Part shown: piece after piece, positions 1 through 64,000 of the stretch
Layout: each line of letters starts with the position of its first letter
How positions within the stretch are numbered: position 1 is the stretch's first letter
Assembly (NCBI RefSeq): GCF_016019885.1
Contig: NZ_JAEANY010000001.1
Span: 496,001 to 560,000 of the forward strand
Origin: Aurantiacibacter sediminis
Lineage (GTDB): Bacteria; Pseudomonadota; Alphaproteobacteria; Sphingomonadales; Sphingomonadaceae
Length of the DNA: 64,000 bases
Direction: 5' to 3'
Made by a program: the position numbers and the translations under genes
The notes under the pieces: model-generated
Told to the model about the DNA's origin: nothing
Seen by the model: the letters and a program-made list of their open reading frames with translations, nothing else
The model's database searches: none

Positions 1-121
1 GCGACATGGCGAAATCTCTCGCTAATTTGTGATTCGGTTACAGCTTTAAGCTGGGAAAGGCGCGCGCATAGCGGTGGGGGGCGCTTGCGTCAAGCAACTC
101 CGGGCCCTAGCGCATGGGGCA
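1..121. other. Upstream region of tadA, possible divergent gene start
   Basis: No complete gene is visible. On the minus strand an ATG lies at 7-5 and runs off the window edge, with a GAGAGA tract about 8 bases before it, so a divergent gene may begin here. In related genomes a pseudouridine synthase often sits opposite tadA, but two codons are far too few to claim it. The intervening bases would then hold the tadA promoter. Confidence 0.25.
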
Positions 122-577
122 ATGACCCGTTGGCCCACTCCCGAAGCAATGACGCGTGCCCTCGAATTGGCGCGCGAAGCCGCGCGTGTGGGCGAAGTGC
201 CGGTCGGCGCGGTAGTCGTCAAGAACGGTGCGATAATCGGAGAAGGCTACAATCTGACTCGCTCCAGCCCCGATCCGACGGCCCATGCCGAAATCGAAGC
301 GATTCGCCGCGCGGCCAAGCATCTTGGCGATGAACGCCTGACCGGCTGCGATCTCTTCGTGACGCTGGAACCCTGCGCCATGTGCGCGGGCGCAATCAGC
401 CACGCGCGCATCGCGCGGCTATATTATGCGGCAAGTGACCCCAAGGGCGGCGCCGTCGATCACGGCGCCCACGTGTTCGATCAGGAGCAATGCCTGCACC
501 GACCTGAGGTCTATTCCGGCATGGCTGAAGGCGAGGCGGGGGAGTTGTTGCGCGAATTTTTCAGGGAACGGAGATAG
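122..577 (+). CDS. tadA: tRNA-specific adenosine deaminase TadA
   Basis: Cytoplasmic zinc enzyme that converts adenosine 34 of tRNA-Arg(ACG) to inosine, so that one tRNA reads CGU, CGC and CGA codons. With the ATG at 122 the protein has 151 residues, the usual length. The zinc and proton-shuttle motif HAE is at residues 55-57 and the second zinc motif PCAMC at 84-88. An upstream GTG at 74 would add 16 residues not expected in the family, so I start at 122; ATG 149 is also possible. It converges on the leftward 65-codon gene that ends at 599. Confidence 0.93.
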   Translation: MTRWPTPEAMTRALELAREAARVGEVPVGAVVVKNGAIIGEGYNLTRSSPDPTAHAEIEAIRRAAKHLGDERLTGCDLFVTLEPCAMCAGAISHARIARLYYAASDPKGGAVDHGAHVFDQEQCLHRPEVYSGMAEGEAGELLREFFRERR

Positions 578-598
578 TTCCGACCGAAACGCTAGAGA

Positions 599-796
599 TC
601 ACCAACGTTTTTGAGAAAGCAACTGGTCGATTTCAGCCAATTGTTCCTTCAGCATAGCAATCAACTTAGCATTATCAGGTGGATCGCCTGCGCCGCCACC
701 ATCGGCAGGGCTGGAAAGCAGCTGCAGCTGTCGCTTGATGGCGAGCCGTGCATCCTGAAGCTGTTTTTGGATCGACGCTTCTCTTGCCAAATTCAC
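599..796 (-). CDS. Small coiled-coil-like protein of unknown function
   Basis: A 65-residue protein rich in Gln, Leu, Lys and Glu, with two predicted helices separated by a Gly/Pro/Asp linker (about residues 31-40). The heptad-like spacing of Leu and Ile suggests a short helical hairpin or coiled coil. It starts at a GTG that overlaps the stop codon of the upstream RNase T2 gene by four bases (GTGA), which suggests coupled translation. I do not recognise the family. It could be spurious, but the overlap, lack of low-complexity character and composition favour a real gene. Confidence 0.55.
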   Translation of the reverse strand: MNLAREASIQKQLQDARLAIKRQLQLLSSPADGGGAGDPPDNAKLIAMLKEQLAEIDQLLSQKRW

Positions 797-1521
797 ATCC
801 CCCGCCAGATGCGCACTTCGTCAATGTCGTCAGGCCCGAAGCGTCGACTATCACACGACACGGGCATAAAGTCCGCGCCATAGCAAATCCGCAATTCCTC
901 CAGCCACCCGCGCTCGTTGACATCAAGGCCGATGGCGCTGGCGGGTAGCCCGGGATTGGCATCGGAAAGCCGCGTGCGGATCGTCCCGGCGGTCAAATCA
1001 CGGTCGCGCGAGATACGGTCGAAATCTGGCCAGCGCAGGCTGTTCCAGAGTATGCGTGTCACGCGCAGATAGGTATCGGCATTGCTCGTCATGCAACTGC
1101 CGTGCTTGGCCCATTGCCGCGCGATCAGGCGGGTGTCCGGCTGCATGCAGAGCGATGCTGCGACTTCCCGCGCCGAGGGCTCGCCGCGCGTGCCGCACCA
1201 TTGCGGCCATTGCCCGCGCGGCCCCTCTGGCCATAGACCGTGCACGATAAAGCCGAAACGACCGTCTCGGCCTGAGCATTGGCGCGCATGGCGCGGCGCG
1301 TCTTCACGTAGGCGGCAGAATTCGGGGCTCCAGCTCAGCGCCAGCGTGTAGCCGGTGACGCGTGTCTGTCGGACAGGGCCATCGGGCTCGATTTCCGGCA
1401 GGGTGATGCGGCCTTGCGGGATGCGGCATTGATAGGCCTGCGCTGCCGCCTGTGCAGGCAGCAGAGCGGCTGCCAGCAGCCATGCAAAAGCGCGGATCAG
1501 CTTACCTGACCGGAAAACCAT
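793..1521 (-). CDS. Secreted ribonuclease T2 family protein
   Basis: Predicted periplasmic or secreted endoribonuclease of 242 residues. A signal peptide spans about residues 1-28 (hydrophobic core AFAWLLAAALLPAQ, likely cut after AQA). Both catalytic signatures are present: CAS I as HGLWPEG at 94-100 and CAS II as WAKHGSC at 137-143, each with its catalytic His. Several Cys residues fit the family's disulfides. Members cleave single-stranded RNA through a 2',3'-cyclic phosphate and may scavenge phosphate or nucleosides. The start overlaps the end of the upstream membrane-protein gene by 25 bases, and the 3' end overlaps the small gene at 599-796. Confidence 0.88.
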   Translation of the reverse strand: MVFRSGKLIRAFAWLLAAALLPAQAAAQAYQCRIPQGRITLPEIEPDGPVRQTRVTGYTLALSWSPEFCRLREDAPRHARQCSGRDGRFGFIVHGLWPEGPRGQWPQWCGTRGEPSAREVAASLCMQPDTRLIARQWAKHGSCMTSNADTYLRVTRILWNSLRWPDFDRISRDRDLTAGTIRTRLSDANPGLPASAIGLDVNERGWLEELRICYGADFMPVSCDSRRFGPDDIDEVRIWRGM

Positions 1522-1922
1522 GCTTTCGCGTCGGGCTGGAAGAGGAAGAAGACCGCAATCGCCTTAAGCAGCAGCGCAATCGCGCCGGTCAGGCTTAACG
1601 ATCCCACATCGCTCGCCAAGGCAGTAATGGCCGACACGGCGGAAAAGGCGACGAACACGACAAGCACCCATTTCACCCAGCCCTGCCTTTTGCGGGAGGC
1701 GAGATACCAGAGCAGCATATTGACCGCGAAGCCAAGGATGGTGACTCCAATAATGAAATTCTCCGCCTGGTCCTGCAGCCCGACCTGCGTCCATTCCTGC
1801 GCGAGCGCGCCAACTTGCGTATCGAAATTCAGCAGACCGCTCGCCAGGCCCAGCGCTATACTGGCCAGAAAAAACAGATCGAACTTTCGGATGGCATCGG
1901 GCCGCACAGTCATTCTCCCCAT
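1497..1922 (-). CDS. Four-helix integral membrane protein of unknown function
   Basis: A 141-residue hydrophobic protein with four likely membrane segments (about residues 14-30, 52-71, 80-101 and 110-130) and a short polar tail. It ends inside the start of the RNase T2 gene, so the two are probably co-transcribed and perhaps linked functionally. The first ATG at 1922 lacks a clear ribosome site; an alternative at 1913 is preceded almost directly by GGGGAG. I do not recognise a named family and assign no function. Confidence 0.65.
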   Translation of the reverse strand: MGRMTVRPDAIRKFDLFFLASIALGLASGLLNFDTQVGALAQEWTQVGLQDQAENFIIGVTILGFAVNMLLWYLASRKRQGWVKWVLVVFVAFSAVSAITALASDVGSLSLTGAIALLLKAIAVFFLFQPDAKAWFSGQVS

Positions 1923-1977
1923 TTGCTGTGACTGATCATCGGAATGGCAGACCTGTGCCTTCCGGTAAAGACAAAGC

Positions 1978-2865
1978 CTAAGCGACGGTAAAATCGAGAC
2001 CGATATCGGCGGCCGGAGCGCTTTGCGTGAGGCGGCCGACGGAGACGTAATCGACGCCTGATGCTGCCTTTGCGTGAATGGTCTCGAGATTGATGCCGCC
2101 TGATGCCTCGTTTTTCACGCGGCCTGCCACCAGCTGAACCGCTTCGCGCAGCGTTTCAGGCGACATATTGTCGAGGAGCAGATGGTCTGCGCCAGCGGCC
2201 AGTGCAGGCTCGATCTGGTCGATCCGGTCGACTTCGCAAATGATGTGCTCGACGCCTGCATCGCGCGCGCGGCGCACTGCTTCACCGACATTGCCGGCGA
2301 CCAGGATGTGATTATCCTTGATCATGGCGGCATCCCACAAGCCCATGCGGTGATTGCTCGCGCCGCCCTGGCGTACGGCATATTTCTCCAGATGGCGAAG
2401 ACCCGGAATGGTCTTGCGCGTATCGAGCAACGTGCAATCCTGATTGTCACCGCCTGCACGCATCGCATCGACATATTGCCGCGCCATGGTGGCGATGCCG
2501 GAGAGATGTTGCACGGTGTTGAGCGCGCTCCGCTCTGCCGTCAGCATGGCGCGGGCATTGCCGGACAGGCGCATCAGATCGGTGCCGGGGGTGACCTGCG
2601 CGCCTTCCTCCACCAGCACCTCTATGGTCATGTCGGGGTCGAGGTGGCGGAAAAAAGCGACAGCAACGGGGAGGCCTGCAACCGTGATCGCATCGCGGCT
2701 GTCCATGACGCCTGAAAAGCGCGCATCTGCCGGAATCACCGATTCGGCAGTCACATCGCGGCCACCACCGGGAAGGCCTTCGCCTAAATCTTCTGCAAGG
2801 GTTTCCCGCACGAAGCGGTCAAGGTCGAAGCCGGTCAGCGTGAAATCGGTCATGGGGGCTGTCAT
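1978..2865 (-). CDS. nadC: Nicotinate-nucleotide pyrophosphorylase (carboxylating), quinolinate phosphoribosyltransferase
   Basis: Converts quinolinate and PRPP to nicotinate mononucleotide, CO2 and pyrophosphate in de novo NAD synthesis. About 295 residues, normal for NadC. Recognisable signatures include LLDTRKTIPGLRHLEKYAV, with the substrate-binding DTRKT, and GGASNHRMGLWDAAMIKDNH. The frame is open upstream to 3189, but that stretch is out-of-frame lipoprotein sequence; ATG 2865 (GGAAAG 4 bases upstream) or ATG 2853 is the sensible start. It follows the DUF3035 lipoprotein gene in the leftward ileS-lspA block. No nadA or nadB is visible nearby. Confidence 0.92.
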   Translation of the reverse strand: MTAPMTDFTLTGFDLDRFVRETLAEDLGEGLPGGGRDVTAESVIPADARFSGVMDSRDAITVAGLPVAVAFFRHLDPDMTIEVLVEEGAQVTPGTDLMRLSGNARAMLTAERSALNTVQHLSGIATMARQYVDAMRAGGDNQDCTLLDTRKTIPGLRHLEKYAVRQGGASNHRMGLWDAAMIKDNHILVAGNVGEAVRRARDAGVEHIICEVDRIDQIEPALAAGADHLLLDNMSPETLREAVQLVAGRVKNEASGGINLETIHAKAASGVDYVSVGRLTQSAPAADIGLDFTVA

Positions 2866-2959
2866 GGCGCTTTCCGCCAGCACTCTCAAGCACGCATGAA
2901 AAAGCGGCGCTGAAGCTGAGCCTCGCGCCGCGGTTTTCGGATCGGTTAAAAAGCCTCGA

Positions 2960-3370
2960 TCAGCTCGGGATGACAGCCTGCGCTGTCTGGCCATTGCCTT
3001 CAGGAGCGGCGAGGATCGTGCGCACGTCCAAACCCTTGTCGACCGTGAAAGTCTCCGGAAAGCCGACGACCGTGCGGATGCCCGGCTCTGCCGTGCCGGC
3101 CGCTTCCAGCGCGCTGGTTTCCACTTCGCTGCGCGCGGCAGGGCCGCCGAACAGCGCCTCGAGAGCCTGCTCCGACGCGGTGCCTTCAACCGGGCGCGGT
3201 GCGCCGGGCTCTGGCGGGACCATGTGGAAATCGGGCGGGATCACCAGCGGCGCCTGACGCTGCACGGCGAACTCGTCCGGGCGTTCGCGGCTGGCGACAT
3301 CGATACCACCGCAGGCGGTAAGGCCCGTTGCGGCAGTTGCCAGAATGATGATGCGGGTGAATTTGGCCAT
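2960..3370 (-). CDS. DUF3035-type small lipoprotein
   Basis: A 136-residue exported lipoprotein: a short hydrophobic signal ends in the lipobox LTAC (Cys at about residue 20), so it should be lipid-anchored on the periplasmic side. The segment RPDEFAVQRQAPLVIPPDF is the hallmark of the alphaproteobacterial DUF3035 family. The family usually sits next to lspA, as here (start 27 bases after the lspA stop), which fits because LspA is the peptidase that would process it. Its exact role is unknown. Confidence 0.82.
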   Translation of the reverse strand: MAKFTRIIILATAATGLTACGGIDVASRERPDEFAVQRQAPLVIPPDFHMVPPEPGAPRPVEGTASEQALEALFGGPAARSEVETSALEAAGTAEPGIRTVVGFPETFTVDKGLDVRTILAAPEGNGQTAQAVIPS

Positions 3371-3397
3371 TGTCTCTACTCTCTAGCGGCTCAGCGC

Positions 3398-3916
3398 TTA
3401 TTCGTTTGCAGTGTCCTGCTCGCCCTCGGGTTTCTCGCGCATGAACAGCGCGCGGGCAAGGATAATCACCACGCCGATGGTTATTGCAGCATCGGCAATA
3501 TTGAAAATCAGGAAGGGGCGAAAGTCCCCAATGTGGAAATCGGCATAATCGATGACATAGCCATACAGCGCGCGATCACGGATATTGCCCGCTGCCCCGC
3601 CCAGAATCAGGCTGAGCGCGAGAATGTCTCCGAAGAGTTTCTCCCGGAACATCCATATGAGGACGACAAGCGCGATGAGCGCGGTGACGCCGACGAGGAT
3701 CCAGCGCATTTCCACGCTGGTCGCCTCGAACATGCCGAGCGAGACGCCGTAATTGTTGGTGCGGGTGAAATCGAAGAATGGCAGGATCGGGTAGTTCTCG
3801 CCGATCTGGTCAAGGCCGAGATCGTTGACGACAAAGTGCTTCACCCATTGGTCCAGCGCGAAGATGATCGCGGCAACAGCAAGGCCGATGGCGCGGAACT
3901 TGTTGAGCTGGCTCAT
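3398..3916 (-). CDS. lspA: Lipoprotein signal peptidase II
   Basis: Inner-membrane aspartyl protease that removes signal peptides from diacylglyceryl-modified prolipoproteins. 172 residues with four membrane helices (near residues 7-24, 66-90, 95-112 and 135-156). The two catalytic aspartates are visible: GNIRDR with Asp114 and FNIADA with Asp142. The ATG at 3916 overlaps the ileS stop by four bases (ATGA), the classic ileS-lspA coupling. Several predicted lipoproteins in this window are its likely substrates. Confidence 0.95.
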   Translation of the reverse strand: MSQLNKFRAIGLAVAAIIFALDQWVKHFVVNDLGLDQIGENYPILPFFDFTRTNNYGVSLGMFEATSVEMRWILVGVTALIALVVLIWMFREKLFGDILALSLILGGAAGNIRDRALYGYVIDYADFHIGDFRPFLIFNIADAAITIGVVIILARALFMREKPEGEQDTANE

Positions 3917-6780
3917 GCGCTGGCATCCATTTCGGCAACCACGCTTTCGCAGCGATTGCAAAGGTCGCCATCTTCCTCGACTTCGGGGAGGAGGCGCCAG
4001 CATCGGCCACATTTGGCATCGGGGCTATTGGTGACTGACACTTCATCTGCATCGCCGAGCGTCACCTCACCGGTGATGAACAGCGTGGCGAGATCCTCGG
4101 CGCTGAAGCCTTCAGGCACGGCGCTTGCGGGCACGGTGACTTCGGCTTCCAGGCCGGAGCGGATGGTCTTCTCGCGGCGCAGCGGCTCGATGGCTTCCAT
4201 CACCCGTTCACGAAGGTCGCGCAGCTTTTCCCAGCGGTCCGAATTGGCATCGGCTGCGGGGATCGGCTCCAGCTCCAGCATGTGCACGCTGCCGGCATCG
4301 GGGTAGCGGGTGCCCCACACTTCTTCGCTGGTGAACACCAGTACCGGCGCGGCATAGCGGATCAGCGCGTGGAACAGCGTGTCGAGCACGGTGCGGTAGG
4401 CGCGGCGCTCCACGCTGCCGGGCGCATCGCAATAGAGCCGGTCCTTGCGGATATCGAAGAAGAAGGCCGAAAGGTCCTCATTCATGAAATCGACGAGCGA
4501 GCGGGTATAGGCGTTGAAGTCGTAATCGTGAATGCACTGGCGCAGCTTCGCATCCAGCTCACCCAGCAGGCTGAGCATATACCGCTCCAGCTCGGGCATT
4601 TCGCTGACATCGACGCGTTCGTTTTCGTCGAAACCGCCGAGCGCGCCGAGCATATAGCGGAAGGTGTTGCGTAGCTTGCGATACTGGTCGGCAACGCCCT
4701 TCAGAATTTCCGGCCCGATGCGATGGTCTTCGGTGTAATCGACGCTCAGCGCCCACAGGCGGATGATGTCGGCACCGTATTCCTCCATCACCTTCAGCGG
4801 ATCGACCGTGTTGCCGAGGCTCTTTGACATCTTGCGCCCGTCCGCCGCCATGGTGAAGCCGTGGGTCAGCACGCTCTTGTAAGGCGCGTGGCCGCGCGTG
4901 GCGCAGCTTTCGAGCAGGGAGGACTGGAACCAGCCGCGGTGCTGGTCACTGCCTTCCAGGTAGAGGTCGGCAGGCGATTGCAGGTCCGGCCAATTATCGC
5001 TTTCGAGCACGAAGGCGTGCGTCGAGCCGCTATCGAACCAGACATCGAGGATGTCGCCGATCATCTCGTAGTCTTCGAGCTTGTAGCTCGCGCCGAGCAG
5101 CGCCTGCGCGTTCTCTTCGGACCACGCATCGACACCGTCCGCCATGATCGCTTCCACTATGCGCTGGTTGACCGCCGGATCGACGAGATATTCGCCGGTC
5201 TTGCGATCGACGAACAGCGTGATCGGCACGCCCCATGCGCGCTGGCGGGACAGAACCCAGTCGGGACGCCCCTCGACCATCGAGCCGATCCGGTTCTTGC
5301 CCTTCGCCGGAACGAACCGCGTTTTGTCGATTTCGGAGAGGGCCACATCCCTCAACGTCATCCCAGCGGACGCTGGGATCTCGCCGCTTTCCGCGCTGCT
5401 CTCAGAGACCCCAGCTTCCGCTGGGGTGACGGAGGGCTTGTCCATCGGCACGAACCATTGCGGGGTGCAGCGATAGATGACCTTGGCTTTGGAGCGCCAC
5501 GAATGCGGGTAGGAATGCTCGTAATCGGCGGAAGCCGAGAGCAGTGCGCCTGCCTCACGCAGGTCCGAACAAATCGGCCCGTCGGGCGCGTTGAATTTGG
5601 GGTTGATGACCGAGCCATTGCGCGCATCGGTGCGCGGCAGCCATTCCCAATCCTCGCGGTAACGCCCGTCGGCATCGACCACGAACTTCGGATTGATGCC
5701 ATGCGCCTTGCAGAGGTCGAAATCGTCCTCGCCATGGTCGGGTGCCATGTGCACGAGGCCAGTACCGCTGTCGGTGGTGACAAAGTCGCCCGCAAGCAGC
5801 GGACGCGGCTCGGCAAAGAACCCGCCGAGATGGTGCATTGGGTGGCGGCAGATTGTGCCGGCGAGGTCAGAGCCTTTGATTGAGCCAACCAAGCCACCTT
5901 CACCGGTGGTTGGCTCGTAGCCCCAACGCTTCATTGATTCTGCTTGGCAACCAAAGGCGACAAGCATGCGCTTCCCGTTCCATTCGACGACATCGTAGGA
6001 AAGGTCAGGGCCATAAGCCAATGCCTGGTTCACAGGGATCGTCCACGGCGTGGTTGTCCAGATCACCGCATGCGCGCCGACCAACTCCTCGATGGGGCTC
6101 TCGACGATCTCAAACGCCACATCGATCTGCGTCGAGGTGATGTCCTCGTATTCGACTTCGGCCTCGGCCAGCGCGGTCTTTTCAACCGGGCTCCACATCA
6201 CCGGCTTCGCGCCGCGATAGAGCTGGCCACTCTCTGCAAACTTGAGCAATTCGGCAACGATGCCCGCTTCGGCTGCGGGAGCCATCGTCAAATACGGCTT
6301 GTCCCACTCACCCGTGATGCCGAGGCGCTTGAATTGTTCGCGCTGCACGCCGACCCATTCGGCGGCATATTCGCGGCATTCCCGGCGGAATTCGCGCACC
6401 GGGACTTCATCCTTGTTGCGCTTCTTCTTCTTGTACTTTTCCTCGACCTTCCATTCGATGGGCAGGCCGTGGCAGTCCCAGCCGGGCACATAGGGCGCAT
6501 CACGCCCAAGCAGGCTCTGCGTGCGGACGACCGCATCCTTCAGCACCTTGTTCAGCGCATGGCCGATATGGATATTGCCATTGGCGTAGGGCGGGCCATC
6601 ATGCAGCACGAATTTCTCGCGCCCTGCACGCGCCTTGCGCAGCGCCTTGTAGACGCCATCGTCTTCCCAGCGCGCAAGAATGCCCGGTTCCTTCTGCGGA
6701 AGGCCGGCCTTCATGGGAAAATCGGTCTTCGGCAGAAAGACGGTGTCCCGGTAATCTCGCTTGCTAGATTCTTCGCTCAT
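3913..6780 (-). CDS. ileS: Isoleucyl-tRNA synthetase with an in-frame repeat insertion
   Basis: Class I synthetase charging tRNA-Ile, 955 residues. The HIGH motif is at 71-74 (NGNIHIGHALNK), KMSKS near 650 (GRKMSKSLGN), and a C-terminal zinc knuckle CGRC...CNRC near 923-943. An odd stretch at about residues 451-476 (starting SVTPAEAGVSESS and ending PASAGMT) falls between PQWFVPMDKP and LRDVALSEIDKTRF, which normally lie close together. It is encoded by a palindromic genomic repeat (separate entry) and keeps the frame. The gene is coupled to lspA downstream and lies 62 bases behind the phosphodiesterase gene. Confidence 0.97.
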   Translation of the reverse strand: MSEESSKRDYRDTVFLPKTDFPMKAGLPQKEPGILARWEDDGVYKALRKARAGREKFVLHDGPPYANGNIHIGHALNKVLKDAVVRTQSLLGRDAPYVPGWDCHGLPIEWKVEEKYKKKKRNKDEVPVREFRRECREYAAEWVGVQREQFKRLGITGEWDKPYLTMAPAAEAGIVAELLKFAESGQLYRGAKPVMWSPVEKTALAEAEVEYEDITSTQIDVAFEIVESPIEELVGAHAVIWTTTPWTIPVNQALAYGPDLSYDVVEWNGKRMLVAFGCQAESMKRWGYEPTTGEGGLVGSIKGSDLAGTICRHPMHHLGGFFAEPRPLLAGDFVTTDSGTGLVHMAPDHGEDDFDLCKAHGINPKFVVDADGRYREDWEWLPRTDARNGSVINPKFNAPDGPICSDLREAGALLSASADYEHSYPHSWRSKAKVIYRCTPQWFVPMDKPSVTPAEAGVSESSAESGEIPASAGMTLRDVALSEIDKTRFVPAKGKNRIGSMVEGRPDWVLSRQRAWGVPITLFVDRKTGEYLVDPAVNQRIVEAIMADGVDAWSEENAQALLGASYKLEDYEMIGDILDVWFDSGSTHAFVLESDNWPDLQSPADLYLEGSDQHRGWFQSSLLESCATRGHAPYKSVLTHGFTMAADGRKMSKSLGNTVDPLKVMEEYGADIIRLWALSVDYTEDHRIGPEILKGVADQYRKLRNTFRYMLGALGGFDENERVDVSEMPELERYMLSLLGELDAKLRQCIHDYDFNAYTRSLVDFMNEDLSAFFFDIRKDRLYCDAPGSVERRAYRTVLDTLFHALIRYAAPVLVFTSEEVWGTRYPDAGSVHMLELEPIPAADANSDRWEKLRDLRERVMEAIEPLRREKTIRSGLEAEVTVPASAVPEGFSAEDLATLFITGEVTLGDADEVSVTNSPDAKCGRCWRLLPEVEEDGDLCNRCESVVAEMDASA
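5357..5430. repeat. Palindromic repeat inserted inside ileS
   Basis: A 74-bp element made of two inverted 25-bp arms (5357-5381 and 5406-5430) that differ at three positions. Each arm is itself a hairpin, for example CCCAGCGGACGCTGGG and CCCCAGCTTCCGCTGGGG. It encodes about 25 extra in-frame residues of IleRS. The same element occurs between genes at 57920-57979. Functionally it resembles in-gene palindromic elements known from Rickettsia, but the sequence is different. Confidence 0.88.
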
Positions 6781-6842
6781 AGGGCGCAGGCAAGTAAGGG
6801 CAAACGCGCCCTACGGCAACACCGCATCGCGCGTTGCTAAAG

Positions 6843-7901
6843 CTAATCCAACCCCAGTCGCACGCGGCGGGCGGGCAGGGCATCTTCGGACCCGGCGCGA
6901 ACATCCGCGCGGCGGCGATCAGCACTCGGGCGCAGGGCGGGGCCGATCGTCCAGATATCCTCCACCCAAACATAGCCATTATAGGTGCTGGGAATTTCCT
7001 GAAGCTGTTCGGGCAGGGCGAGGCCGCGCGGGTGATTCTCCACGTCCATCGGGCCGATCACGAGCACGCGTCCGCCATGCTCCTCCATCCGGGCGATGGC
7101 GCGATTGGGCCAGCCCCAGAATGCCCATTGCTTGTCCAGCGGCACGACGAGTGTGCGCCCCCGGCAGCTCTGCGGCAGATAGCCGGTCCAGGCATAGGCG
7201 ACATAATCGCGCGAGCATTCCTCCAGCTCCGGCGCGGTCCACGACCATGCGTCGGGATAATACTCGCGGATGCGCGCAATCACATTCGGGTGGCCGTAGA
7301 AAGCATCGCCCATCCGCTCTACCCGGCGGCCCGAGGCTTCCAGCTTCTCGGCAAGCAGGTCCGCTTCTGCCGGATCGCGCGATTTAAAATTGAAGACGAT
7401 AGCGCGGCGCGACAGCACTTGCAGCGCTTCCTCCAGGGTGGGGATGCGGTTGTCAGGATTGCCGCGAAATGGGAACGTTGCGCCGCCGTCAGCCGTGTAG
7501 CCGTAGCCTGCGTCGAGCGCCTGCAATTCCGCCATGCTCGCATCGCGGGTATCGCCGCTGCCATCGGTGCGGCAGTCCAGCGTCCAATCATGAAAAACCG
7601 CGATCTCGCCATCGGTAGTGGGCGCAATGTCGAGTTCCACCATCTGTGCACCGACCTGCAGCGTCATGGCCATGGAGGGCAGCGTGTTCTCAAGATAATC
7701 GTGCACCGGCTCCTCGATCCGGTCCGCAGTGCAGGTGTCGCGCCCGACGCCTTCCTTGTCATAGAGCTGCGAAACGCCGCGATGGGCGATCAGCTGAGGA
7801 TTACCCTGCGGCGTCGGCGCAAGCCAGCTGGCATTGACCACGGTCAGGATGAGAAAAGCGACGGCAAGTGCCATCGCGCCGCGATAGAGCCAGATTTTCA
7901 T
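6843..7901 (-). CDS. Glycerophosphodiester phosphodiesterase family protein, membrane-anchored
   Basis: Probable hydrolase of glycerophosphodiesters, giving glycerol-3-phosphate and an alcohol. 352 residues, longer than the typical 250. An N-terminal hydrophobic segment (about residues 9-26) acts as signal or anchor, placing the enzyme in the periplasm. GDPD motifs follow: HR at 40-41, the EN at 71-72, ELD at 89-91 and the HDW at 104-106. The C-terminal part, about residues 200-352, is less standard. Its ATG overlaps the ribF stop by four bases, so it belongs to the folA-M19-ribF transcription unit. The substrate is not evident. Confidence 0.82.
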   Translation of the reverse strand: MKIWLYRGAMALAVAFLILTVVNASWLAPTPQGNPQLIAHRGVSQLYDKEGVGRDTCTADRIEEPVHDYLENTLPSMAMTLQVGAQMVELDIAPTTDGEIAVFHDWTLDCRTDGSGDTRDASMAELQALDAGYGYTADGGATFPFRGNPDNRIPTLEEALQVLSRRAIVFNFKSRDPAEADLLAEKLEASGRRVERMGDAFYGHPNVIARIREYYPDAWSWTAPELEECSRDYVAYAWTGYLPQSCRGRTLVVPLDKQWAFWGWPNRAIARMEEHGGRVLVIGPMDVENHPRGLALPEQLQEIPSTYNGYVWVEDIWTIGPALRPSADRRRADVRAGSEDALPARRVRLGLD

Positions 7902-8821
7902 GCGAGTAGCGTACGAGCCTTTGTGCAGTCGACCCCCATCTGCGCGATCAGCGCATCCAGATCGTCAAACTTCGCTTCGGGGCGGAGGAAATGGTGAAAT
8001 TCCACGTCGAGAACTTCGCCGTAGAGATCTCCGGAAAAGTCGAAGAAATGCGGCTCCAGCAATTCCTTGGGCGGATCGAATTGCGGGCGCACACCCAGAT
8101 TGGCCGCGCCTGTCAGCCCCTGCCCGGTCGAGAGTATTTTGCCGCGCACGGCGTAAATGCCGAAGCGGGGCCGCAGATATTGGCCCATGTCGATATTGGC
8201 GGTGGGATAGCCCAATTCGCGGCCCCGCTTGTCGCCATGGATCACTTCGCCGCGCACGGTGAATGGGCGGCTGAGCAGGCTGGTGGCGGTATCGCATTCG
8301 CCAGCTTTCAGCGCATCGCGGATACGGCTGGAGGAAATGACCTGCCCACCATCGCCGACCGGGCCGATGGCGCGCGCCTGAATGCCGCAGTCTGCACCGA
8401 CCTCGCGCAGGACCTGCGTATTGCCGCCGCGGCCTTTGCCGAAGGTAAAGTCCTCGCCCGTGACTACACCCGCCGCGCCGATATGGCTGCCAAGCAGGTC
8501 GCGCACGAAGCTCTCCGCTTCCATACTGGCGAGCGCATCGCCGAATTCGAACACGAGCATCGCCGCTGCGCCCGCTTCGGTAAAAAGCTCTTCGCGCTGG
8601 TCCAGCCTCGTCAGGCGGAAAGGCGGCACATGGGGGGCGAAATGGCGCACGGGGTGGGGATCAAATGTGGCGACAATCGCCGGGCGGCCTTCGCTTTTCG
8701 CCCACTCCACCGCTTCGGACACGACATGCTGGTGCCCGCGATGAAAGCCATCGAAATTGCCGAGCGCGACGATGGCGCCGCGCAAGCTTTCAGGGACAGG
8801 ATCGCGGTGGGAAAGCCTCAT
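7898..8821 (-). CDS. ribF: Bifunctional riboflavin kinase / FAD synthetase
   Basis: Makes FMN from riboflavin and then FAD from FMN, using ATP. 307 residues, the standard length. The N-terminal nucleotidyltransferase half shows GNFDGFHRGHQ (21-31); the C-terminal kinase half carries the RGRELGYPTANI signature. Stop and start codons overlap by four bases with both neighbours (M19 dipeptidase upstream, phosphodiesterase downstream). In many proteobacteria ribF lies just before ileS; here only the phosphodiesterase gene separates them. Confidence 0.95.
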   Translation of the reverse strand: MRLSHRDPVPESLRGAIVALGNFDGFHRGHQHVVSEAVEWAKSEGRPAIVATFDPHPVRHFAPHVPPFRLTRLDQREELFTEAGAAAMLVFEFGDALASMEAESFVRDLLGSHIGAAGVVTGEDFTFGKGRGGNTQVLREVGADCGIQARAIGPVGDGGQVISSSRIRDALKAGECDTATSLLSRPFTVRGEVIHGDKRGRELGYPTANIDMGQYLRPRFGIYAVRGKILSTGQGLTGAANLGVRPQFDPPKELLEPHFFDFSGDLYGEVLDVEFHHFLRPEAKFDDLDALIAQMGVDCTKARTLLA

Positions 8822-10002
8822 GGCGCCTGCTCCATAGGGGCGATGCCGGCGCGGATGACACGCAGGGCGTTCAATCCCATGATCGCGCGGATTTCGTCCT
8901 CTGAAAAGCCGTCTTCTATAAGAGCCTGCGTCACATGTACGATCTGTGCCGTGTCGAAGCGCACTTCCACCGTTCCGTCATAATCGCTGCCAAGCGCGAC
9001 ATGCTCCACGCCGACGAGGTCCGCCACATGGCGCATCGCGGCGACGATGGCTTGCGGCGAAGTGTCGCACACAGCGCCGTCGAAATAGCCGATGCCGATC
9101 ACTCCACCTGTCGCCGCCACGCCGCGAATCTCATCGTCGGTCAGGTTGCGATTGACCGGGCAGGTCGCCTGCACCCCGCCATGGCTGGAGACCAGCGGGC
9201 GGCGCGCCATGGTGATCAGCTCGGCCACGCATTGATGGCTGCAATGGGCGACATCGACGATGACACCCATGCGCTCCATTTCACCCACCATCTCGCGCCC
9301 GAAATCGGTCAGGCCGCCCTTATCCTCACCATGCATCGATCCGGCGAGTTCATTGTCGAAGAAATGGGTGATCCCTGCCATGCGCATGCCATCATCATAC
9401 AGGCGCTGGAGGTTCTCCGCGCGGCCTTCCAGATTGTGCAGCCCCTCGACCGAGAACAGGCCGCCAATAGGGCGACCTGTCGCGTTGCGCTGCTCCAGCA
9501 AGGCATCGATATCTTCGGGAGAGCGGATCGTTCTCAGCGCATCGGGAGCTTGATTGGCGGCACGGGTCAGGCGCGATGCGTGCCAGCGCGATCGTTCGAG
9601 CAGCGATGTCCAGGTTGACACCGGCTGCAGCTGGCCGATGGCAAGCAGCGTAATGTTGTCGCGCGCGTCGGCGGAATTCTCATCAAAATTGAGGCCCGCA
9701 GGCGATTTGGTGACGCTGGAGAATACCTGCAGCGCCACATTGCCATCGATAAGGCGCGGCAAATCCATATGGCCGCGATCCGCGCGCTCCACCGGATCAC
9801 GCGCCCACATCAGAGTGTCCGAATGCAGATCGACGATCGTCAGCGTTGCATGCAATTCGCGTGCTTCATCGGTAATTTCCGGCAGCGATCCGCCATCGAT
9901 CACATTCATATTTCGCTCGGCGATACCGGGGGCGAAGATGAAGAAGCCCGCCAGTGCCACGACCAGCACAATGCCAAGACCTTTGAGAAGCCGACCGATC
10001 AC
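8818..10002 (-). CDS. Membrane dipeptidase, peptidase family M19
   Basis: Zinc dipeptidase of the renal-dipeptidase family, 394 residues, with an N-terminal membrane anchor (about residues 7-26) that puts the catalytic domain in the periplasm. The metal-site motifs appear in order: LHSDT with His60 and Asp62, GLFSVEGLHNLEGR with the bridging Glu, VDVAHCSHQ, SSHGG, and GSDYDG. Likely role: trimming of dipeptides, including D-configured C-terminal residues. It overlaps folA and ribF by four bases on each side, so the cluster is translated in tight succession. Confidence 0.9.
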   Translation of the reverse strand: MIGRLLKGLGIVLVVALAGFFIFAPGIAERNMNVIDGGSLPEITDEARELHATLTIVDLHSDTLMWARDPVERADRGHMDLPRLIDGNVALQVFSSVTKSPAGLNFDENSADARDNITLLAIGQLQPVSTWTSLLERSRWHASRLTRAANQAPDALRTIRSPEDIDALLEQRNATGRPIGGLFSVEGLHNLEGRAENLQRLYDDGMRMAGITHFFDNELAGSMHGEDKGGLTDFGREMVGEMERMGVIVDVAHCSHQCVAELITMARRPLVSSHGGVQATCPVNRNLTDDEIRGVAATGGVIGIGYFDGAVCDTSPQAIVAAMRHVADLVGVEHVALGSDYDGTVEVRFDTAQIVHVTQALIEDGFSEDEIRAIMGLNALRVIRAGIAPMEQAP

Positions 10003-10499
10003 GTGCGCCGCTCGAAAGTGACGAAGTCGAAAGGCGGAAAGCCTTCAGCCGTGCGCGCTTCGCGCGCCACTTCGACCCAGCTATCGTCATCGGCAGGGCT
10101 GCGCATGGTGACATCGCCTTCGGTGTCTTCATGCACTTCGGTGAGTTCGAAAACGGTACCATGATCCCAAAACAGGTCGAAAATCTCCGCCCCGCCAATC
10201 ACGGAGAAATCCTCATCCCCCACCAAAGCGAGTGCGCCGCCGAGGTCGTGCGCGACTTCGGCACCATCGGCCTGCCAGTCTTCGGATCGCGTCAGCACGA
10301 TATGGCGCCGACCGGGCAGAAGACCGGGCAGGCTTTCGAATGTCTTACGGCCCATTACCATCGGCTTGCCCATGGTAAGGCGCTTGAACCTTTTCAGATC
10401 TTCCGAAATTGCCCAGGGCACGGCGCCATCGCGCGCGATCACGCCATTGATGGCGCGGGCGACGATGAATAGAATTTCGCGATCAGCGGCGTCAGTCAA
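9999..10499 (-). CDS. folA: Dihydrofolate reductase
   Basis: Reduces dihydrofolate to tetrahydrofolate with NADPH. 166 residues. Typical DHFR features: INGVIARDGAVPWAISEDLKRF, with WAI/DLKRF around the folate pocket, the GRKTFESLP motif, the RHIVLTRS strand and GGAEIFDLF near residue 121. The usual thyA partner is not adjacent. Its start is four bases after the purK stop and its end overlaps the dipeptidase start, so purK-folA-M19-ribF-GDPD probably form one leftward unit joining purine, folate and flavin genes. Confidence 0.95.
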   Translation of the reverse strand: MTDAADREILFIVARAINGVIARDGAVPWAISEDLKRFKRLTMGKPMVMGRKTFESLPGLLPGRRHIVLTRSEDWQADGAEVAHDLGGALALVGDEDFSVIGGAEIFDLFWDHGTVFELTEVHEDTEGDVTMRSPADDDSWVEVAREARTAEGFPPFDFVTFERRT

Positions 10500-10502
10500 A
10501 AC

Positions 10503-11558
10503 TCAGCCCACCCGGGTGACGTGGCCCATCTTGCGACCCTCGCGCGCCTCGGCCTTGCCGTAGAGATGGAGGTGAGCCTTGGGGTCGGAGAGGTGCTTTG
10601 CTACATCCAGCGCATTCGCGCCGATCAGATTGTCCATGACCATCGTTCCGCTCACGCTGGCGGTATCGCCCAGCGGCAGACCGGCGATGGCGCGAATATG
10701 GTTCTCGAATTGGCTGGTGACGGCTCCTTCAATAGTCCAGTGGCCCGAATTGTGCACGCGCGGGGCCATTTCGTTGAATAACGGGCCATTCGCCGTGGCG
10801 AAGAATTCACAGGTGAGCACGCCGACATATTCGAGCGCTTCGGCGATCTTTTGCGCCAGCGTCCGCGCGGCTTCTACCTGCTCGCCAACGATAGCGGGCG
10901 CGGGCAATTCGCAGTGCGCGAGGATGCCGCTGTCATGCCGGTTGCGGGTCGAATCCCAAAATCGCACTTCGCCCTCGCGCCCTCGCACGAGGATAACCGA
11001 GAATTCGCATTCGAAGCGGACTTTGCCTTCATAGACACTGCCGCTTGCAGGCACGCGCACGCCGTCCGCTTCATGCGCGCTGGCAATGCTCCACTGGCCC
11101 TTGCCGTCATAGCCATCGCGCCGTGTCTTCAGGATGCCGGGCGTGCCGACCTTCTCGATAGCTTCAGCCAGATCGGCATCGTGATCGACCACGGCGAAGG
11201 GCGCGGGCAATCCGCCGAGCTCCTCGACGAAGCGTTTCTCGCTCACCCGGTCTTGTGCGATTTCAAGCGCGCGTGTGCCGGGGGCCAGCATACCGGCAGG
11301 GATCGCTGAAAGCGGCTCTACCGGCACGTTCTCGAACTCATAGGTCACCACATCGCAGGCAGATGCAAAGGCTGCCAGCGCTTCGCGATCATGCCAGGAT
11401 GCCTTGGTGAACTGCGCGCTGACTTCGGCTGCAACGCTATGCTCTTCCGGCGAGAAGATATGACAGCGATAGCCCAATTGCGCGGCAGACATCGCCATCA
11501 TCCGGCCAAGCTGGCCGCCGCCCAAAATGCCGATTGTCGATCCGGGAGCTAGCACCAT
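10503..11558 (-). CDS. purK: N5-carboxyaminoimidazole ribonucleotide synthase
   Basis: ATP-grasp enzyme that carboxylates aminoimidazole ribonucleotide with bicarbonate in purine synthesis. 351 residues. The N-terminal GILGGGQLGRMM is diagnostic; the ATP-grasp core includes LKTRRDGYDGKGQW and the C-terminal half NEMAPRVHNSGHWTIEG. GGAGG lies directly before the ATG at 11558, so a GTG three bases further in may be the true start. It sits behind purE, as expected, but a palindromic repeat occupies the gap. Confidence 0.95.
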   Translation of the reverse strand: MVLAPGSTIGILGGGQLGRMMAMSAAQLGYRCHIFSPEEHSVAAEVSAQFTKASWHDREALAAFASACDVVTYEFENVPVEPLSAIPAGMLAPGTRALEIAQDRVSEKRFVEELGGLPAPFAVVDHDADLAEAIEKVGTPGILKTRRDGYDGKGQWSIASAHEADGVRVPASGSVYEGKVRFECEFSVILVRGREGEVRFWDSTRNRHDSGILAHCELPAPAIVGEQVEAARTLAQKIAEALEYVGVLTCEFFATANGPLFNEMAPRVHNSGHWTIEGAVTSQFENHIRAIAGLPLGDTASVSGTMVMDNLIGANALDVAKHLSDPKAHLHLYGKAEAREGRKMGHVTRVG

Positions 11559-11570
11559 ACCTCCGTCTGC

Positions 11571-11643
11571 CCTGAGCTTGTCGAAGGGCTGTCCTTACTG
11601 TTGCTTCGCTAGACCAAAAAAGCAGTCCTTCGACAAGCTCAGG
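11571..11643. repeat. Inverted repeat between purE and purK
   Basis: Two perfect 17-bp inverted arms, CCTGAGCTTGTCGAAGG at 11571-11587 and its reverse complement at 11627-11643, separated by 39 bases. This core sequence is a dispersed repeat common in Sphingomonadales and some other bacteria. A one-mismatch copy of the arm is embedded in pheT at 55517. In the transcript it would form a stable hairpin just before the purK ribosome site. Confidence 0.85.
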
Positions 11644-11660
11644 ACGAACGGCAATTGTGA

Positions 11661-12143
11661 TTATTCCTTAGGATGCTGAGCCACTTTGTCGGTCTGCGCC
11701 GCGCGCCAGTCTTGCAGCCGCCCTGCCAGGGCATCATCGCCGAGTGCGAGAATCGACGCGGCGAGCAAGCCCGCATTGGTCGCGCCAGCCTCGCCAATCG
11801 CAAGCGTGCCGGTCGGAACGCCTGCGGGCATCTGGACAATGGACAACAGGCTGTCGAGACCGCTGAGCGCCCGCGACTGCACCGGCACGCCGAGCACGGG
11901 CAGATGCGTGAGCGCGGCGATCATTCCGGGCAAATGCGCCGCCCCGCCAGCGCCTGCGATCACCACCTGAAAGCCTTCTTCCGCCACGCCCTTGCCAAAG
12001 GCGTGCAGCCTGTCCGGCGTGCGGTGAGCGGAAACGATGCGCGCTTCGTACGAAACGCCGAGATCATCCAGCACCTTTGCCGCGCATTGCATGGTCGGCC
12101 AGTCAGACTGGCTGCCCATCACGATTGCCACTTGTGCGCTCAT
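11661..12143 (-). CDS. purE: N5-carboxyaminoimidazole ribonucleotide mutase, class I
   Basis: Moves the carboxyl group of N5-CAIR to give CAIR, the step after PurK. 160 residues. Substrate loops are clear: [11 protein letters not shown] (9-19), SAHRTPDRL (39-47) and [16 protein letters not shown]. Start ATG 12143 lies four bases after the gpmA stop, so purE may be read from the gpmA promoter. PurK follows after the inverted repeat. Confidence 0.95.
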
Positions 12144-12147
12144 TGGA

Positions 12148-12837
12148 TCAGGAATCCTTTAAGTAATAGCGTTCGCCCGGCTGCATTGTCGCATCGTCGA
12201 ATTCGTAGATGATCGGCTGGCCGGTGGGAATTTCGAGACCCGTGATCTCGTCATCGGAAATGTCCGAGAGATGCTTTACCAGCGCGCGCAGACTGTTGCC
12301 GTGCGCGGAAATAATCACCGTCTCGCCTTTCTCCAGCTGCGGCAGGATGGTGTTTTCCCAATAGGGCAGCACGCGCTCGATGGTCAGCTTCAGGCTCTCG
12401 GTCTGCGGAACGTCGATCCCGTCATAACGCGGATCATTGCCGGGATCGTATTTGTCGCCCTTTTCCATCGGCGGGGGCGGTACGTCGAAACTGCGGCGCC
12501 AGATATGCACCTGCTCATCGCCGTGCTTGTCGCGCGTTTCCTGCTTGTTGAGCCCGGTCAGCCCGCCATAATGGCGCTCATTCAGCTGCCAGTTCTTGGT
12601 TTCCGGAATCCACAGCCGCTCGCATTCTTCCAGCGCCAGATGCAGCGTCTTGATCGCGCGTTTCTGCACGCTGGTGAAAGCGACGGTCGCGAATACGCCT
12701 TTCTCTTTCAGCAGGCGGCCCGCCTCGCGCGCTTCTTCAACGCCTTTTTCGGTGACATCGACATCCCACCAGCCGGTAAAGCGATTGGCGAGATTCCATT
12801 CGGACTGGCCATGGCGAACGAGGATCAGTTTGGGCAC
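12148..12837 (-). CDS. gpmA: 2,3-bisphosphoglycerate-dependent phosphoglycerate mutase
   Basis: Interconverts 3- and 2-phosphoglycerate in glycolysis and gluconeogenesis. 229 residues, the usual dPGM length. The phosphoacceptor motif [10 protein letters not shown] (His9) opens the protein, [11 protein letters not shown] follows, [13 protein letters not shown] is the conserved dPGM block and [10 protein letters not shown] carries the second active His. It heads the leftward gpmA-purE-purK-folA series. Confidence 0.95.
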
Positions 12838-12880
12838 GGAAAATGTCCTTTAGGTCTTGCGGTCACAGCAAGGCAGGGCG

Positions 12881-13021
12881 TTAGCCTTCGTCATCTGTCT
12901 TGGGAAGAGCTTCGTCGGCCTTTTGCCGGTCTGCCATTTCGCGCGCCTGCGTCTTGCGCCGACGCAGGTTCTCGCGCAACTTGGCGGCCAGGCGCTCTTC
13001 GCGGGTCATGTCCTTGCACAT
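12881..13021 (-). CDS. Small basic/acidic helical protein, 46 residues
   Basis: A short reading frame starting MCKDMTREERLAAKLRENLR and ending in an acidic tail (PKTDDEG). It is very rich in Arg, Lys, Glu and Ala and should be one long helix. AGAGG stands six bases before ATG 13021, a good ribosome site; the internal ATG at 13009 is less well placed. Short proteins with this TREERLAAKLRENLRRRK pattern are, as I recall, common hypothetical proteins in sphingomonads. No function is known to me. It precedes gpmA on the same strand by 43 bases. Confidence 0.65.
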   Translation of the reverse strand: MCKDMTREERLAAKLRENLRRRKTQAREMADRQKADEALPKTDDEG

Positions 13022-13064
13022 AGCCTACCTCTTGCCGCAAGGTGCGTTTCGGCTCAAGCTTGGC

Positions 13065-13093
13065 TTGACATTCGCGGCGCAGATGACAATAGC
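13065..13093 (+). promoter_or_regulatory. Candidate promoter for tRNA-Thr
   Basis: A perfect -35 hexamer TTGACA at 13065-13070 is followed after 17 bases by AATAGC, a weak -10. It would start transcription near 13100, about 58 bases before the tRNA. The -10 matches the consensus at only three positions, so this rests mainly on the -35 and the spacing. Confidence 0.35.
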
Positions 13094-13157
13094 GCGCGCC
13101 TGCCTGACGGGTAATGAAACGCAACGGTGATTCTTGTCACCTGCCCACAGGACCGGA

Positions 13158-13232
13158 GCCGCGGTAGCTCAGTGGTAGAGCGCACCCTTGGTAAGGGTGA
13201 GGCCGAGAGTTCAATTCTCTCTCGTGGCACCA
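13158..13232 (+). tRNA. tRNA-Thr (anticodon GGT)
   Basis: 75 bases that fold as a full cloverleaf: acceptor GCCGCGG with TCGTGGC (G-T wobbles), D arm GCTC/GAGC, anticodon stem CACCC/GGGTG with loop TTGGTAA giving anticodon GGT, five-base variable loop, T arm GAGAG/CTCTC with TTCAATT loop, discriminator A and an encoded CCA. It decodes ACC and ACU. The encoded CCA end runs straight into the upstream arm of the trailer hairpin. Confidence 0.96.
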
Positions 13233-13263
13233 TTTTTCTGAAGGAAAAATGATTGTTTGTTCT
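13231..13263 (+). terminator. Trailer hairpin of tRNA-Thr, likely intrinsic terminator
   Basis: An 8-bp perfect stem CATTTTTC (13231-13238) with GAAAAATG (13244-13251) and loop TGAAG, followed by the T-rich tract ATTGTTTGTTCT. The first two bases of the stem are the last two of the tRNA CCA end, so the unprocessed transcript would pair its CCA terminus with the trailer. tRNA-Gly at 29247 has the same arrangement. Confidence 0.65.
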
Positions 13264-13265
13264 CC

Positions 13266-13293
13266 GCCCGCCCATCCGGGCGTGCGTCCTCGG
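13266..13293 (+). repeat. CATCCG hairpin unit, copy A1
   Basis: 28-bp unit: stem GCCCGCC, loop CATCCG, stem GGCGTGC (6 of 7 pairs), tail GTCCTCGG. The tail overlaps the first bases of the 245-bp repeat. Three other units with the same loop and tail but different stems lie at 13551-13578 (opposite strand), 29354-29381 and 29398-29425. Confidence 0.8.
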
Positions 13294-13528
13294 TGCTGTT
13301 CGCTTCGCGGGGACTTCGTTCCCGCTGCGCGGCACCTGCGGGCTTCGCGGTTGCTCGCTGTCGCTGAGCTGCGCTCAGCGATTCTCGCGCTTCAGCCGGG
13401 AAGTGTCGCGGAGCACGGGCCATCGGCCCGCAAGCGCGAATGCGCGCCCGGAGCCGCCCCGCAGCGGAGCGGAGGGATTCAGGCGAGGATAGCCTAAGGG
13501 AGCGGATGCGACCGCCGGCGCCTGAGGC
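13284..13528 (+). repeat. 245-bp repeat behind tRNA-Thr, copy A
   Basis: Direct copy of 29416-29660, identical in length with no gaps and seven base differences by my count (about 97 percent identity). It begins 51 bases after the tRNA. Inside are strong hairpins: GCGGGGA with TTCCCGC around CTTCG, a perfect nine-pair stem TCGCTGAGC/GCTCAGCGA with a three-base loop, and CGGGCC/GGCCCG. Open frames exist on both strands but show no start signals or protein-like conservation. I interpret it as a non-coding structured or mobile element of unknown function. Confidence 0.88.
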
Positions 13529-13550
13529 CAAACAAATTAGATTGCGTCTA

Positions 13551-13578
13551 GCGAGGACGAACCTGCGGATGCAGGTTC
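13551..13578 (-). repeat. CATCCG hairpin unit, copy A2 (inverted)
   Basis: Read on the minus strand: stem GAACCTG, loop CATCCG, stem CAGGTTC (7 of 7 pairs), tail GTCCTCGC. It lies 22 bases beyond the 245-bp repeat and is inverted relative to unit A1, so the repeat is bracketed by inverted hairpin units at this locus. The remaining bases up to the gene at 13657 are A-rich with no feature I can name. Confidence 0.78.
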
Positions 13579-13656
13579 AAGAAGAAAACAAAACGAAACG
13601 CCCGCGGAAGAACAACCCTCTTCCCCTCTCCGTGTGTCACTTATAGATATCACCCG

Positions 13657-14121
13657 ATGGACACCGAACCGCTTACCCAGCTCGACCCTTCCTACACCAC
13701 TGTGATGCGGATCGAGGGGCTGATTACGACCTTACCCTTTGTCATTGGCGCTACGGTGCTTTCGCTTGCGGAGGTGGTGCCTGCCTATGTTCCGGCGATC
13801 CCGGTGGTCATTCTTGCAGTTATCCTGATCGGCGTGCTGCCGCTGAAGCGTTATCACTCACGTGGGTATGACATGAGCACGGACCGGCTGCGGGTGGTGA
13901 AGGGTGTGCTTTTCCATTCTGACACGGTCGTGCCGTTCAGCCGGGTGCAGCATCTCGACGTGGAGCAGGGGCCGCTTGAACGGCTGTTCGGCATCGCGCG
14001 GCTGATCCTGCACACGGCGGGAACGCATAATGCTTCGGTCACGCTTCCGGGCCTGCGGCATGGCGATGCGACGAGCATGCGGGAAGGAATTCGCCAGCAT
14101 GTGAAGCGGGAATCGATGTGA
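13657..14121 (+). CDS. Bacterial PH-domain membrane protein, YdbS-like
   Basis: 154 residues. Two hydrophobic segments (about residues 22-43 and 46-63) precede a bacterial PH-like domain with the typical start HSRGYDMSTDRLRVVKGVLF and the motif VPFSRVQHLDVEQGPLERLFG. Members pair with a larger relative, here the next gene, which overlaps it by four bases (ATGA). In Bacillus the YdbS/YdbT pair affects resistance to antimicrobial peptides; the role here is unknown. It is the first gene after the tRNA-Thr repeat region. Confidence 0.85.
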   Translation: MDTEPLTQLDPSYTTVMRIEGLITTLPFVIGATVLSLAEVVPAYVPAIPVVILAVILIGVLPLKRYHSRGYDMSTDRLRVVKGVLFHSDTVVPFSRVQHLDVEQGPLERLFGIARLILHTAGTHNASVTLPGLRHGDATSMREGIRQHVKRESM

Positions 14122-15731
14122 GCGACAGCGACAGCGAAATCGCGCAGGCCGGCGACACCATTGAGGTGGACGAGTGGCGGCGTGTCAGCCCGCTTTCTGT
14201 TGTCGCGCAAGGAGTGCGGACCATCGGGAGCGCGATCATCCCGGCGGCTTTCGTCCTCTTCGCTGCAGCTCGTCAGGAAGACAAGCTCTCCGGCCTAGCG
14301 CCTTGGCTTGTCCCGATCCTGGGCCTGATCATCGCGATCAATATCTTGCCAGCATGGCTCAACTGGTATCGGCTGCGCTATCGCATCGGCAGCAGCGATG
14401 TGCGGCTGGAGCAGGGCATTATCAGCCGCTCCGCGCGCTCGGTCCCCTACGACCGGATTCAGGATGTAAGTCTCGAGCAGAAGCTGATCCCGCGCCTGTT
14501 GGGCCTTGTCGAAGTGAAATTCGAAACGGGCGCAGGCGGCAAGGATGAGCTGACACTGTCTTATGTCAGCGAGGAAGAAGGCGAGCGCCTGCGCGAAGTG
14601 GTGCGTGGCCTGGTCGAGGGCGCAGACGAAACTGCCGCCATCTGCGTCGCCAGCGAAGTCCAGCCCGGCGAGCACGTTAGCGTACGAGACACAGGGGATA
14701 GGCTTCTCTTCGCGATGCCGCCCCAGCGCCTATTGACGTTCGGCCTGTTCAGTTTCTCGCTGGTGATCTTCGCCGTGCTGGTCGGCGTGGTGCAGCAATT
14801 CGAATTCCTACTCCCTTTCGATGTGGTCGATTACATTGCCGACTATTTCGAGGATGAGCGCTATGCCGAGGCAGGTTCGTATATCAGCGGCATGGACACG
14901 ATAGCGCGCATTGCCGGGATTGCGTGGCTCATTGCATCGGTCGTGCTCGTTGGTCTTGCCAGCGGCGTGGTAAAGACCTTCGTGCGGGACTGGGAATTCC
15001 GGCTGGAGCGCACCGCGAAAGGCTTCCGTCGCCGCCGCGGCCTGTTGACCAAAACCGATGTTGTGATGCCGGTCCACCGGGTGCAGGCCCTGATAGTCTC
15101 CACCGGCCTGATCCGCCGCCGGTTCGGCTGGCACGGCCTGTCCTTTATCTCGCTGGCGCAAGATTCAGGCAGCGCCAATCATGATGTGGCGCCTTTTGCC
15201 AAAATGACGGAAATTGCGCCCATCGCTTCGGAAGCTGGTTTTACATTACCGGAGAGAACCGAGGAGTGGCGCCGGCCCAGCTCTGCGTTTTATTTTGATC
15301 GTGGCTTGATCCAATCACTGGTGATCCTGTTGATCGGCCTGGTCGTCTTCATCGTCGCTGCGGCGGAGGCTGAGCGGAACGTTCCTGGCCTCTACATCAT
15401 CGGCGCGATTGTCGCAGTGCTGATCTCGCTGACTGCCGCGCGGCAATATTATCTGTGGCGCTACGATCGTCATGCGCTCGATCCCGAGCAGGTCCTTTCC
15501 CGCCGCGGCTGGCTCGCGCCGCGCACGCAGATCGCCAATCGGGTGAAGCTGCATTCGGTCGAAATCGCCCAAGGGCCGCTTGGGCGCTGGCACAATTATT
15601 GTGATCTGGTGTTCGGCATGGCGGGCGGGCGTTTCGCGTTTCGCGGCCTGGCGCTGGAGGATGCGAAGAAATTGCGCGCTGCCGTGCTCGATAGCATTGC
15701 GTCGGTCGATTTTGCGCGGCTGCCGAAATAG
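14118..15731 (+). CDS. Bacterial PH-domain membrane protein, YdbT-like
   Basis: 537 residues with paired membrane helices followed by repeated bPH2 domains. The pattern RIGSSDVRLEQGIISRSARSV near residue 90, a central pair of helices (near 200-220 and 270-290) with the module RRRRGLLTKTDVVMPVHRVQ, and a third helix pair (395-430) followed by VLSRRGWLAPRTQIANRVKL indicate three membrane-plus-PH repeats. It is coupled to the smaller PH protein and ends at a strong terminator. It acts at the membrane; its molecular role is not established. Confidence 0.85.
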   Translation: MSDSDSEIAQAGDTIEVDEWRRVSPLSVVAQGVRTIGSAIIPAAFVLFAAARQEDKLSGLAPWLVPILGLIIAINILPAWLNWYRLRYRIGSSDVRLEQGIISRSARSVPYDRIQDVSLEQKLIPRLLGLVEVKFETGAGGKDELTLSYVSEEEGERLREVVRGLVEGADETAAICVASEVQPGEHVSVRDTGDRLLFAMPPQRLLTFGLFSFSLVIFAVLVGVVQQFEFLLPFDVVDYIADYFEDERYAEAGSYISGMDTIARIAGIAWLIASVVLVGLASGVVKTFVRDWEFRLERTAKGFRRRRGLLTKTDVVMPVHRVQALIVSTGLIRRRFGWHGLSFISLAQDSGSANHDVAPFAKMTEIAPIASEAGFTLPERTEEWRRPSSAFYFDRGLIQSLVILLIGLVVFIVAAAEAERNVPGLYIIGAIVAVLISLTAARQYYLWRYDRHALDPEQVLSRRGWLAPRTQIANRVKLHSVEIAQGPLGRWHNYCDLVFGMAGGRFAFRGLALEDAKKLRAAVLDSIASVDFARLPK

Positions 15732-15753
15732 CTGCTGCCAATCCAACCCGCAC

Positions 15754-15792
15754 AAAAAAAAGGCCCCGGTAATCGCCGGGGCCTCTTCGTTT
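15754..15792 (+). terminator. Bidirectional intrinsic terminator
   Basis: Stem AGGCCCCGG (15761-15769) with CCGGGGCCT (15776-15784) and loop TAATCG. It is flanked by eight A on the left and TCTTCGTTT on the right, so it can stop both the rightward PH-protein transcript and the leftward PRC-barrel transcript. Confidence 0.88.
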
Positions 15793-15850
15793 CTGCGGCC
15801 CTGCGGTGATCATTTGATCAAACCGCGTGCATGAGCCGCTCTACTAGTTA

Positions 15851-16285
15851 TCAGTACATCACACCGTAATAGGCATAGACGTTACGTCCGAAATCTTCGT
15901 TAAAGCCACTCCGCTCATCCTTCGCGATGCTCGGTGCGTCCTTCAGGCGCGACTTGTCGATATTGACGACATAACCGTTCTTTTCGGTGTCGTAATCGAG
16001 CGCGTCCCATGGGATCGGATGGTACTTCTCGTTAATGCCTAGAAAGCCGCCGAAACTCATGACTGAATATTCGACACGTCCGGAGCGTTTGCCGATCATC
16101 AGGTGATCGATGCTGCCGAGCTCTTCGCCATCGGTGGCGTAGACCTTCGTACCGCTCACACGGTCGCTTGAAATTAGATCCGCGCTTGCGTCCCGTTCCA
16201 TCGGGCGTGAACGGTCAAATTGTGCGCGCCGATCCAGCTCGGCGTCGGAAAAGTCGTTACGGTTTCTGAGAGTCTGCTGAGTCAT
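15851..16285 (-). CDS. PRC-barrel domain protein, probable general stress protein
   Basis: 144 residues: a charged N-terminal stretch, then a PRC-barrel (about residues 36-115) with SSDRVSGTKVYATDGEELG, IDHLMIGKRSGRVEYSVMSF and the FLGINEKYHPIPWDAL block typical of stand-alone PRC proteins in sphingomonads. Its substrate or partner is unknown; PRC-barrels generally bind RNA or proteins. A well-formed EcfG-type promoter lies about 160 bases upstream, suggesting induction in the general stress response. It converges on the PH-protein pair across a shared terminator. Confidence 0.87.
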   Translation of the reverse strand: MTQQTLRNRNDFSDAELDRRAQFDRSRPMERDASADLISSDRVSGTKVYATDGEELGSIDHLMIGKRSGRVEYSVMSFGGFLGINEKYHPIPWDALDYDTEKNGYVVNIDKSRLKDAPSIAKDERSGFNEDFGRNVYAYYGVMY

Positions 16286-16442
16286 AAAATGGCTCCTCTT
16301 TGGTGACCGATGGCGGACGCGATCCTGAGCGGATGCTTGCTTGTGGGCCTACGTCTTGCCTCTGAGAGAGGTGCTCAACCCGGTAATCCGGGGAGCGCGA
16401 TTGGCCCGCGCCTGTCAACGCCATCGGCGCGTTCAATTAATA

Positions 16443-16467
16443 AACGGTCAGGCATGAAGTATGTTCC
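16443..16467 (-). promoter_or_regulatory. Candidate EcfG (general stress response) promoter
   Basis: On the minus strand GGAAC (16467-16463) is followed after exactly 16 bases by CGTT (16446-16443). This is the known consensus of the alphaproteobacterial EcfG sigma factor. It points at the PRC-barrel gene starting at 16285, giving a leader of about 150 bases. The stretch from 16286 to 16519 has no other feature I can support. Confidence 0.6.
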
Positions 16468-16519
16468 GAGAAAATCTCATTTTTCTCTATGTTTAGCTCC
16501 ACGATGTCGGTTTTTGGAG

Positions 16520-16822
16520 TTACGCGCGCAGATCGGACCAATCGGGGTGCTTGTCGAATTGCGCGGCGACATAGGGGCATCCCGGCACGATTTTGAAATC
16601 CTGCTCGCGCGCATCGGCGATCATCGCTTCGACAAGTTTGAGGGCGATGCCCTTGCCGCGTGCTTCGGGCGGAGTGAAGGTGTGGTTGGCATTGCGCACG
16701 TCTCCATCGCCGCGAGAGACACTGCGCCATGTCAATTCGGCCTTCTGATCCGTGCCTTCTACATCGGCGCAGTAGGCTCCGTGGTTGCCCTCGTCAGTCA
16801 CGATGATTTCGATATTGGCCAT
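16520..16822 (-). CDS. Small GNAT-type N-acetyltransferase (YjdJ-like)
   Basis: 100 residues, the size of the minimal GNAT family whose members have one acetyl-CoA site. The signature HTFTPPEARGKGIALKLVEA (about 47-66) contains the R-G-K-G pyrophosphate loop; the C-terminal block KIVPGCPYVAAQFDKHPDW, with a conserved Cys and Tyr, is typical. AAGGAG stands six bases before ATG 16822. The acceptor substrate is unknown. It is divergent from the threonine aldolase gene. Confidence 0.87.
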   Translation of the reverse strand: MANIEIIVTDEGNHGAYCADVEGTDQKAELTWRSVSRGDGDVRNANHTFTPPEARGKGIALKLVEAMIADAREQDFKIVPGCPYVAAQFDKHPDWSDLRA

Positions 16823-16872
16823 GTGTTACTCCTTCTTGCGCCAAACGCACTGCGAGGCCATGGCGTTCCACC

Positions 16873-17868
16873 ATGCAATTCCTGTCAGACAATGCCGCCC
16901 CGGTGCATCCCAAAGTGTGGGAAGCGATGCAGGCGGCAGATAACCCCGACACGCCTTATGATACCGATGCGTTGAGCCGCGAAATGGATGCGCGCTTTTC
17001 CGCGCTGTTCGGCCGTGAATGCGCGGCTCTGTGGGTGGCGACGGGCACGGCGGCGAATTGCCTTGCACTCGCGACCATGGTGGAGCCGCATGGAGGCGTG
17101 ATCTGTCACCGCGAAGCCCATATCGAAATGGATGAGTGTGGCGCCCCCGGCTTCTATCTGCATGGCGCAAAGCTGCTGCTGGCGGCAGGTGAGGGTGCAA
17201 AGCTGACGCCTGCCGATATCGACGCCGTCCTCGCCGGGATCACGCGCGGTGTGCACCAGGTGCCTGCCCATGCGATCTCGATAACGCAGGCGAGCGAGTA
17301 TGGCTTGCCGTACCGGCCCGAAGAGCTGGCGGCCATTGGGGCGATGGCAAAAGAGCACAACCTTGGCTTGCATATGGACGGCGCGCGTTTTGCCAATGCC
17401 GTGGCGGCGCTCGGCGGTCCTGCGGTAGAAGTCGCCGGACCCGTCGACGCGCTGAGTTTTGGCTTCGTCAAAAACGGCGGCATGGGCGCAGAGGCAGTAA
17501 TCCTGTTCGACACCGAAAAGGCAGAACTGGTGCGCTGGCGGCGCAAGCGTGCAGGTCATCTGCAGAGCAAGGGTCGCTATCTCGCTGCGCAGATCCTCGC
17601 TATGCTGGACGATGAAATCTGGCTGCAAAATGCTCGCGCTGCCAATGACGCCGCAAAGATCATCGCTGACGAAGCGGGCGACCGGCTGGTCCACCCGCAG
17701 CAGATCAACGAGCTGTTCGTCCGCATGACGGCTGGAGAACGCGCGGCGCTGCGCGATCAGGGCTTTGCCTTCTACGATTGGGATGAGACCTGCGTGCGCC
17801 TCGTCACCCATTGGGCGAGCAGGCACGAGGACTCTGAAAAGCTCGGCAAGGCCATCGCCGCTTTATGA
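16873..17868 (+). CDS. ltaE: Low-specificity L-threonine aldolase
   Basis: PLP enzyme splitting L-threonine or allo-threonine to glycine and acetaldehyde. 331 residues. Family features: FLSDNAAPVHPKVWEAM at the start, GTAANCLALA around 57-66, ICHREAHIEMDECGAPGF, LHMDGARFANAVAALG with the PLP-contacting Asp, and SFGFVKNGGMGAEAV containing the PLP lysine. A related beta-eliminating lyase is possible, but the motifs fit threonine aldolase. It overlaps the transporter gene by four bases. Confidence 0.9.
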   Translation: MQFLSDNAAPVHPKVWEAMQAADNPDTPYDTDALSREMDARFSALFGRECAALWVATGTAANCLALATMVEPHGGVICHREAHIEMDECGAPGFYLHGAKLLLAAGEGAKLTPADIDAVLAGITRGVHQVPAHAISITQASEYGLPYRPEELAAIGAMAKEHNLGLHMDGARFANAVAALGGPAVEVAGPVDALSFGFVKNGGMGAEAVILFDTEKAELVRWRRKRAGHLQSKGRYLAAQILAMLDDEIWLQNARAANDAAKIIADEAGDRLVHPQQINELFVRMTAGERAALRDQGFAFYDWDETCVRLVTHWASRHEDSEKLGKAIAAL

Positions 17869-18830
17869 GCGCCGAGCAGCCGGCCATGCTGAGTTGGCGC
17901 GTCATCCTGCCTTTCCTTCTCACCGGAGCGATCTGGGGTTCGACCTGGTATGTGATCACTGGCCAGATCGACGGAGTGCCCGCGGCATGGTCTGTTTTCT
18001 ACCGCTTCGCTCTCGCCACGCCCGCGCTGTTTTTGGTCGCGGCGCTTATGAAGCGTCGGCTGGCGCTCACCCGGCCTGAGCAGCTTCTCGCCCTCTTTGT
18101 GGGTCTCTTCCAATTCAGTGGAAATTTCCTGTTCGTCTATCACGCAGAGCTGTTCGTCACCTCGGGCATCGTCGCGATGATGTTTGCGCTGCTGATGGTG
18201 CCAAACGCCATTTTTGCGCGCATCTTTCTGGGAGAGCGAGTGCAGGGTGGCTTCATGATCGGCAGCGCGATTGCGATCGTGGGCGTATGCTTCCTGCTGT
18301 TTCACGAATGGCAATCCAATCCCGATGCAGGCGTCATAGGCGGCAATGTGGGCTTTGGCATTTTCCTCGCCCTGCTCGGGATCCTGGCAGCATCCATCGC
18401 GAATGTCGTCCAGGCCAACCCCACCGGCCGCGCCGTGCCTATGGTCAGCCTGCTTGCCTGGGCCATGCTTTACGGCACGATTTTCGATTTCGGCTTTGCG
18501 TGGGTGACAGCCGGGCCCCCGCCAATGCCGGAGGGACGCGAATATTGGACGGGGATCGTCTATCTGGCGCTGATCGGGTCGGTCGTCACTTTCCCGCTCC
18601 ATTATAATCTTGTGCGGGAGATCGGTGCGGGACGATCAGCCTATAATTCGATCGTCACGATTTCTGTCGCGATGCTGCTCTCGACTTTGCTGGAAGGCTA
18701 TCGCTGGACCACGCTCACCGCGCTCGGCATGGCTCTGGCCGTCATCGGCATGCTGATTGCCCTTCGCGCGCGAGGTCAGAAGAGCGTCCAGGTCCAGCAA
18801 TCGGGCCGCCTCCGCCACGACGTCGATTAG
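17865..18830 (+). CDS. EamA-family (DMT superfamily) transporter
   Basis: Inner-membrane permease of 321 residues with about ten hydrophobic helices arranged as two EamA repeats; the first begins LPFLLTGAIWGSTWYVITGQ and the second near residue 160. Such proteins usually export metabolites such as amino acids or nucleotides. The four-base overlap with the threonine aldolase gene suggests the two act together, perhaps on threonine or glycine, but that is inference. Its stop codon interlocks with that of the convergent epimerase gene (TTAG at 18827-18830). Confidence 0.87.
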   Translation: MSAEQPAMLSWRVILPFLLTGAIWGSTWYVITGQIDGVPAAWSVFYRFALATPALFLVAALMKRRLALTRPEQLLALFVGLFQFSGNFLFVYHAELFVTSGIVAMMFALLMVPNAIFARIFLGERVQGGFMIGSAIAIVGVCFLLFHEWQSNPDAGVIGGNVGFGIFLALLGILAASIANVVQANPTGRAVPMVSLLAWAMLYGTIFDFGFAWVTAGPPPMPEGREYWTGIVYLALIGSVVTFPLHYNLVREIGAGRSAYNSIVTISVAMLLSTLLEGYRWTTLTALGMALAVIGMLIALRARGQKSVQVQQSGRLRHDVD

Positions 18831-19603
18831 AGCAGATTCAACAGGCCTTCTTTGTAAGTCGGGAACTGCGGCTCCCAGCCGAGTATCCGCTTTGCCTTGC
18901 CGTTCGCGACGCGGCGGTTCTCTGCGTAAAAGCCGCGTGCCATGTCCGATAGGCCTGCCTCATCCATCGTCTGCAGCGGCGGGGGATCAACACCCAGCAG
19001 ACCGCAGGCATGCTCGATCACCCTGTTCTGGCTGCACGGCAAATCATCGCCAAGATTATAGGCGCCGGGCGAAGCATCGCCTTCCATCGCGGCGGTGACG
19101 CCGCTGGCAATGTCTTCCACATGCACGCGGCTGAAGACCTGTCCGGGCAAATCGATGCGGTGCGCCTTGCCTTCGCGAATACGGTCGAATGGGGAGCGGC
19201 CCGGGCCGTAAATGCCGGGCAGGCGAAAAACGTGCGCAGCCCGATCCAGCCACTTGGCATCGCATTCGGCCCGCGCCGTGCGGCGGCCCGTTCCGGTGGG
19301 CGAGCCTTCATCGACCCAAGCGCCGCCGGTATCGCCATAGACGCCGGTTGATGAGAGATAGCCGAGCCGCAGCCCACCAAGATAATCGCCATATCTGGCA
19401 AGCACCGGATCGCCGCCATCCTTCGGCGGGACAGAGGAGAGGACGTAGTCTGCCACGCCCAGACTGGCAGTTACTGCGCCTTCATCTTCGAAATCGACAT
19501 TGCCGTCGCTCCCTGTCGCGAAGACTGTCCAACCGAGCGCTTCTGCCCGATGCTTGATACGCTTTGCAGTGTAGCCGAGACCAAAAATGAACAGATTTGC
19601 CAT
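18827..19603 (-). CDS. NAD(P)-dependent epimerase/dehydratase family protein (atypical SDR)
   Basis: 258 residues with a Rossmann fold: LFIFGLGYTAKRI (4-16) is the dinucleotide loop, YLSSTGVYGD the active-site-like strand, and FRLPGIYGPGRSPFDRI the following block typical of the YeeZ-like atypical SDR group. The canonical YxxxK pair is not obvious, as in other members. The substrate is unknown. Divergently transcribed from pepN. Confidence 0.82.
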   Translation of the reverse strand: MANLFIFGLGYTAKRIKHRAEALGWTVFATGSDGNVDFEDEGAVTASLGVADYVLSSVPPKDGGDPVLARYGDYLGGLRLGYLSSTGVYGDTGGAWVDEGSPTGTGRRTARAECDAKWLDRAAHVFRLPGIYGPGRSPFDRIREGKAHRIDLPGQVFSRVHVEDIASGVTAAMEGDASPGAYNLGDDLPCSQNRVIEHACGLLGVDPPPLQTMDEAGLSDMARGFYAENRRVANGKAKRILGWEPQFPTYKEGLLNLL

Positions 19604-19652
19604 GTCGTGCGTTTAGACCCTCGACACCGCCAATAGAAAGACCAAGTTTCGT

Positions 19653-22310
19653 ATGATGGATATCGCTCGCACACCCTCTTCGCCCGATGGCAACACTGTA
19701 ATGGCCGATGCCGCGCCCACGCCGCATGAGCCGCCCGTTATCCGGCGCGAGGATTACAAGCCTTTTGAGTGGCTGGTGCCCGAGGTGTCGCTCGATTTCG
19801 ATCTGGGGCTGGGGTCGACGCGGGTGGTCGCGACGCTTAGCGTTGCGCCCAATGCGAAAGCCGATCCCTCAACGACGATCCGCCTGAATGGAGACGGGTT
19901 GGAGCCGCTTGCCGTGCAGGTCGATGGCGAAATAGTCAGCGACTGGTCGATGGACGGCTATGATTTGATCATTCCGCTCACTGGCGAAGGGCATGAACTT
20001 CGCGTTACCACCCAGATCAGTCCCGCCGCCAACAGCGCGCTGATGGGCCTGTTTGCCTCGAACGGCATGCTGTGCACCCAATGCGAGGCAGAGGGTTTCC
20101 GGCGCATCACTTTCTTCCCTGACCGCCCGGACGTCCTCTCGACCTATCGCGTGCGGATGAGTGGCCTCAAGGCACATTTTCCGGTGCTTCTGTCCAACGG
20201 CAATCTGGAAGCGCAAGGCGAAGGCGAAGACGGGACGCATTGGGCCGAGTGGCATGATCCATGGCCAAAGCCGAGTTATCTCTTCGCTCTGGTCGCTGGC
20301 GATCTGGTCGCGAATTCGGACAGCTTCACAACCATGTCAGGCCGCGAAGTGGCGCTCAACATCTATGTCCGCGATGGCGATCTGCCGCGCACCGGCCATG
20401 CGATGGAGTCGCTCAAGAAATCGATGCGTTGGGATGAGAAGGTGTTCGGACGCGAATACGATCTTGACCTCTTCAACATCGTCGCCGTGTCGGACTTCAA
20501 TATGGGGGCGATGGAGAACAAGGGCCTCAACGTCTTCAACACCAAATATGTGTTGGCCGACCCGGATACTGCGACCGATGGCGATTTCGACGGTGTCGAA
20601 GGCGTCATCGCACACGAATACTTTCATAATTGGTCCGGCAACCGCGTCACCTGCCGCGACTGGTTCCAACTGTCGCTTAAGGAAGGCTTCACTGTGCTGC
20701 GTGACCAGCTCTTCAGCCAGGACATGGGAAGCGAGCCGGTCAAGCGGATCGAGGATGTGCGCGTCCTGCGCGGGGCACAGTTCCCCGAAGATTCAGGCCC
20801 GCTCGCCCATCCGATCCGCCCGGACAGCTACCGTGAGATTTCCAACTTCTACACCGCGACGATCTACAATAAGGGCGCCGAAGTCATCCGCATGATGCGC
20901 AGCATGTGCGGCGAGGAGCGTTTCCGCGCCGGGACGGACCTCTATTTCGACCGCCACGATGGCGAAGCGGCGACTTGCGAGGACTTTGTCAAAGCGATCG
21001 AGGATGGCGCGGAGCTGGACCTCGAGCAATTCCGCCTCTGGTACAGCCAGGCGGGCACGCCGAAAGTCTCCGTCCGGCTTGAGCATGATGGCGATACGGC
21101 CACCCTGCACCTGTCGCAGGACGTGCCGCCAACACCCGGCCAGCCCGAAAAGCAGCCCATGCCTATTCCGCTGCGCATTGCCCTGTTCGACAGGGAATCA
21201 GGGAAACACGATGGTGAACAACTGATTACGCTCACCAAAGCTCAAGATAGCTTCAGTTTCGAGGGGTTCGCTACAAAACCCGTGCTCTCCATCAATCGCG
21301 GCTTTTCCGCTCCCGTCGTCATCGAACGCGACATTGCGCAGGACGATCTGGTCTTCCTCGCAGCGCACGATGACGATCCCTTTGCCCGCTACGAGGCTTT
21401 GCAGGATCTGGTCGTCGGCCATTTGAAAGATGTGATCGACGGCAATCTGGATGATAGCGAGCGCGACACGGGCAGGCAGGCAATCGCCGCTGCCATTTCC
21501 GCTGTGCTGGACGATGAGCACATCGACGATCTGATGCGCGGCGAAATGCTGTTGCTGCCGAGCGAGGGCTATCTTGCCGAAACCATGCTGGTCGCCGATC
21601 CCGGCGCGATCCACGAAGCGCGGCAGGGGCTGAGAGCTTATCTCGGAACGCAGCTCGAAGAGGCGTGGAAGGCCCTGCACCAACGCGCCTCATCCGTGCC
21701 GTTTTCGCATGATGCAGAGGCTCGCGGCGCGCGCAAAGTAAAAACGCATGCGCTTGCCTATCTCGCGGCTGGCGATGTCGACGGCGTTCAAGAGCTCGCA
21801 TGGGAGCAATATTCGAGCGCTGACAATATGACCGATCGGCAGGGCGCTTTGATGGTCTTGTGTAATCTCGACGGGCCGGAGCGGACCCGCGCACTGCTCG
21901 ATTTCTATAATCGGTACAAGGACAATGCGCTGGTCATCGACAAATGGTTCAGCCTCCAGTCGATGTCGCTGCATCCCAATGCGATCGAGCATGTGAAGGC
22001 GCTGGCTGACCATCCGCAGTTCACGCTGAAAAACCCCAACCGCGTGCGCTCGCTCTACATGGGCTTTGCGGTCAATCCGCAGGCGTTTCACGATGCGAGC
22101 GGCGAGGGGTATCGCATGATCGCGGACCTGATCCTCCAACTCGATCCGATCAACCCGCAGACTGCCGCGCGGTTCGTCACCCCGCTGGGCCGCTGGCGGC
22201 GGATCGAGCCCAAACGCTCGGCGCTGATGAAAGCGGAGCTGGAGCAGATTGCCGCGGCGGGCGATCTCTCGCGCGACACGTCCGAGCAGGTGAGCCGCAG
22301 CCTTGGCTGA
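19653..22310 (+). CDS. pepN: Aminopeptidase N, M1 family
   Basis: Cytoplasmic zinc aminopeptidase releasing N-terminal residues from peptides. 885 residues, the normal PepN length. The exopeptidase motif GAMEN is near 286, followed by the zinc site HEYFHNWSGNRVTCRDW (HExxH at 321-325, third ligand in LKEG), then a long helical C-terminal domain. Two adjacent ATGs at 19653 and 19656 could serve as start, and an in-frame ATG lies 16 codons further in. It overlaps the next gene by eight bases. Confidence 0.95.
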   Translation: MMDIARTPSSPDGNTVMADAAPTPHEPPVIRREDYKPFEWLVPEVSLDFDLGLGSTRVVATLSVAPNAKADPSTTIRLNGDGLEPLAVQVDGEIVSDWSMDGYDLIIPLTGEGHELRVTTQISPAANSALMGLFASNGMLCTQCEAEGFRRITFFPDRPDVLSTYRVRMSGLKAHFPVLLSNGNLEAQGEGEDGTHWAEWHDPWPKPSYLFALVAGDLVANSDSFTTMSGREVALNIYVRDGDLPRTGHAMESLKKSMRWDEKVFGREYDLDLFNIVAVSDFNMGAMENKGLNVFNTKYVLADPDTATDGDFDGVEGVIAHEYFHNWSGNRVTCRDWFQLSLKEGFTVLRDQLFSQDMGSEPVKRIEDVRVLRGAQFPEDSGPLAHPIRPDSYREISNFYTATIYNKGAEVIRMMRSMCGEERFRAGTDLYFDRHDGEAATCEDFVKAIEDGAELDLEQFRLWYSQAGTPKVSVRLEHDGDTATLHLSQDVPPTPGQPEKQPMPIPLRIALFDRESGKHDGEQLITLTKAQDSFSFEGFATKPVLSINRGFSAPVVIERDIAQDDLVFLAAHDDDPFARYEALQDLVVGHLKDVIDGNLDDSERDTGRQAIAAAISAVLDDEHIDDLMRGEMLLLPSEGYLAETMLVADPGAIHEARQGLRAYLGTQLEEAWKALHQRASSVPFSHDAEARGARKVKTHALAYLAAGDVDGVQELAWEQYSSADNMTDRQGALMVLCNLDGPERTRALLDFYNRYKDNALVIDKWFSLQSMSLHPNAIEHVKALADHPQFTLKNPNRVRSLYMGFAVNPQAFHDASGEGYRMIADLILQLDPINPQTAARFVTPLGRWRRIEPKRSALMKAELEQIAAAGDLSRDTSEQVSRSLG

Positions 22311-23004
22311 CCAGCGTGAGATCCTTCGCGCCGATGTACTGGATGGCACACCGCATGGCACCCCGCATGGCTTTCTGACCGGAGTAGGCCATACGGGCGA
22401 GCCGGACCCGGCATTGCTGGTGCCGGGCGGCAAGCTGGTTCTCACCAAGCAGGTTCATTCGGCGAAAGCGATTGCTGTCGAAAGCCCGTATCCGGATCAC
22501 GCGCGGCCGGAAGTCGACGGCCTCGTGACAAAGACCCCCGGCGTCATACTTGGCATTGTTACAGCCGACTGCGCGCCCGTGCTATTCGCTGACATCGACA
22601 ACGGTGTGATCGGCGCGGCGCATGCCGGTTGGCGCGGGGCGCATTACGGCGTGTTGGAAGCCACGGTTCGCAAGATGGAAGAACTCGGCGCAGAACGCAC
22701 CAATATTGCAGCTGCCATCGGCCCGACCATTGCCGAAGAGAATTACGAAGTCGGCTTCGATTTCTACGAACAATTCGAAGATCGCCATGCCGATTTCTTT
22801 CGCCGCGGTCGCCCCGGCAAATGGCATTTCAACCTGCCTGCCTATGTCCTCTGGCGACTCGAATCGCTCAATCTCGGGCAGGTCGAGGACTTGGGTGTCG
22901 ACACTTACGCCAATCCCGAACGCTTTCATTCCTATCGCCGCGCGACTCATCAGGGCAAAGCCCAAGACGGGCGGCAATTCTCCCTGATCGGCCTGCCCGA
23001 CTAG
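22303..23004 (+). CDS. pgeF: PgeF/YfiH family protein (peptidoglycan editing factor, polyphenol-oxidase-like)
   Basis: 233 residues. The DUF152 signatures are present: TKQVHSAKA with a metal His, GIVTADCAPVLFAD with the Cys ligand, and AAHAGWRGAHYGVLEA with the third ligand. E. coli YfiH removes wrongly added L-Ser from UDP-MurNAc; other homologues show purine nucleoside phosphorylase or laccase-like activity. Which applies here cannot be read from sequence. The start overlaps pepN, so the two are translationally linked. Confidence 0.9.
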   Translation: MADQREILRADVLDGTPHGTPHGFLTGVGHTGEPDPALLVPGGKLVLTKQVHSAKAIAVESPYPDHARPEVDGLVTKTPGVILGIVTADCAPVLFADIDNGVIGAAHAGWRGAHYGVLEATVRKMEELGAERTNIAAAIGPTIAEENYEVGFDFYEQFEDRHADFFRRGRPGKWHFNLPAYVLWRLESLNLGQVEDLGVDTYANPERFHSYRRATHQGKAQDGRQFSLIGLPD

Positions 23005-23194
23005 GCAAACGCCTCATCCTTGCGAAATATCGCCAAATTACCCCCAAAAGGCGGGTTGGCATTGGCGCTGCGCTCGTCTATCAGCCGCGCCAGACTGCTG
23101 TGACGCGTGCGTTGTTAGCGCCACATTGCAGAGATGATTTCTAGCGAGCCTGAAGAGGAACCCTTCTCAACGGCTCAGCATGCAAGGCAAGGAT

Positions 23195-23764
23195 ATGGCA
23201 ACCACTACGGGCAATCCTGAAACCGGCGAGACGACCACCAAGGATGGTGTGCGTCGCCGCGACTTTATCGAAATCGCCGCCGTTTCGGTGGCGGGTGTGG
23301 GCGGCCTTGTGATGGTCTATCCGCTGGTCAGCCAAATGGCACCGTCGGCAGACGTGCTCGCTGCCAGCACGACCGAGCTCGACATCAGCACGCTTGAAGC
23401 GGGCCAGGCGATTGTCACCGAATTCCGCAAGCAGCCGGTGTTTGTGCGCCGCCTGACGCAGGCCGAAATCGACGAAGCGAATGCTGTGCCGACTGGGTCT
23501 TTGCGCGATGCCGAGTCGCTGGAAGACCGCACGCAACCCGGACATGAAGACGTATTGGTAGTCATGGGTGTCTGCACCCACCTTGGATGTGTGCCGCTGG
23601 GAGCCGTCACCGGTGAGAACAAAGGCGAATATAACGGCTATTTCTGTCCGTGCCACGGTTCGCACTACGATACCGCAGCGCGCATTCGCAAAGGTCCGGC
23701 ACCGACCAATCTGCTGGTCCCCGATTATACTTTCGCATCCGACACGACGATCGTGATCGGCTAA
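23195..23764 (+). CDS. petA: Ubiquinol-cytochrome c reductase, Rieske iron-sulfur subunit
   Basis: Carries the 2Fe-2S cluster of the bc1 complex that takes an electron from ubiquinol. About 189 residues. A twin-Arg-like [16 protein letters not shown] leads into the single membrane anchor. Cluster ligands are CTHLGC (127-132) and CPCHGSHYD. An ATG at 23180 is in frame, but the ATG at 23195 follows AAGG with good spacing. First gene of petABC; no promoter motif stands out in the 190 bases upstream. Confidence 0.95.
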
Positions 23765-23784
23765 GGCAAGCAAGAGGCAAGAAC

Positions 23785-25080
23785 ATGAGCTTTCCCTGGG
23801 CCAAGGAATACCAGCCGGCCAACGGCTTCACCAAGTTCCTCGACGAGCGTCTGCCCGTTCCGCGCCTCGTCTATAATGCCGTAGGCGCCGGTTACCCGGT
23901 CCCGCGCAACCTATCCTATTTTTGGAATTTCGGTGTTCTCGCCGGCTTTTGTCTCATGCTGCAGCTGGTCACAGGCATTGTGCTCGCAATGCACTACGCC
24001 GCTGAAACGACTGTCGCCTTTGCCTCGGTCGAGCACATCATGCGCAACGTCAATTGGGGCTGGATGCTGCGTTATGCGCACGCCAACGGTGCCAGCTTCT
24101 TCTTCCTGGTGATCTACATCCACATTTTCCGCGGCCTGTTTTACGCATCGTACAAGCCGCCACGCGAAATGATCTGGTTGATCGGTGTGGTCATCTTCCT
24201 GCTGATGATGGCAACCGCTTTCATGGGCTATGTCCTTCCCTGGGGCCAGATGAGCTTCTGGGGTGCGCAGGTGATCACCGGTCTGTTCAGCGCCATTCCG
24301 CTGGTCGGTGAGTCGCTGCAGGTCTGGATCCTGGGTGGCTATGCACCGGACAATGCGGCGCTCAACCGCTTCTTCAGCCTGCACTATGTGCTGTCCTTCG
24401 TGATCGCCGGCTGTGTGGTGCTGCACATCTGGGCGCTGCACATCCCGGGTTCGAGCAACCCAACCGGCGTCGAAGTTAAGAGCGAAAGCGACACCGTGCC
24501 GTTCCACCCGTATTACACGGCAAAGGATGGGTTCGGCCTCGGCATCTTCCTGCTGATCTATTTCGCTTTCGTATTCTTCCTGCCGAACGTGCTGGGTCAC
24601 CCGGATAACTATATCGAGGCAAACCCGCTTTCGACGCCGGCACTCATCGTTCCGGAATGGTATTTCTATCCGTTCTACGCGATCCTGCGCGCCTTCACCT
24701 TCGACTTCATCCTTCCGGCGAAGCTGTGGGGTGTGCTGGCCATGTTCGCATCGATCCTGGTGTGGTTCTTCCTGCCGTGGCTGGACAAGGGCCCGGTTCG
24801 CAGCGGCCATTATCGTCCGCTGTTCCGCAAGTTCTTCTGGTTCGGCCTCATCCCGTGCATGGCCATGCTGTTCTTCCTGGGCGGCGCGCCTGCTGCAGAA
24901 CCTTACGTGATGCTGAGCCAGATCGCGACCGCATACTACTTCCTGCACTTCTTGGTCATCCTGCCGATCATCTCCTCGATCGAGCGTCCTGACCCGCTGC
25001 CCTATTCGATCACCGAAGCGGTGCTGGGCTCGGACAAGAAAGCTGTGCTTGGCGAAAATGCCGAGCCGGTGGCCACCTGA
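23785..25080 (+). CDS. petB: Cytochrome b of the bc1 complex
   Basis: Eight-helix inner-membrane subunit holding hemes bL and bH and both quinol sites. 431 residues. Visible signatures: [40 protein letters not shown] with paired heme ligand His residues, [20 protein letters not shown], the QO-site PEWYFYP, and IPGSSNPTG. Start ATG 23785 follows a purine-rich tract 20 bases after petA. The open frame to 23650 is just petA read out of frame. Confidence 0.96.
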
Positions 25081-25108
25081 AGCGTAAGGCTAGGGGAAAG
25101 ATAGAATT

Positions 25109-25957
25109 ATGATCCGCCTCGTTGGTATCCTTATCGGTCTCGGCTTTACGCTGGTCGCCCTCATTTCCTTCGGCGTCGGTGCCTACACCGCCGCCACGGA
25201 AGAGGTCGCGCCGAACCCGTCCTATGAATTTCACCTCGAAGCTGAAGCGCCCGCAGGCGGTTTTTCATTCGATGGCCCGTTCGGCCGCTGGGATATCGCC
25301 CAGCTTCAGCGCGGCTATCAGGTCTACAAAGAAGCGTGCGCTGCCTGCCACAGCCTGGAATATGTGGCCTTCCGCAACCTTGCGGACCTCGGCTATTCGG
25401 ATGCGCAGATCAAAGCCGAAGCAGAAACCTACACGGTCCCGCGTTATGACGAGGAAACTGCCGAGGTTGTGCGCGAGCCCGGCCTTCCGACGGATCAGTT
25501 CCCGCCAGTGCCTTATGCCGGTCTTGGAAATCCGCCTGACCTTTCGCTGATGACCAAGGCTCGTCACGATGGCACGAATTATGTCTACGCGCTGCTCACC
25601 GGTTACGAAGATATGTCGACCTTCGAGAAAGATGGCGTGGTCCTAAGCGAAGCCTATCCCGATTTCGAAATCGGCAACGGTCTCTATTTCAATCCGTACT
25701 TCTACGGCTTGGGCATCGCGATGCCAGCGCCGCTGCGGGACGGTCAGGTGACCTATGCAGACGGTACCGAAGCGACGGTTGACCAGATGTCGCAGGACAT
25801 TGCGGCATTCCTCACCTGGACTGCCGAGCCGACAATGGTCCAGCGCAAGCAGACCGGCTGGTGGGTGCTCGCCTTTACGCTGTTTGCTACGATCCTTGCC
25901 TGGTTTGCCAAGAAGCAGATCTGGGCGGACATCAAGCCGAAGCGCAAAGACGACTGA
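25109..25957 (+). CDS. petC: Cytochrome c1 of the bc1 complex
   Basis: Membrane-anchored c-type cytochrome passing electrons from the Rieske protein to soluble cytochrome c. 282 residues: N-terminal signal (1-28), heme site CAACHS (77-82), axial-ligand region YFYGLGIAMPAPL with the Met ligand, and a C-terminal anchor (about 252-270) ending in KPKRKDD. Last of the petABC set; apt follows eight bases after its stop. Confidence 0.95.
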   Translation: MIRLVGILIGLGFTLVALISFGVGAYTAATEEVAPNPSYEFHLEAEAPAGGFSFDGPFGRWDIAQLQRGYQVYKEACAACHSLEYVAFRNLADLGYSDAQIKAEAETYTVPRYDEETAEVVREPGLPTDQFPPVPYAGLGNPPDLSLMTKARHDGTNYVYALLTGYEDMSTFEKDGVVLSEAYPDFEIGNGLYFNPYFYGLGIAMPAPLRDGQVTYADGTEATVDQMSQDIAAFLTWTAEPTMVQRKQTGWWVLAFTLFATILAWFAKKQIWADIKPKRKDD

Positions 25958-25964
25958 TCGCGCA

Positions 25965-26501
25965 TTGGGTCCTGACGAACTCAAGGGCCTGATCCGCACG
26001 GTTCCGGATTTTCCGAAATCCGGCATCCAGTTCCGCGATATAACGACGCTCCTCGCCCATGGCGAGGGGCTGGCCGGCTCTATAAAGCAAATGGCGGCGA
26101 TTGCTCGTTCGCTCGATGCCGATGCGGTCGCGGGAATAGAAGCGCGCGGGTTCATTTTCGGCACTGCACTCGCGCTAGAACTCGAACTCGGCTTTGTCCC
26201 GCTGCGCAAAGCCGGGAAGCTGCCCGTCGAAACTATCGGCGAGGACTATGCGCTCGAATACGGCACAGCGCGGCTTGAGCTCGACCCCACGCTCGTGAGT
26301 GATGGCGAGAAAGTGCTGCTTATCGACGATCTTCTGGCCACGGGCGGCACCGCAATCGCCGGGGCGCGACTTTTGCGGCGCGCCGGAGCAGTCGTGGAAC
26401 ATGCACTTTTCGTGATCGACCTGCCCGAACTGGGCGGCGCACGCGCTTTGGCAGATGAGACACTAAAGACGCACAGCGTCATTTCTTTCGAAGGCCACTG
26501 A
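25965..26501 (+). CDS. apt: Adenine phosphoribosyltransferase, TTG start
   Basis: Salvages adenine with PRPP to AMP. About 178 residues from the TTG at 25965; the protein then opens GPDELKGLIRTVPDFPKSG as expected for Apt. The PRPP-binding motif VLLIDDLLATGGTA is near residue 115-130, and AGIEARGFIFG is also typical. The only in-frame ATG is far upstream at 25755, inside petC in another frame, so a non-ATG start is needed. It probably rides on the petABC transcript. Confidence 0.9.
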   Translation: MGPDELKGLIRTVPDFPKSGIQFRDITTLLAHGEGLAGSIKQMAAIARSLDADAVAGIEARGFIFGTALALELELGFVPLRKAGKLPVETIGEDYALEYGTARLELDPTLVSDGEKVLLIDDLLATGGTAIAGARLLRRAGAVVEHALFVIDLPELGGARALADETLKTHSVISFEGH

Positions 26502-26583
26502 GGTTTCTCGGAAAGTATCCCGCTCCCATGCATTATGGTGCTACCATCGCTTCGGGTGATGAGGCGAGCGCACAGGAAATTTC

Positions 26584-28494
26584 ATGGAATCACAGGCGCT
26601 CACAATTGCCATTATCGGCGTTTTAGGCATTGGTGCACAATGGGTGGCTTGGCGAACTGGCTGGCCTGCGATCGTCTTGATGCTGGCCGCCGGCTTCATC
26701 GCCGGGCCCATTTTTGGCTATTTCGGCTTCCGCCTGCTCGATCCCGTCGGCGCTTTCGGTGATCTGCTCGAGCCCATGGTAGCCATCGGTGTTGCGCTGA
26801 TCCTCTTTGAAGGCGGGCTGAGCCTCGATTTTCGCGAACTCAAGAAATACGGCAGCGGTGTCGGGCGACTTGTCTTTGTCGGTGCTCCGGTCGGTTGGCT
26901 GATTGGCTCGCTTGCGGCCTATTACATCGCCGGACTCGTATGGCCGGTCGCGATCCTGTTCGCGGGCATCCTCATTGTGACCGGACCCACGGTGGTTATC
27001 CCGCTGCTGCGCCAATCGGCCGTGCAGCAACGCCCCGCCGCGCTGCTGAAATGGGAAGCCATCGTCAACGATCCCATCGGCGCGCTGTGCGCCGTCATTG
27101 CGTACGAATATTTCCGCGTCACCGTGCGCGATGGCGGGACGGCTTTTGAAGTCGTGCCCTGGATTGCTGGCGCAGCGCTCGCGTCCGGCATTATTGGTTG
27201 GGCCGCGGCAAAGGTCATCGCCTGGAGCTTCCCGCGCGGCTACGTGCCCGAATATCTGAAAGTGCCTGTGCTTCTCGTCGCCGTGGTCGGCGTATTCGTG
27301 CTGTGCAACGCAATCGAGCATGAAGCAGGTCTCGTCGCAGTGACGGTGATGGGCATCGCGCTTGCGAACATGCATGTGTCCAGCCTGCGCAGCATCCACC
27401 CGTTCAAGCAGAACATCGCGGTGCTGCTGGTGTCGGGTATTTTCATCCTGCTTTCAGCCTCGCTCGACCTGACCGAGCTGACTTATCTCAATCCGCTCAC
27501 ACCGTCCGGCTTCAGGCTTTACATGTTCCTGCTCGCGCTCCTGTTTCTGGTACGCCCGCTCACCATTCTCATCTCGCTGCTCGGCAGTTCGGTCCCGTGG
27601 AACGAGCGGCTGTTCCTCGCCTGGATCGCGCCGCGCGGTATCGTGCTTGTAGCAATCAGCGGCCTCTTTGCGCTGCGGATGAGCGATCTGGGATATGGCG
27701 ACGGGTCGATCCTGATCGGGCTCAGCTTCGCCGTCGTGGTGGTGACTATCGTGGCACACGGATTCACGGTGAATATCGTTGCCAGATTGCTCGGCGTCAA
27801 AGGCGCGAGCCGACCGGGCGTCCTCATTGCAGGTGCCACGCCCTGGACAATTTCACTCGCAGAAAAGCTTCATGAACTCGATACCCCGGTAATGATCGTG
27901 GATCCTTCATGGCAGCGTCTGAAGCCCGCCCGCAGCCGCGGCTTGCCCACCTATCACGGGGAAATCCTGAATGAGGCGACCGAGCATAATCTCGACCTAA
28001 CGCCCTTCCAGTCGCTGGTCGCCGCAACCGACAATGAAGCATACAATGCACTCGTTTGCGCGGAATTCGCGCCCGAAATCGGTACCGACAAGGTCTATCA
28101 ATTGGGCGAAGGCGCCGATGAGGACGATCACCGCGCCATCCCGGCGAGCTTGCGGGGGCGCGCGCTCTTCGCATCGGGGTGGGGCGTGGATGAAGTGCAG
28201 CAGCGCCAGAGCGAGGGCTGGGTATTCCGCTACACAAAACTGTCCGAGCAGTTCAATCTGGAAGATGCGCTCAATACCCTGCCCGAGTCTGCCGATATGC
28301 TGATGCTGATGAAGCCCAATGGCGAGCTCGTTTTCTTCACCCATGCCGCCGCGCCGGAACCGCAGCCGGGAGATTCGATCATCTCCTTCACTCCGCCGCG
28401 GGAGAAAAGCGAAGAGCGCATTGCTAAAAAGACCACGAAGAAAATCGAACAGGCGGCAAAGCGTGATAATGATCCAGACCCGCAGCCAGCCTGA
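26584..28494 (+). CDS. Cation:proton antiporter (CPA1 type) with cytosolic nucleotide-binding-like tail
   Basis: 636 residues. About twelve membrane helices (residues 5-400) include GPTVVIPLLRQSA and the conserved VNDPIGALCAVIAYEY carrying the paired acid residue of Na+/H+ exchangers. The soluble tail (about 410-600) begins PGVLIAGATPWTISLAEKLH, resembling a TrkA-N/RCK regulatory domain, and ends in a Lys-rich helix (KKTTKKIEQAAKR). Exports Na+ or K+ in exchange for protons at the inner membrane. An ATGGAATC start gives the family's normal N-terminus. Confidence 0.9.
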   Translation: MESQALTIAIIGVLGIGAQWVAWRTGWPAIVLMLAAGFIAGPIFGYFGFRLLDPVGAFGDLLEPMVAIGVALILFEGGLSLDFRELKKYGSGVGRLVFVGAPVGWLIGSLAAYYIAGLVWPVAILFAGILIVTGPTVVIPLLRQSAVQQRPAALLKWEAIVNDPIGALCAVIAYEYFRVTVRDGGTAFEVVPWIAGAALASGIIGWAAAKVIAWSFPRGYVPEYLKVPVLLVAVVGVFVLCNAIEHEAGLVAVTVMGIALANMHVSSLRSIHPFKQNIAVLLVSGIFILLSASLDLTELTYLNPLTPSGFRLYMFLLALLFLVRPLTILISLLGSSVPWNERLFLAWIAPRGIVLVAISGLFALRMSDLGYGDGSILIGLSFAVVVVTIVAHGFTVNIVARLLGVKGASRPGVLIAGATPWTISLAEKLHELDTPVMIVDPSWQRLKPARSRGLPTYHGEILNEATEHNLDLTPFQSLVAATDNEAYNALVCAEFAPEIGTDKVYQLGEGADEDDHRAIPASLRGRALFASGWGVDEVQQRQSEGWVFRYTKLSEQFNLEDALNTLPESADMLMLMKPNGELVFFTHAAAPEPQPGDSIISFTPPREKSEERIAKKTTKKIEQAAKRDNDPDPQPA

Positions 28495-28524
28495 TACGCC
28501 AGAATGATGATACGGATATCGATC

Positions 28525-29178
28525 ATGACTTTCCGCACCGCCCGACCTCTGACCTCCGCATTGGCGCTCACGCTGGGCGCGCTGGCACTATCCGCCTGCG
28601 AAGTGCGCCGCGACGGGGCAGAAGGGGATCCGGCGGCGGAGCCCAGCGCAGAGCCCGATGCGAGCGAGGGCACTGCCGCTGGAACGCCGACACAGACACC
28701 TACGCCGACACAAACCGCCTCCATCATTCGCGAAGACCTGGCGACGGAAGCGCCTGAGGTGGCAGAGCCGGCTGAGCCAATCAGCGTCATCATTCCGATG
28801 CCAGACGGCGCGGAAGTAAACGCCGCTGCACAGCGCGTTCTGGTGAATGTCCTCTCCAGCGATGCGATGGACGAAAACTGGCCGATCACGTTGAGCGGGC
28901 ATACCGATTCTTCGGGCAATGATCAGGCGAATCTGCGCGCCTCGCGCGCCCGCGCCGAAGCAGTGGCGGCCTGGCTCGTCGAATATGGCGTAGAGGATGA
29001 TCGGATTGAAGTGATCGCGTTCGGGGAGCAGAACCCCGTCGCGCCCAACGCGCTGCCGGATGGCACCGAAAATGAGCGGGGCCGCCAGCGCAATCGCCGT
29101 GTCGAGCTTCGTATTGCGCCCCCGGCAAGGCCGAATGCCAGCTCCACGCCGCGACCGGCGCGAACGCCTGCCAACTGA
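28525..29178 (+). CDS. OmpA-family lipoprotein
   Basis: About 217 residues from ATG 28525 (two ATGs at 28504 and 28507 are also in frame). Signal sequence with lipobox LSAC near residue 28, a Thr/Pro/Glu/Ala-rich linker (about 35-80), then an OmpA-like peptidoglycan-binding domain: SGHTDSSGNDQANLRASRAR and NERGRQRNRRVELRI are hallmark blocks. Likely outer-membrane lipoprotein tethered to peptidoglycan. It follows the antiporter gene by nine bases. Confidence 0.88.
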   Translation: MTFRTARPLTSALALTLGALALSACEVRRDGAEGDPAAEPSAEPDASEGTAAGTPTQTPTPTQTASIIREDLATEAPEVAEPAEPISVIIPMPDGAEVNAAAQRVLVNVLSSDAMDENWPITLSGHTDSSGNDQANLRASRARAEAVAAWLVEYGVEDDRIEVIAFGEQNPVAPNALPDGTENERGRQRNRRVELRIAPPARPNASSTPRPARTPAN

Positions 29179-29246
29179 TTTTGTCGCTTGACGTGAGGCC
29201 TGCACAGGTGGCAATCGGCCCTCCGACCTGACCGGTCTTATCGGGC

Positions 29247-29320
29247 GCGGGTATAGCATAGTGGTAATGCTCCAGCCTTCCAAGCTGGCTAGAGGGGTTC
29301 GATTCCCCTTACCCGCTCCA
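29247..29320 (+). tRNA. tRNA-Gly (anticodon TCC)
   Basis: 74-base cloverleaf: acceptor GCGGGTA/TACCCGC, D arm around AGTGGTAA, anticodon stem CCAGC/GCTGG with loop CTTCCAA giving TCC, T arm AGGGG/CCCCT with GGTTCGATT type loop, discriminator T and encoded CCA. Reads GGA and GGG. A TTGACG -35-like hexamer lies at 29188, but no good -10 follows. The CCA end is the first part of the trailer hairpin. Confidence 0.96.
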
Positions 29321-29352
29321 AATTTTCGCTGGAAATTTGGTTGTTGGTCTTT
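29318..29352 (+). terminator. Trailer hairpin of tRNA-Gly, likely intrinsic terminator
   Basis: Perfect 8-bp stem CCAAATTT (29318-29325) with AAATTTGG (29333-29340), seven-base loop, then TTGTTGGTCTTT. The stem's first three bases are the tRNA CCA end. This matches the tRNA-Thr trailer in design though not in stem sequence. Confidence 0.65.
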
Positions 29353-29353
29353 C

Positions 29354-29381
29354 GCACCGACATCCGTCGGCGCGTCCTCGG
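29354..29381 (+). repeat. CATCCG hairpin unit, copy B1
   Basis: Stem GCACCGA, loop CATCCG, stem TCGGCGC (6 of 7 pairs), tail GTCCTCGG. It lies 33 bases after tRNA-Gly and is followed after 16 bases by unit B2 in the same direction. Confidence 0.8.
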
Positions 29382-29397
29382 AAATTGTTTGCCTCGT

Positions 29398-29425
29398 GCG
29401 GCCACATCCGTGGCCGCGTCCTCGG
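29398..29425 (+). repeat. CATCCG hairpin unit, copy B2
   Basis: Stem GCGGCCA, loop CATCCG, stem TGGCCGC (7 of 7 pairs), tail GTCCTCGG. As with unit A1, the tail overlaps the first bases of the neighbouring 245-bp repeat, fixing the unit as the left border of the repeat at both loci. Confidence 0.8.
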
Positions 29426-29660
29426 CGCTGTTCGCTTCGCGGGGACTTCGTTCCCGCTGCGCGGCACCTGCGGGCTTCGCGGTTGCTCGCTGTCGCTGAG
29501 CTGCGCTCAGCGATTCTCGCGCTTCAGCCGGGAAGTGTCGCGGAGCACGGGCCATCGGCCCGCAAGCGCGAACGCGCGTCCGCAGCCGCCCCGCAGCGGA
29601 GCGGAGGGATTTAGGCGAGGATAGCCTGAGGGAGCGGATGCGACCGCCGGCGCATGAGGC
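29416..29660 (+). repeat. 245-bp repeat behind tRNA-Gly, copy B
   Basis: Second copy of the element at 13284-13528, same orientation relative to its tRNA, same length, seven substitutions. It begins 95 bases after the tRNA, the extra distance being filled by unit B1. No inverted unit follows on its right side here, unlike copy A. No convincing gene lies inside. Confidence 0.88.
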
Positions 29661-29675
29661 TTAAGAATTTACCGA

Positions 29676-31157
29676 TCATGAAGAGAGAGTTACCCTCAGC
29701 CTGCCGCTGCCTTCTACCTCAACGGGCAAAAACAGCCCGGCACCGGTCGCCCGGACACGGCCGTGGCGCACTTCGTCGATCGTGAGATTGAGCGTCACGC
29801 CATCTGTCTGCAGCTCGCTTACTGCTTCGCGCGCATCGGCGATGATGCGATCATAGTCGCGGGTAAAGTCGCCCACGAGCGCCGCCTCTATTTTGCTGCG
29901 CACCTGTTCATCGGCAAAAAGGGCGATCAGCAAATCCACTGTATTGCGATCGGTATCGCCATGGATGGTGAGATTGCGGATGGAGATGACCGCACTGTTC
30001 GCTGCATTGTAAGGCTCACCCGTCAGCCAGATCTGCCCTTGGGCTTCGCCATAGCGCGCGGCCACGCCTTCGCGCGGTGTCACGCTGGCATTGATGCCGA
30101 CAGCGATCCTGCGATCCTGCGTGGCGTAAATCTCGACATCGCTGAATGCCGCATCAACCACGCCGATCCGCGGCAGGGTGATACCGCCTTCTGCGAATTC
30201 GCCCAGCTCGCGCAGCAGCACCGGCTCCAACTGCGCGTAATCGACGATCACGGGTACTGCGACCAGGACGCCATCGCCGGTAAAGTCGCGCGCCATGGCT
30301 GGCAGCGGGCCGGGCCGCACTGGATCGGGCCGCTCGCCGATCATGGTCTCGGTGCGCGCTTCCAATGCGATATTTACGCTCAGGGACCGCCCCTGCACAT
30401 CATAACCGGTCACACCAAGTCGCTGCGGGGTGATGCGCAACCATGCAGGTGGATTCTCAGCGTTGAGCGAAACGGTGGTGAAGCCTTTCTGCCAAGCATC
30501 CTCCACAAGGGGCCGTGCAGAGATTCGCGCAAATGTGCGTTCCAACTCGCGCTCGATATCGCGAATGACGGTGTCGAGCTCTTCATCGACCCGCTCAGTA
30601 AAATTGATGCGCTGGCCGAGGAAATCGATGCCCGGCTCCTCGCTCCACGAATAATCGAGGTCGAGATCGGCGCGCATGCCCCAATTGTCCGTCATCGAAA
30701 GGCGCGCATTGATGATAACATCGGCCGAAGCATCGGCGGTCTCACCGCTGATGATATCGCCGATATCCTCTGCGCGCAGCGTGGCATTGACGGGTACGCG
30801 GATGGTCAGCCGGTTGCCGCTGCCTGTCAGGCGGATGCGGCCGCGGTTCGCCTCTCCGATGATCGTACAGGCGATATTGGGAGTGACGTTGAATCCCAGC
30901 CCGAGTGGGTTGACGCGGGTGGCGGGAATGCAATCGCTGCGCCGTTCATTCATTCGCCACAGACGGCGCGGAGTGCGGGCTTCGAGCGCGCGTTGCACCT
31001 CATCGAGCGAGATTTGCAGCGGCACTTGCATTGTCGATGTCTGATTGCCGAGCACCGGCTGGTCTTCGACACGGGGCGGCGGTTCGACTTCGATATCATT
31101 GCTGCACGCCGCAAGCAGCGTGGCTGCGAGCAGAGTCAGGATCGTGCCCCACCGCAT
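29676..31157 (-). CDS. DUF4403 family lipoprotein
   Basis: 493 residues with signal peptide and lipobox LLAAC (Cys at about 18). The remainder is a long beta-rich domain matching the DUF4403 pattern as I know it: repeated SLDEVQRALE, ITPQRLGVTGYDVQGRSL and a closing VRHGRVRATGAGLFLPVEVEG. The fold is thought to be related to lipid-binding BPI/TULIP-like proteins, which would fit an envelope lipid role, but this is not shown. It follows panC by two bases on the same strand. Confidence 0.78.
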   Translation of the reverse strand: MRWGTILTLLAATLLAACSNDIEVEPPPRVEDQPVLGNQTSTMQVPLQISLDEVQRALEARTPRRLWRMNERRSDCIPATRVNPLGLGFNVTPNIACTIIGEANRGRIRLTGSGNRLTIRVPVNATLRAEDIGDIISGETADASADVIINARLSMTDNWGMRADLDLDYSWSEEPGIDFLGQRINFTERVDEELDTVIRDIERELERTFARISARPLVEDAWQKGFTTVSLNAENPPAWLRITPQRLGVTGYDVQGRSLSVNIALEARTETMIGERPDPVRPGPLPAMARDFTGDGVLVAVPVIVDYAQLEPVLLRELGEFAEGGITLPRIGVVDAAFSDVEIYATQDRRIAVGINASVTPREGVAARYGEAQGQIWLTGEPYNAANSAVISIRNLTIHGDTDRNTVDLLIALFADEQVRSKIEAALVGDFTRDYDRIIADAREAVSELQTDGVTLNLTIDEVRHGRVRATGAGLFLPVEVEGSGRLRVTLSS

Positions 31158-31159
31158 GC

Positions 31160-32008
31160 TCAGGCGACCGCCATATTATCGATCAGCCGCGGCTTGCCGA
31201 TCCGCGCGGCGACGAAGAGGCGCGCGTTGCCATTGTCCTCATCCAGCAGTGCGACGCTGTCCGCATCGCGCAGCTCGGTATAATCTATGGATGCGAAGCC
31301 TGCGCCGAGGAGCTCGTCTTCCAGCATGCCGAGGGTGGGGGTGACTTCCTGCCCGTCGAGAATGCGAGCAATCGCTTCTTTCATTGCGCGCGGCAGAGTG
31401 GCGGCTGCTTCGCGCTCTTCGGGCGACAGATACGCATTACGACTGCTCATCGCCAAACCGTCTGCCTCGCGCACCGTGGGCACGCCGTGGATGGCATCGA
31501 CCTGCGGGAAGGACAGGTCGAGATCGCGTGCCATCCGGCGGATGACCGCGAGTTGCTGCCAGTCCTTCTCGCCGAAAAAGGCCATGTCCGGTCGCACCTG
31601 ATTGAACAGCTTGCACACCACGGTCGCAACCCCGTCGAAATGTCCGGGACGATCCGCACCGCACAGGCCAGCACTGACGCCGGAAACCGAAATGTTCGTC
31701 GAATATCCGTCCGGATACATCGCCTCCACGCCCGGGTGCCACAGTAGCGCGACGCCTTCGCCTTCCAGTTTTGCAGAATCTTCAGCCAGTTGGCGCGGAT
31801 ATGCGTCGAGATCCTCATTCGGGCCGAACTGGCGCGGATTGACGAAGATCGAGGCGACGACGTGATCGGCATGTTTCGCCGCTTCGCGCATCAGGGTCAG
31901 GTGGCCATCGTGCAGCGCCCCCATCGTGGGAACCAAGGCCACGCTTCCTGAGCCACGCAATTCATCCACAGCTTCGCGAAGATTAACAATTGTAGTGACG
32001 GTTTGCAT
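31160..32008 (-). CDS. panC: Pantothenate synthetase
   Basis: Joins pantoate and beta-alanine with ATP to make pantothenate for coenzyme A. 282 residues. Motifs: VPTMGALHDGHLTLMREA (27-44, ATP-binding HxGH), SIFVNPRQFGPNEDLDAYPR, FGEKDWQQLAVIRRM and the KMSKS-like MSSRNAYLSPEER. panB is not adjacent. Divergent from mipZ. Confidence 0.95.
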   Translation of the reverse strand: MQTVTTIVNLREAVDELRGSGSVALVPTMGALHDGHLTLMREAAKHADHVVASIFVNPRQFGPNEDLDAYPRQLAEDSAKLEGEGVALLWHPGVEAMYPDGYSTNISVSGVSAGLCGADRPGHFDGVATVVCKLFNQVRPDMAFFGEKDWQQLAVIRRMARDLDLSFPQVDAIHGVPTVREADGLAMSSRNAYLSPEEREAAATLPRAMKEAIARILDGQEVTPTLGMLEDELLGAGFASIDYTELRDADSVALLDEDNGNARLFVAARIGKPRLIDNMAVA

Positions 32009-32078
32009 GGGTGCATGCCTTGGCTGTAGTGTTTGACGCGCACGCTAGACGCGCATCGCCATGAGAGAAAGAGCCGAC

Positions 32079-32915
32079 GTGACTACCCCCCATCGCATTG
32101 TCTTTGCCAATGAAAAGGGCGGAACAGGCAAATCGACCACCGCTGTCCATGTGGCCGTGGCGCTCGCCTATCAGGGCGCGAAGGTCGCGGCGCTCGATCT
32201 CGATACGCGGCAGGCGACTTTCTTTCGTTATTGCGAGAACCGTGCCGATACGCAAAAGCGCCGCAATACGCAGCTGCCGGGGCCGGTATTCGATCGCTGC
32301 CATGGCGACACGATCGAGGCGCTGGAAGAAGAGGCGGCGCGGATCGGCGAGGGCGCGGATTTCATCGTCTTCGACACGCCCGGGCGCGATGATCCCTTTG
32401 CTCGCCATGTCGCCGCGAGTGCAGATACGCTGGTTACGCCGATGAATGACAGTTTCGTCGATTTCGACCTGATCGGACAAGTCGATGCCGAGACGTTCAA
32501 GGTTCGCAAATTGTCCTTCTATGCCGAGCTGATCTGGGAAGCGCGGATCAAGCGCAGCCGCGCGCAGATCGACCAAAACAAGCGGGAGATGGACTGGGTC
32601 GTGGTGCGCAACCGCACCGGCTATGCCGATGCGCGGAACCAGCGGCGTATCGATCAGGCGCTGACCGAGCTGTCCAAGCGAGTCGGTTTCCGCCCGGTGC
32701 AGGGCATGAGCGAGCGCGTCATATATCGCGAACTGTTTCCGAGCGGGCTGACCTTGCTAGACAAGGGCCATCTGGGTGAGCTCGGCACCAGCCATCTCGT
32801 CGCCCGGCAGGAATTGCGCAATCTTGTGCAGAATTTGCGCTTGCCGATGCCGGGAAAGCCTGAAGCGGGCGAGCCGGTGCGACCCGTTACCAAGCCTGTA
32901 AAAGAGCCCGCCTGA
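32079..32915 (+). CDS. mipZ: MipZ, ParA-like ATPase positioning the division plane
   Basis: P-loop ATPase that forms a gradient from the poles with ParB and inhibits FtsZ near them. About 278 residues from GTG 32079, preceded by AGAAAGAG; ATG 32061 is an alternative. The deviant Walker A is NEKGGTGKSTTAVHVA (11-26), followed by ALDLDTRQATF and FIVFDTPGRDD. IGQVDAETFKVRKLSFYAEL and the MSERVIYRELFPSGLTLLD block are MipZ-specific rather than generic ParA. A J-domain gene follows after one base. Confidence 0.92.
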   Translation: MTTPHRIVFANEKGGTGKSTTAVHVAVALAYQGAKVAALDLDTRQATFFRYCENRADTQKRRNTQLPGPVFDRCHGDTIEALEEEAARIGEGADFIVFDTPGRDDPFARHVAASADTLVTPMNDSFVDFDLIGQVDAETFKVRKLSFYAELIWEARIKRSRAQIDQNKREMDWVVVRNRTGYADARNQRRIDQALTELSKRVGFRPVQGMSERVIYRELFPSGLTLLDKGHLGELGTSHLVARQELRNLVQNLRLPMPGKPEAGEPVRPVTKPVKEPA

Positions 32916-32916
32916 G

Positions 32917-33201
32917 ATGATGCGCCTGATCGTCCTTATCGGGGTGGGGCTGCTCGCCTATCGCTGGATCGTCGGGCGATGGCCGTGGCAACCGAAGATT
33001 TCGACACGCAATCAGGCGATCTTCCGCGCCCGCCGCCTGCTCGGTATCGAAGCTGGGGCCAATCGCGCCGATATCATGGCCGCGCACAAGCGTCTGATCG
33101 CCATGGTCCACCCGGATCGCGGCGGCTCCAACGATCAGGTCCATGAAGCGAATGCCGCGCGGGATTTGCTGCTGGATGAGTTGCCCCACGAAGTGCGCTA
33201 A
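32917..33201 (+). CDS. Membrane-anchored mini J-domain protein
   Basis: 94 residues: one N-terminal membrane helix (about 3-20), a short basic linker, then a compact J domain with the HPD triad at 65-67 (IAMVHPDRGGSND). The layout resembles Tim14/Pam18-type J proteins, which stimulate a DnaK/Hsp70 ATPase at a membrane. It begins one base after the mipZ stop and precedes the hexose-phosphate mutase gene; this trio suggests a shared transcript. The client is unknown. Confidence 0.87.
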   Translation: MMRLIVLIGVGLLAYRWIVGRWPWQPKISTRNQAIFRARRLLGIEAGANRADIMAAHKRLIAMVHPDRGGSNDQVHEANAARDLLLDELPHEVR

Positions 33202-33234
33202 GCTACCGCAGAGCCAACGAAAGGTTCTGCATCC

Positions 33235-34662
33235 ATGTCTCACAATTTCCACCCGACATCGCTGCGCGAATATGACATTCGCGGGATTATCGGCGAAACG
33301 CTTGGCCCCGACGATGCGCGCGCAATCGGCCGCGGTTTCGGCACGCTGCTGGTCCGCGACATTGGTGATGCGCGCCGCCCGATGGTGGCTGTGGGCTATG
33401 ATGGCCGCGTCAGCTCGCCGATCCTCGAACACGCGCTGGTGGAAGGGCTGACATCGAGTGGCTGCGACGTGCGCTGCATCGGCATGGGCGCAACGCCAAT
33501 GCTCTATTACGCGGAAGCCTCAGCCAAAGAGGCAGACGGCGGCATTCAGATAACTGGCAGCCACAATCCCGCCAATTACAATGGCTTCAAGATGGTATTT
33601 CGGGGCCGCCCGTTCTTCGGGACGGACATCCAGCGGCTCGGCGAAATGGCTGCTGCCGGCGATTGGGTCGATGGCGCAGGAAGGGTCGAGAAAGTCGAGA
33701 TCCTCGATGAGTATGTCGACAATATGCTCGGCGCGCTTGCCGGTATCGACACTGCCGCGCTCGAAGGCCTCACCGTCGCCTGGGACGCGGGCAATGGCGC
33801 CGCCGGACCGGCTTTGGAGAAGCTCGCCGCCAAGCTGCCGGGCACGCATCACCTGCTGTTCACTGACGTCGACGGAAACTTTCCCAATCATCATCCTGAC
33901 CCCACTGTCGAGGCGAACCTTGCGGACCTGAAAGTCGTGGTTGCCGAGAAGTCCTGCGACTTCGGAATTGCCTTTGACGGCGATGGCGACCGGATCGGCG
34001 CGATCGACGGCGAAGGCCGCGTTATCTGGGGTGATCAACTACTGATGATTTACGCCGAGGACCTCCTCGGGAAACTACCTAATTCGACCATTATCGCCGA
34101 TGTGAAGGCCAGCCGCGCGCTGTTCGACCACGTCGAAAAGCACGGCGGCAAGCCACTTATGTGGAAAACCGGCCACTCGTTGATTAAATCCAAAATGAAG
34201 GAAACATCTTCTCCGCTGGCAGGCGAGATGAGCGGCCACGTCTTCTTCGCGGACGATTATTACGGTTTCGACGATGCGCTGTATGCCGGCATGCGCCTGC
34301 TCGCGGCATCGGCGCGGCTCGGTAAATCGGTGACGCAATTGCGCAGCGAAATGCCCGCGATGCTCAATACGCCGGAAATGCGCTTCCAGGTCGATGAGAG
34401 CCGCAAATTCGCCGCGATCGACGAAGTGACTGCGCGGATGACCGGTGACGATGTGCCCGAAGGTGTCGAGGTCAACGCCACCGATGGCGTGCGTGTCACG
34501 ACCGAAGACGGCTGGTGGTTGCTGCGCGCGTCCAACACTCAGGATGTTCTCGTCGCGCGGGCTGAAAGCGACACCGAAGCCGGGCTTGAGCGGCTGATGG
34601 GCCAGATCGACGAACAATTGGCGCTAAGCGGACTCGAACGCGGCGAAAGCGTGGGGCACTAG
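33235..34662 (+). CDS. Phosphomannomutase/phosphoglucomutase
   Basis: Alpha-D-phosphohexomutase, 475 residues, interconverting hexose 1- and 6-phosphates for polysaccharide or nucleotide-sugar synthesis. The phosphoserine loop is TGSHNP with Ser109, the metal site DGDGDR at 248-253, and the C-terminal phosphate-binding RASNTQDVLVARAES. This set fits the dual-specificity AlgC/PgmG group common in sphingomonads, where it feeds exopolysaccharide synthesis. Confidence 0.9.
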   Translation: MSHNFHPTSLREYDIRGIIGETLGPDDARAIGRGFGTLLVRDIGDARRPMVAVGYDGRVSSPILEHALVEGLTSSGCDVRCIGMGATPMLYYAEASAKEADGGIQITGSHNPANYNGFKMVFRGRPFFGTDIQRLGEMAAAGDWVDGAGRVEKVEILDEYVDNMLGALAGIDTAALEGLTVAWDAGNGAAGPALEKLAAKLPGTHHLLFTDVDGNFPNHHPDPTVEANLADLKVVVAEKSCDFGIAFDGDGDRIGAIDGEGRVIWGDQLLMIYAEDLLGKLPNSTIIADVKASRALFDHVEKHGGKPLMWKTGHSLIKSKMKETSSPLAGEMSGHVFFADDYYGFDDALYAGMRLLAASARLGKSVTQLRSEMPAMLNTPEMRFQVDESRKFAAIDEVTARMTGDDVPEGVEVNATDGVRVTTEDGWWLLRASNTQDVLVARAESDTEAGLERLMGQIDEQLALSGLERGESVGH

Positions 34663-34673
34663 AGGGCAAGATC

Positions 34674-35537
34674 ATGGCAAATGGACTACTTTCTGCGGGT
34701 GCTGCTCTGGCGCTGGCGTGTATCTGCGCGCCTGCTGCCGCGCAGGACGCCATGGAGGATGCCGCTGGAAACGCAGCGGACATGGATTGGGCCGACGCAG
34801 ACGCCATGGCATTCCCCATGGAAGTGATGACTCCCGAGCAGATGGCGCGTATTCCCTCCGCCACCCGCGTTGTGGAACTTCTGATTGCCGAGAACGGCAT
34901 GGCCAGTCTCACAGGCGGCGTTTTCGAAAATCTTTTCGGGGAAGTAGATCCCGAGGATTATGGCGAGATCAGCCCCATGAACGCGATTAACGAGGCGCTT
35001 TCATTCGGCTACTACAACGAGGAACTGCCACCTTCGAAGGCCGAGCGTGCACTGGCAATCCTGGACCCGCATTGGCGCGCGCGCCAGGAAGCCGAGCGTA
35101 CGGCTATGGTCAGCTATATGGAGCGGATGCGCGCCGCTACAGAACCGGCCATGCGTCAGGCGATGATAGAAATCTACGCCATGCGTTTTACCGAAGATCA
35201 GCTGCGCGAAATCGAAGCCTTCTTTGGTACCGAAGCGGGGCTGGTGTTGGCGCGCGAAGCGATGTCCATGTCTTCCGATCCGCGGGTTTACAATGCCATG
35301 ATGACATCTCCTTGGTTTGATGAGGAAGAAATGAGTGTGGAGTATGCCGTAATGGAGCGCCTGCGCGCAGAGCTTCCCGCGCGGCCGATCCATGCAGAGC
35401 TTTCAGAACGCGACCGAGGTCATCTCGCTGCCTTGCTAGGAGTGAGCGAGGCGCGGCTACAAGACATGATGGAAGCGCGCGAGGCATACGATGCTGCGAT
35501 AGCCAATGAAGAAGCAACGGGTGAAGCAAGCGAGTAG
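34674..35537 (+). CDS. Secreted DUF2059-type protein
   Basis: 287 residues with a cleavable signal peptide (about 1-22, ending AAAQD) and a mostly helical, acidic mature part. The segment EIYAMRFTEDQLREIEAFF followed by GTEAGLVLAREAM is the DUF2059 core near residues 165-200. Such proteins are periplasmic and of unknown function. It follows the mutase gene by 11 bases and precedes the Glu/Pro-repeat protein by eight, so all may be one operon. Confidence 0.75.
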   Translation: MANGLLSAGAALALACICAPAAAQDAMEDAAGNAADMDWADADAMAFPMEVMTPEQMARIPSATRVVELLIAENGMASLTGGVFENLFGEVDPEDYGEISPMNAINEALSFGYYNEELPPSKAERALAILDPHWRARQEAERTAMVSYMERMRAATEPAMRQAMIEIYAMRFTEDQLREIEAFFGTEAGLVLAREAMSMSSDPRVYNAMMTSPWFDEEEMSVEYAVMERLRAELPARPIHAELSERDRGHLAALLGVSEARLQDMMEAREAYDAAIANEEATGEASE

Positions 35538-35545
35538 CCGCGATC

Positions 35546-36958
35546 GTGAGCGCAGAAGATGCCTCGCAATGGCCTTGGATCGCGCTCGGCATTGCTCCGA
35601 CAGCTGATCGAGCGGCGATCGAGGCAGCCTATGAGCTGGCGCGCGCGCAGCTTGATGGCAGCGCGTCAATCTCGGCATTCGCCGATCTGACTGCTGCCAA
35701 GGGCAAGGCTTTGTTTCTTGCCGCAGAGATGCAGCGCGAAGCTACGCGTGGAGGCGAGCCGCCAGTTCACACGACTGCTCCAGCGCCGGAGCCACCCGCC
35801 GAACCCGAACCCGAACCCGAGCCCGAACCCGAACCTGAGCCGGAGCATGAGCCTGAGCCTGAGCCCGAGCCCGAGCTTGAGCCTGGCGCGGATCCTGAGA
35901 CCCTGTCACCTCTGCAGGAATATCTGAGCGGGGCATCGGCTCGCGGCGCGCCGCTTGAGCGCGAAACCATCCCGGCCCCCAAGCCGACAATCAATCACGC
36001 GGAGGAAGCGGAAGTCTACGAGCCGGGTGGACGCTACGCCGATCCGACCGATTATCTCGATCATTTCGATCAGGATGGCGCCTTTCTCATGCATCGCCCG
36101 GCAAGCCTGCCATCAGACCAGCCTGGCTATTGGCGTGACGAGGATATCGCGCCTTTTGTCGACACAAGCGAGGGGCAGCAAAGCGGCATCAACGCCACCA
36201 TTCGCCGCTACTCGCTGAATAAATACGGCGTGTGGTGGCTTGGCGGTTTTTTGCTCCTTCTGTCGATGTGCTCTGGCGGGGGCACAGATGAGGACGAGCC
36301 TTTTACGCCGGTAGCGGACGAGCCGCCAATGCAAGTTCTCCCGCCTGCTGCGGAGAGCGACAACGAACAAGCGGCATTCAGGCAGGCAGAGCAGGAGCTG
36401 TTCGGCGGGGACGCGACTTTCCAAACCGTGGCCGCTGCCAATCCGGCGCTTGCAAACTGGCTGGCGACGCAATTGCAGGGGCGTGATGGGCAGATCGAAG
36501 CGGCCATGAACATGATGCGCGATGAAATGCTCGCCGTGCGCCCGCGTGTCAGCCCAGATCAGGCTGCCGCCATTGCTGAATTGCGCCTCGCCTGGTTGCT
36601 GACGGCGGAGCAGGTGGGTGACGAGGCCTGCCGGAACGTTAAGAACGGTAGGTTCCTGCGAGGCGAGCCGATAATGCGGGCAGACTGGGTGCGGTTCGAG
36701 CGTAGCCTCTCCGCTGAACTGGCTCTCACCCCGGGCCTCTTCGCCATTCTTCCAGAGGAAGGATTGGTTGCGCCAGGAACAATCCCCGATTGGGCTTTCG
36801 AGGCTGCGGCGGAGCGCACCGGGTTGGAACTGCGTTTCATCCGGGCCGCGCATGCGAATGGCCAATCCGAAAACACCTGCCGCACTGCGATCGCTCTGCA
36901 TGAGGCGATGCTTGAACGCCGCAATGACGTGACGCCAGCGCAGTTTGCCGCGCTGTAG
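35546..36958 (+). CDS. Unknown membrane protein with J-like N-terminus and Glu-Pro repeat linker
   Basis: 470 residues. The first 60 look like the start of a J domain (WIALGIAPTADRAAIEAAYE), but where the HPD loop should be the sequence is ARAQLDGSAS, so it cannot act as a normal J protein. Next comes a Glu/Pro dipeptide run (about 80-112), a linker with LSPLQEYLSG, one membrane helix (about 226-243, WWLGGFLLLLSM) and a soluble C-terminal domain (260-470) with two Cys (about 364 and 448). No family is recognised. The position behind two envelope genes suggests an envelope role. Confidence 0.72.
   Translation: MSAEDASQWPWIALGIAPTADRAAIEAAYELARAQLDGSASISAFADLTAAKGKALFLAAEMQREATRGGEPPVHTTAPAPEPPAEPEPEPEPEPEPEPEHEPEPEPEPELEPGADPETLSPLQEYLSGASARGAPLERETIPAPKPTINHAEEAEVYEPGGRYADPTDYLDHFDQDGAFLMHRPASLPSDQPGYWRDEDIAPFVDTSEGQQSGINATIRRYSLNKYGVWWLGGFLLLLSMCSGGGTDEDEPFTPVADEPPMQVLPPAAESDNEQAAFRQAEQELFGGDATFQTVAAANPALANWLATQLQGRDGQIEAAMNMMRDEMLAVRPRVSPDQAAAIAELRLAWLLTAEQVGDEACRNVKNGRFLRGEPIMRADWVRFERSLSAELALTPGLFAILPEEGLVAPGTIPDWAFEAAAERTGLELRFIRAAHANGQSENTCRTAIALHEAMLERRNDVTPAQFAAL
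35801..35885 (+). repeat. Hexanucleotide repeat encoding Glu-Pro
   Basis: About 14 imperfect tandem copies of GAACCC/GAGCCT/GAGCCC encode an extended Pro-Glu rod in the gene above. A rigid, acidic spacer of this kind often bridges the distance between membrane and another layer. Copy number is likely to vary between strains by slippage. Confidence 0.8.
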
Positions 36959-37137
36959 TTGCAGGAAGGGGGTGGAGGCACCATTTCCTACATCGCAATC
37001 TTCTGAAACAAGGCACAAATGACCTGCATTCTCTCTTCTCCTCTAACACTTTGTGATCGCGGGAGAATTGCGGGCGATATTTTTCTCTCCTGGACACTGT
37101 CACACCTGTCACACCCTGCCGCAACAAGGGTTGCCGA

Positions 37138-39597
37138 ATGAGCGGCGCAGGCGTCCCGCCAGAGATCGAATCGTGGTTCGCCGGGCGGGGCTGGCGCGTG
37201 CGGCGACATCAGGCGGAGATGCTGGCGGCCGCTGACAGCGGAAAACACGCGATGCTTGTCGCGGATACGGGTGCGGGCAAGACGCTGGCAGGCTTCCTGC
37301 CGACTTTGGCTGACTTCACGCCGTCACGGTTGGATGGCGCCAGGCCGCCGGAAGGGCTGCACACGCTCTATGTGTCGCCGCTTAAAGCCCTGGCGCACGA
37401 TGTGCAGCGCAACCTGATCACGCCGGTGGAGGAGATGGAGCTGGGGCTGCGCATCGAAACGCGCAGCGGCGATACCTCTTCCGACAAGAAGCGCCGCCAG
37501 CGCAGCAAGCCGCCGCATGTGTTGCTGACGACGCCCGAAAGCCTCTCTCTGCTCCTCAGCTACGAAGACAGCTTCGAGCTGTTCAAGGGCCTGAAGCGCG
37601 TCGTGGTGGACGAGGTGCATGCCTTTGCGACGCAAAAGCGCGGTGACTTGCTTGCCCTCGCACTCACGCGATTGCAGGCCATCGCGCCCGATATGCAGCG
37701 CGCGGCGCTCTCTGCCACGGTCGCCGATCCCGATGCCTTTCGCGACTGGATCGCGCCCGATGGCGATGTCGACAGCGTCGAGCTGGTCGAGGGGGAAAGC
37801 GGGGCCGAACCTGAAGTCGAGATCCTGCTGCCCGATGAAGAGCGTGTGCCTTGGGGTGGGCACGCCGCGACATGGTCCATCGCGCAGCTCTACCAGCGCA
37901 TACGCGACAATCGCACCACGCTGGTCTTCACCAACACTCGCTTCCTGGCCGAGTACATCTTCCAGCATCTGTGGGATGCGAATGAGGACAATCTGCCTAT
38001 CGGCATCCACCACGGCTCGCTCTCCAAAGAGGCGCGGCGCAAGGTGGAAGCGGCGATGGCGGAGGGGAAGCTGCGGGCGCTGGTGTGCACCGCTTCCCTC
38101 GATCTGGGCGTCGATTGGGGCGATATCGACCTAGTCGTCCAAATGGGTGCGCCCAAGGGCTCATCGCGCCTGTTGCAGCGCATCGGGCGCGCGGGTCACA
38201 GGCTCGACACGCCAAGCCGCGCGCTACTGGTGCCGGGCAATCGCTTCGAGTTTCTCGAGGCGACCGCCGCGCTCGAAGCGGTGGAGGAGGGTAAGCGCGA
38301 TGGTGAGGACTTCCGCCCGGGCGGTCTCGACGTGCTCGCCCAGCATGTGATGGGCTGCGCCTGTGCCGGGCCGTTCCACGAGGATGCGCTCCTCGCTGAA
38401 GTGACCAGCTGCCTTCCCTACGCCCAGATCGACAAGCCGACTTGGGAGCGCGTGCTGCAATTCGTCGCGACCGGTGGTTACGCGCTGCGGGCTTACGACA
38501 AGTTCAAGCGGATCACGCGCGATAAGGACGGCGTATGGCGGCTCACCCATCCCGAACGCGCCTATCAGCACCGCATGAATGCAGGGATCATCATCGATGC
38601 CGAAATGTTGGAAGTGCGCTTCCGCAATGGCCGATCGCTCGGCAGGGTGGAGGAACGTTTTGCCGCCTCGCTGCGGACCGGCGACACGTTCCAGTTTGCC
38701 GGCGTGAATGTCGAAGTCGAGCAGCTCAAGGATATGGAGCTGATCGTGCGCGCCAGCAAGAAGTCGGCGATGATCCCCAGCTATGGCGGCCTGCGCCTGC
38801 CGCTGACCACTCATCTGGCGGACCGGGTGCGCGGACTGCTGACCGATCGCGCGGGCTGGGCGCGCTTTCCCGATGATGTGCGAGAATGGCTGGAAGTGCA
38901 GGATTGGCGCAGCCAGCTGCCGGGGCCCGACAATCTACTAGTCGAAAGCTTCCCGCATGGGGGTAAGCATTACACGGTCTACTACACCTTTACCGGCTGG
39001 AACGCGAACCAGTCGCTCGGCATGCTTATCACTTCGCGCATGGAGGCGCTGGGGATGATGCCGGGCGGGTTCGTGGCGAATGACTACTCGCTGGCAGTCT
39101 GGAGCCTGAAGCCGGTGGAGGATCCGCGCCCTCTGCTCTCGCCCGACATCCTGACTGACGAGTTCATCGACTGGGTGCAGGACAGCCACCTCCTGCGCCG
39201 CGCCTTCCGCGAGGTTGCGGTTATCGGCGGATTGGTGGAGCGCCAGCATCCCGGCAAGAAGAAGAGCGGACGGCAGGTCACATTCAGCACCGATCTCATC
39301 TACGACGTGCTGCGCAAGTACGAGCCCGACCATGTGCTGATCGAGGCCGCGTGGGCCGACGCGCGCGAAAAGATGACCGATATCGGTCGGCTTGGAGACC
39401 TGCTCGATACGGCAGCCGAGCGGCTGGAATTCGTGGAGCTCGACCGCGTCAGCCCGCTCGCCGTGCCGGTGATGGTGATGATCGGCCGCGAAGCCGTGCC
39501 GCAAGGCGGTGCGGATGACGAGCTGCTGCTGGAGGCGGAAACGCTTGCCGGCGCGGCGATGCGAGTTGAGGGGCTGCCGGAGGGGCTGGGAGATTAG
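37138..39597 (+). CDS. Lhr-like DEXH helicase, ligase-associated DNA damage response type
   Basis: 819-residue superfamily 2 helicase. Walker A VADTGAGKTLAGFLP (about 41-55), DEVH in VVVDEVHAF, motif III SATVADP, and the second RecA domain with FTNTRFLAEYIF, HHGSLSKEAR and QRIGRAGH. The C-terminal third is the Lhr-type winged-helix/beta-barrel region. This size class is the helicase of the LigC/exonuclease/PdeM damage-response set, but none of those partners is next to it. Its stop interlocks with the convergent ExbD-like gene. Confidence 0.9.
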   Translation: MSGAGVPPEIESWFAGRGWRVRRHQAEMLAAADSGKHAMLVADTGAGKTLAGFLPTLADFTPSRLDGARPPEGLHTLYVSPLKALAHDVQRNLITPVEEMELGLRIETRSGDTSSDKKRRQRSKPPHVLLTTPESLSLLLSYEDSFELFKGLKRVVVDEVHAFATQKRGDLLALALTRLQAIAPDMQRAALSATVADPDAFRDWIAPDGDVDSVELVEGESGAEPEVEILLPDEERVPWGGHAATWSIAQLYQRIRDNRTTLVFTNTRFLAEYIFQHLWDANEDNLPIGIHHGSLSKEARRKVEAAMAEGKLRALVCTASLDLGVDWGDIDLVVQMGAPKGSSRLLQRIGRAGHRLDTPSRALLVPGNRFEFLEATAALEAVEEGKRDGEDFRPGGLDVLAQHVMGCACAGPFHEDALLAEVTSCLPYAQIDKPTWERVLQFVATGGYALRAYDKFKRITRDKDGVWRLTHPERAYQHRMNAGIIIDAEMLEVRFRNGRSLGRVEERFAASLRTGDTFQFAGVNVEVEQLKDMELIVRASKKSAMIPSYGGLRLPLTTHLADRVRGLLTDRAGWARFPDDVREWLEVQDWRSQLPGPDNLLVESFPHGGKHYTVYYTFTGWNANQSLGMLITSRMEALGMMPGGFVANDYSLAVWSLKPVEDPRPLLSPDILTDEFIDWVQDSHLLRRAFREVAVIGGLVERQHPGKKKSGRQVTFSTDLIYDVLRKYEPDHVLIEAAWADAREKMTDIGRLGDLLDTAAERLEFVELDRVSPLAVPVMVMIGREAVPQGGADDELLLEAETLAGAAMRVEGLPEGLGD

Positions 39598-40178
39598 CGG
39601 TCGTACTGAGACTCGATAAGGTCATCTGGACAATAGGTCATTGTCGGTATTGGTGGCATGACGATCCGCTCGACTGGATCTAAGTTGGTTTCGGGCAGCA
39701 AATATAGTCGATCTTCGCCGCCGTCGCTGAACGTCTCACGGGCCTCCTGCCTGGCGAAACAGAACTTCGTGATGCCTGCCTTTTCGATAACGGCCAGCAC
39801 CAAAGCTGCTTCGCCGTAGGCCGCATCGGGGTGCGGATCGAATATGACCAGTGGCTCGATGGGCTCGCCCATGCCTTCCTGAAGAGCATCATAGAGGCTC
39901 CATTGATCCATCGTCTGGCCATCGAGGGTGACGCGCCCGTCTGCGCTGATGCCGACACGCTTGGCCACTTCGCCCGGTAAGCGTTCAAACTCGAATGGCA
40001 TAGTAGTGGGGAGATCGAAGGTGATCGCGTGGGTTCTAAGCGACGCATCTATCCACACGACCATGCCGACAAAAAGAGCGGTCAGCCCCGCCACCACATC
40101 ATAGCGAGGCTGTCTAAGCGGCTCGCCATGGTCGTGGGGCAGGTGAAGCCAGCGCTTGCGCCGGAGCCTACTCGGCAT
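39594..40178 (-). CDS. Degenerate ExbD/TolR-like protein lacking the membrane Asp
   Basis: About 194 residues from ATG 40178, overlapping exbD3 by 11 bases. One membrane helix (about 25-47) is followed by a periplasmic region parallel to ExbD3: ITFDLP aligns with IEIDLP, DGQTMDQWSLYDAL with the DGEPVDRPTLEARL block, and AGITKFCFARQE with ANISNFAFAGAH. Counting back from the shared DLP, the essential transmembrane Asp of ExbD is replaced by Leu. It is therefore unlikely to carry protons and may be a regulator or decoy subunit. A C-terminal extension (about 150-194) is unique. Confidence 0.68.
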   Translation of the reverse strand: MPSRLRRKRWLHLPHDHGEPLRQPRYDVVAGLTALFVGMVVWIDASLRTHAITFDLPTTMPFEFERLPGEVAKRVGISADGRVTLDGQTMDQWSLYDALQEGMGEPIEPLVIFDPHPDAAYGEAALVLAVIEKAGITKFCFARQEARETFSDGGEDRLYLLPETNLDPVERIVMPPIPTMTYCPDDLIESQYDR

Positions 40179-40608
40179 CGAAGGTGCGGTATTGGTGCGC
40201 TCCGGCGAAGGCGAAGTTGCTGATATTGGCATCGTCCACCAGATTGATCACCTGCACGCTGTCATTATAGCTGGCATTGGCCTCAGGCTCGAAGCGGATG
40301 ACAGGAGCATCCTCGGCAGTCGCTGCGAGGGCGAGGCGCGCTTCGAGGGTGGGGCGATCTACCGGCTCACCATCCCACAGGACTGCGCCGCCTTCGGTCA
40401 CTACCAATGCGATCTGCTGGCTCTCTGGCCCGACTTCGCGGCCATTGGGTAGGTCGATCTCGATCGAATTGGTGGCGATGGGGATGGAGAGGATGAGCAT
40501 GACGAGGAGGACCAGCAGGACATCAATCAGGGGCGTGATATTGAGCTCGCTCATCGGCTGGGCGTGGGTTGCGTAACGGCGTTCCAATAGCCTCGACTTG
40601 ATTGCCAT
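40168..40608 (-). CDS. exbD: ExbD/TolR family biopolymer transport protein (third copy)
   Basis: 146 residues from ATG 40608, which has AGGAGA six bases upstream; the ATG at 40614 abuts it. The single helix starts LNITPLIDVLLVLLVML with the proton-relay Asp29. The periplasmic part ends ISNFAFAGAHQYRTF. It lies behind an intrinsic terminator relative to exbD2, so it may have its own promoter in 40609-40744. Confidence 0.87.
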   Translation of the reverse strand: MAIKSRLLERRYATHAQPMSELNITPLIDVLLVLLVMLILSIPIATNSIEIDLPNGREVGPESQQIALVVTEGGAVLWDGEPVDRPTLEARLALAATAEDAPVIRFEPEANASYNDSVQVINLVDDANISNFAFAGAHQYRTFDAE

Positions 40609-40744
40609 AATCATTCTCCTCTTCGCTTGAAGAGGTAACATAACATCACATTGATCACGCCAAGTCAAAGATCGGGCCGTTTAACGGTCGTGAAAACCTG
40701 CGCGATCGTGAAATGCTGGTGAGAACGGACCGACCGAGAGCGGA

Positions 40745-40774
40745 CACAAAAAAGGGCGACCGAAGCCGCCCTTT
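40745..40774 (-). terminator. Intrinsic terminator after exbD2
   Basis: Stem AAAGGGCG (40751-40758) with CGCCCTTT (40767-40774); read leftward it is followed by TTTTTTGTGT. It separates tonB-exbB-exbD1-exbD2 from the two extra ExbD-type genes. A T-rich run on the right side makes it usable in both directions. Confidence 0.82.
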
Positions 40775-40795
40775 CGTGTTTCTTTGGTCTTCCGT

Positions 40796-41230
40796 CTATT
40801 CGGCAGAGAATTGGCGATACCGCTCATTTCCGACGAAGCCGAACTTGGTGACGCCTGACGATTTGATGATCGACAGCACCTCTGCCGCAAGCTCATAGCT
40901 GGCGAGGGGCTCGGGTTCGAACTGCAGTTCCGGCTCCACCGCGAAGCCGAGCGACTCTTGCAGATTGCCAACGAGCTCGCCCTGGCTGATCGGCTGCGCG
41001 TTCCAGAGGATCTGGCCGTCCTGCGTCAGAACGATTTTATTCTTGATCGGTTCGACATCAGGCGTGTCCGGATTGTTCACCGGAGAAGGCAGGTCGATAT
41101 TAACGGCGTGCGTCGCCACGGGGATGGTGATGATGAACATGATGAGGAGAACGAGCAGGACGTCGATCAACGGCGTCATGTTCATTTCCATCATCGGTGA
41201 GCCATCATCACTGCCACCTGACATTGCCAT
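40796..41230 (-). CDS. exbD: ExbD/TolR family biopolymer transport protein (second copy)
   Basis: 144 residues. MEMNMTPLIDVLLVLLIMFI holds the essential Asp23 in the only membrane helix; the periplasmic domain follows and ends SSGVTKFGFVGNERYRQF, closely parallel to the third copy. With ExbB it converts proton motive force into movement of TonB. It lies 48 bases behind exbD1. Confidence 0.92.
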   Translation of the reverse strand: MAMSGGSDDGSPMMEMNMTPLIDVLLVLLIMFIITIPVATHAVNIDLPSPVNNPDTPDVEPIKNKIVLTQDGQILWNAQPISQGELVGNLQESLGFAVEPELQFEPEPLASYELAAEVLSIIKSSGVTKFGFVGNERYRQFSAE

Positions 41231-41278
41231 GATTGCGTACTCCTAAATTACTCTTTCGAAAGCGGTCGGCGAAGGCGA

Positions 41279-41815
41279 TTATGGCCCTTCGGGATCGACC
41301 GGGTTCGAGATGAAGGCGACGGTGGGATAACCGGCTGCCTGCACATTGAAAATCGTTCCTGCAACGCAGCGCCATGGCGCATTCACGTCACCGCGGATGT
41401 GCACCTGCGGGATCAGTTCCGGATCGGCCATGATAGCTTCCGGACCACCTGCGCGCTGAACGATGGCATCGAGGCGTTCGAATGCACGATCGTAAAGCTC
41501 GGTCGAATCGACAAGCGTCGTGTTGTTCAGGAACACGCGGCATTCCCCGTCGCGCGTGGCACCGGTGAAGCCGCTGCGGATGGTGTCGGGCGTACGGCCC
41601 TGTGCATCCGTTGTGGTCACGGTAATCAGCAGGTTTTCGACCTTGTCATCCGACTCTTGCGTTTCGATGATCGGGATCCGAAGTTCTTCAACCGTCTGGA
41701 TGGCCACTGGAACTGCGATCAAGAAGATGATCAGAAGCACCAACATGACGTCGACGAGCGGCGTCGTGTTGATGTCGGACATCGGTGTCTCTTCGCCGCC
41801 CAACTGAATTGCCAT
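41279..41815 (-). CDS. exbD: ExbD/TolR family biopolymer transport protein (first copy)
   Basis: 178 residues, larger than usual. [20 protein letters not shown] contains the membrane Asp22. The periplasmic domain is longer than in the other copies, with a Cys (GECRVF) and a C-terminal [13 protein letters not shown] block ending [11 protein letters not shown]. It is distinct from copies two and three, so two different ExbD types are encoded in one operon, a known trait of sphingomonad TonB loci. Confidence 0.92.
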
Positions 41816-41895
41816 GTGTCTTTTCCTATTTCACGTAAGTGAGGAAGCGGCGGGCATCAGCATGCGACGATGCCCGCCAATTCATACAGTCTAGC

Positions 41896-42714
41896 TTAGC
41901 TCTTCGGCTTCGGCATCGCGCCTGCGGTGGTGCCGGCAGCCGGGGTCTTGGCAGCCGGAGCGGCCTTTGCCGGTGCGGCCTTGGCAGTCGACTTGTTCGG
42001 GGCAGTAGCCAAAGTCGGCTTAACGGCACCGTCCGAAGTGATGTTCGCCTGCAGATCGGTCGAGAAGCCGGAAAGCATCGATGCGATCTTGCGGTTGCGC
42101 GACTGCAGGTAGTTGTATGCGAACACAGCCGGCACAGCGACCATCAGGCCGATGGCGGTCATGATCAGGGCTTCACCCACCGGGCCCGCGACCTGGTCGA
42201 TCGAAGCCGAACCGGTTGCACCGATCTTGATCAGCGCGCGATAGATACCGATCACGGTACCGAGCAGGCCGACGAAGGGAGCGGTTGCACCCACGGTAGC
42301 GAGGAACGGCAGGCCGCCAGCAAGCTTGGCATTGATGGACGCTTCCGAACGAGCGAGCGTGCCGTGGAGCCAATCGTGCGATTCGAGGCTATCCGTCATC
42401 TTGTCGGATTCCTGACCGGCACGGATGCCGTCATCGACCAGCTGGCGCCATGCGCTGTTCTTGTCGAATTTGGTGGCGCCGTCCTTCAGCGAACCGGCGC
42501 GCCAGAATGCTGCGCGGTTGGAGCGATATTCCTTCATCACCTTGTTCTGTTCGAAATATTTGGTGATCAGGATGTAGAATGAACCGACCGACATGATGAT
42601 CATCACGCCAAGGATAAACCAGGCGACCGGGCCGCCTTCTTCCATTGCTTCCCAGAAACCAAACTGGGTCGCCGGGGCAGCATCGTTGGCCGCGGCCAGA
42701 AAATCGATAAGCAT
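41896..42714 (-). CDS. exbB: MotA/TolQ/ExbB proton channel family protein
   Basis: 272 residues. Three membrane helices: about 30-52 (VAWFILGVMIIMSVGSFYIL), 138-160 in the block LATVGATAPFVGLLGTVIGI, and 180-205 (ALIMTAIGLMVAVPAVFAYN). These are the ExbB channel helices. A Lys/Ala/Pro-rich tail (about 240-272) is extra. Forms the pentameric channel around ExbD that powers TonB. Confidence 0.94.
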   Translation of the reverse strand: MLIDFLAAANDAAPATQFGFWEAMEEGGPVAWFILGVMIIMSVGSFYILITKYFEQNKVMKEYRSNRAAFWRAGSLKDGATKFDKNSAWRQLVDDGIRAGQESDKMTDSLESHDWLHGTLARSEASINAKLAGGLPFLATVGATAPFVGLLGTVIGIYRALIKIGATGSASIDQVAGPVGEALIMTAIGLMVAVPAVFAYNYLQSRNRKIASMLSGFSTDLQANITSDGAVKPTLATAPNKSTAKAAPAKAAPAAKTPAAGTTAGAMPKPKS

Positions 42715-42753
42715 GCTAAATGTCCTCTTCTAAGAGAATTTAAATAATGAGTT

Positions 42754-43434
42754 TTAGTTGAGCCGGTACACGATTGTGGTCGAGAAGCTGCCCGATGTCG
42801 GGTTGCCACTACGATCGAGGGCTGGGTTAAACCGGGCATACCTGCGCATACCGTCGCAAGCCGCTTCTTTCAGAATATCGTCAGCAGAACCGGAAGGTGT
42901 GCATCCAGATACGCGTCCTTCAGAATTAATAGTCACACTCACGCGGACCTGTCCTTCGATTTCGCGACGAATGGCACGCGAAGGATAGGCTTCCTGAATG
43001 CGGCTGGCCCAACGACGCTGATTGTCTGGCGATGCATCACGCGACAGGTTAGGCGCAGGCGGCGGTGCAGGCGGCGGTGCCGGCGGCGCAGCAGGAGCCG
43101 GTGGCGGCACAACGCGGCTGATGGGTGCCGGCGGCGGAATGTTCGGCTGGACCCGCACAGGCGGCGGGTTTGGCGCGACATTGATCGGCGGCGGGGGCGC
43201 GACCGGTGGCGGCGGAGCAACTTCCTGCTCCGGCGGCGGTGGCGGCGGTTCTTCCTCAGGTGGCGGTGGCGGCGGGTCGTCAATATCCACGGTGGTCACG
43301 CGTTCGACAGCTTCCTTGAAAGCTGAATAGGCAAGACCGGTCACCAGCATATAGCCAAGACCGATGTGAATAAGGGCAACGATAATAACCGCGATGATGC
43401 GATTACCGCTCATTTCTTGGTCAGCGTAAGCCAT
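42754..43434 (-). CDS. tonB: TonB energy transducer
   Basis: 226 residues: an N-terminal membrane helix (about 11-34, IIAVIIVALIHIGLGYML), a Pro-rich spacer of PPPPPPEEEP and PPPPA-type repeats (about 50-130), and a C-terminal TonB domain with YPSRAIRREIEGQVRVSVTI and GRVSGCTPSGS. It links the inner-membrane ExbBD motor to outer-membrane receptors for iron chelates, vitamins or sugars. First gene of the operon; no receptor gene lies in the window. Confidence 0.93.
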   Translation of the reverse strand: MAYADQEMSGNRIIAVIIVALIHIGLGYMLVTGLAYSAFKEAVERVTTVDIDDPPPPPPEEEPPPPPPEQEVAPPPPVAPPPPINVAPNPPPVRVQPNIPPPAPISRVVPPPAPAAPPAPPPAPPPAPNLSRDASPDNQRRWASRIQEAYPSRAIRREIEGQVRVSVTINSEGRVSGCTPSGSADDILKEAACDGMRRYARFNPALDRSGNPTSGSFSTTIVYRLN

Positions 43435-43809
43435 CCAGTCCCTTCACTCCATTAATTGCACCGGGGCTAAGCCCGGCTACTCGACCGTTAAGATTCCCAC
43501 CTTGCCAGCCGTGGCGGATTGTTGTCCAGCCCATTTTCTGTCCTGCAAGACCAACCAAGCAATGAAAGATTAGTGCCCGATTGGCCACATCCGGATTATT
43601 TTTGTTATCCCGGGGGCCTTTCGGGGCGCGTCTTAACCGGACCGAAGGGTCTGAGCAAATGCTTTTCCGATTAAGTCACGATTAAGCGCAGTTTCCCTTT
43701 GAGGCACAAGCAAAAGTCCATTCGGGCGGCGGGTGTGCAGACGCGTTGAACATGTCTCTGCATGCTCCGGCCATTGCATTCAGCAGTCAATCAGTTGAGA
43801 GAGATTCGC
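43435..43809. other. Intergenic region between tonB and a divergent lipoprotein gene
   Basis: About 375 bases without a gene. It should hold divergent promoters for tonB and the lipoprotein at 43810. I see a small hairpin CCGGGGCTAAGCCCGG at about 43459 and a CCCGGGGGCC run near 43608, but no recognisable Fur or Irr box and no clear -35/-10 pair. Confidence 0.5.
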
Positions 43810-44718
43810 ATGAGCATTAAATTTCTTCGTTCCACGGCTCGGCCCCCTTTCCGACTGAGTTTTGCGATGCTGGCAGCGAGCGCGCTTGCCGCCTGTTCGA
43901 CTGCATTGCCTTCGCTTCCCGCCCTCTCGCAGGACCGCGACGAGGCAATGGTTGTGGAGCTCGGGCAGGGAGAGGATCCCACCTACGCCGATCTCGTGAC
44001 CTATGCGCTGGAAGCGGAATTGGTTGCGACCGTGCAGATCGATGAGGCGATTGCGTTCTCGCAGGAGCGCGCGCCCGATGTTCGGCCGGAACGCGTGCGC
44101 CTTTATATAGAATCGCTCACGCAGAACCTCCTCACCGCGCCGCGCGGCGTTGGCGAATCGCTCATTTTCGTCACCGAGACCGATCGCGATGCCGATGGTG
44201 ATGCGCCCGATTGGGACAATCGCAGCTTCGTGATCTTTGCCGACATGTCGACGACGCAACCTAATGCCGTGCAGCTCATATCGTCTCGCGCGATGTTTCC
44301 TTCCGGACCTGTACTGCAGGAAAGGGTGCGCCGTGTGTTGCGACAGCTCGCCGCAGCCGATGCGACGCCACCTATCACAGGCGTGCGCGATGTGATTTCG
44401 GTGCCGGGGAACCTGGCGGGTGAATCGGAAACGCAGATGTTTGTTGAGACGACTACGGGCGCGCCCGTTTCGCTCACCGTCATTCGCCGTCCGGGCCAGG
44501 CACCTGAATGGGGCGTGTCGCTGGGTGAGATTGTGGACGTATCGGCTCGCCCGCCAGAGCCTGAAACACTCGCCTGGTTCCGCTTTGCATGCTCCCTGCC
44601 CGAATCGCTGTCAGATGACACATTCCTGCAAGATGATGCGGAATCGCGCCGCCGTGCCCGGGAAGATTACGCGTTCGTTCGCGAGCAGCTGGGGCCTTGC
44701 GAACGCCGATATAGCTGA
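43810..44718 (+). CDS. Predicted lipoprotein of unknown function
   Basis: About 302 residues from ATG 43810, with GAGAGA nine bases upstream. The signal ends in lipobox ALAAC near residue 29. The mature part is acidic and mixed alpha/beta, with a conserved-looking closing region FACSLPESLSDDTFL. I do not recognise a family. It is divergent from the tonB operon and 120 bases before hom. Confidence 0.68.
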   Translation: MSIKFLRSTARPPFRLSFAMLAASALAACSTALPSLPALSQDRDEAMVVELGQGEDPTYADLVTYALEAELVATVQIDEAIAFSQERAPDVRPERVRLYIESLTQNLLTAPRGVGESLIFVTETDRDADGDAPDWDNRSFVIFADMSTTQPNAVQLISSRAMFPSGPVLQERVRRVLRQLAAADATPPITGVRDVISVPGNLAGESETQMFVETTTGAPVSLTVIRRPGQAPEWGVSLGEIVDVSARPPEPETLAWFRFACSLPESLSDDTFLQDDAESRRRAREDYAFVREQLGPCERRYS

Positions 44719-44838
44719 GCGCCTTCATCTCGGACGAAGTTTTCGTTGACGAAAGCGAAGCCCATCTCGCTTGCCCCCGACTGACTGCATTCGTAACGCG
44801 CATCGGTATCTAACACCGCAGGGCAAGACGGGGGGATC

Positions 44839-46146
44839 ATGGCAGACAATTTGCGTATCGCATTGGCAGGGGTTGGCACGGTGGGTGCAGGTGTCGTTCG
44901 TCTGCTCGAGGAGAATGGCTCGTTGATTGCGAAGCGCGCGGGCCGGACGATCGAGGTCGTCGCGGTATCTGCAAGGGACCGCGCCAAAGACCGGGGCGTC
45001 GATCTGTCCGCCTATGATTGGGAAGACGACATGACTGCCTTTGCCGCGCGCGGCGATGTGGATGTCGTGGTAGAACTGGTCGGCGGATCGGACGGTCCGG
45101 CTCTCGCCCTTGCGCGCAAGGCGCTGGAGAACGGCAAGAGCCTCGTCACCGCCAATAAGGCGATGGTCGCGCATCACGGGCTGGAACTGGCGCAGCTGGC
45201 CGAGCAAAGCGGCGCTGCCTTGCGTTATGAAGCTGCTGTCGCTGGAGGCATCCCGGCCATCAAGGGCCTTGGCGAGGGCGCAGCGGCGAACCGCATCGAG
45301 CGCATTTACGGCATCCTAAACGGCACCTGCAATTACATCCTCTCCGAAATGGAAAGCACGGGGCGCGACTTTGCCGATGTTCTCGCCGAAGCGCAGGCGC
45401 TGGGCTATGCGGAGGCCGACCCGACGTTCGATATCGAAGGCGTGGATGCGGCGCACAAACTCTCGATCCTCGCGGCACTGGGGTTTGGCACGCGGCTGGA
45501 TTTCGCTTCAGTCGATACGAGCGGGATCAGCCGCATTCGCGCCGCCGATATCGCGCAGGCCGATGCGCTGGGCTACGTCATTCGCCTGATAGGTCTCGCG
45601 GATGTTTCGGGGAGCGAGGAATCGCTCCAGCTGTTCCAGCGCGTCGCGCCCTATCTGGTGGCGAAGGATCACCCGCTGGCAGGCGTGTCGGGTCCCACTA
45701 ACGCCGTAGTATGCGAAGGCAATTTCTCGGGTCGACTGCTATTCGAAGGCGCCGGCGCGGGCGATGGCCCGACGGCGAGCGCGGTAGTTGCGGACCTTAT
45801 CGACATAGCGCGTGGCAGTACGCCGCCACCATTCTCCATTCCCGTATCTGCGTTGGAAGAAACCGCGCCTGCAGATCCGGGGCATCGTCGCAATCGCGCC
45901 TACATTCGGATGGTTGTTGCCGATAAGCCCGGCGTCCTGGCGGAGATCACCGCTGCCATGCGCGATGCTGAAGTTTCCATCGAAAGCTTTATTCAGCATG
46001 GCCAGCCTGATGGCGATGACGCCCCTGTACTGATCGGCATGGTCACGCACGAATCGCCCGAAGCTGCGGTAAGCAAGGCACTGACGCTGCTCGAGGGCTC
46101 GCCAAGCCTTGTCGAGGAGCCTCTGGTGATGCGGCTCCTGCGCTAA
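44839..46146 (+). CDS. hom: Homoserine dehydrogenase
   Basis: Reduces aspartate semialdehyde to homoserine for threonine and methionine synthesis. 435 residues: an N-terminal Rossmann motif GVGTVGAGVVRLL (10-22), the catalytic block NGTCNYILSEMESTGRDF (about 156-173), and a C-terminal ACT domain (from about 352, RMVVADKPGVLAEITAAM) for feedback control, probably by threonine. No thrB or thrC is near. Its stop interlocks with that of the convergent gene at 46143. Confidence 0.95.
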   Translation: MADNLRIALAGVGTVGAGVVRLLEENGSLIAKRAGRTIEVVAVSARDRAKDRGVDLSAYDWEDDMTAFAARGDVDVVVELVGGSDGPALALARKALENGKSLVTANKAMVAHHGLELAQLAEQSGAALRYEAAVAGGIPAIKGLGEGAAANRIERIYGILNGTCNYILSEMESTGRDFADVLAEAQALGYAEADPTFDIEGVDAAHKLSILAALGFGTRLDFASVDTSGISRIRAADIAQADALGYVIRLIGLADVSGSEESLQLFQRVAPYLVAKDHPLAGVSGPTNAVVCEGNFSGRLLFEGAGAGDGPTASAVVADLIDIARGSTPPPFSIPVSALEETAPADPGHRRNRAYIRMVVADKPGVLAEITAAMRDAEVSIESFIQHGQPDGDDAPVLIGMVTHESPEAAVSKALTLLEGSPSLVEEPLVMRLLR

Positions 46147-46628
46147 TCATCCTCGGACAAGTCGATCGGGACGCGCTCTCCCGATAGCTGCTCAGCGCTC
46201 GGCGCTGCGTTTTCTACTTCGGTGACCAATTCCACTTGGTCGCTGGCTAACGGCTCCGGCAGGGTGGAAAAATCGAGCATGTAGGCAGGTTCGGGCGCGT
46301 AACCGACGCGGATACATGCAGACGTGCCAACCGCGCCGGGATTAGTCACCCAGCATGGCGGGTCGGTCAGCCCGGGAATGACGGTGCGGTCCGATTGGAC
46401 TTCGCGGGGAATGGGCGAGCGATAGCGTTCGGTCTCATCGAGCTGGCGGCAGACGAGGATCACGCCCTCCTCAGTCGCCTCGGTCTCACACGGCCTTTCT
46501 TCGACGATCGTAAGGGGCACCTCTTGATCGACTTCGGTCTCAACTGCGGGGCCGTAGACCTCCTGCGATGCCGCAGAGACCGGAATTACAGCACTCGCGG
46601 CGCACATTGCGACCAATAGCCTCGACAT
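46143..46628 (-). CDS. Small secreted protein of unknown function
   Basis: About 161 residues from ATG 46628, with GGAGGGTC upstream. Signal peptide about 1-19 (LLVAMCAASAVIPVSA). The mature protein is acidic, with Cys in RPCETEATEEGVILVCRQL and again in PPCWVTN and SACIRVG; the four Cys may form disulfides. The ERYRSPIP block is common in uncharacterised sphingomonad secreted proteins. The open frame continues upstream to 46835 but lacks signals there. Divergent from glpX. Confidence 0.7.
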   Translation of the reverse strand: MSRLLVAMCAASAVIPVSAASQEVYGPAVETEVDQEVPLTIVEERPCETEATEEGVILVCRQLDETERYRSPIPREVQSDRTVIPGLTDPPCWVTNPGAVGTSACIRVGYAPEPAYMLDFSTLPEPLASDQVELVTEVENAAPSAEQLSGERVPIDLSEDD

Positions 46629-46683
46629 CCGCGACCCTCCTGCTAAGCGAGCCGCAACAGAGGCGTTGGAGGCTGAATTACCG

Positions 46684-47676
46684 ATGAATTCGACGGGTTT
46701 AAAAGAGCAGAGCGTGCTTGATCGGGTATTGGTGCTGGAGATGGTGCGGGTCACCGAAAGCGCCGCGATTGCCGCATCCGATCTGATAGGGCGCGGGGAC
46801 GAGAAAGCCGCTGACGCTGCGGCGGTGGAGGCCATGCGCCGCGCCTTCGATACTCTCTATATGGATGGCACCGTCGTTATCGGTGAAGGAGAGCGTGATG
46901 AAGCGCCCATGCTCTATATCGGTGAGAAAGTCGGCGGCGCGCCGGGCAAGGGGCCGAAGATCGACATCGCGCTCGATCCCCTGGAAGGCACGACCATTAC
47001 TGCCAAGGCGGGTCCGAATGCGCTCGCCGTGCTCGCTGCGGCTGAGGAAGGCTGCCTGCTCAACGCGCCTGATGTCTATATGGATAAAATTGCTGTTGGA
47101 CCGGGTTACCCTGCCGATGTGATTAGCCTCGACAAAAGCGTGACCGAGAATGTCGAAGCCGTTGCGGCCGCTAAGGGCGTCGAATCGAAGGACATCATTG
47201 TCTGTGTGCTCGATCGCCCCCGACATGCCGATTTGATTGCAGAGCTGCGAAGTCTCGGCTGCGGCGTTGTGCTGATCGGCGATGGCGATGTGGCCGGTGT
47301 GATCGCGACGACCGATCAAGACACGACAATCGACATGTATATGGGCCAAGGCGGTGCGCCCGAGGGTGTGCTAGCGGCTGCCGCGCTTCGCTGTGTTGGC
47401 GGCCAATTCAATGGTCGCCTCGTCTTCCGCAATGATGATGAACGCGCCCGCGCCGCCAAATGGGGCATCGAAGATCTGGACCGCGTTTATAAGCTGGAAG
47501 ATCTCGCCAAGGGCGACTGCATCTTCGCGGCAACCGGCGTTACCGAAGGATCGCTACTTTCCGGCGTGAAACGGCTTCGTCGACCCAATGGCGACCGGGT
47601 GATGACGACCGAAAGCGTGGTGATGCGCGCAAGTTCGGGCACCGTGCGCTGGATCAAGGGCGAGCACCGACTTTGA
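46684..47676 (+). CDS. glpX: Class II fructose-1,6-bisphosphatase
   Basis: Gluconeogenic phosphatase (FBP to fructose 6-phosphate). 330 residues from ATG 46684; TTGGAGG lies 11 bases upstream. The lithium-sensitive phosphatase motif IALDPLEGTTITAKAG (about 97-112), the DGTVVIGEGERDEAPML segment and CILDRP-like CVLDRPRHADLI are typical of GlpX. No glycerol genes accompany it. Two other central carbon genes, gpmA and the hexose mutase, lie elsewhere in the window. Confidence 0.94.
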   Translation: MNSTGLKEQSVLDRVLVLEMVRVTESAAIAASDLIGRGDEKAADAAAVEAMRRAFDTLYMDGTVVIGEGERDEAPMLYIGEKVGGAPGKGPKIDIALDPLEGTTITAKAGPNALAVLAAAEEGCLLNAPDVYMDKIAVGPGYPADVISLDKSVTENVEAVAAAKGVESKDIIVCVLDRPRHADLIAELRSLGCGVVLIGDGDVAGVIATTDQDTTIDMYMGQGGAPEGVLAAAALRCVGGQFNGRLVFRNDDERARAAKWGIEDLDRVYKLEDLAKGDCIFAATGVTEGSLLSGVKRLRRPNGDRVMTTESVVMRASSGTVRWIKGEHRL

Positions 47677-47716
47677 ATTAAGTTGCGGTTTGAAACTTTT
47701 CTGCTAGTCTGTCGGC

Positions 47717-48070
47717 ATGAAAAAGGCAGACAGTCTTTCGCTTTCCGATCACGTACGGCTCGAATTGGATCTTGCACATCGAAAGGTCAAGCCAGCTTCG
47801 TCCTTCCGACATCTTGAGCGCGCGCATGTGCTGTCTCAATATTCGACGAAGGATCATACGGCTGTTCATTTTGCCATGCTGCGATGGGCGTGGCAGCAGC
47901 GAGACTGGCGGGAAGGAACCGGCCAGATTGTTCGCCTGATTGGCGCGATGACCAAAACGGCATTCGGCTTGATCCCGGCAGGAAACACCGGGGGAAGCAA
48001 TGTGAGCCCGATTAAGCCGATGCCGATCCCGGACGATCTTGCCGCCATTATCGCTTCCTGTCGCCTCTGA
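47717..48070 (+). CDS. DUF3703 domain protein
   Basis: 117 residues. FRHLERAHVLSQYSTKDHTAVH, WAWQQRDWREGTGQIVRLIG and PAGNTGGSNVSPIKPMPIPD match the DUF3703 family, which is widespread and of unknown function. No signal peptide; one hydrophobic patch (about 72-85). It lies alone between glpX and prs. Confidence 0.8.
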   Translation: MKKADSLSLSDHVRLELDLAHRKVKPASSFRHLERAHVLSQYSTKDHTAVHFAMLRWAWQQRDWREGTGQIVRLIGAMTKTAFGLIPAGNTGGSNVSPIKPMPIPDDLAAIIASCRL

Positions 48071-48160
48071 TCTGAGGACAACCTGATTTCCCCCTCTGTT
48101 GCGTTTCCATGACTCTCGGCTAGGCACGCTCAAGCACTCGCTCAAAGGGATTCGTTCTCC

Positions 48161-49096
48161 ATGAAGATCATGTCCGGCAACTCCAACATGCCGCTCGCAC
48201 GCGCTATTGCAGCCTATCTCGAGGCTCCATTGACCGACGCGAGCGTCCGCCGCTTTGCCGACGAAGAGGTTTTTATCGAGATCCATGAGAATGTACGCGG
48301 GGAAGACGTATTCATCGTCCAGTCGACGAGCTTTCCGGCGAATGACAATTTGATGGAATTGCTAATCGGCATAGATGCACTGCGCCGTGCATCGGCCAAG
48401 CGGATCACGGCGGTGGTGCCCTATTTCGGCTACGCCCGGCAAGATCGCAAACCCGGCCCGCGCACGCCGATTTCGGCGAAGTTGGTGGCTAACCTGATTA
48501 CCGAAGCAGGCGCGGATCGCGTGCTTGCCGTCGACCTGCATGCCGGGCAAATTCAGGGCTTCTTCGATATTCCGACGGACAATCTCTACGCCGCGCCCAC
48601 CATGGCGGCGGACATTCAGGCGCGTTACGGCGATGAAGACCTCATGGTCGTGTCGCCCGATGTCGGCGGCGTGGTGCGTGCCCGCGCGCTTGCCAAGCGC
48701 CTCGACAACGCGCCGCTCGCTATCGTCGACAAGCGCCGCGATCGCCCGGGCGAAAGCGAAGTTATGAATATCATTGGTGACGTGAAGGGGCGCAGCTGCA
48801 TCCTGATTGACGATATCGTCGATTCTGGCGGCACGCTGTGCAATGCGGCGCAGGCGCTGCTCGATCAGGGCGCGAAAAGCGTGGCCGCTTATATTACGCA
48901 TGGCGTGCTCTCGGGCGGAGCAGTGGCCCGGGTCGACAAATCAGCGCTCAAGGAACTGGTCATAACAGACAGCATCCAGCCCACTGAAGCGGCGCACCAA
49001 TCTGATCGCATTCGAGTGCTGACAATCGCTCCCTTGCTAGGCGAGGCGATGCGCCGGATTGCGGACGAAAGCTCGGTGTCGAGCCTGTTCGACTGA
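48161..49096 (+). CDS. prs: Ribose-phosphate pyrophosphokinase
   Basis: Makes PRPP from ribose 5-phosphate and ATP, the substrate used by several enzymes in this window (NadC, Apt and, through purine synthesis, PurE/PurK). 311 residues. ATP loop [33 protein letters not shown], catalytic [19 protein letters not shown] and the PRPP motif [14 protein letters not shown] are all intact. Its stop codon directly abuts the stop of the convergent AraC gene. Confidence 0.96.
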
Positions 49097-50077
49097 TCAG
49101 CCTTCAGGCGGCCCTGAACGCGGTTCGCTATCGGGATCACGCCAGGGCCCCAGCTCTTCCGGATCCAACCGGTTGAGCGCATCGAGCCTTCGGCGTTGCC
49201 GCACTTCCAGAGCTAGCCGCAGAAACGGATGCATGCCGTTTTTGAGCTCGCCGGGAGACATGTCGAAGAAAGCACGCACTTCCTTGATCTGGTGCGATTG
49301 GTCGAAATAGCGATCTTCGATTTCTGGCTGGTCTTCCGGCCTGGCGACACCCAGGAGAGCCGCACCCATATCCAGCGCGCGTGCCCGGCGCAGCGCCTGT
49401 TTGGGCGTGATGCCGAAGGATTGCTTGATACAGCGCTCTATGGTGCGTTTGGATACCGATTGCCGGCTGGCAAATTCTTCTACTGTTATTTCCGGTTCCG
49501 CCAAGCAAGCGGTCTCAAACGCGCGGCTGATCGCATCCGGACGCTCTTTCCCGCCCTGCGCGACGAGCGGCCTCAGGAAATCTTCCTCCAGCACGGCAAG
49601 CCACGTCTCATAGTCATTGCCCAGCGGGACAAGCTTGGCGAGCGGAATGTCGCGGCCGAAATACTCATCGAGATCGATAATGCGGTTGACCGTTTCGGAG
49701 GGAGGCGGGAAGCCCAGCAATTGCGCTGCCCCTGCGTTAAAGTGAAGGGCGATGGCGGTGTATTTGCCGGCGATGCTGAGCGGCATACGCCGCGTTTGCG
49801 GCCCGAAATAAAGCGCCTTGCCGTGCTTGCCAGGTTGCCAGCTTTGTTCGCCATCAGCGGTGCCTGCCGTCCACGCATCGTGGAAGATAAAGGTGATGCA
49901 AGGGTGATCCACAGTGCGACCGCAATGGACGCGAACGCCGGGTGGCAACTCCCCTTCCGACATGCTCCACCAGTAAAGCCATGGCCGCAGGTCGGGCGCA
50001 GGCGCGCGGGACATTGCGAGGGGCGCGCCACTTTTGGTCGCACCTGTTTGCGATGTGATCTGCGGCCCCTTGTTCAT
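49097..50077 (-). CDS. AraC-family transcriptional regulator
   Basis: About 326 residues from ATG 50077 (an in-frame ATG at 50131 is less likely). The C-terminal half carries an AraC-type DNA-binding domain: VEEFASRQSVSKRTIERCI as the first helix-turn-helix and FGITPKQALRRARAL following. The N-terminal region (residues 1-150), with LYFGPQTRRMPLSIAGKYTA, resembles the sensing domain of AraC regulators; its ligand is unknown. Divergent from hisN, with 65 bases between. Confidence 0.87.
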   Translation of the reverse strand: MNKGPQITSQTGATKSGAPLAMSRAPAPDLRPWLYWWSMSEGELPPGVRVHCGRTVDHPCITFIFHDAWTAGTADGEQSWQPGKHGKALYFGPQTRRMPLSIAGKYTAIALHFNAGAAQLLGFPPPSETVNRIIDLDEYFGRDIPLAKLVPLGNDYETWLAVLEEDFLRPLVAQGGKERPDAISRAFETACLAEPEITVEEFASRQSVSKRTIERCIKQSFGITPKQALRRARALDMGAALLGVARPEDQPEIEDRYFDQSHQIKEVRAFFDMSPGELKNGMHPFLRLALEVRQRRRLDALNRLDPEELGPWRDPDSEPRSGPPEG

Positions 50078-50142
50078 TGCTTTCGTTCTTGCGTAAAGAA
50101 ACTGCAAAATGCAACTTTCCACTCTCGCCATAGAAAGCGATT

Positions 50143-50919
50143 ATGATCTCATCTTCTGATATTGCCCTGGCGCATCGCCTTGCCGATGCCGCCCGGGCTG
50201 AAATCCGCCCGCTCTTTCGCACTGGTCTCGGCAGTGAATCGAAAGGCGATGCCACGCCGGTGACAGAGGCCGATCGCAATGCCGAAACCGCGATGCGCAA
50301 AATCATCGAAGTTGAATGCTCGGCCGATGGCATTCATGGCGAGGAATCTGGCGTGAAAGAAGGCGTATCGGGCCGCCAATGGGTCCTTGATCCGATCGAC
50401 GGGACCACCGCCTTCCTTGCTGGTCGACCGATTTTCGGCACATTGATCGCGCTTCTCGCAGACGGTTTTCCAGTGCTCGGCGTGATCGACCAGCCGATCC
50501 TCGGCGAACGCTGGCTGGGCGTGTCGGGGCAGGAAACCACATTCAACGGCAAAGCCGTTTCCACACGCCGTTGCCCCGAACTCGACAAGGCGACAATCGC
50601 CACGACAGGGCCGCATTATTTCTCGGTAGAGCAGGGCGATCGCTTCATGGCGCTGGCAGGGCAAACCGATCACAAGCGGATGGTGATGGGCGGCGACTGC
50701 TATAATTACGGCTGCCTGGCATCCGGCCATCTCGACATCGTCTGCGAGGCGGGACTTCAGCTATACGACTATGCCGCTCTCGTACCCGTCGTGGAAGGCG
50801 CGGGCGGTGTTATGGGGGACTGGCGCGGGGAGCCGCTGCACGCAGGCTCTGATGGCACGGTGCTCGCTTTAGGCGATGCGGCACGGCTGGATGATGTGGT
50901 CGAGATTCTAGCTGGCTGA
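50143..50919 (+). CDS. hisN: Histidinol-phosphatase, inositol monophosphatase family
   Basis: 258 residues. Metal-site motifs of the IMPase fold: GEESGVKEG (about 66-74), WVLDPIDGTTAFLAGRP (about 81-97), and GGDCYNYGCLASGHLDIV near the C-terminus. The size and the GTTAFLAGRP segment favour the HisN type, which removes phosphate from histidinol phosphate in histidine synthesis; a generic inositol phosphatase role cannot be excluded. Confidence 0.85.
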   Translation: MISSSDIALAHRLADAARAEIRPLFRTGLGSESKGDATPVTEADRNAETAMRKIIEVECSADGIHGEESGVKEGVSGRQWVLDPIDGTTAFLAGRPIFGTLIALLADGFPVLGVIDQPILGERWLGVSGQETTFNGKAVSTRRCPELDKATIATTGPHYFSVEQGDRFMALAGQTDHKRMVMGGDCYNYGCLASGHLDIVCEAGLQLYDYAALVPVVEGAGGVMGDWRGEPLHAGSDGTVLALGDAARLDDVVEILAG

Positions 50920-51044
50920 GGCTCTTTCCGATCCGGACATCCGCATCATTTCTGCTTACTGCTTCAGGCGAACCCGCGCGGCTTTGACACGAGGCCTTCT
51001 TTTTGCAAATTAACATAGGTTACGTGTGAAATAGGGGGTATTTT

Positions 51045-51869
51045 ATGCAAGGTCAGGTTCTTGGCTTCTCGGGCGCGGACGGCGCCATCACCGGCGATGA
51101 TGGCAAGAGATACAAATTCACAAGAAGCGAATGGAAAAGTGAGCGCGATCCGCGTGGCGGCGAACGCGTGGATTTCATTGAAAATGCAGACGGCACTGCG
51201 GGCGAGATTTATCCGCTGAAACGCGCAGCTGCGGCGCCTGATTTCGGCGCGGTATTGCAGAGCGGGGGTGAAGGGCTTTCCCGCATGGCAGAGGGCGCAG
51301 GCGCTTCCGGCATCGTCGAGAAAATGAAAAGCGCGCCAGCCATGGTGATTGCGGGACTAATCCTCTTCGTTTGCCTGCTCCTTCCTTATATCAGCGTCTC
51401 TTTCATGGGCTCGGACGATACCACGTCACTGATCGGCTTTGCTGTTGGTGGCAGTACCGATCTGGCAGACCTTGCAGATTATGCCCGCGACCGGGCCGAG
51501 AACACGTGGCTGATGGCGGAAAGCGACCGCGCCACCTTGCGAGACGTGGCGACTGTCTTCGACGGATTGGCAATCATGGGCTGGACGTTGCTGATCCTTC
51601 CGATCTTTGCGGGCGTCACCATCTTTCGCGCCATCAAAGGCCAGCCGACGCGGACTTTCGAAATCCTGACGATCGTCGCCACTGGCTGGGCGATGCTCTA
51701 TTTCATCGGAGTTCAGGAAGTAATGGCTGGCGCGATTGAGCAACGGCTTGGCGGTTTCATTTCGGCAGACAGCGTGCGCGAAGGTTGGTCTCTGGGCTTT
51801 GGCGGCTACCTGCTCATCCTGCTTGCGGTCGCCACCGTCCTCAACCTGACAGGCAAGCTGAAATTCTAG
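51045..51869 (+). CDS. Membrane protein with cold-shock-like N-terminal domain
   Basis: 274 residues. The first 58 read like a nucleic-acid-binding OB/cold-shock fold: GQVLGFSGADGAITGDDGK, a YKFTRSEW strand and GGERVDFIENADGTAGEI. A linker (60-95) follows, then about four membrane helices (near 102-124, 183-203, 213-230 and 246-268). Fusion of a small OB-like domain to a membrane anchor is unusual, but variants occur as uncharacterised proteins in sphingomonads. Not obviously in an operon. Function unknown. Confidence 0.72.
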   Translation: MQGQVLGFSGADGAITGDDGKRYKFTRSEWKSERDPRGGERVDFIENADGTAGEIYPLKRAAAAPDFGAVLQSGGEGLSRMAEGAGASGIVEKMKSAPAMVIAGLILFVCLLLPYISVSFMGSDDTTSLIGFAVGGSTDLADLADYARDRAENTWLMAESDRATLRDVATVFDGLAIMGWTLLILPIFAGVTIFRAIKGQPTRTFEILTIVATGWAMLYFIGVQEVMAGAIEQRLGGFISADSVREGWSLGFGGYLLILLAVATVLNLTGKLKF

Positions 51870-51922
51870 TTTGAGATGGCAGCGGCTTAAGCTGTTCCGC
51901 GAACCAGCGGCACAACATTCGA

Positions 51923-51957
51923 CGGCGGGGCGCGCGAAAGCGCGCTCCGCCGCTTGC
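51923..51957 (+). terminator. Hairpin upstream of rpmI, possible terminator
   Basis: Stem GGCGGGGCGCGC (51924-51935) with GCGCGCTCCGCC (51940-51951), one G-T wobble, GAAA tetraloop. Only TTGCATTTCG follows, so termination strength is uncertain. It closes off the membrane-protein gene ending at 51869; the rest of 51870-52084 shows no gene. Confidence 0.5.
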
Positions 51958-52084
51958 ATTTCGCCGCGAAACCGCTAAATGCGCGCCTTCACTGACACGT
52001 GATTCATTTGCCGGTCTGGCCGTTAGGGCTGCCAGGGCTGGTTGAACGTGTTTCTGACCCACATCCTTTTAGGGGAGAACGAAA

Positions 52085-52288
52085 ATGCCCAAACTGAAGA
52101 CCAAGAGCGGCGTGAAGAAGCGCTTCAAGCTCACCGCCACCGGCAAGGTCAAGCATGGCGTTGCAGGTAAGCGCCACCGCCTGATCAGCCACAGTGCAAA
52201 GTATATCCGCCAGCAGCGCGGCACCAAGGTTCTGGCGAAAGCCGACCAGGCAGCCGTGAAAAAGTGGGCGCCCTACGGGCTGGATTGA
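52085..52288 (+). CDS. rpmI: 50S ribosomal protein L35
   Basis: 67 residues, Lys/Arg-rich, starting [19 protein letters not shown] and containing [11 protein letters not shown], all diagnostic for bL35. GGGGAGAACGAAA precedes the ATG. It pairs with rplT as in most bacteria, but infC is absent from this end and a large inverted repeat lies between the two genes. Confidence 0.97.
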
Positions 52289-52310
52289 TTCGAAGAGCGG
52301 CTCCTGCCCG

Positions 52311-52370
52311 CTCCCCCTCCCAGCCACCCGATATTGTCTCGGGTGAGCATCGGGTGGCTGGGAGGGGGAG
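52311..52370. repeat. Perfect 22-bp inverted repeat between rpmI and rplT
   Basis: Arms at 52311-52332 and 52349-52370 are exact reverse complements (core CCTCCCAGCCACCCGAT) with a 16-base spacer; CCCG/CGGG extends the stem outside a one-base bulge. The rpmI-rplT transcript would form one of the strongest hairpins in the window. No T-tract follows, so it is not a standard terminator. Confidence 0.88.
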
Positions 52371-52408
52371 ACGGGCCGGCACCGAGCAGATTACAAAGGA
52401 TATAAGAT

Positions 52409-52768
52409 ATGCCTCGCATTAAACGTGGTACGACCACCCGCACCAAGCACAAGCGTCTTCTGGAACAGGCCAAGGGTTACCGCGGCCGCCGCAAGAATAC
52501 GATCCGCGTCGCGCGCCAGGCCGTCGAAAAGGCCGGCCAGTACGCCTATCGCGACCGCAAGGTTAAGAAGCGCAACTTCCGCGCCCTCTGGATCCAGCGC
52601 ATCAACGCTGCTGTCCGCGCCGAAGGCCTCACCTATTCGCAGTTCATGCACGGCGTGAAGCTGGCAGGTATCGAGCTCGACCGTAAGGTCATGGCCGATC
52701 TCGCCATGAACGAAGGCGAAGCCTTTGGTCACATCATCAAGCAGGCCAAGGAAGCGCTTCCGGCCTAA
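52409..52768 (+). CDS. rplT: 50S ribosomal protein L20
   Basis: 119 residues, the usual bL20 length. [20 protein letters not shown] opens the protein and [20 protein letters not shown] follows; the C-terminal globular domain contains [16 protein letters not shown]. In other bacteria L20 represses its own operon by binding an mRNA structure upstream; the inverted repeat before this gene is a place to look for such a role, but no sequence match to a known site is claimed. A terminator follows at 52793. Confidence 0.97.
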
Positions 52769-52792
52769 TTGGTGAAATGCACGAAATCAGGA

Positions 52793-52822
52793 AGCGCCAT
52801 CCGAAAGGGTGGCGCTTTTTGT
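52793..52822 (+). terminator. Intrinsic terminator after rplT
   Basis: Stem GCGCCATCC (52794-52802) with GGGTGGCGC (52807-52815), GAAA tetraloop, then TTTTT. It separates rpmI-rplT from pheST, whose own start is only 27 bases beyond. Confidence 0.9.
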
Positions 52823-52848
52823 TTGTCCCCTTTAAGCGGTCCCGCATC

Positions 52849-53952
52849 ATGAGCACCGAACAGGAAAATCAGGTCACCCAGACGCTCGAACGGCTGCACC
52901 AGGCTGCCAGCGTCAGCGATGTCGAAGCCATTCGCGTGGAAGCGCTGGGCAAGCAGGGCTGGATCAGCCAGCTGATGAAAACGCTCGGCAAGATGACGGC
53001 TGAAGAACGGCAGACCGAAGCGCCGCGGATCCAGGGCATTCGCGCCCGTGTGGCCGACGCGATCGAGGATCGCAAAGCTGCGCTCGAAGCGGCCGAATTG
53101 GAAGCGCGCCTCGCCACGGAAACGCTCGACCTCACCCTGCCTGCACCTGACGCGCCGCGTGGCAGCGTGCACCCGGTCAGCCAGATGATGGACGAGCTGG
53201 CTGAGATTTTCGCCGACATGGGCTTCTCGGTCGCCACCGGCCCGGAGATCGAGGACGACTGGTACAATTTCACCGCGCTCAACATGCCGGAAAGCCATCC
53301 GGCGCGCGCGATGCACGATACCTTCTATTTCCCGGACCCTGCGCCCAAGGGTGGTAAGATGCTGCTTCGCACGCATACTTCGCCGGTGCAGATCCGCACG
53401 ATGATGAGGGACGGCGCACCGCTGCGAATCATCGCGCCCGGCCGGGTTTATCGCTCGGACAGCGACGCCACGCATACGCCGATGTTCCATCAGGTCGAAG
53501 GCCTCGTGATCGATAAGGGCATTCACCTCGGTCACCTTAAGTGGACGCTGGAGACTTTCTTGAAGGCGTTCTTCGAGACCGACGATATCGTTCTGCGCCT
53601 GCGCCCGAGCTACTTCCCGTTCACCGAACCTTCCGTAGAAGTCGATGTCGGCTTTGCCATCGTTGACGGCAAGCGCGTGCTGGGCGGCAGCGGCGATGCG
53701 CCCGGCCATGCGTGGATGGAGCTTCTCGGCAGCGGCATGGTCAATCGCCGCGTGATCGAATTTGCCGGGCTTGATCCTGACGAGTGGCAGGGCTTTGCCT
53801 GGGGCCTCGGCGTCGATCGTCTCGCCATGCTGAAATACGGCATGGACGATCTGCGCGCCTTCTTCGATGGCGATGCGCGCTGGCTGCAGCACTACGGTTT
53901 TTCAGGTCTCGACCAGCCTACCCTGTCCGGCGGCGTGGGAGCAAAAGCATGA
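52849..53952 (+). CDS. pheS: Phenylalanyl-tRNA synthetase alpha subunit
   Basis: Catalytic class II subunit, about 367 residues from ATG 52849. Class II motifs: [20 protein letters not shown] and the motif 2 stretch [20 protein letters not shown], then motif 3 [18 protein letters not shown]. The open frame extends upstream to 52777 through the terminator, but this lies outside the family's N-terminus. No strong ribosome site precedes the ATG. It overlaps pheT by four bases. Confidence 0.96.
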
Positions 53953-56363
53953 AGTTCTCGCTCGAGTGGCTGAAATACTTCCTCGATACCGACGCGGCAG
54001 TCGAGGATGTTGCAACGACTCTCAATGCGATTGGCATCGAAGTCGAGGGGATCGACGATCCGGCGGAGAAGCTGGACGGGTTCCGCGTGGCCGAAGTGCT
54101 GACCGCCAAAAAGCATCCCGATGCGGACAAGCTGCAGGTGCTCACCATCGATGCCGGTCAAGGCGAACCTTTGCAGGTGGTATGCGGCGCACCCAATGCG
54201 CGCGCGGGAATGAAAGGTGTGCTCGGCCTACCCGGTGCGGAAGTTCCGGCCAACGGGATGAAGCTCAAGAAGAGCGCGATCCGCGGCGTCGAGAGCAACG
54301 GCATGATGTGCTCGGTGCGCGAACTGGAGTTGGGCGATGAGCACGATGGGATCATCGAGCTTCCTGAAAATGCGCCCGTCGGCACAAGCTTTGCCGAATA
54401 TCATAACGCCTCGCCGGTGTTTGACGTGGCGATCACGCCCAACCGGCCCGATTGCATGGGTGTCTACGGTATCGCCCGCGATCTCGCAGCAGCGGGCCTC
54501 GGCACGTTCAAGCCGATCGAACCCGGCGCAATCGATGCCAAAGGCGCATGCCCCGTCGAAATTCGCACGGACGATCCCGAAGGCTGCCCGGCCTTCTATG
54601 GCCGCGTGGTGAAAGGCGTCGACAACACCGTTTCCTCACCCGATTGGATGCAAAAGCGCCTGATTGCCACGGGCCAGCGCCCAATCAATGCGATTGTCGA
54701 CATTACCAATTACCTGATGCTCGCATTCGGCCGTCCGGCGCATGCCTATGACCTCGCGAAGCTCTCCGGTCCGGTTGTCGCGCGCCGCGCCAAGGATGGC
54801 GAAAAGGTCGAAGCGCTCAACGAGAAGACCTACACTCTCGATTCCAGCATGACGGTGATTGCGGACGATAATGGCGTCCACGATATCGCCGGGATCATGG
54901 GCGGTGAGCATTCGGGCGTGCAGCCAGAGACCACCGACGTGCTGCTCGAAATCGCCTATTTCAATCCCGAAGCGATCGGGGTGACGGGCCGCAAGCTTGG
55001 TCTCGCCTCCGATGCGCGCACGCGCTTTGAACGCGGTGTCGATCCCGCTTTCCTCGATGATGGCCTCGCGATCCTTACCAGCCTGATCCAGCGCGTGTGC
55101 GGCGGTGAAGCGAGCGAAGTCGTGCGCGCCGGTTCGCCGCCGAGCGAGCCCAAAGTGGTTCGTTTCGATCCCGCGTTGACTGCGAAGCTGGGCGGTGTCG
55201 AAGTGGACGAAGCCGAACAGAAGCGTGTCCTCGAAAGCCTGGACTTCACGGTCGATGCCGCCTGGAACGTCACCTGCCCGTTGCGCCGCCACGATATCGA
55301 AGGTCCGGCTGATCTGGTCGAGGAAGTCGTGCGCATCCACGGCCTCGACAATGTCGAAAGCGTTGCCCTGCCGCGCGTCGATGGCGTTGCCCGTCCAACC
55401 GCCACGCCGCAGCAGCAGATAGAGCGCAAGCTCCGCCGTGCCGCTGCGGCAAGCGGGCTGAACGAAGCGGTGACGTGGAGCTTCCTCCCCACCGACCAAG
55501 CTGAGCATTTCGCCGCCCTTCGACAGGCTCAGGATGAGCGGGAAGCGCTCTGGGTGCTGGACAATCCGATCAGCGAAGACATGAAGGCCATGCGCCCCTC
55601 GCTTATCCCCGGCCTGCTCTCGGCGGTCAAACGCAACATGGATCGCGGGGCGGAAAGCCTGCGCCTGTTCGAAATCGGTCGCCGCTATTTGCGCGCCAAG
55701 GATGGCTCTTCGGACGAGCATCCGACGCTCGCCGTGCTGCTGGCTGGCGCAAGGACACCGCGCGGCTGGGCGACCGGAAAGGCGCAGATGTTCGATGCCT
55801 TCGACGCGAAGGGTGCTGCCGAAGCATTGCTGGCGGAAGCAGGCGCACCGGTGGCAAACCTGATGGTGATGGGTGATGCTGGCCCGCAATTCCATCCCAG
55901 TCAGTCCGGCACTCTGCGGCTCGGCCCGAAGAATATGCTCGCCCGCTTCGGCGCGCTGCACCCCGCAACGCTCGACGCCTTCGATGTCGATGGCCCGGTT
56001 GTCGCGGTAGAGATCTATCTCGATGCAATCCCGGCAAAGAAGGGCAAGCAGGGCTTTGCCAAGCCGCATTACGCGCCGCCCGCTCTACAGGCCGTGACCC
56101 GCGATTTCGCTTTTCTGGTCCCCGCGGATCTGCCTGCGGGCGATTTGCTGCGGGCGGTAAAAGGCGCGGACAAGAAAAACATCGTCGATGCCCGTGTGTT
56201 CGATGTCTTCGCAGGCCAGGGCGTGCCAGAAGGCAAGAAATCCGTCGCGGTGGAAGTCACTCTCCAGCCGGGCGAGAAATCGTTCAAGGATGACGAGCTG
56301 AAGGCGATTTCGGATGCGGTGGTTGCTGCGGCTGTGAAACAGGGCGCGGAGCTTCGCGGGTAA
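53949..56363 (+). CDS. pheT: Phenylalanyl-tRNA synthetase beta subunit, with repeat-derived segment
   Basis: 804 residues: tRNA-binding OB domain at the start (residues 40-150), B3/B4 editing region, B5, and a C-terminal anticodon-binding FDX domain ([20 protein letters not shown]). At about residues 521-532 the segment [11 protein letters not shown] replaces the usual short link before [16 protein letters not shown]; it is encoded by a dispersed genomic repeat (separate entry). The start overlaps the pheS stop (ATGA). Confidence 0.96.
55517..55533 (+). repeat. Dispersed repeat core embedded in pheT
   Basis: CCTTCGACAGGCTCAGG differs by one base from the arms of the purE-purK inverted repeat. 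Only one arm is present here, and it is read in frame as LRQAQ. The surrounding bases probably belong to the same insertion, but its exact ends cannot be set without a homologue alignment. Confidence 0.75.
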
Positions 56364-56366
56364 TCC

Positions 56367-57908
56367 ATGACCTCAAATCGCCGTACTTTTGCGATCATCT
56401 CGCACCCTGACGCCGGTAAGACCACGCTTACGGAAAAGCTGCTGCTGCAAGGCGGCGCTATTCATCAGGCGGGCGCTGTGAAGGCGCGCGGGGAAGCGCG
56501 GCGGGCGCGGTCTGACTGGATGAAGATCGAGCAGCAGCGCGGTATCTCGGTCACCTCCAGCGTGATGACGTTCGAAAAGCAGTACGATGGCGAGACCATC
56601 ACTTTCAACCTCCTCGATACGCCGGGTCACGAAGATTTCTCCGAAGACACTTATCGCACCCTGACGGCGGTCGACAGCGCGATTATGGTGATCGATGCGG
56701 CCAAAGGTATTGAGCCGCAGACGCGCAAGCTGTTCGAGGTCTGCCGCCTGCGCAATGTGCCGATCATCACTTTCGTCAACAAGGTGGACCGCGAAGGCCG
56801 CGACCCGTTCGAGACGCTGGACGAAGTGGCGGATATGCTCGCGCTCGATGTCAGTCCGCAAATGTGGCCGATCGGCATGGGCGGCCTGTTCGAGGGCCTG
56901 CTCGATTTTCGTACCGAGGAAGTGGCGCGGGTCGAAGGCGGTTCGAAAGATTACCTCGGCAAGCGCGATGCGCTCGCAGATTCCAGTATCCCGGAGAATT
57001 ACGAGGAAGAATACCAGCTGGCCCAAGCCGGCTATCCCGAATTCGACCTCGAAGCCTATCGCAATGGTGACCTGACTCCGGTATATTTCGGTTCCGCGCT
57101 CAAGAACCTCGGTGTCGAGGAGCTGATCGACGCGATTGCCCGTTACGCACCGCCGCCGCGTCCGCAGCCTGCGGGTGAGGAGAAGATCGGACCGGAGTAC
57201 GGCGAAGTCACCGGGTTCATCTTCAAAGTGCAGGCGAATATGGACCCGAACCACCGGGACCGGATCGCCTTTATGCGGCAGGTGTCGGGCACGTTCAAAC
57301 GCGGCATGAAACTGACCCCGTCCGGCCTTGGCAAGCCCATTGCCGTCCATTCCCCGATCCTGTTCTTCGCGCAGGATCGCGAGATTGCCGATACGGCAGA
57401 GCCAGGCGATATCATCGGCATTCCGAACCACGGCACGCTGCGCGTGGGCGATACGCTGAGTGAGAAGGACACTGTTCGCTTTACCGGACTGCCCAACTTT
57501 GCGCCGGAGATCCTGCGCCGTATCCAGTTGAAGGATCCGACCAAGACCAAGCAGCTGAGGAAAGCGCTCGATGACCTTTCGGAAGAGGGCGTTATCCAGG
57601 TTTTCTATCCGGAGATCGGCGGCAGCAGCATTGTCGGCGTGGTCGGTCAACTTCAGCTCGACGTGCTGATTTCGCGCCTGGGTGCGGAGTACAAGGTCGA
57701 TGCTGCGCTCGAAGCGTCTCCCTTCGCCACGGCGCGCTGGCTGAAGGGCAGCGACAAAGCTCTGCGCGATTTCGAGCGGTTCAATCAGGGCAATCTCGCC
57801 AAGGACCGTGACGGCGACCTTGTATTCATGGCGAAAAGCCCATGGGATGTCGGCTATCAGGAAGAGAAGAACCCTGAGCTCACTTTCTCAGCAACGAAAG
57901 AACGATAG
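56367..57908 (+). CDS. prfC: Peptide chain release factor 3
   Basis: GTPase recycling RF1/RF2 after termination. 513 residues. G motifs: ISHPDAGKTTLTEKLL (G1), DTPGHEDFSEDTYRTL (G3), NKVDREGRDP (G4). The RF3-specific R-G-I-S-V-T-S block (QQRGISVTSSVMTF) is present. It starts three bases after the pheT stop, giving a pheS-pheT-prfC translation cluster, and is followed by the palindromic repeat at 57920. Confidence 0.96.
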   Translation: MTSNRRTFAIISHPDAGKTTLTEKLLLQGGAIHQAGAVKARGEARRARSDWMKIEQQRGISVTSSVMTFEKQYDGETITFNLLDTPGHEDFSEDTYRTLTAVDSAIMVIDAAKGIEPQTRKLFEVCRLRNVPIITFVNKVDREGRDPFETLDEVADMLALDVSPQMWPIGMGGLFEGLLDFRTEEVARVEGGSKDYLGKRDALADSSIPENYEEEYQLAQAGYPEFDLEAYRNGDLTPVYFGSALKNLGVEELIDAIARYAPPPRPQPAGEEKIGPEYGEVTGFIFKVQANMDPNHRDRIAFMRQVSGTFKRGMKLTPSGLGKPIAVHSPILFFAQDREIADTAEPGDIIGIPNHGTLRVGDTLSEKDTVRFTGLPNFAPEILRRIQLKDPTKTKQLRKALDDLSEEGVIQVFYPEIGGSSIVGVVGQLQLDVLISRLGAEYKVDAALEASPFATARWLKGSDKALRDFERFNQGNLAKDRDGDLVFMAKSPWDVGYQEEKNPELTFSATKER

Positions 57909-57919
57909 ACCATAACTCC

Positions 57920-57979
57920 GTCACCCCAGCGAAAGCCGGGGTCTCCCCGCCTTCCGATCCCAGCTTTCGCTGGGATGAC
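57920..57979. repeat. Palindromic repeat, intergenic copy (ileS family)
   Basis: Left arm at 57920-57944 opens GTCACCCCAGCGAAAGCC and right arm at about 57956-57979 closes GCTTTCGCTGGGATGAC. The arms are inverted relatives of each other and of the element in ileS. The inner spacer is shorter than in ileS (60 against 74 bp in total). It lies between prfC and the PPOX gene without disturbing either. Confidence 0.87.
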
Positions 57980-57999
57980 GAGTGAGGTAGTCTCGGCAA

Positions 58000-58575
58000 A
58001 TGGCCGATTTCACCGACACGCTCACCGACAAACACATCGCGATGATTCAACGCCAGCCGGTGTTCTTTGTTGCTACCGCTGCGCCCGATGCGCGAATTAA
58101 TCTCTCGCCCAAGGGTTATGACGCCTTTCGCGTGCTCGCGCCGGACCGCGTAGCCTGGCTCGACCTCGCCGGATCGGGCAATGAGACCAATGCACACCTG
58201 CTCGCCGATGGGCGGATCACCATAATGTTCTGCAATTTTGAGCAGCCCGCGCTGATCCTGCGCATTTATGGGCGCGGCAAGCCGGTATTGCCAGCCGAAC
58301 ATGGTTGGTACGATCTCGCGCAGCATTTCACCTTGCTTCCCGGAACGCGGCAGATCTTTGATATCGCTGTCGAAAGCGTGCAGACCAGCTGCGGCTGGGG
58401 TGTGCCTTTCATGGAGTATGAGCGCGAGCGGCACACGCTGTTGAAAGCGCATAAAGATGTCGATGAAGAGAAGTGGGTCGGCAAGCGGCAGGCGCATCCG
58501 GGTAGCATCGATGGACTGCCCACCACCAGGACCGATCGCTATATCGAGGGAACGATGCCTGCCCCTGAAAAGTAA
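58000..58575 (+). CDS. PPOX-class FMN-binding split-barrel protein
   Basis: 191 residues matching the pyridoxamine 5'-phosphate oxidase-like family: QRQPVFFVATAAPDARINLS and PKGYDAFRVLAPDRVAWLD (about 18-53), then GRITIMFCNFEQPALILRIY. The closely related group in alphaproteobacteria consists of small flavin or heme-binding proteins of unclear substrate. It is not the biosynthetic pdxH, which is larger in sequence conservation. It ends 10 bases before the EEP gene. Confidence 0.83.
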   Translation: MADFTDTLTDKHIAMIQRQPVFFVATAAPDARINLSPKGYDAFRVLAPDRVAWLDLAGSGNETNAHLLADGRITIMFCNFEQPALILRIYGRGKPVLPAEHGWYDLAQHFTLLPGTRQIFDIAVESVQTSCGWGVPFMEYERERHTLLKAHKDVDEEKWVGKRQAHPGSIDGLPTTRTDRYIEGTMPAPEK

Positions 58576-58585
58576 GTCAGGGGCG

Positions 58586-59281
58586 ATGCAACTCACTTTC
58601 GCCAGCTACAATATCCATAAGGGGATCGGCGCAGACGGGCAGCGTAATCCGCCTCGCATCCTTGATGTTATCGATGAGCTGGAGGCCGATGTGGTCGCGC
58701 TGCAGGAAGTCGACATCCGTTTCGGGGACCGGCAAAGCGTGCTCGATCTGGGCGATATCGAGAAGCGAGGCTGGCAAGTGGCGGCTGTGCCGACCAAGCC
58801 GAACAGCATGGGGTGGCACGGTAACGCCCTGCTAGTGCGACGCGGGATCGATATCCTCGACATTGCCGCGGAAAACCTGCCGCAGATCGAGCCGCGCGGC
58901 GCGGTGCGCGCGCGCCTTCGCCTCGAGCAGGCCGAATTGTGCGTCACCGCCATGCATCTTGATCTCAGCGGATTGCTGCGCAAACGCCAGTTTTCGCATC
59001 TCTGCAATGCCTCGCGTGCGCCAGGCCTTCCAGCCGTGATGATGGGGGACTGCAATGAATGGATGAAGCCCTTTGGCGGGGATCGTGGCCTCGCTGCACA
59101 TTGGGAAATGGTGATTCCGGGCAAGAGCTTTCCCGCCCGTAAGCCTATGCTCGAACTCGACCGGGTCATGCATACGCCGCACTGGAAGTGTGTGAATGCC
59201 GCTGTCCATTCCAGCACGGCAGCGCGGCAAGCATCCGATCACTTGCCGATTAGGGCCGAGTTATCTCTGATCAAAAATTGA
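58586..59281 (+). CDS. Endonuclease/exonuclease/phosphatase (EEP) family protein
   Basis: About 231 residues from ATG 58586 (AGGGG five bases upstream). Metal-dependent EEP fold: SYNIHKGIGADGQ at the start, VVALQEVD with the metal Glu, HLDLSGLLRKRQ, GDCNEW and the closing SDHLPI with catalytic His. Substrates of this family range from DNA to phospholipids; the compact size fits small phosphodiesterases, and no signal peptide is seen. It is in line with the PPOX gene upstream. Confidence 0.85.
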   Translation: MQLTFASYNIHKGIGADGQRNPPRILDVIDELEADVVALQEVDIRFGDRQSVLDLGDIEKRGWQVAAVPTKPNSMGWHGNALLVRRGIDILDIAAENLPQIEPRGAVRARLRLEQAELCVTAMHLDLSGLLRKRQFSHLCNASRAPGLPAVMMGDCNEWMKPFGGDRGLAAHWEMVIPGKSFPARKPMLELDRVMHTPHWKCVNAAVHSSTAARQASDHLPIRAELSLIKN

Positions 59282-59296
59282 GCAGCCTGCCTGCAT

Positions 59297-59316
59297 TTTG
59301 TGCGCTGCAGCACAAA
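59297..59316 (+). promoter_or_regulatory. Palindrome upstream of the sigma-54 promoter, candidate enhancer site
   Basis: TTTGTGC (59297-59303) and GCACAAA (59310-59316) form a perfect inverted repeat with a 6-base spacer, about 70 bases before the -24 element. The position suits an activator such as NtrC, but the half-site order (GTGC then GCAC) is the reverse of the NtrC consensus, so the binding protein is uncertain. Confidence 0.4.
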
Positions 59317-59368
59317 CAACAGAACAGTTGATCCCACGATCTCCTGAAAAGCATCCGAAAAGGCAAAC

Positions 59369-59384
59369 TGGCACAGCCTTTGCA
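59369..59384 (+). promoter_or_regulatory. Sigma-54 promoter of the PII-amtB operon
   Basis: TGGCACAGCCTTTGCA matches the -24/-12 consensus TGGCAC-N5-TTGCA exactly, with the GG and GC pairs ten bases apart. Transcription should start near 59395, about 40 bases before the PII start codon. This implies nitrogen control through RpoN and an enhancer-binding activator. Confidence 0.85.
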
Positions 59385-59433
59385 GATTGATCCTGTGGCC
59401 GGGATGATCGCCGGCGCAGGACAGGGGTCAGTG

Positions 59434-59772
59434 ATGAAGTTCGTCATCGCCATAATCAAACCATTCAAACTCGATGAGGTGCGCGAAGCGCTTGCCGATG
59501 TCGGTGTCGCCGGGATGACAGTCTCGGAAGTGAAAGGATTCGGCCGCCAGAAGGGCCAGACCGAAATCTATCGCGGGGCCGAATACTCGGTGAACATGTT
59601 GCCGAAGGTGAAACTCGAAATTGCGGTCAGCGACGCAATGATGCCCAAAGTGGTTGAGGCCATTCAGCAGACCGCCAGCACACAAGCCATCGGCGACGGC
59701 AAGATTTTCGTGCTCGATCTCGCATCGACCACGCGCATCCGAACCGGCGAAACCGACGAAACCGCGCTGTGA
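59434..59772 (+). CDS. glnK: PII nitrogen regulatory protein (first copy)
   Basis: 112 residues, the PII length. The T-loop GRQKGQTEIYRGAEYSVNML carries the uridylylation site Tyr51. The C-terminal DGKIFVLDLASTTRIRTGE completes the ATP/2-oxoglutarate site. It senses 2-oxoglutarate and ATP/ADP and plugs AmtB when nitrogen is plentiful. Driven by the sigma-54 promoter and 14 bases ahead of amtB, so GlnK is the better name than GlnB. Confidence 0.93.
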   Translation: MKFVIAIIKPFKLDEVREALADVGVAGMTVSEVKGFGRQKGQTEIYRGAEYSVNMLPKVKLEIAVSDAMMPKVVEAIQQTASTQAIGDGKIFVLDLASTTRIRTGETDETAL

Positions 59773-59786
59773 CCAGGGGACATTTT

Positions 59787-61151
59787 ATGATGAAAACCGA
59801 TATTCTTAAGATGGGCGCTGCTGCACTGGCTGCGCTTTCGCTATCCAGTCCAGCGTTCGCAGCACCGGTGGCCGAGGCCGCGCCTGCGGTGGCCGCAGAT
59901 GCCGTCGGCGGCGGCACGGCCTATATCCTCAATACGCTGCTTTTCCTGATCGGTGGCTTCCTGGTGATGTGGATGGCGGCTGGCTTTGCCATGCTCGAAG
60001 CGGGCCTCGTTCGCACCAAGAATACCAGCACGCAGTGCCTCAAGAACATCGGCCTCTATTCGATTGCCGGGCTGATGTTCTGGGTCATCGGCTACAACAT
60101 CGCCTACCCCAGCTTTGCCGAGGACAGCCTCGGCCTGATCGGTGGCTTCACCGGCATTTATTCGATGCAGGGCGTTGGCGAGGCAGATCTGGATACCGGC
60201 TATTCGGTCGCATCGGACTGGTTCTTCCAGATGGTCTTCTGCGCCACGACCGCTTCGATCGTTTCTGGCACCGTGGCAGAACGAGTGAAGATCGTTCCGT
60301 TTTTCATCTTCGTGACCGTGCTGACCGGCGTGATCTATCCGGTCGTGGTCAGCTGGGAATGGGGCGGCGGCTATCTCGATAGCGTGCATGGCTTCTCCGA
60401 CTTTGCCGGTTCGACCCTTGTCCACTCGACAGGCGGCTGGGCGGCTCTTGTTGGCGCGCTGATCATCGGTCCGCGTCTTGGCCGCTATGGTCCGGGCGGG
60501 CAGGTGAATGTCTTCCCCGGCTCGAATATCCCGCTCGCCACACTTGGCACGTTTATCCTGTGGCTCGGCTGGTTTGGCTTTAACGGCGCTTCGCAGCTGG
60601 CGATGGGCACAGTGGGTGACGTATCGGACGTGTCGAAGATTTTCGTGAACACCAATATGGCGGCCGCTGGCGGCGTGGTGACCGCGATCATCCTGACCCA
60701 GCTTCGTTACAAGAAAGCAGATGTGACCATGGCGCTGAACGGCGCACTCGCCGGCCTCGTATCGATCACGGCCGAACCGCTCGCGCCAACCGTGGGCCAG
60801 TCGATTCTGATCGGTGCTGTCGGCGGTGCGATCGTGGTGTTCACCGTGCCTCTGCTCGACAAGTTCAAGATCGATGATGTTGTCGGCGCGATCCCGGTCC
60901 ACCTTTTTGCAGGTATCTGGGGTACGCTGATTGTCGCCTGGACGGCCGCTCCTGATGCGGGTGTAACTTTCCTTGGTCAGCTTGTTGGCGTCCTGCTCAC
61001 CATGGTCTGGGTGTCTGTCGCGAGCGCGATAGTCTGGCTCGCCCTTAAAGCCATCATGGGCGTTCGTCCCGATGAAGAAGTCGAAACCACCGGCCTCGAT
61101 ATCCATGAAATCGGTGTCGAAGCCTATCCGGGTCTCGCCAACCAGTCGTGA
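59787..61151 (+). CDS. amtB: Ammonium transporter
   Basis: Trimeric inner-membrane ammonium channel, 454 residues with an N-terminal signal-like segment (about 1-26) and eleven helices. The pore's twin His is visible as His in STLVHSTGGWAALVG and in GAIPVHLFAGIWG. The tail ends EVETTGLDIHEIGVEAYP, the cytosolic segment that contacts GlnK. ATG 59787 follows AGGGGACATTTT. An intrinsic terminator follows at 61231. Confidence 0.95.
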   Translation: MMKTDILKMGAAALAALSLSSPAFAAPVAEAAPAVAADAVGGGTAYILNTLLFLIGGFLVMWMAAGFAMLEAGLVRTKNTSTQCLKNIGLYSIAGLMFWVIGYNIAYPSFAEDSLGLIGGFTGIYSMQGVGEADLDTGYSVASDWFFQMVFCATTASIVSGTVAERVKIVPFFIFVTVLTGVIYPVVVSWEWGGGYLDSVHGFSDFAGSTLVHSTGGWAALVGALIIGPRLGRYGPGGQVNVFPGSNIPLATLGTFILWLGWFGFNGASQLAMGTVGDVSDVSKIFVNTNMAAAGGVVTAIILTQLRYKKADVTMALNGALAGLVSITAEPLAPTVGQSILIGAVGGAIVVFTVPLLDKFKIDDVVGAIPVHLFAGIWGTLIVAWTAAPDAGVTFLGQLVGVLLTMVWVSVASAIVWLALKAIMGVRPDEEVETTGLDIHEIGVEAYPGLANQS

Positions 61152-61230
61152 CCTGACCAGCTTGGCGGGGAAGAAACTCTCTCCCTTCGTCCCCGCCGAA
61201 ACTCGTTCCTCCTGCGAACGTACAACTTGA

Positions 61231-61262
61231 GGGCCGGAGCCACCCGCTCCGGCCCATTTTTT
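61231..61262 (+). terminator. Intrinsic terminator after amtB
   Basis: Stem GGGCCGGAG (61231-61239) with CTCCGGCCC (61247-61255), loop of seven, then A and six T. It divides the sigma-54 transcript (PII-amtB) from the second PII gene. Confidence 0.9.
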
Positions 61263-61335
61263 GGTTGCATGGGAGGGTGCGCGCATCGCACACTGGGCGG
61301 GTCGCCATGCCCGTCATGCGCACAGGGGAGAGCCG

Positions 61336-61674
61336 ATGAAGATCGTAATAGCCGTCATCAAACCGTTCAAACTGGAAGAGGTACGCGAGGCTTTGGCCGC
61401 AATTGGCGTTGCTGGAATGACCGTGTGCGAGGCCAAGGGATTCGGTCGGCAAAAAGGGCAGACCGAAATCTATCGCGGCGCCGAATATGCGGTGAATATG
61501 CTTCCCAAGGTGCGGCTGGAAATTGCCGTCGACGACGAAATGGCTCCGCAAGTGGTCGAGACGATCCGCAATGCCGCAAACACCGGACAAATTGGCGATG
61601 GGAAAATTTTCGTCCTGCCGCTTGAAGGCGCGACGCGTATCAGGACGGGCGAAGTCGACGAAAATGCGCTATAA
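61336..61674 (+). CDS. glnK: PII nitrogen regulatory protein (second copy)
   Basis: 112 residues, most residues shared with the first copy; the T-loop and its Tyr51 (GRQKGQTEIYRGAEYAVNML) are intact. Differences cluster in the middle (VDDEMAPQVVETIRNAANTG) and start (CEAKGFG). Behind a terminator and a separate GTGCG-N5-CGCAC palindrome at 61277-61291, so it is probably controlled apart from amtB. GlnB-type function is possible, with a PII on each side of amtB. Confidence 0.92.
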   Translation: MKIVIAVIKPFKLEEVREALAAIGVAGMTVCEAKGFGRQKGQTEIYRGAEYAVNMLPKVRLEIAVDDEMAPQVVETIRNAANTGQIGDGKIFVLPLEGATRIRTGEVDENAL

Positions 61675-61745
61675 AATCAGCGCCGAGCTTGCGCTGCAGG
61701 CCCCTTGCGCCATACCATGCCGCAATCGCTGGAAGGAGTACCGGC

Positions 61746-62897
61746 ATGAGAAGAGCTTTCGCTGCACTTTCCCTCTCGGCACTAATCGCCGCGCCTCCAG
61801 CACTCGCGCAGGATGACGATCCGAGGCGTGGTGCTTACGTCGCCATCGATGCAGGCGCTGTTCTGCCCGCCGATTTCGACACCGATATCGGCGCGGATAA
61901 GGAAGATGCTCGCACGTCCACGGAGCTTGGCTGGGGTGTAGATGCGCGGCTTGGCTACGATGCCGGGCGTATCCGTTTAGAGCTTGAGGGCTCGCACCAA
62001 TTCTTTGGAGCAGAAGAAATCACTTCTGCCACGCGCGGAATTCCGGACAGTGCCACGACTTTCGCGACCGGCTCGCAAGAGTATGACGGCGACTTCTCAC
62101 TCACCTCAGTGATGGCCAATGCACTGGTCGACTTCGGCGACGCGGACGAGGTGCAATTCGCCGCAGGCGGCGGAATCGGGCGCAGCTGGATGGATGTGGA
62201 GTCCGCCATTGTCGGCGCGAGCGTCGATCATCTCGATGCCAGCGACAATGAATGGGCGTGGCAATTGCTCGCTGAAGCGCGAGTGCCGGTGGCAGAGCGG
62301 GTCGATCTGGGCGTGCGCTATCGCTATTTCAGCACGCTGGAATTCGAGGTGGAGGACAGCGCTGGCCGCGCCACCGATTTCGAGCTGCGCACGCATACGC
62401 TGACGGCAACGCTGACGGTGCACCTTGGCGGGCGTTCGGATCCGCCCACAGAGCCGGTTAGCGTGCCGCCCGCGCCAGAACCTGCTCCTCCTCCGCCTAC
62501 GCCGCCAGAAAGGCCGCGTGGGCATCCTCCAGGTTTTTATACCCCCTGTGAACAGGGCCCGTTCATCGTGTTCTTCGATTGGGATGAAAGCGAGATTACT
62601 CCCGAAGCCGCGGCGGTTTTGGATGTTGCAATTACGGCCTACAGCCGATGTAATGATGTTCGCGTCATGCTGGCCGGTCATGCCGATACATCAGGGCCAA
62701 GCGTTTACAATGTCCGTCTCTCCGAACGGCGCAACGCGGCGGTGCGCGACTACCTCACGAGAGGCGGCCTTCCCGCTTTTGACATCGCATCACAGGCCTT
62801 TGGCGAAAGTCGGCCGCGCGTTCCCACCGCCGACGGCGTGCGCGAATTGCAGAACCGCCGGGTGGAAATCACCTACGGTCCGGGCTCGGGCAATTAA
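61746..62897 (+). CDS. Outer-membrane beta-barrel protein with OmpA domain
   Basis: 383 residues. Signal peptide 1-21, an N-terminal eight-strand-type barrel (about 27-235) with YVAIDAGAVLPADF and SRVDLGVRYRYFSTLEF-like strands, a Pro-rich linker (about 243-260), and a C-terminal OmpA peptidoglycan-binding domain (VMLAGHADTSGPSVYNVRLS, QNRRVEITYG). AAGGAG sits seven bases before the ATG at 61746. Its stop interlocks with the convergent hydroxylase gene (TTAA at 62894). Confidence 0.9.
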   Translation: MRRAFAALSLSALIAAPPALAQDDDPRRGAYVAIDAGAVLPADFDTDIGADKEDARTSTELGWGVDARLGYDAGRIRLELEGSHQFFGAEEITSATRGIPDSATTFATGSQEYDGDFSLTSVMANALVDFGDADEVQFAAGGGIGRSWMDVESAIVGASVDHLDASDNEWAWQLLAEARVPVAERVDLGVRYRYFSTLEFEVEDSAGRATDFELRTHTLTATLTVHLGGRSDPPTEPVSVPPAPEPAPPPPTPPERPRGHPPGFYTPCEQGPFIVFFDWDESEITPEAAAVLDVAITAYSRCNDVRVMLAGHADTSGPSVYNVRLSERRNAAVRDYLTRGGLPAFDIASQAFGESRPRVPTADGVRELQNRRVEITYGPGSGN

Positions 62898-63775
62898 TCC
62901 AGCCGCTCCCGTTCCCAGCGAGCGCGGATCATGTCGGAGGTTTCGCGGCTGCCGTCATGGCTCCAGCCGGGCTCGCGCCATAGATAGGATAGCTTGTGCC
63001 GCCACGGCGCGCGCCACACGTCCTTCGCTATCGCCGACCATTCATGGAACACGGCCTTCACGATGTTGAATGTGCCTAGCTGGTTGACGATGCCATAGCG
63101 GATCCGGTCGCTGTCATCTTCCGGCGTGAACGTGCCAAACATCCGGTCCCAGATGATGAAAACGCCAGCATAATTGCGATCGAGATAGCGCGGATTGATC
63201 GCATGGTGGACGCGGTGATGTGATGGGGTGTTCATTATCGCTTCGAACCAACGCGGCATCCGACCGACGGATTCAGTGTGAATCCAGAACTGATAAATCA
63301 GATTGATCCCGCCGCAGGCGATAATCATTGCGGGCTCAAATCCCGCAAAAGCGAGCGGCAACCGGAAAATGAAGCTGGCAGCGAAGAAGCCCGTCCAGCT
63401 TTGCCGCAGGGCCGTTGAGAGATTGTAGTGCTGGCTCGAATGGTGATTCACATGGCTCGCCCAGAACCATCGCACGCGGTGGGCGCTTCGGTGAAACAGG
63501 TAATAGGCGAAGTCATCCAGCACGAAGCACAGCGGCCACGCCCACCATACCCAACCGATGTTTAAGGGGGTGGAGGCATGCGCCCAGAAAAGCATGGCTG
63601 CGAGTGCACCACCGGTGATCGCGCCGACGGCAGTGCTGCCGAGACCGATGAAAAGCGATGTCGCCGTGTCGCGCGATTCGTAGGCTTCGGGTCGGCGGGA
63701 ACGTGCCCAAAGCACTTCGCCAATGATAAGCGCTACGAAGAGCGGTATCGCAAGGGTGACTGGATCGGGAATCAT
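62894..63775 (-). CDS. Sterol desaturase / fatty acid hydroxylase family protein
   Basis: 293 residues with about five membrane helices. Di-iron His clusters are present in order: HRSAHRVRWFWASHVNHHSS (about 93-112) and TPSHHRVHHAINPRYLD (about 185-201). Family members hydroxylate or desaturate lipids at membranes. Roles in sphingomonads include sphingolipid or carotenoid modification, but the substrate here cannot be read. It starts six bases after the stop of the partial upstream gene. Confidence 0.88.
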   Translation of the reverse strand: MIPDPVTLAIPLFVALIIGEVLWARSRRPEAYESRDTATSLFIGLGSTAVGAITGGALAAMLFWAHASTPLNIGWVWWAWPLCFVLDDFAYYLFHRSAHRVRWFWASHVNHHSSQHYNLSTALRQSWTGFFAASFIFRLPLAFAGFEPAMIIACGGINLIYQFWIHTESVGRMPRWFEAIMNTPSHHRVHHAINPRYLDRNYAGVFIIWDRMFGTFTPEDDSDRIRYGIVNQLGTFNIVKAVFHEWSAIAKDVWRAPWRHKLSYLWREPGWSHDGSRETSDMIRARWERERLD

Positions 63776-63781
63776 CGCTGG

Positions 63782-64000
63782 CTACTTAGCACTAGCCAAG
63801 CCTTTCACCCAGTCTGGAGCGCTGTTGTCGAATTGCAACACGAGCGAGCGAGGACCAATCGTTTGGTCTGTGATCGACAGCCGCTTCCCTTCCCAAGCGA
63901 AACTTGCCTCATCACCCAAAACCCGCGCGATGAAGGAGCCCCCATGTGCTAGCAGCACTGCCAGCCGACCGTTCGCATCACGTGCCAGCGCACCTGTCCG
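63782..64000 (-). CDS. C-terminal end of an unidentified gene, cut by the window edge
   Basis: The last 72 residues of a leftward gene, containing RLAVLLAHGGSFIARVLGDE and the end GPRSLVLQFDNSAPDWVKG. The frame is open to the edge with good codon use. It ends six bases before the hydroxylase start, so the two are probably co-transcribed. I cannot name the family from this fragment. Confidence 0.6.
   Translation of the reverse strand, partial: RTGALARDANGRLAVLLAHGGSFIARVLGDEASFAWEGKRLSITDQTIGPRSLVLQFDNSAPDWVKGLASAK

Follow-up and report, generated by a model that had tools for sequence, protein, structure and literature searches.

The stretch analysed here, called the window, comprises 64,000 nt of the Aurantiacibacter sediminis genome (contig NZ_JAEANY010000001.1, positions 496,001 to 560,000). 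The only tRNA genes detected in it by ARAGORN and Rfam are those for tRNA-Thr (GGT) and tRNA-Gly (TCC), and each of them is followed, on the same strand, by a copy of one and the same 245-bp sequence bordered by hairpins. The features of both sites are given below in window coordinates.

13158..13232, + strand: tRNA-Thr (GGT), found by ARAGORN and Rfam; precedes the first copy.
13266..13285, + strand: left terminal hairpin of the Thr site, with an 8-bp stem containing one mismatch (hairpin recognition picked up its inner 5 bp) and the loop ATCC, which is GGAT on the opposite strand.
13284..13528, + strand: first copy, 245 bp, 97% against the Gly copy and 88% against the Trp copy outside the window (BLAST/alignment).
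13485..13528, + strand: type B right end of the Thr site, read by eye as GAGGATAGCC.., GGAT, ..GCCGGCGCCTGAGGC; its stem is imperfect and was missed by the hairpin finder.
13551..13578, + strand: second right end of the Thr site, type A, consisting of GAGGAC, stem GAACCTGC, loop GGAT and stem GCAGGTTC.
29247..29320, + strand: tRNA-Gly (TCC), found by ARAGORN and Rfam; precedes the second copy.
29354..29381, + strand: outer left hairpin of the Gly site, GCACCGAC/GTCGGCGC with loop ATCC, then GTCCTCGG.
29398..29425, + strand: inner left hairpin of the Gly site, GCGGCCAC/GTGGCCGC with loop ATCC, then GTCCTCGG; 44 nt from the outer one.
29416..29660, + strand: second copy, 245 bp, ending in a type B right end at 29617-29660.

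Alignment of the two copies bore out what had been read by eye in an earlier note on this DNA, namely that they are of equal length, free of gaps and distinguished by seven differences (7 mismatches over 245 nt, 97%), and that they begin 51 nt (Thr) and 95 nt (Gly) behind the CCA ends of the tRNA genes. Taken as a direct repeat the pair extends over 267 nt at 94%, being one of two direct-repeat families of at least 40 nt in the window. Both limits of the match are sharp: on the left it ends at the 3' arm of a hairpin, the stems of which differ between the sites (GCCCGCCC at Thr, GCGGCCAC at Gly), and on the right it ends after GAGGC, at 13528 and 29660. The 245 bp are the common interior of a longer element, spanning 13266 to 13578 at the Thr site, where a further hairpin end follows the shared stretch on the right. 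Elsewhere in the window, a direct repeat of 300 nt (71%) at 59433-59732 and 61335-61634 flanks, by eye, an ammonium-transporter-like ORF and may be a duplicated small gene.

The earlier proposal of a non-coding, structured and repeated element containing no credible gene was upheld. None of the three ORFs tested over the element has a Pfam match, and a protein-coding origin was rejected on this basis. Rfam returned nothing at the Thr copy up to E 1, and at the gathering score it recognised in the window only the two tRNAs, so a known RNA family was rejected as the identity of the element. The 331 nt of the Thr site fold better than all 100 shuffled sequences on both strands (z -2.92 and -2.39), the scores being modest and alike on the two strands. 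The region 13260-13590 had no blastn match in the plasmid collection or in the phage collection, and an origin from either was rejected.

A BLAST search of the A. sediminis genome (G000, 2.67 Mb, 41 tRNA genes) with the 245 nt gave 18 matches. The top three are each located 3' of a tRNA gene (Thr, Gly and Trp), a further short one consists of the right end alone between 5S rRNA and tRNA-fMet, and 14 have no tRNA inside their 3-kb locus, most of these standing a few bases behind protein genes; three further single-end places were found by pattern. The description of the element as tRNA-linked can be kept in part: copies are over-represented 3' of tRNA genes, both in A. sediminis (3/18 matches, P ~0.003 with rough gene numbers) and in nine relatives (9 of 139 pattern-fetched sites within 60 nt, P ~0.0003 with rough gene counts), but most copies lie away from tRNA genes, an outcome which the earlier note itself had set against its proposal. 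By this distribution tRNA-guided insertion was rejected as a rule, and the element differs in the same respect from tRNA-targeted integrative elements, whose copies are located at tRNA genes.

A mobile element steered towards the 3' flanks of tRNA genes would account for this enrichment, for the fact that the three tRNA-associated copies of A. sediminis are its three best matches, and for the state of the tRNA-Thr site, which carries the element or what is left of it in 18 of 20 relatives (the hairpin finder detected 12, and six were recognised by eye, L100 being a weak remnant; two sites are empty). The 14 tRNA-free matches speak against it, no repeat derived from a tRNA gene was noticed by eye, and a further point against it is the tRNA-Gly site, where the element is present in the relative G003 and partial in G001, while the 420 nt behind the tRNA look blank by eye in 8 of 10 relatives, and such guidance is considered very improbable. 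At tRNA-Trp the element is also found in G003, G009 and G010. The Thr, Gly (97%) and Trp (88%) copies are best seen as the recent spread of one variant; the Gly site of G003 carries a different mosaic.

The type B right end (GCGAGGATAGCC..GCCGGCGCCTGAGGC) occurs in A. sediminis at four loci, all of them at stable-RNA genes, that is behind tRNA-Thr, tRNA-Gly and tRNA-Trp and between 5S rRNA and tRNA-fMet. This restriction may be an accident of descent, because 17 of 19 type B tails in the relatives have no tRNA within 200 nt. The end between 5S rRNA and tRNA-fMet stands alone (L018:1503-1545, genome position C6:865314-865358), and A. aquimixticola has a similar end (L233) 26 nt ahead of a tRNA-Met. 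A different purine-rich motif (GAGCGAAGCGGAGACG-like, then ACAATCC or CCAATCC) was noticed by eye behind three tRNA-Arg/tRNA-Tyr genes of A. sediminis (L020, L035, L041).

Full elements are composed of a GC-rich hairpin core of roughly 150-250 nt between two inverted terminal modules, and each module comprises CGAGGAY, an 8-bp stem of almost free sequence, a GGAN loop and an ACAAAC-like tail. Read outward, type A modules have CGAGGA(C/T), and an 8-bp stem mostly starting with G and closing with C; their loop is either GGAT or GGAG, and examples of their tails are CATGAGACAAAC and CAAAACAAA. Type B modules have GAGGAWAGCC.., a stem of 6-7 bp, GGAT or GGAC, and then GCCGGCGCTTGAGGC or similar. 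The pattern CATCCGN{2,12}CGTCCTCG had 26 matches in A. sediminis and one in the reversed control. Base pairing was assessed in 204 modules from the fetched loci of ten genomes, the pattern having fixed one arm and the loop only. All eight stem positions pair in 180 of them and at least seven in 201. At the six free positions 97.7% of bases are paired versus 54.0% with reshuffled arms (sd 1.5; maximum of 1000 shuffles 59.1%), a control that overstates the independence of the pairing changes because the copies are related. The modules contain 67 different arms, with at least three Watson-Crick pair types at each free position.

Placement and conservation were studied in a set of 163 sites. Seven fetched loci with no recognisable end were excluded; G007 stands outside this analysis, as do two single-end places of A. 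sediminis (C7:594622 and C8:153069), which are not among its 19 sites. For G009, G001 and G002 the fetch coordinates were picked by eye from spacing and head; 4 of the 23 loci entered for G002 were dropped, and other chance matches of the loose pattern were left out. Ends in both orientations were recognised at 58 sites, one end at 101 and none at 2, a split which is affected by the hairpin finder missing decayed ends.

The sites are found mostly at the 3' ends of genes. Counted from recognised hairpins, and with genes called by a simple ORF script that makes some wrong calls, 78 of the 163 sites have the nearest preceding 3' end of a gene or tRNA no more than 15 nt away, and 38 have it at 16-60 nt; at 11 sites it lies only beyond 60 nt, and 36 have no 3' end in front of the recognised hairpin. 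By the orientation of their neighbouring genes, 60 sites are convergent, 56 co-directional and 20 divergent, the remaining 27 being unclassed. A stop codon stands between -5 and 60 nt before the stem in 125 of 224 hairpins, exactly 10 nt before it in 34 of these 125 and 10 nt or fewer in 70. At the 10-nt position TGA (16), TAG (12) and TAA (6) all occur, therefore no single fixed stop codon is supplied by the element. Liang and colleagues reportedly found in 2015 that E. coli ribosomes can stall at REPs which closely follow a stop codon. Proximity to 3' ends, under 20 bp, is a habit of REPs described in PMC3733652.

The best relatives of a neighbouring protein are from Aurantiacibacter sp. D1-12 and A. 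marinus, and the family as a whole is probably centred on this genus. The GGAT-type pattern was present in 33 of 118 genomes of the order, and more than four matches were reached in only three of them, all of the same genus (26, 26 and 11, compared with 0 in its fourth genome), in a scan that misses GGAG types. The second genome with 26 matches is G009, as identified by the same coordinates.

Sites were matched between species by reciprocal best neighbour genes, and 119 of the 163 belong to groups common to at least two species. Sixteen of the 19 A. sediminis sites are shared with other species, or 15 of 19 when partners fetched by a tRNA or protein query are set aside (L089, L092, L093, L098 and L114 were fetched through the tRNA-Thr or tRNA-Gly site). 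Summed over genome pairs, 189 sharings were counted versus about 13 expected under the assumption of 2,800 genes and 80% orthologues. Positions are kept, and the sequences at them tend to follow the genome in which they reside. In the 40 nt beside the hairpin, alpha ends agree at 65.0% within a genome, 58.2% with the same site elsewhere and 57.1% with other sites, and the corresponding values for beta ends are 63.1%, 61.2% and 57.8%. When the comparison was made end by end, genome-mates were a closer match than same-site partners for 34 of 52 alpha ends (Wilcoxon P 0.005) and for 43 of 62 beta ends (P 0.04), in tests which treat ends as independent though the copies are kin. The sequence therefore seems to be homogenised inside each genome; this is clearer at alpha ends than at beta ends, where the effect is small.

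Evidence of movement comes from a small gene in front of the Thr site, present in the window and in relatives as follows.

12881..13021, - strand: small conserved ORF of 46 aa, carrying no insert, between gpmA and tRNA-Thr.
L089:2329-2568 and L098:2382-2645, - strand: in-frame half-elements in the C-terminal tail of the orthologues of Aurantiacibacter sp. D1-12 and A. luteus, a different half in each.

Thirteen orthologues of this ORF were found, 11 of them uninterrupted (that of A. sediminis included) and two with the in-frame half-elements; in 10 further loci the orthologue was not found. As these sequences indicate, elements can enter new places. Ends stacked with a 44-nt period occur at the Gly site (L002), at L012 of the same genome and at L245 of G002, as if one element had entered the end of another. 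Such observations, together with the inverted ends and the variation of the interior, would suit a MITE, a non-autonomous transposon mobilised by a transposase, of the DDE type or another, which recognises the hairpin ends. This explanation is nevertheless judged unlikely: no target-site duplication was seen by eye, the empty sites at hand all being divergent, positions are kept across the genus, and no transposase gene was noticed between paired ends. Outward-facing ends 1.9 kb apart occur in one IMG/VR contig, L397, and belong by eye to two separate elements.

Candidate movers were sought both in the bacterial genomes and in viral contigs. The Y1_Tnp domain of RAYT transposases was not found in A. 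sediminis at E 0.1, and at E 0.01 it was not found in 9 of 10 relatives; the single hit, in G005, lies in a locus with no GAGGAYG motif. RAYT/IS200 was consequently rejected as the mover. A pattern scan of IMG/VR gave 34 matches, of which 9 have at least 7 of 8 stem pairs (some being the same sequence in two contigs) and the others are partly chance. Among the contigs, L383, L397 and L401 appear by eye to be phage- or gene-transfer-agent-like structural clusters which carry ordinary copies of the element, and no transposase was recognised by eye in the ORFs of these three. This one scan of viral contigs brought no autonomous partner to light.

The loop of the module distinguishes genomes from each other. 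In a tree built from three joined proteins A. sediminis and G003 come out as sister species (split support 99); they have 10-11 sites in common, and the loop is mostly GGAT in the former and GGAG in the latter. Genome-wide, A. sediminis has 26 GGAT modules by pattern versus 2 GGAG modules, both of the latter at sites common to G003, and G003 has 30 GGAG modules; for GGAT in G003 a looser pattern, chance matches included, sets an upper limit of 14. Among the other relatives GGAG modules number 19 in G004, 9 in G005, 12 in G006, 19 in G008 and 15 in G010, and they number 0 in G001, 1 in G002, 0 in G007 and 2 in G009, with 0-2 in reversed controls. Because patterns specific for the loop were used to fetch the loci of the nine relatives, tallies of loops read from these loci are biased, such as the 30 GGAG and 1 GGAT in the G003 loci, mostly fetched by the GGAG pattern; genome-wide GGAG counts and the second ends of elements, which were not selected, are less affected. 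Such unselected second ends carry only GGAT in G001 (5), G002 (5) and G009 (9). In G003 they comprise GGAG 6, GGAC 2 and GGAT 1, in G008 GGAG 4, in G010 GGAG 3 and GGAC 1, in G004 GGAG 2 and GGAC 4, in G005 GGAC 2, and in G006 GGAG 2 and GGAC 4. Both loops occur among the type A modules in the loci of G005, where 7 have GGAG and 2 have GGAT.

Two further readings concern the loop. According to the broader one, which is rather unlikely, these elements would be a genome-wide 3'-end system that is read by structure: dozens of resident hairpin modules at fixed gene ends, with near-perfect palindromic stems drifting freely and one loop base nearly uniform in each genome, would be switched as a set between sister species, from GGAT to GGAG or the reverse, and the driving force would be either a loop-reading protein that coevolves with them or in-place rewriting with no transposase. 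According to the narrower one, the GGAN loop and the GAGGA head are recognised by a factor which binds RNA or DNA and coevolves with the loop, and copies are kept for regulation, not by selfish spread. It would fit a fixed loop and head beside a nearly free stem sequence, a loop base differing genome-wide between sister species, and positions common to several species; copying alone also predicts concerted change, and a factor-binding site of this kind is regarded as quite unlikely.

The reading preferred here, and held to be probable, is that of a REP/BIME-like family with its centre in Aurantiacibacter. Its members would be non-coding DNA elements dispersed in the genome, hairpin-ended and located mostly behind stop codons and sometimes behind tRNAs, in a family which keeps its positions between species, evolves in concert with no RAYT transposase and is placed to act as mRNA or tRNA 3'-end structure. 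Any role in RNA is what we infer, and it can be pictured as follows. Transcripts of the gene or tRNA in front would run into the element, the hairpins of which may then shape the RNA 3' end by termination, by protection against 3' exonucleases or by an effect on the terminating ribosome. New sequence would spread among resident copies by copying, either as gene conversion or as hairpin-dependent copy-in, presumably with an enzyme other than a Y1/RAYT transposase, and occasional new insertions may take place alongside. The Thr and Gly copies could have arisen recently, when one copy overwrote another site or inserted there.

CGTC-tagged REPs predominate in Alphaproteobacteria and apparently have no dedicated transposase, as described by Di Nocera et al. 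(2013, PMC3733652), so the way in which such repeats spread and remain alike is at issue. The present family is useful in this respect: its positions can be matched across species, it has a loop marker that differs between sister genomes, and about 20 copies in A. sediminis are few enough to be deleted or swapped singly, which makes the questions of spread and of 3'-end function testable.

The remark of the earlier note that the element belongs to no described family holds for Rfam, where nothing matches, but a described kind of repeat, the REP/BIME palindromes, fits it closely. No account of these elements was found among the matches listed for palindromic repeats of Sphingomonadales, Erythrobacter or Aurantiacibacter, a literature sample in which subscription journals are mostly uncovered. 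In REPINs and GTAG REPs, which go with RAYT transposases, an inverted pair of palindromes forms one unit, and a population of such sequences persists within genomes. Both features are shared by the Aurantiacibacter element; unlike REPINs and GTAG REPs, it has no GTAG-type tag (heads by eye), its stem sequences are not conserved, and Y1_Tnp occurs in 0 of 1 own genome and in 1 of 10 relatives. Enterobacterial BIMEs and the RIME and ABC mosaic elements of Rhizobiales are mosaic, intergenic, structured and located 3' of genes, and in all these properties, compared by description only, the Aurantiacibacter element resembles them. The Rickettsia palindromic elements, named in PMC3733652, are similar in their in-frame insertion into genes, here in 2 of 13 orthologues, and by description differ from the present elements, which are mainly extragenic.

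As given in PMC3733652, CGTC REPs are small hairpins with 8-9 bp stems and 4-5 nt loops, form dimers in opposite orientation and lie mainly between convergent or co-directional genes, often less than 20 bp from a 3' end. By the same source they are defined by an unpaired terminal CGTC tag (or TGTC or CCTC), placed 5' by our reading of the text, by complementary A and T at stem positions one and two, and by a tail fitting CCA. The Aurantiacibacter element resembles this description in its small hairpins, inverted dimers, nearness to 3' ends and absence of a dedicated transposase. In contrast to it, the tag before the stem is CGAGGAY, and CGTCCTCG follows the stem on the opposite strand only; no AT start is seen in the stem, since it starts with G, closes with C and varies at the next positions (G/C stem ends were part of the search pattern, and a pattern-free listing agrees for most modules). 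Its tails are ACAAAC-like, (ATG)AAACAAAC-like or GCCGGCGCTTGAGGC instead of CCA, its stem is almost unconstrained in sequence, and in full elements a core of roughly 150-250 nt is enclosed by two modules. A separate inverted pair of 43-nt hairpins in the window (5405-5447 and 57903-57945; CGTCACCCCAGC..GCTGGGGTCTC-like, 84% mutual complementarity) looks like CGTC-tagged REPs. As tested, the Aurantiacibacter element is not a member of either described tagged class, because its tag, stem start and tail differ from those of CGTC REPs so far as the source text defines them, and because GTAG and RAYT are missing. In the broad sense of REP/BIME it belongs to the kind, being made of small repeated palindromic units that lie mainly outside genes and close to their 3' ends (within 60 nt at 116 of 163 sites) and that occur as dimers in opposite orientation at 58 of 163 sites, with 101 one-ended.
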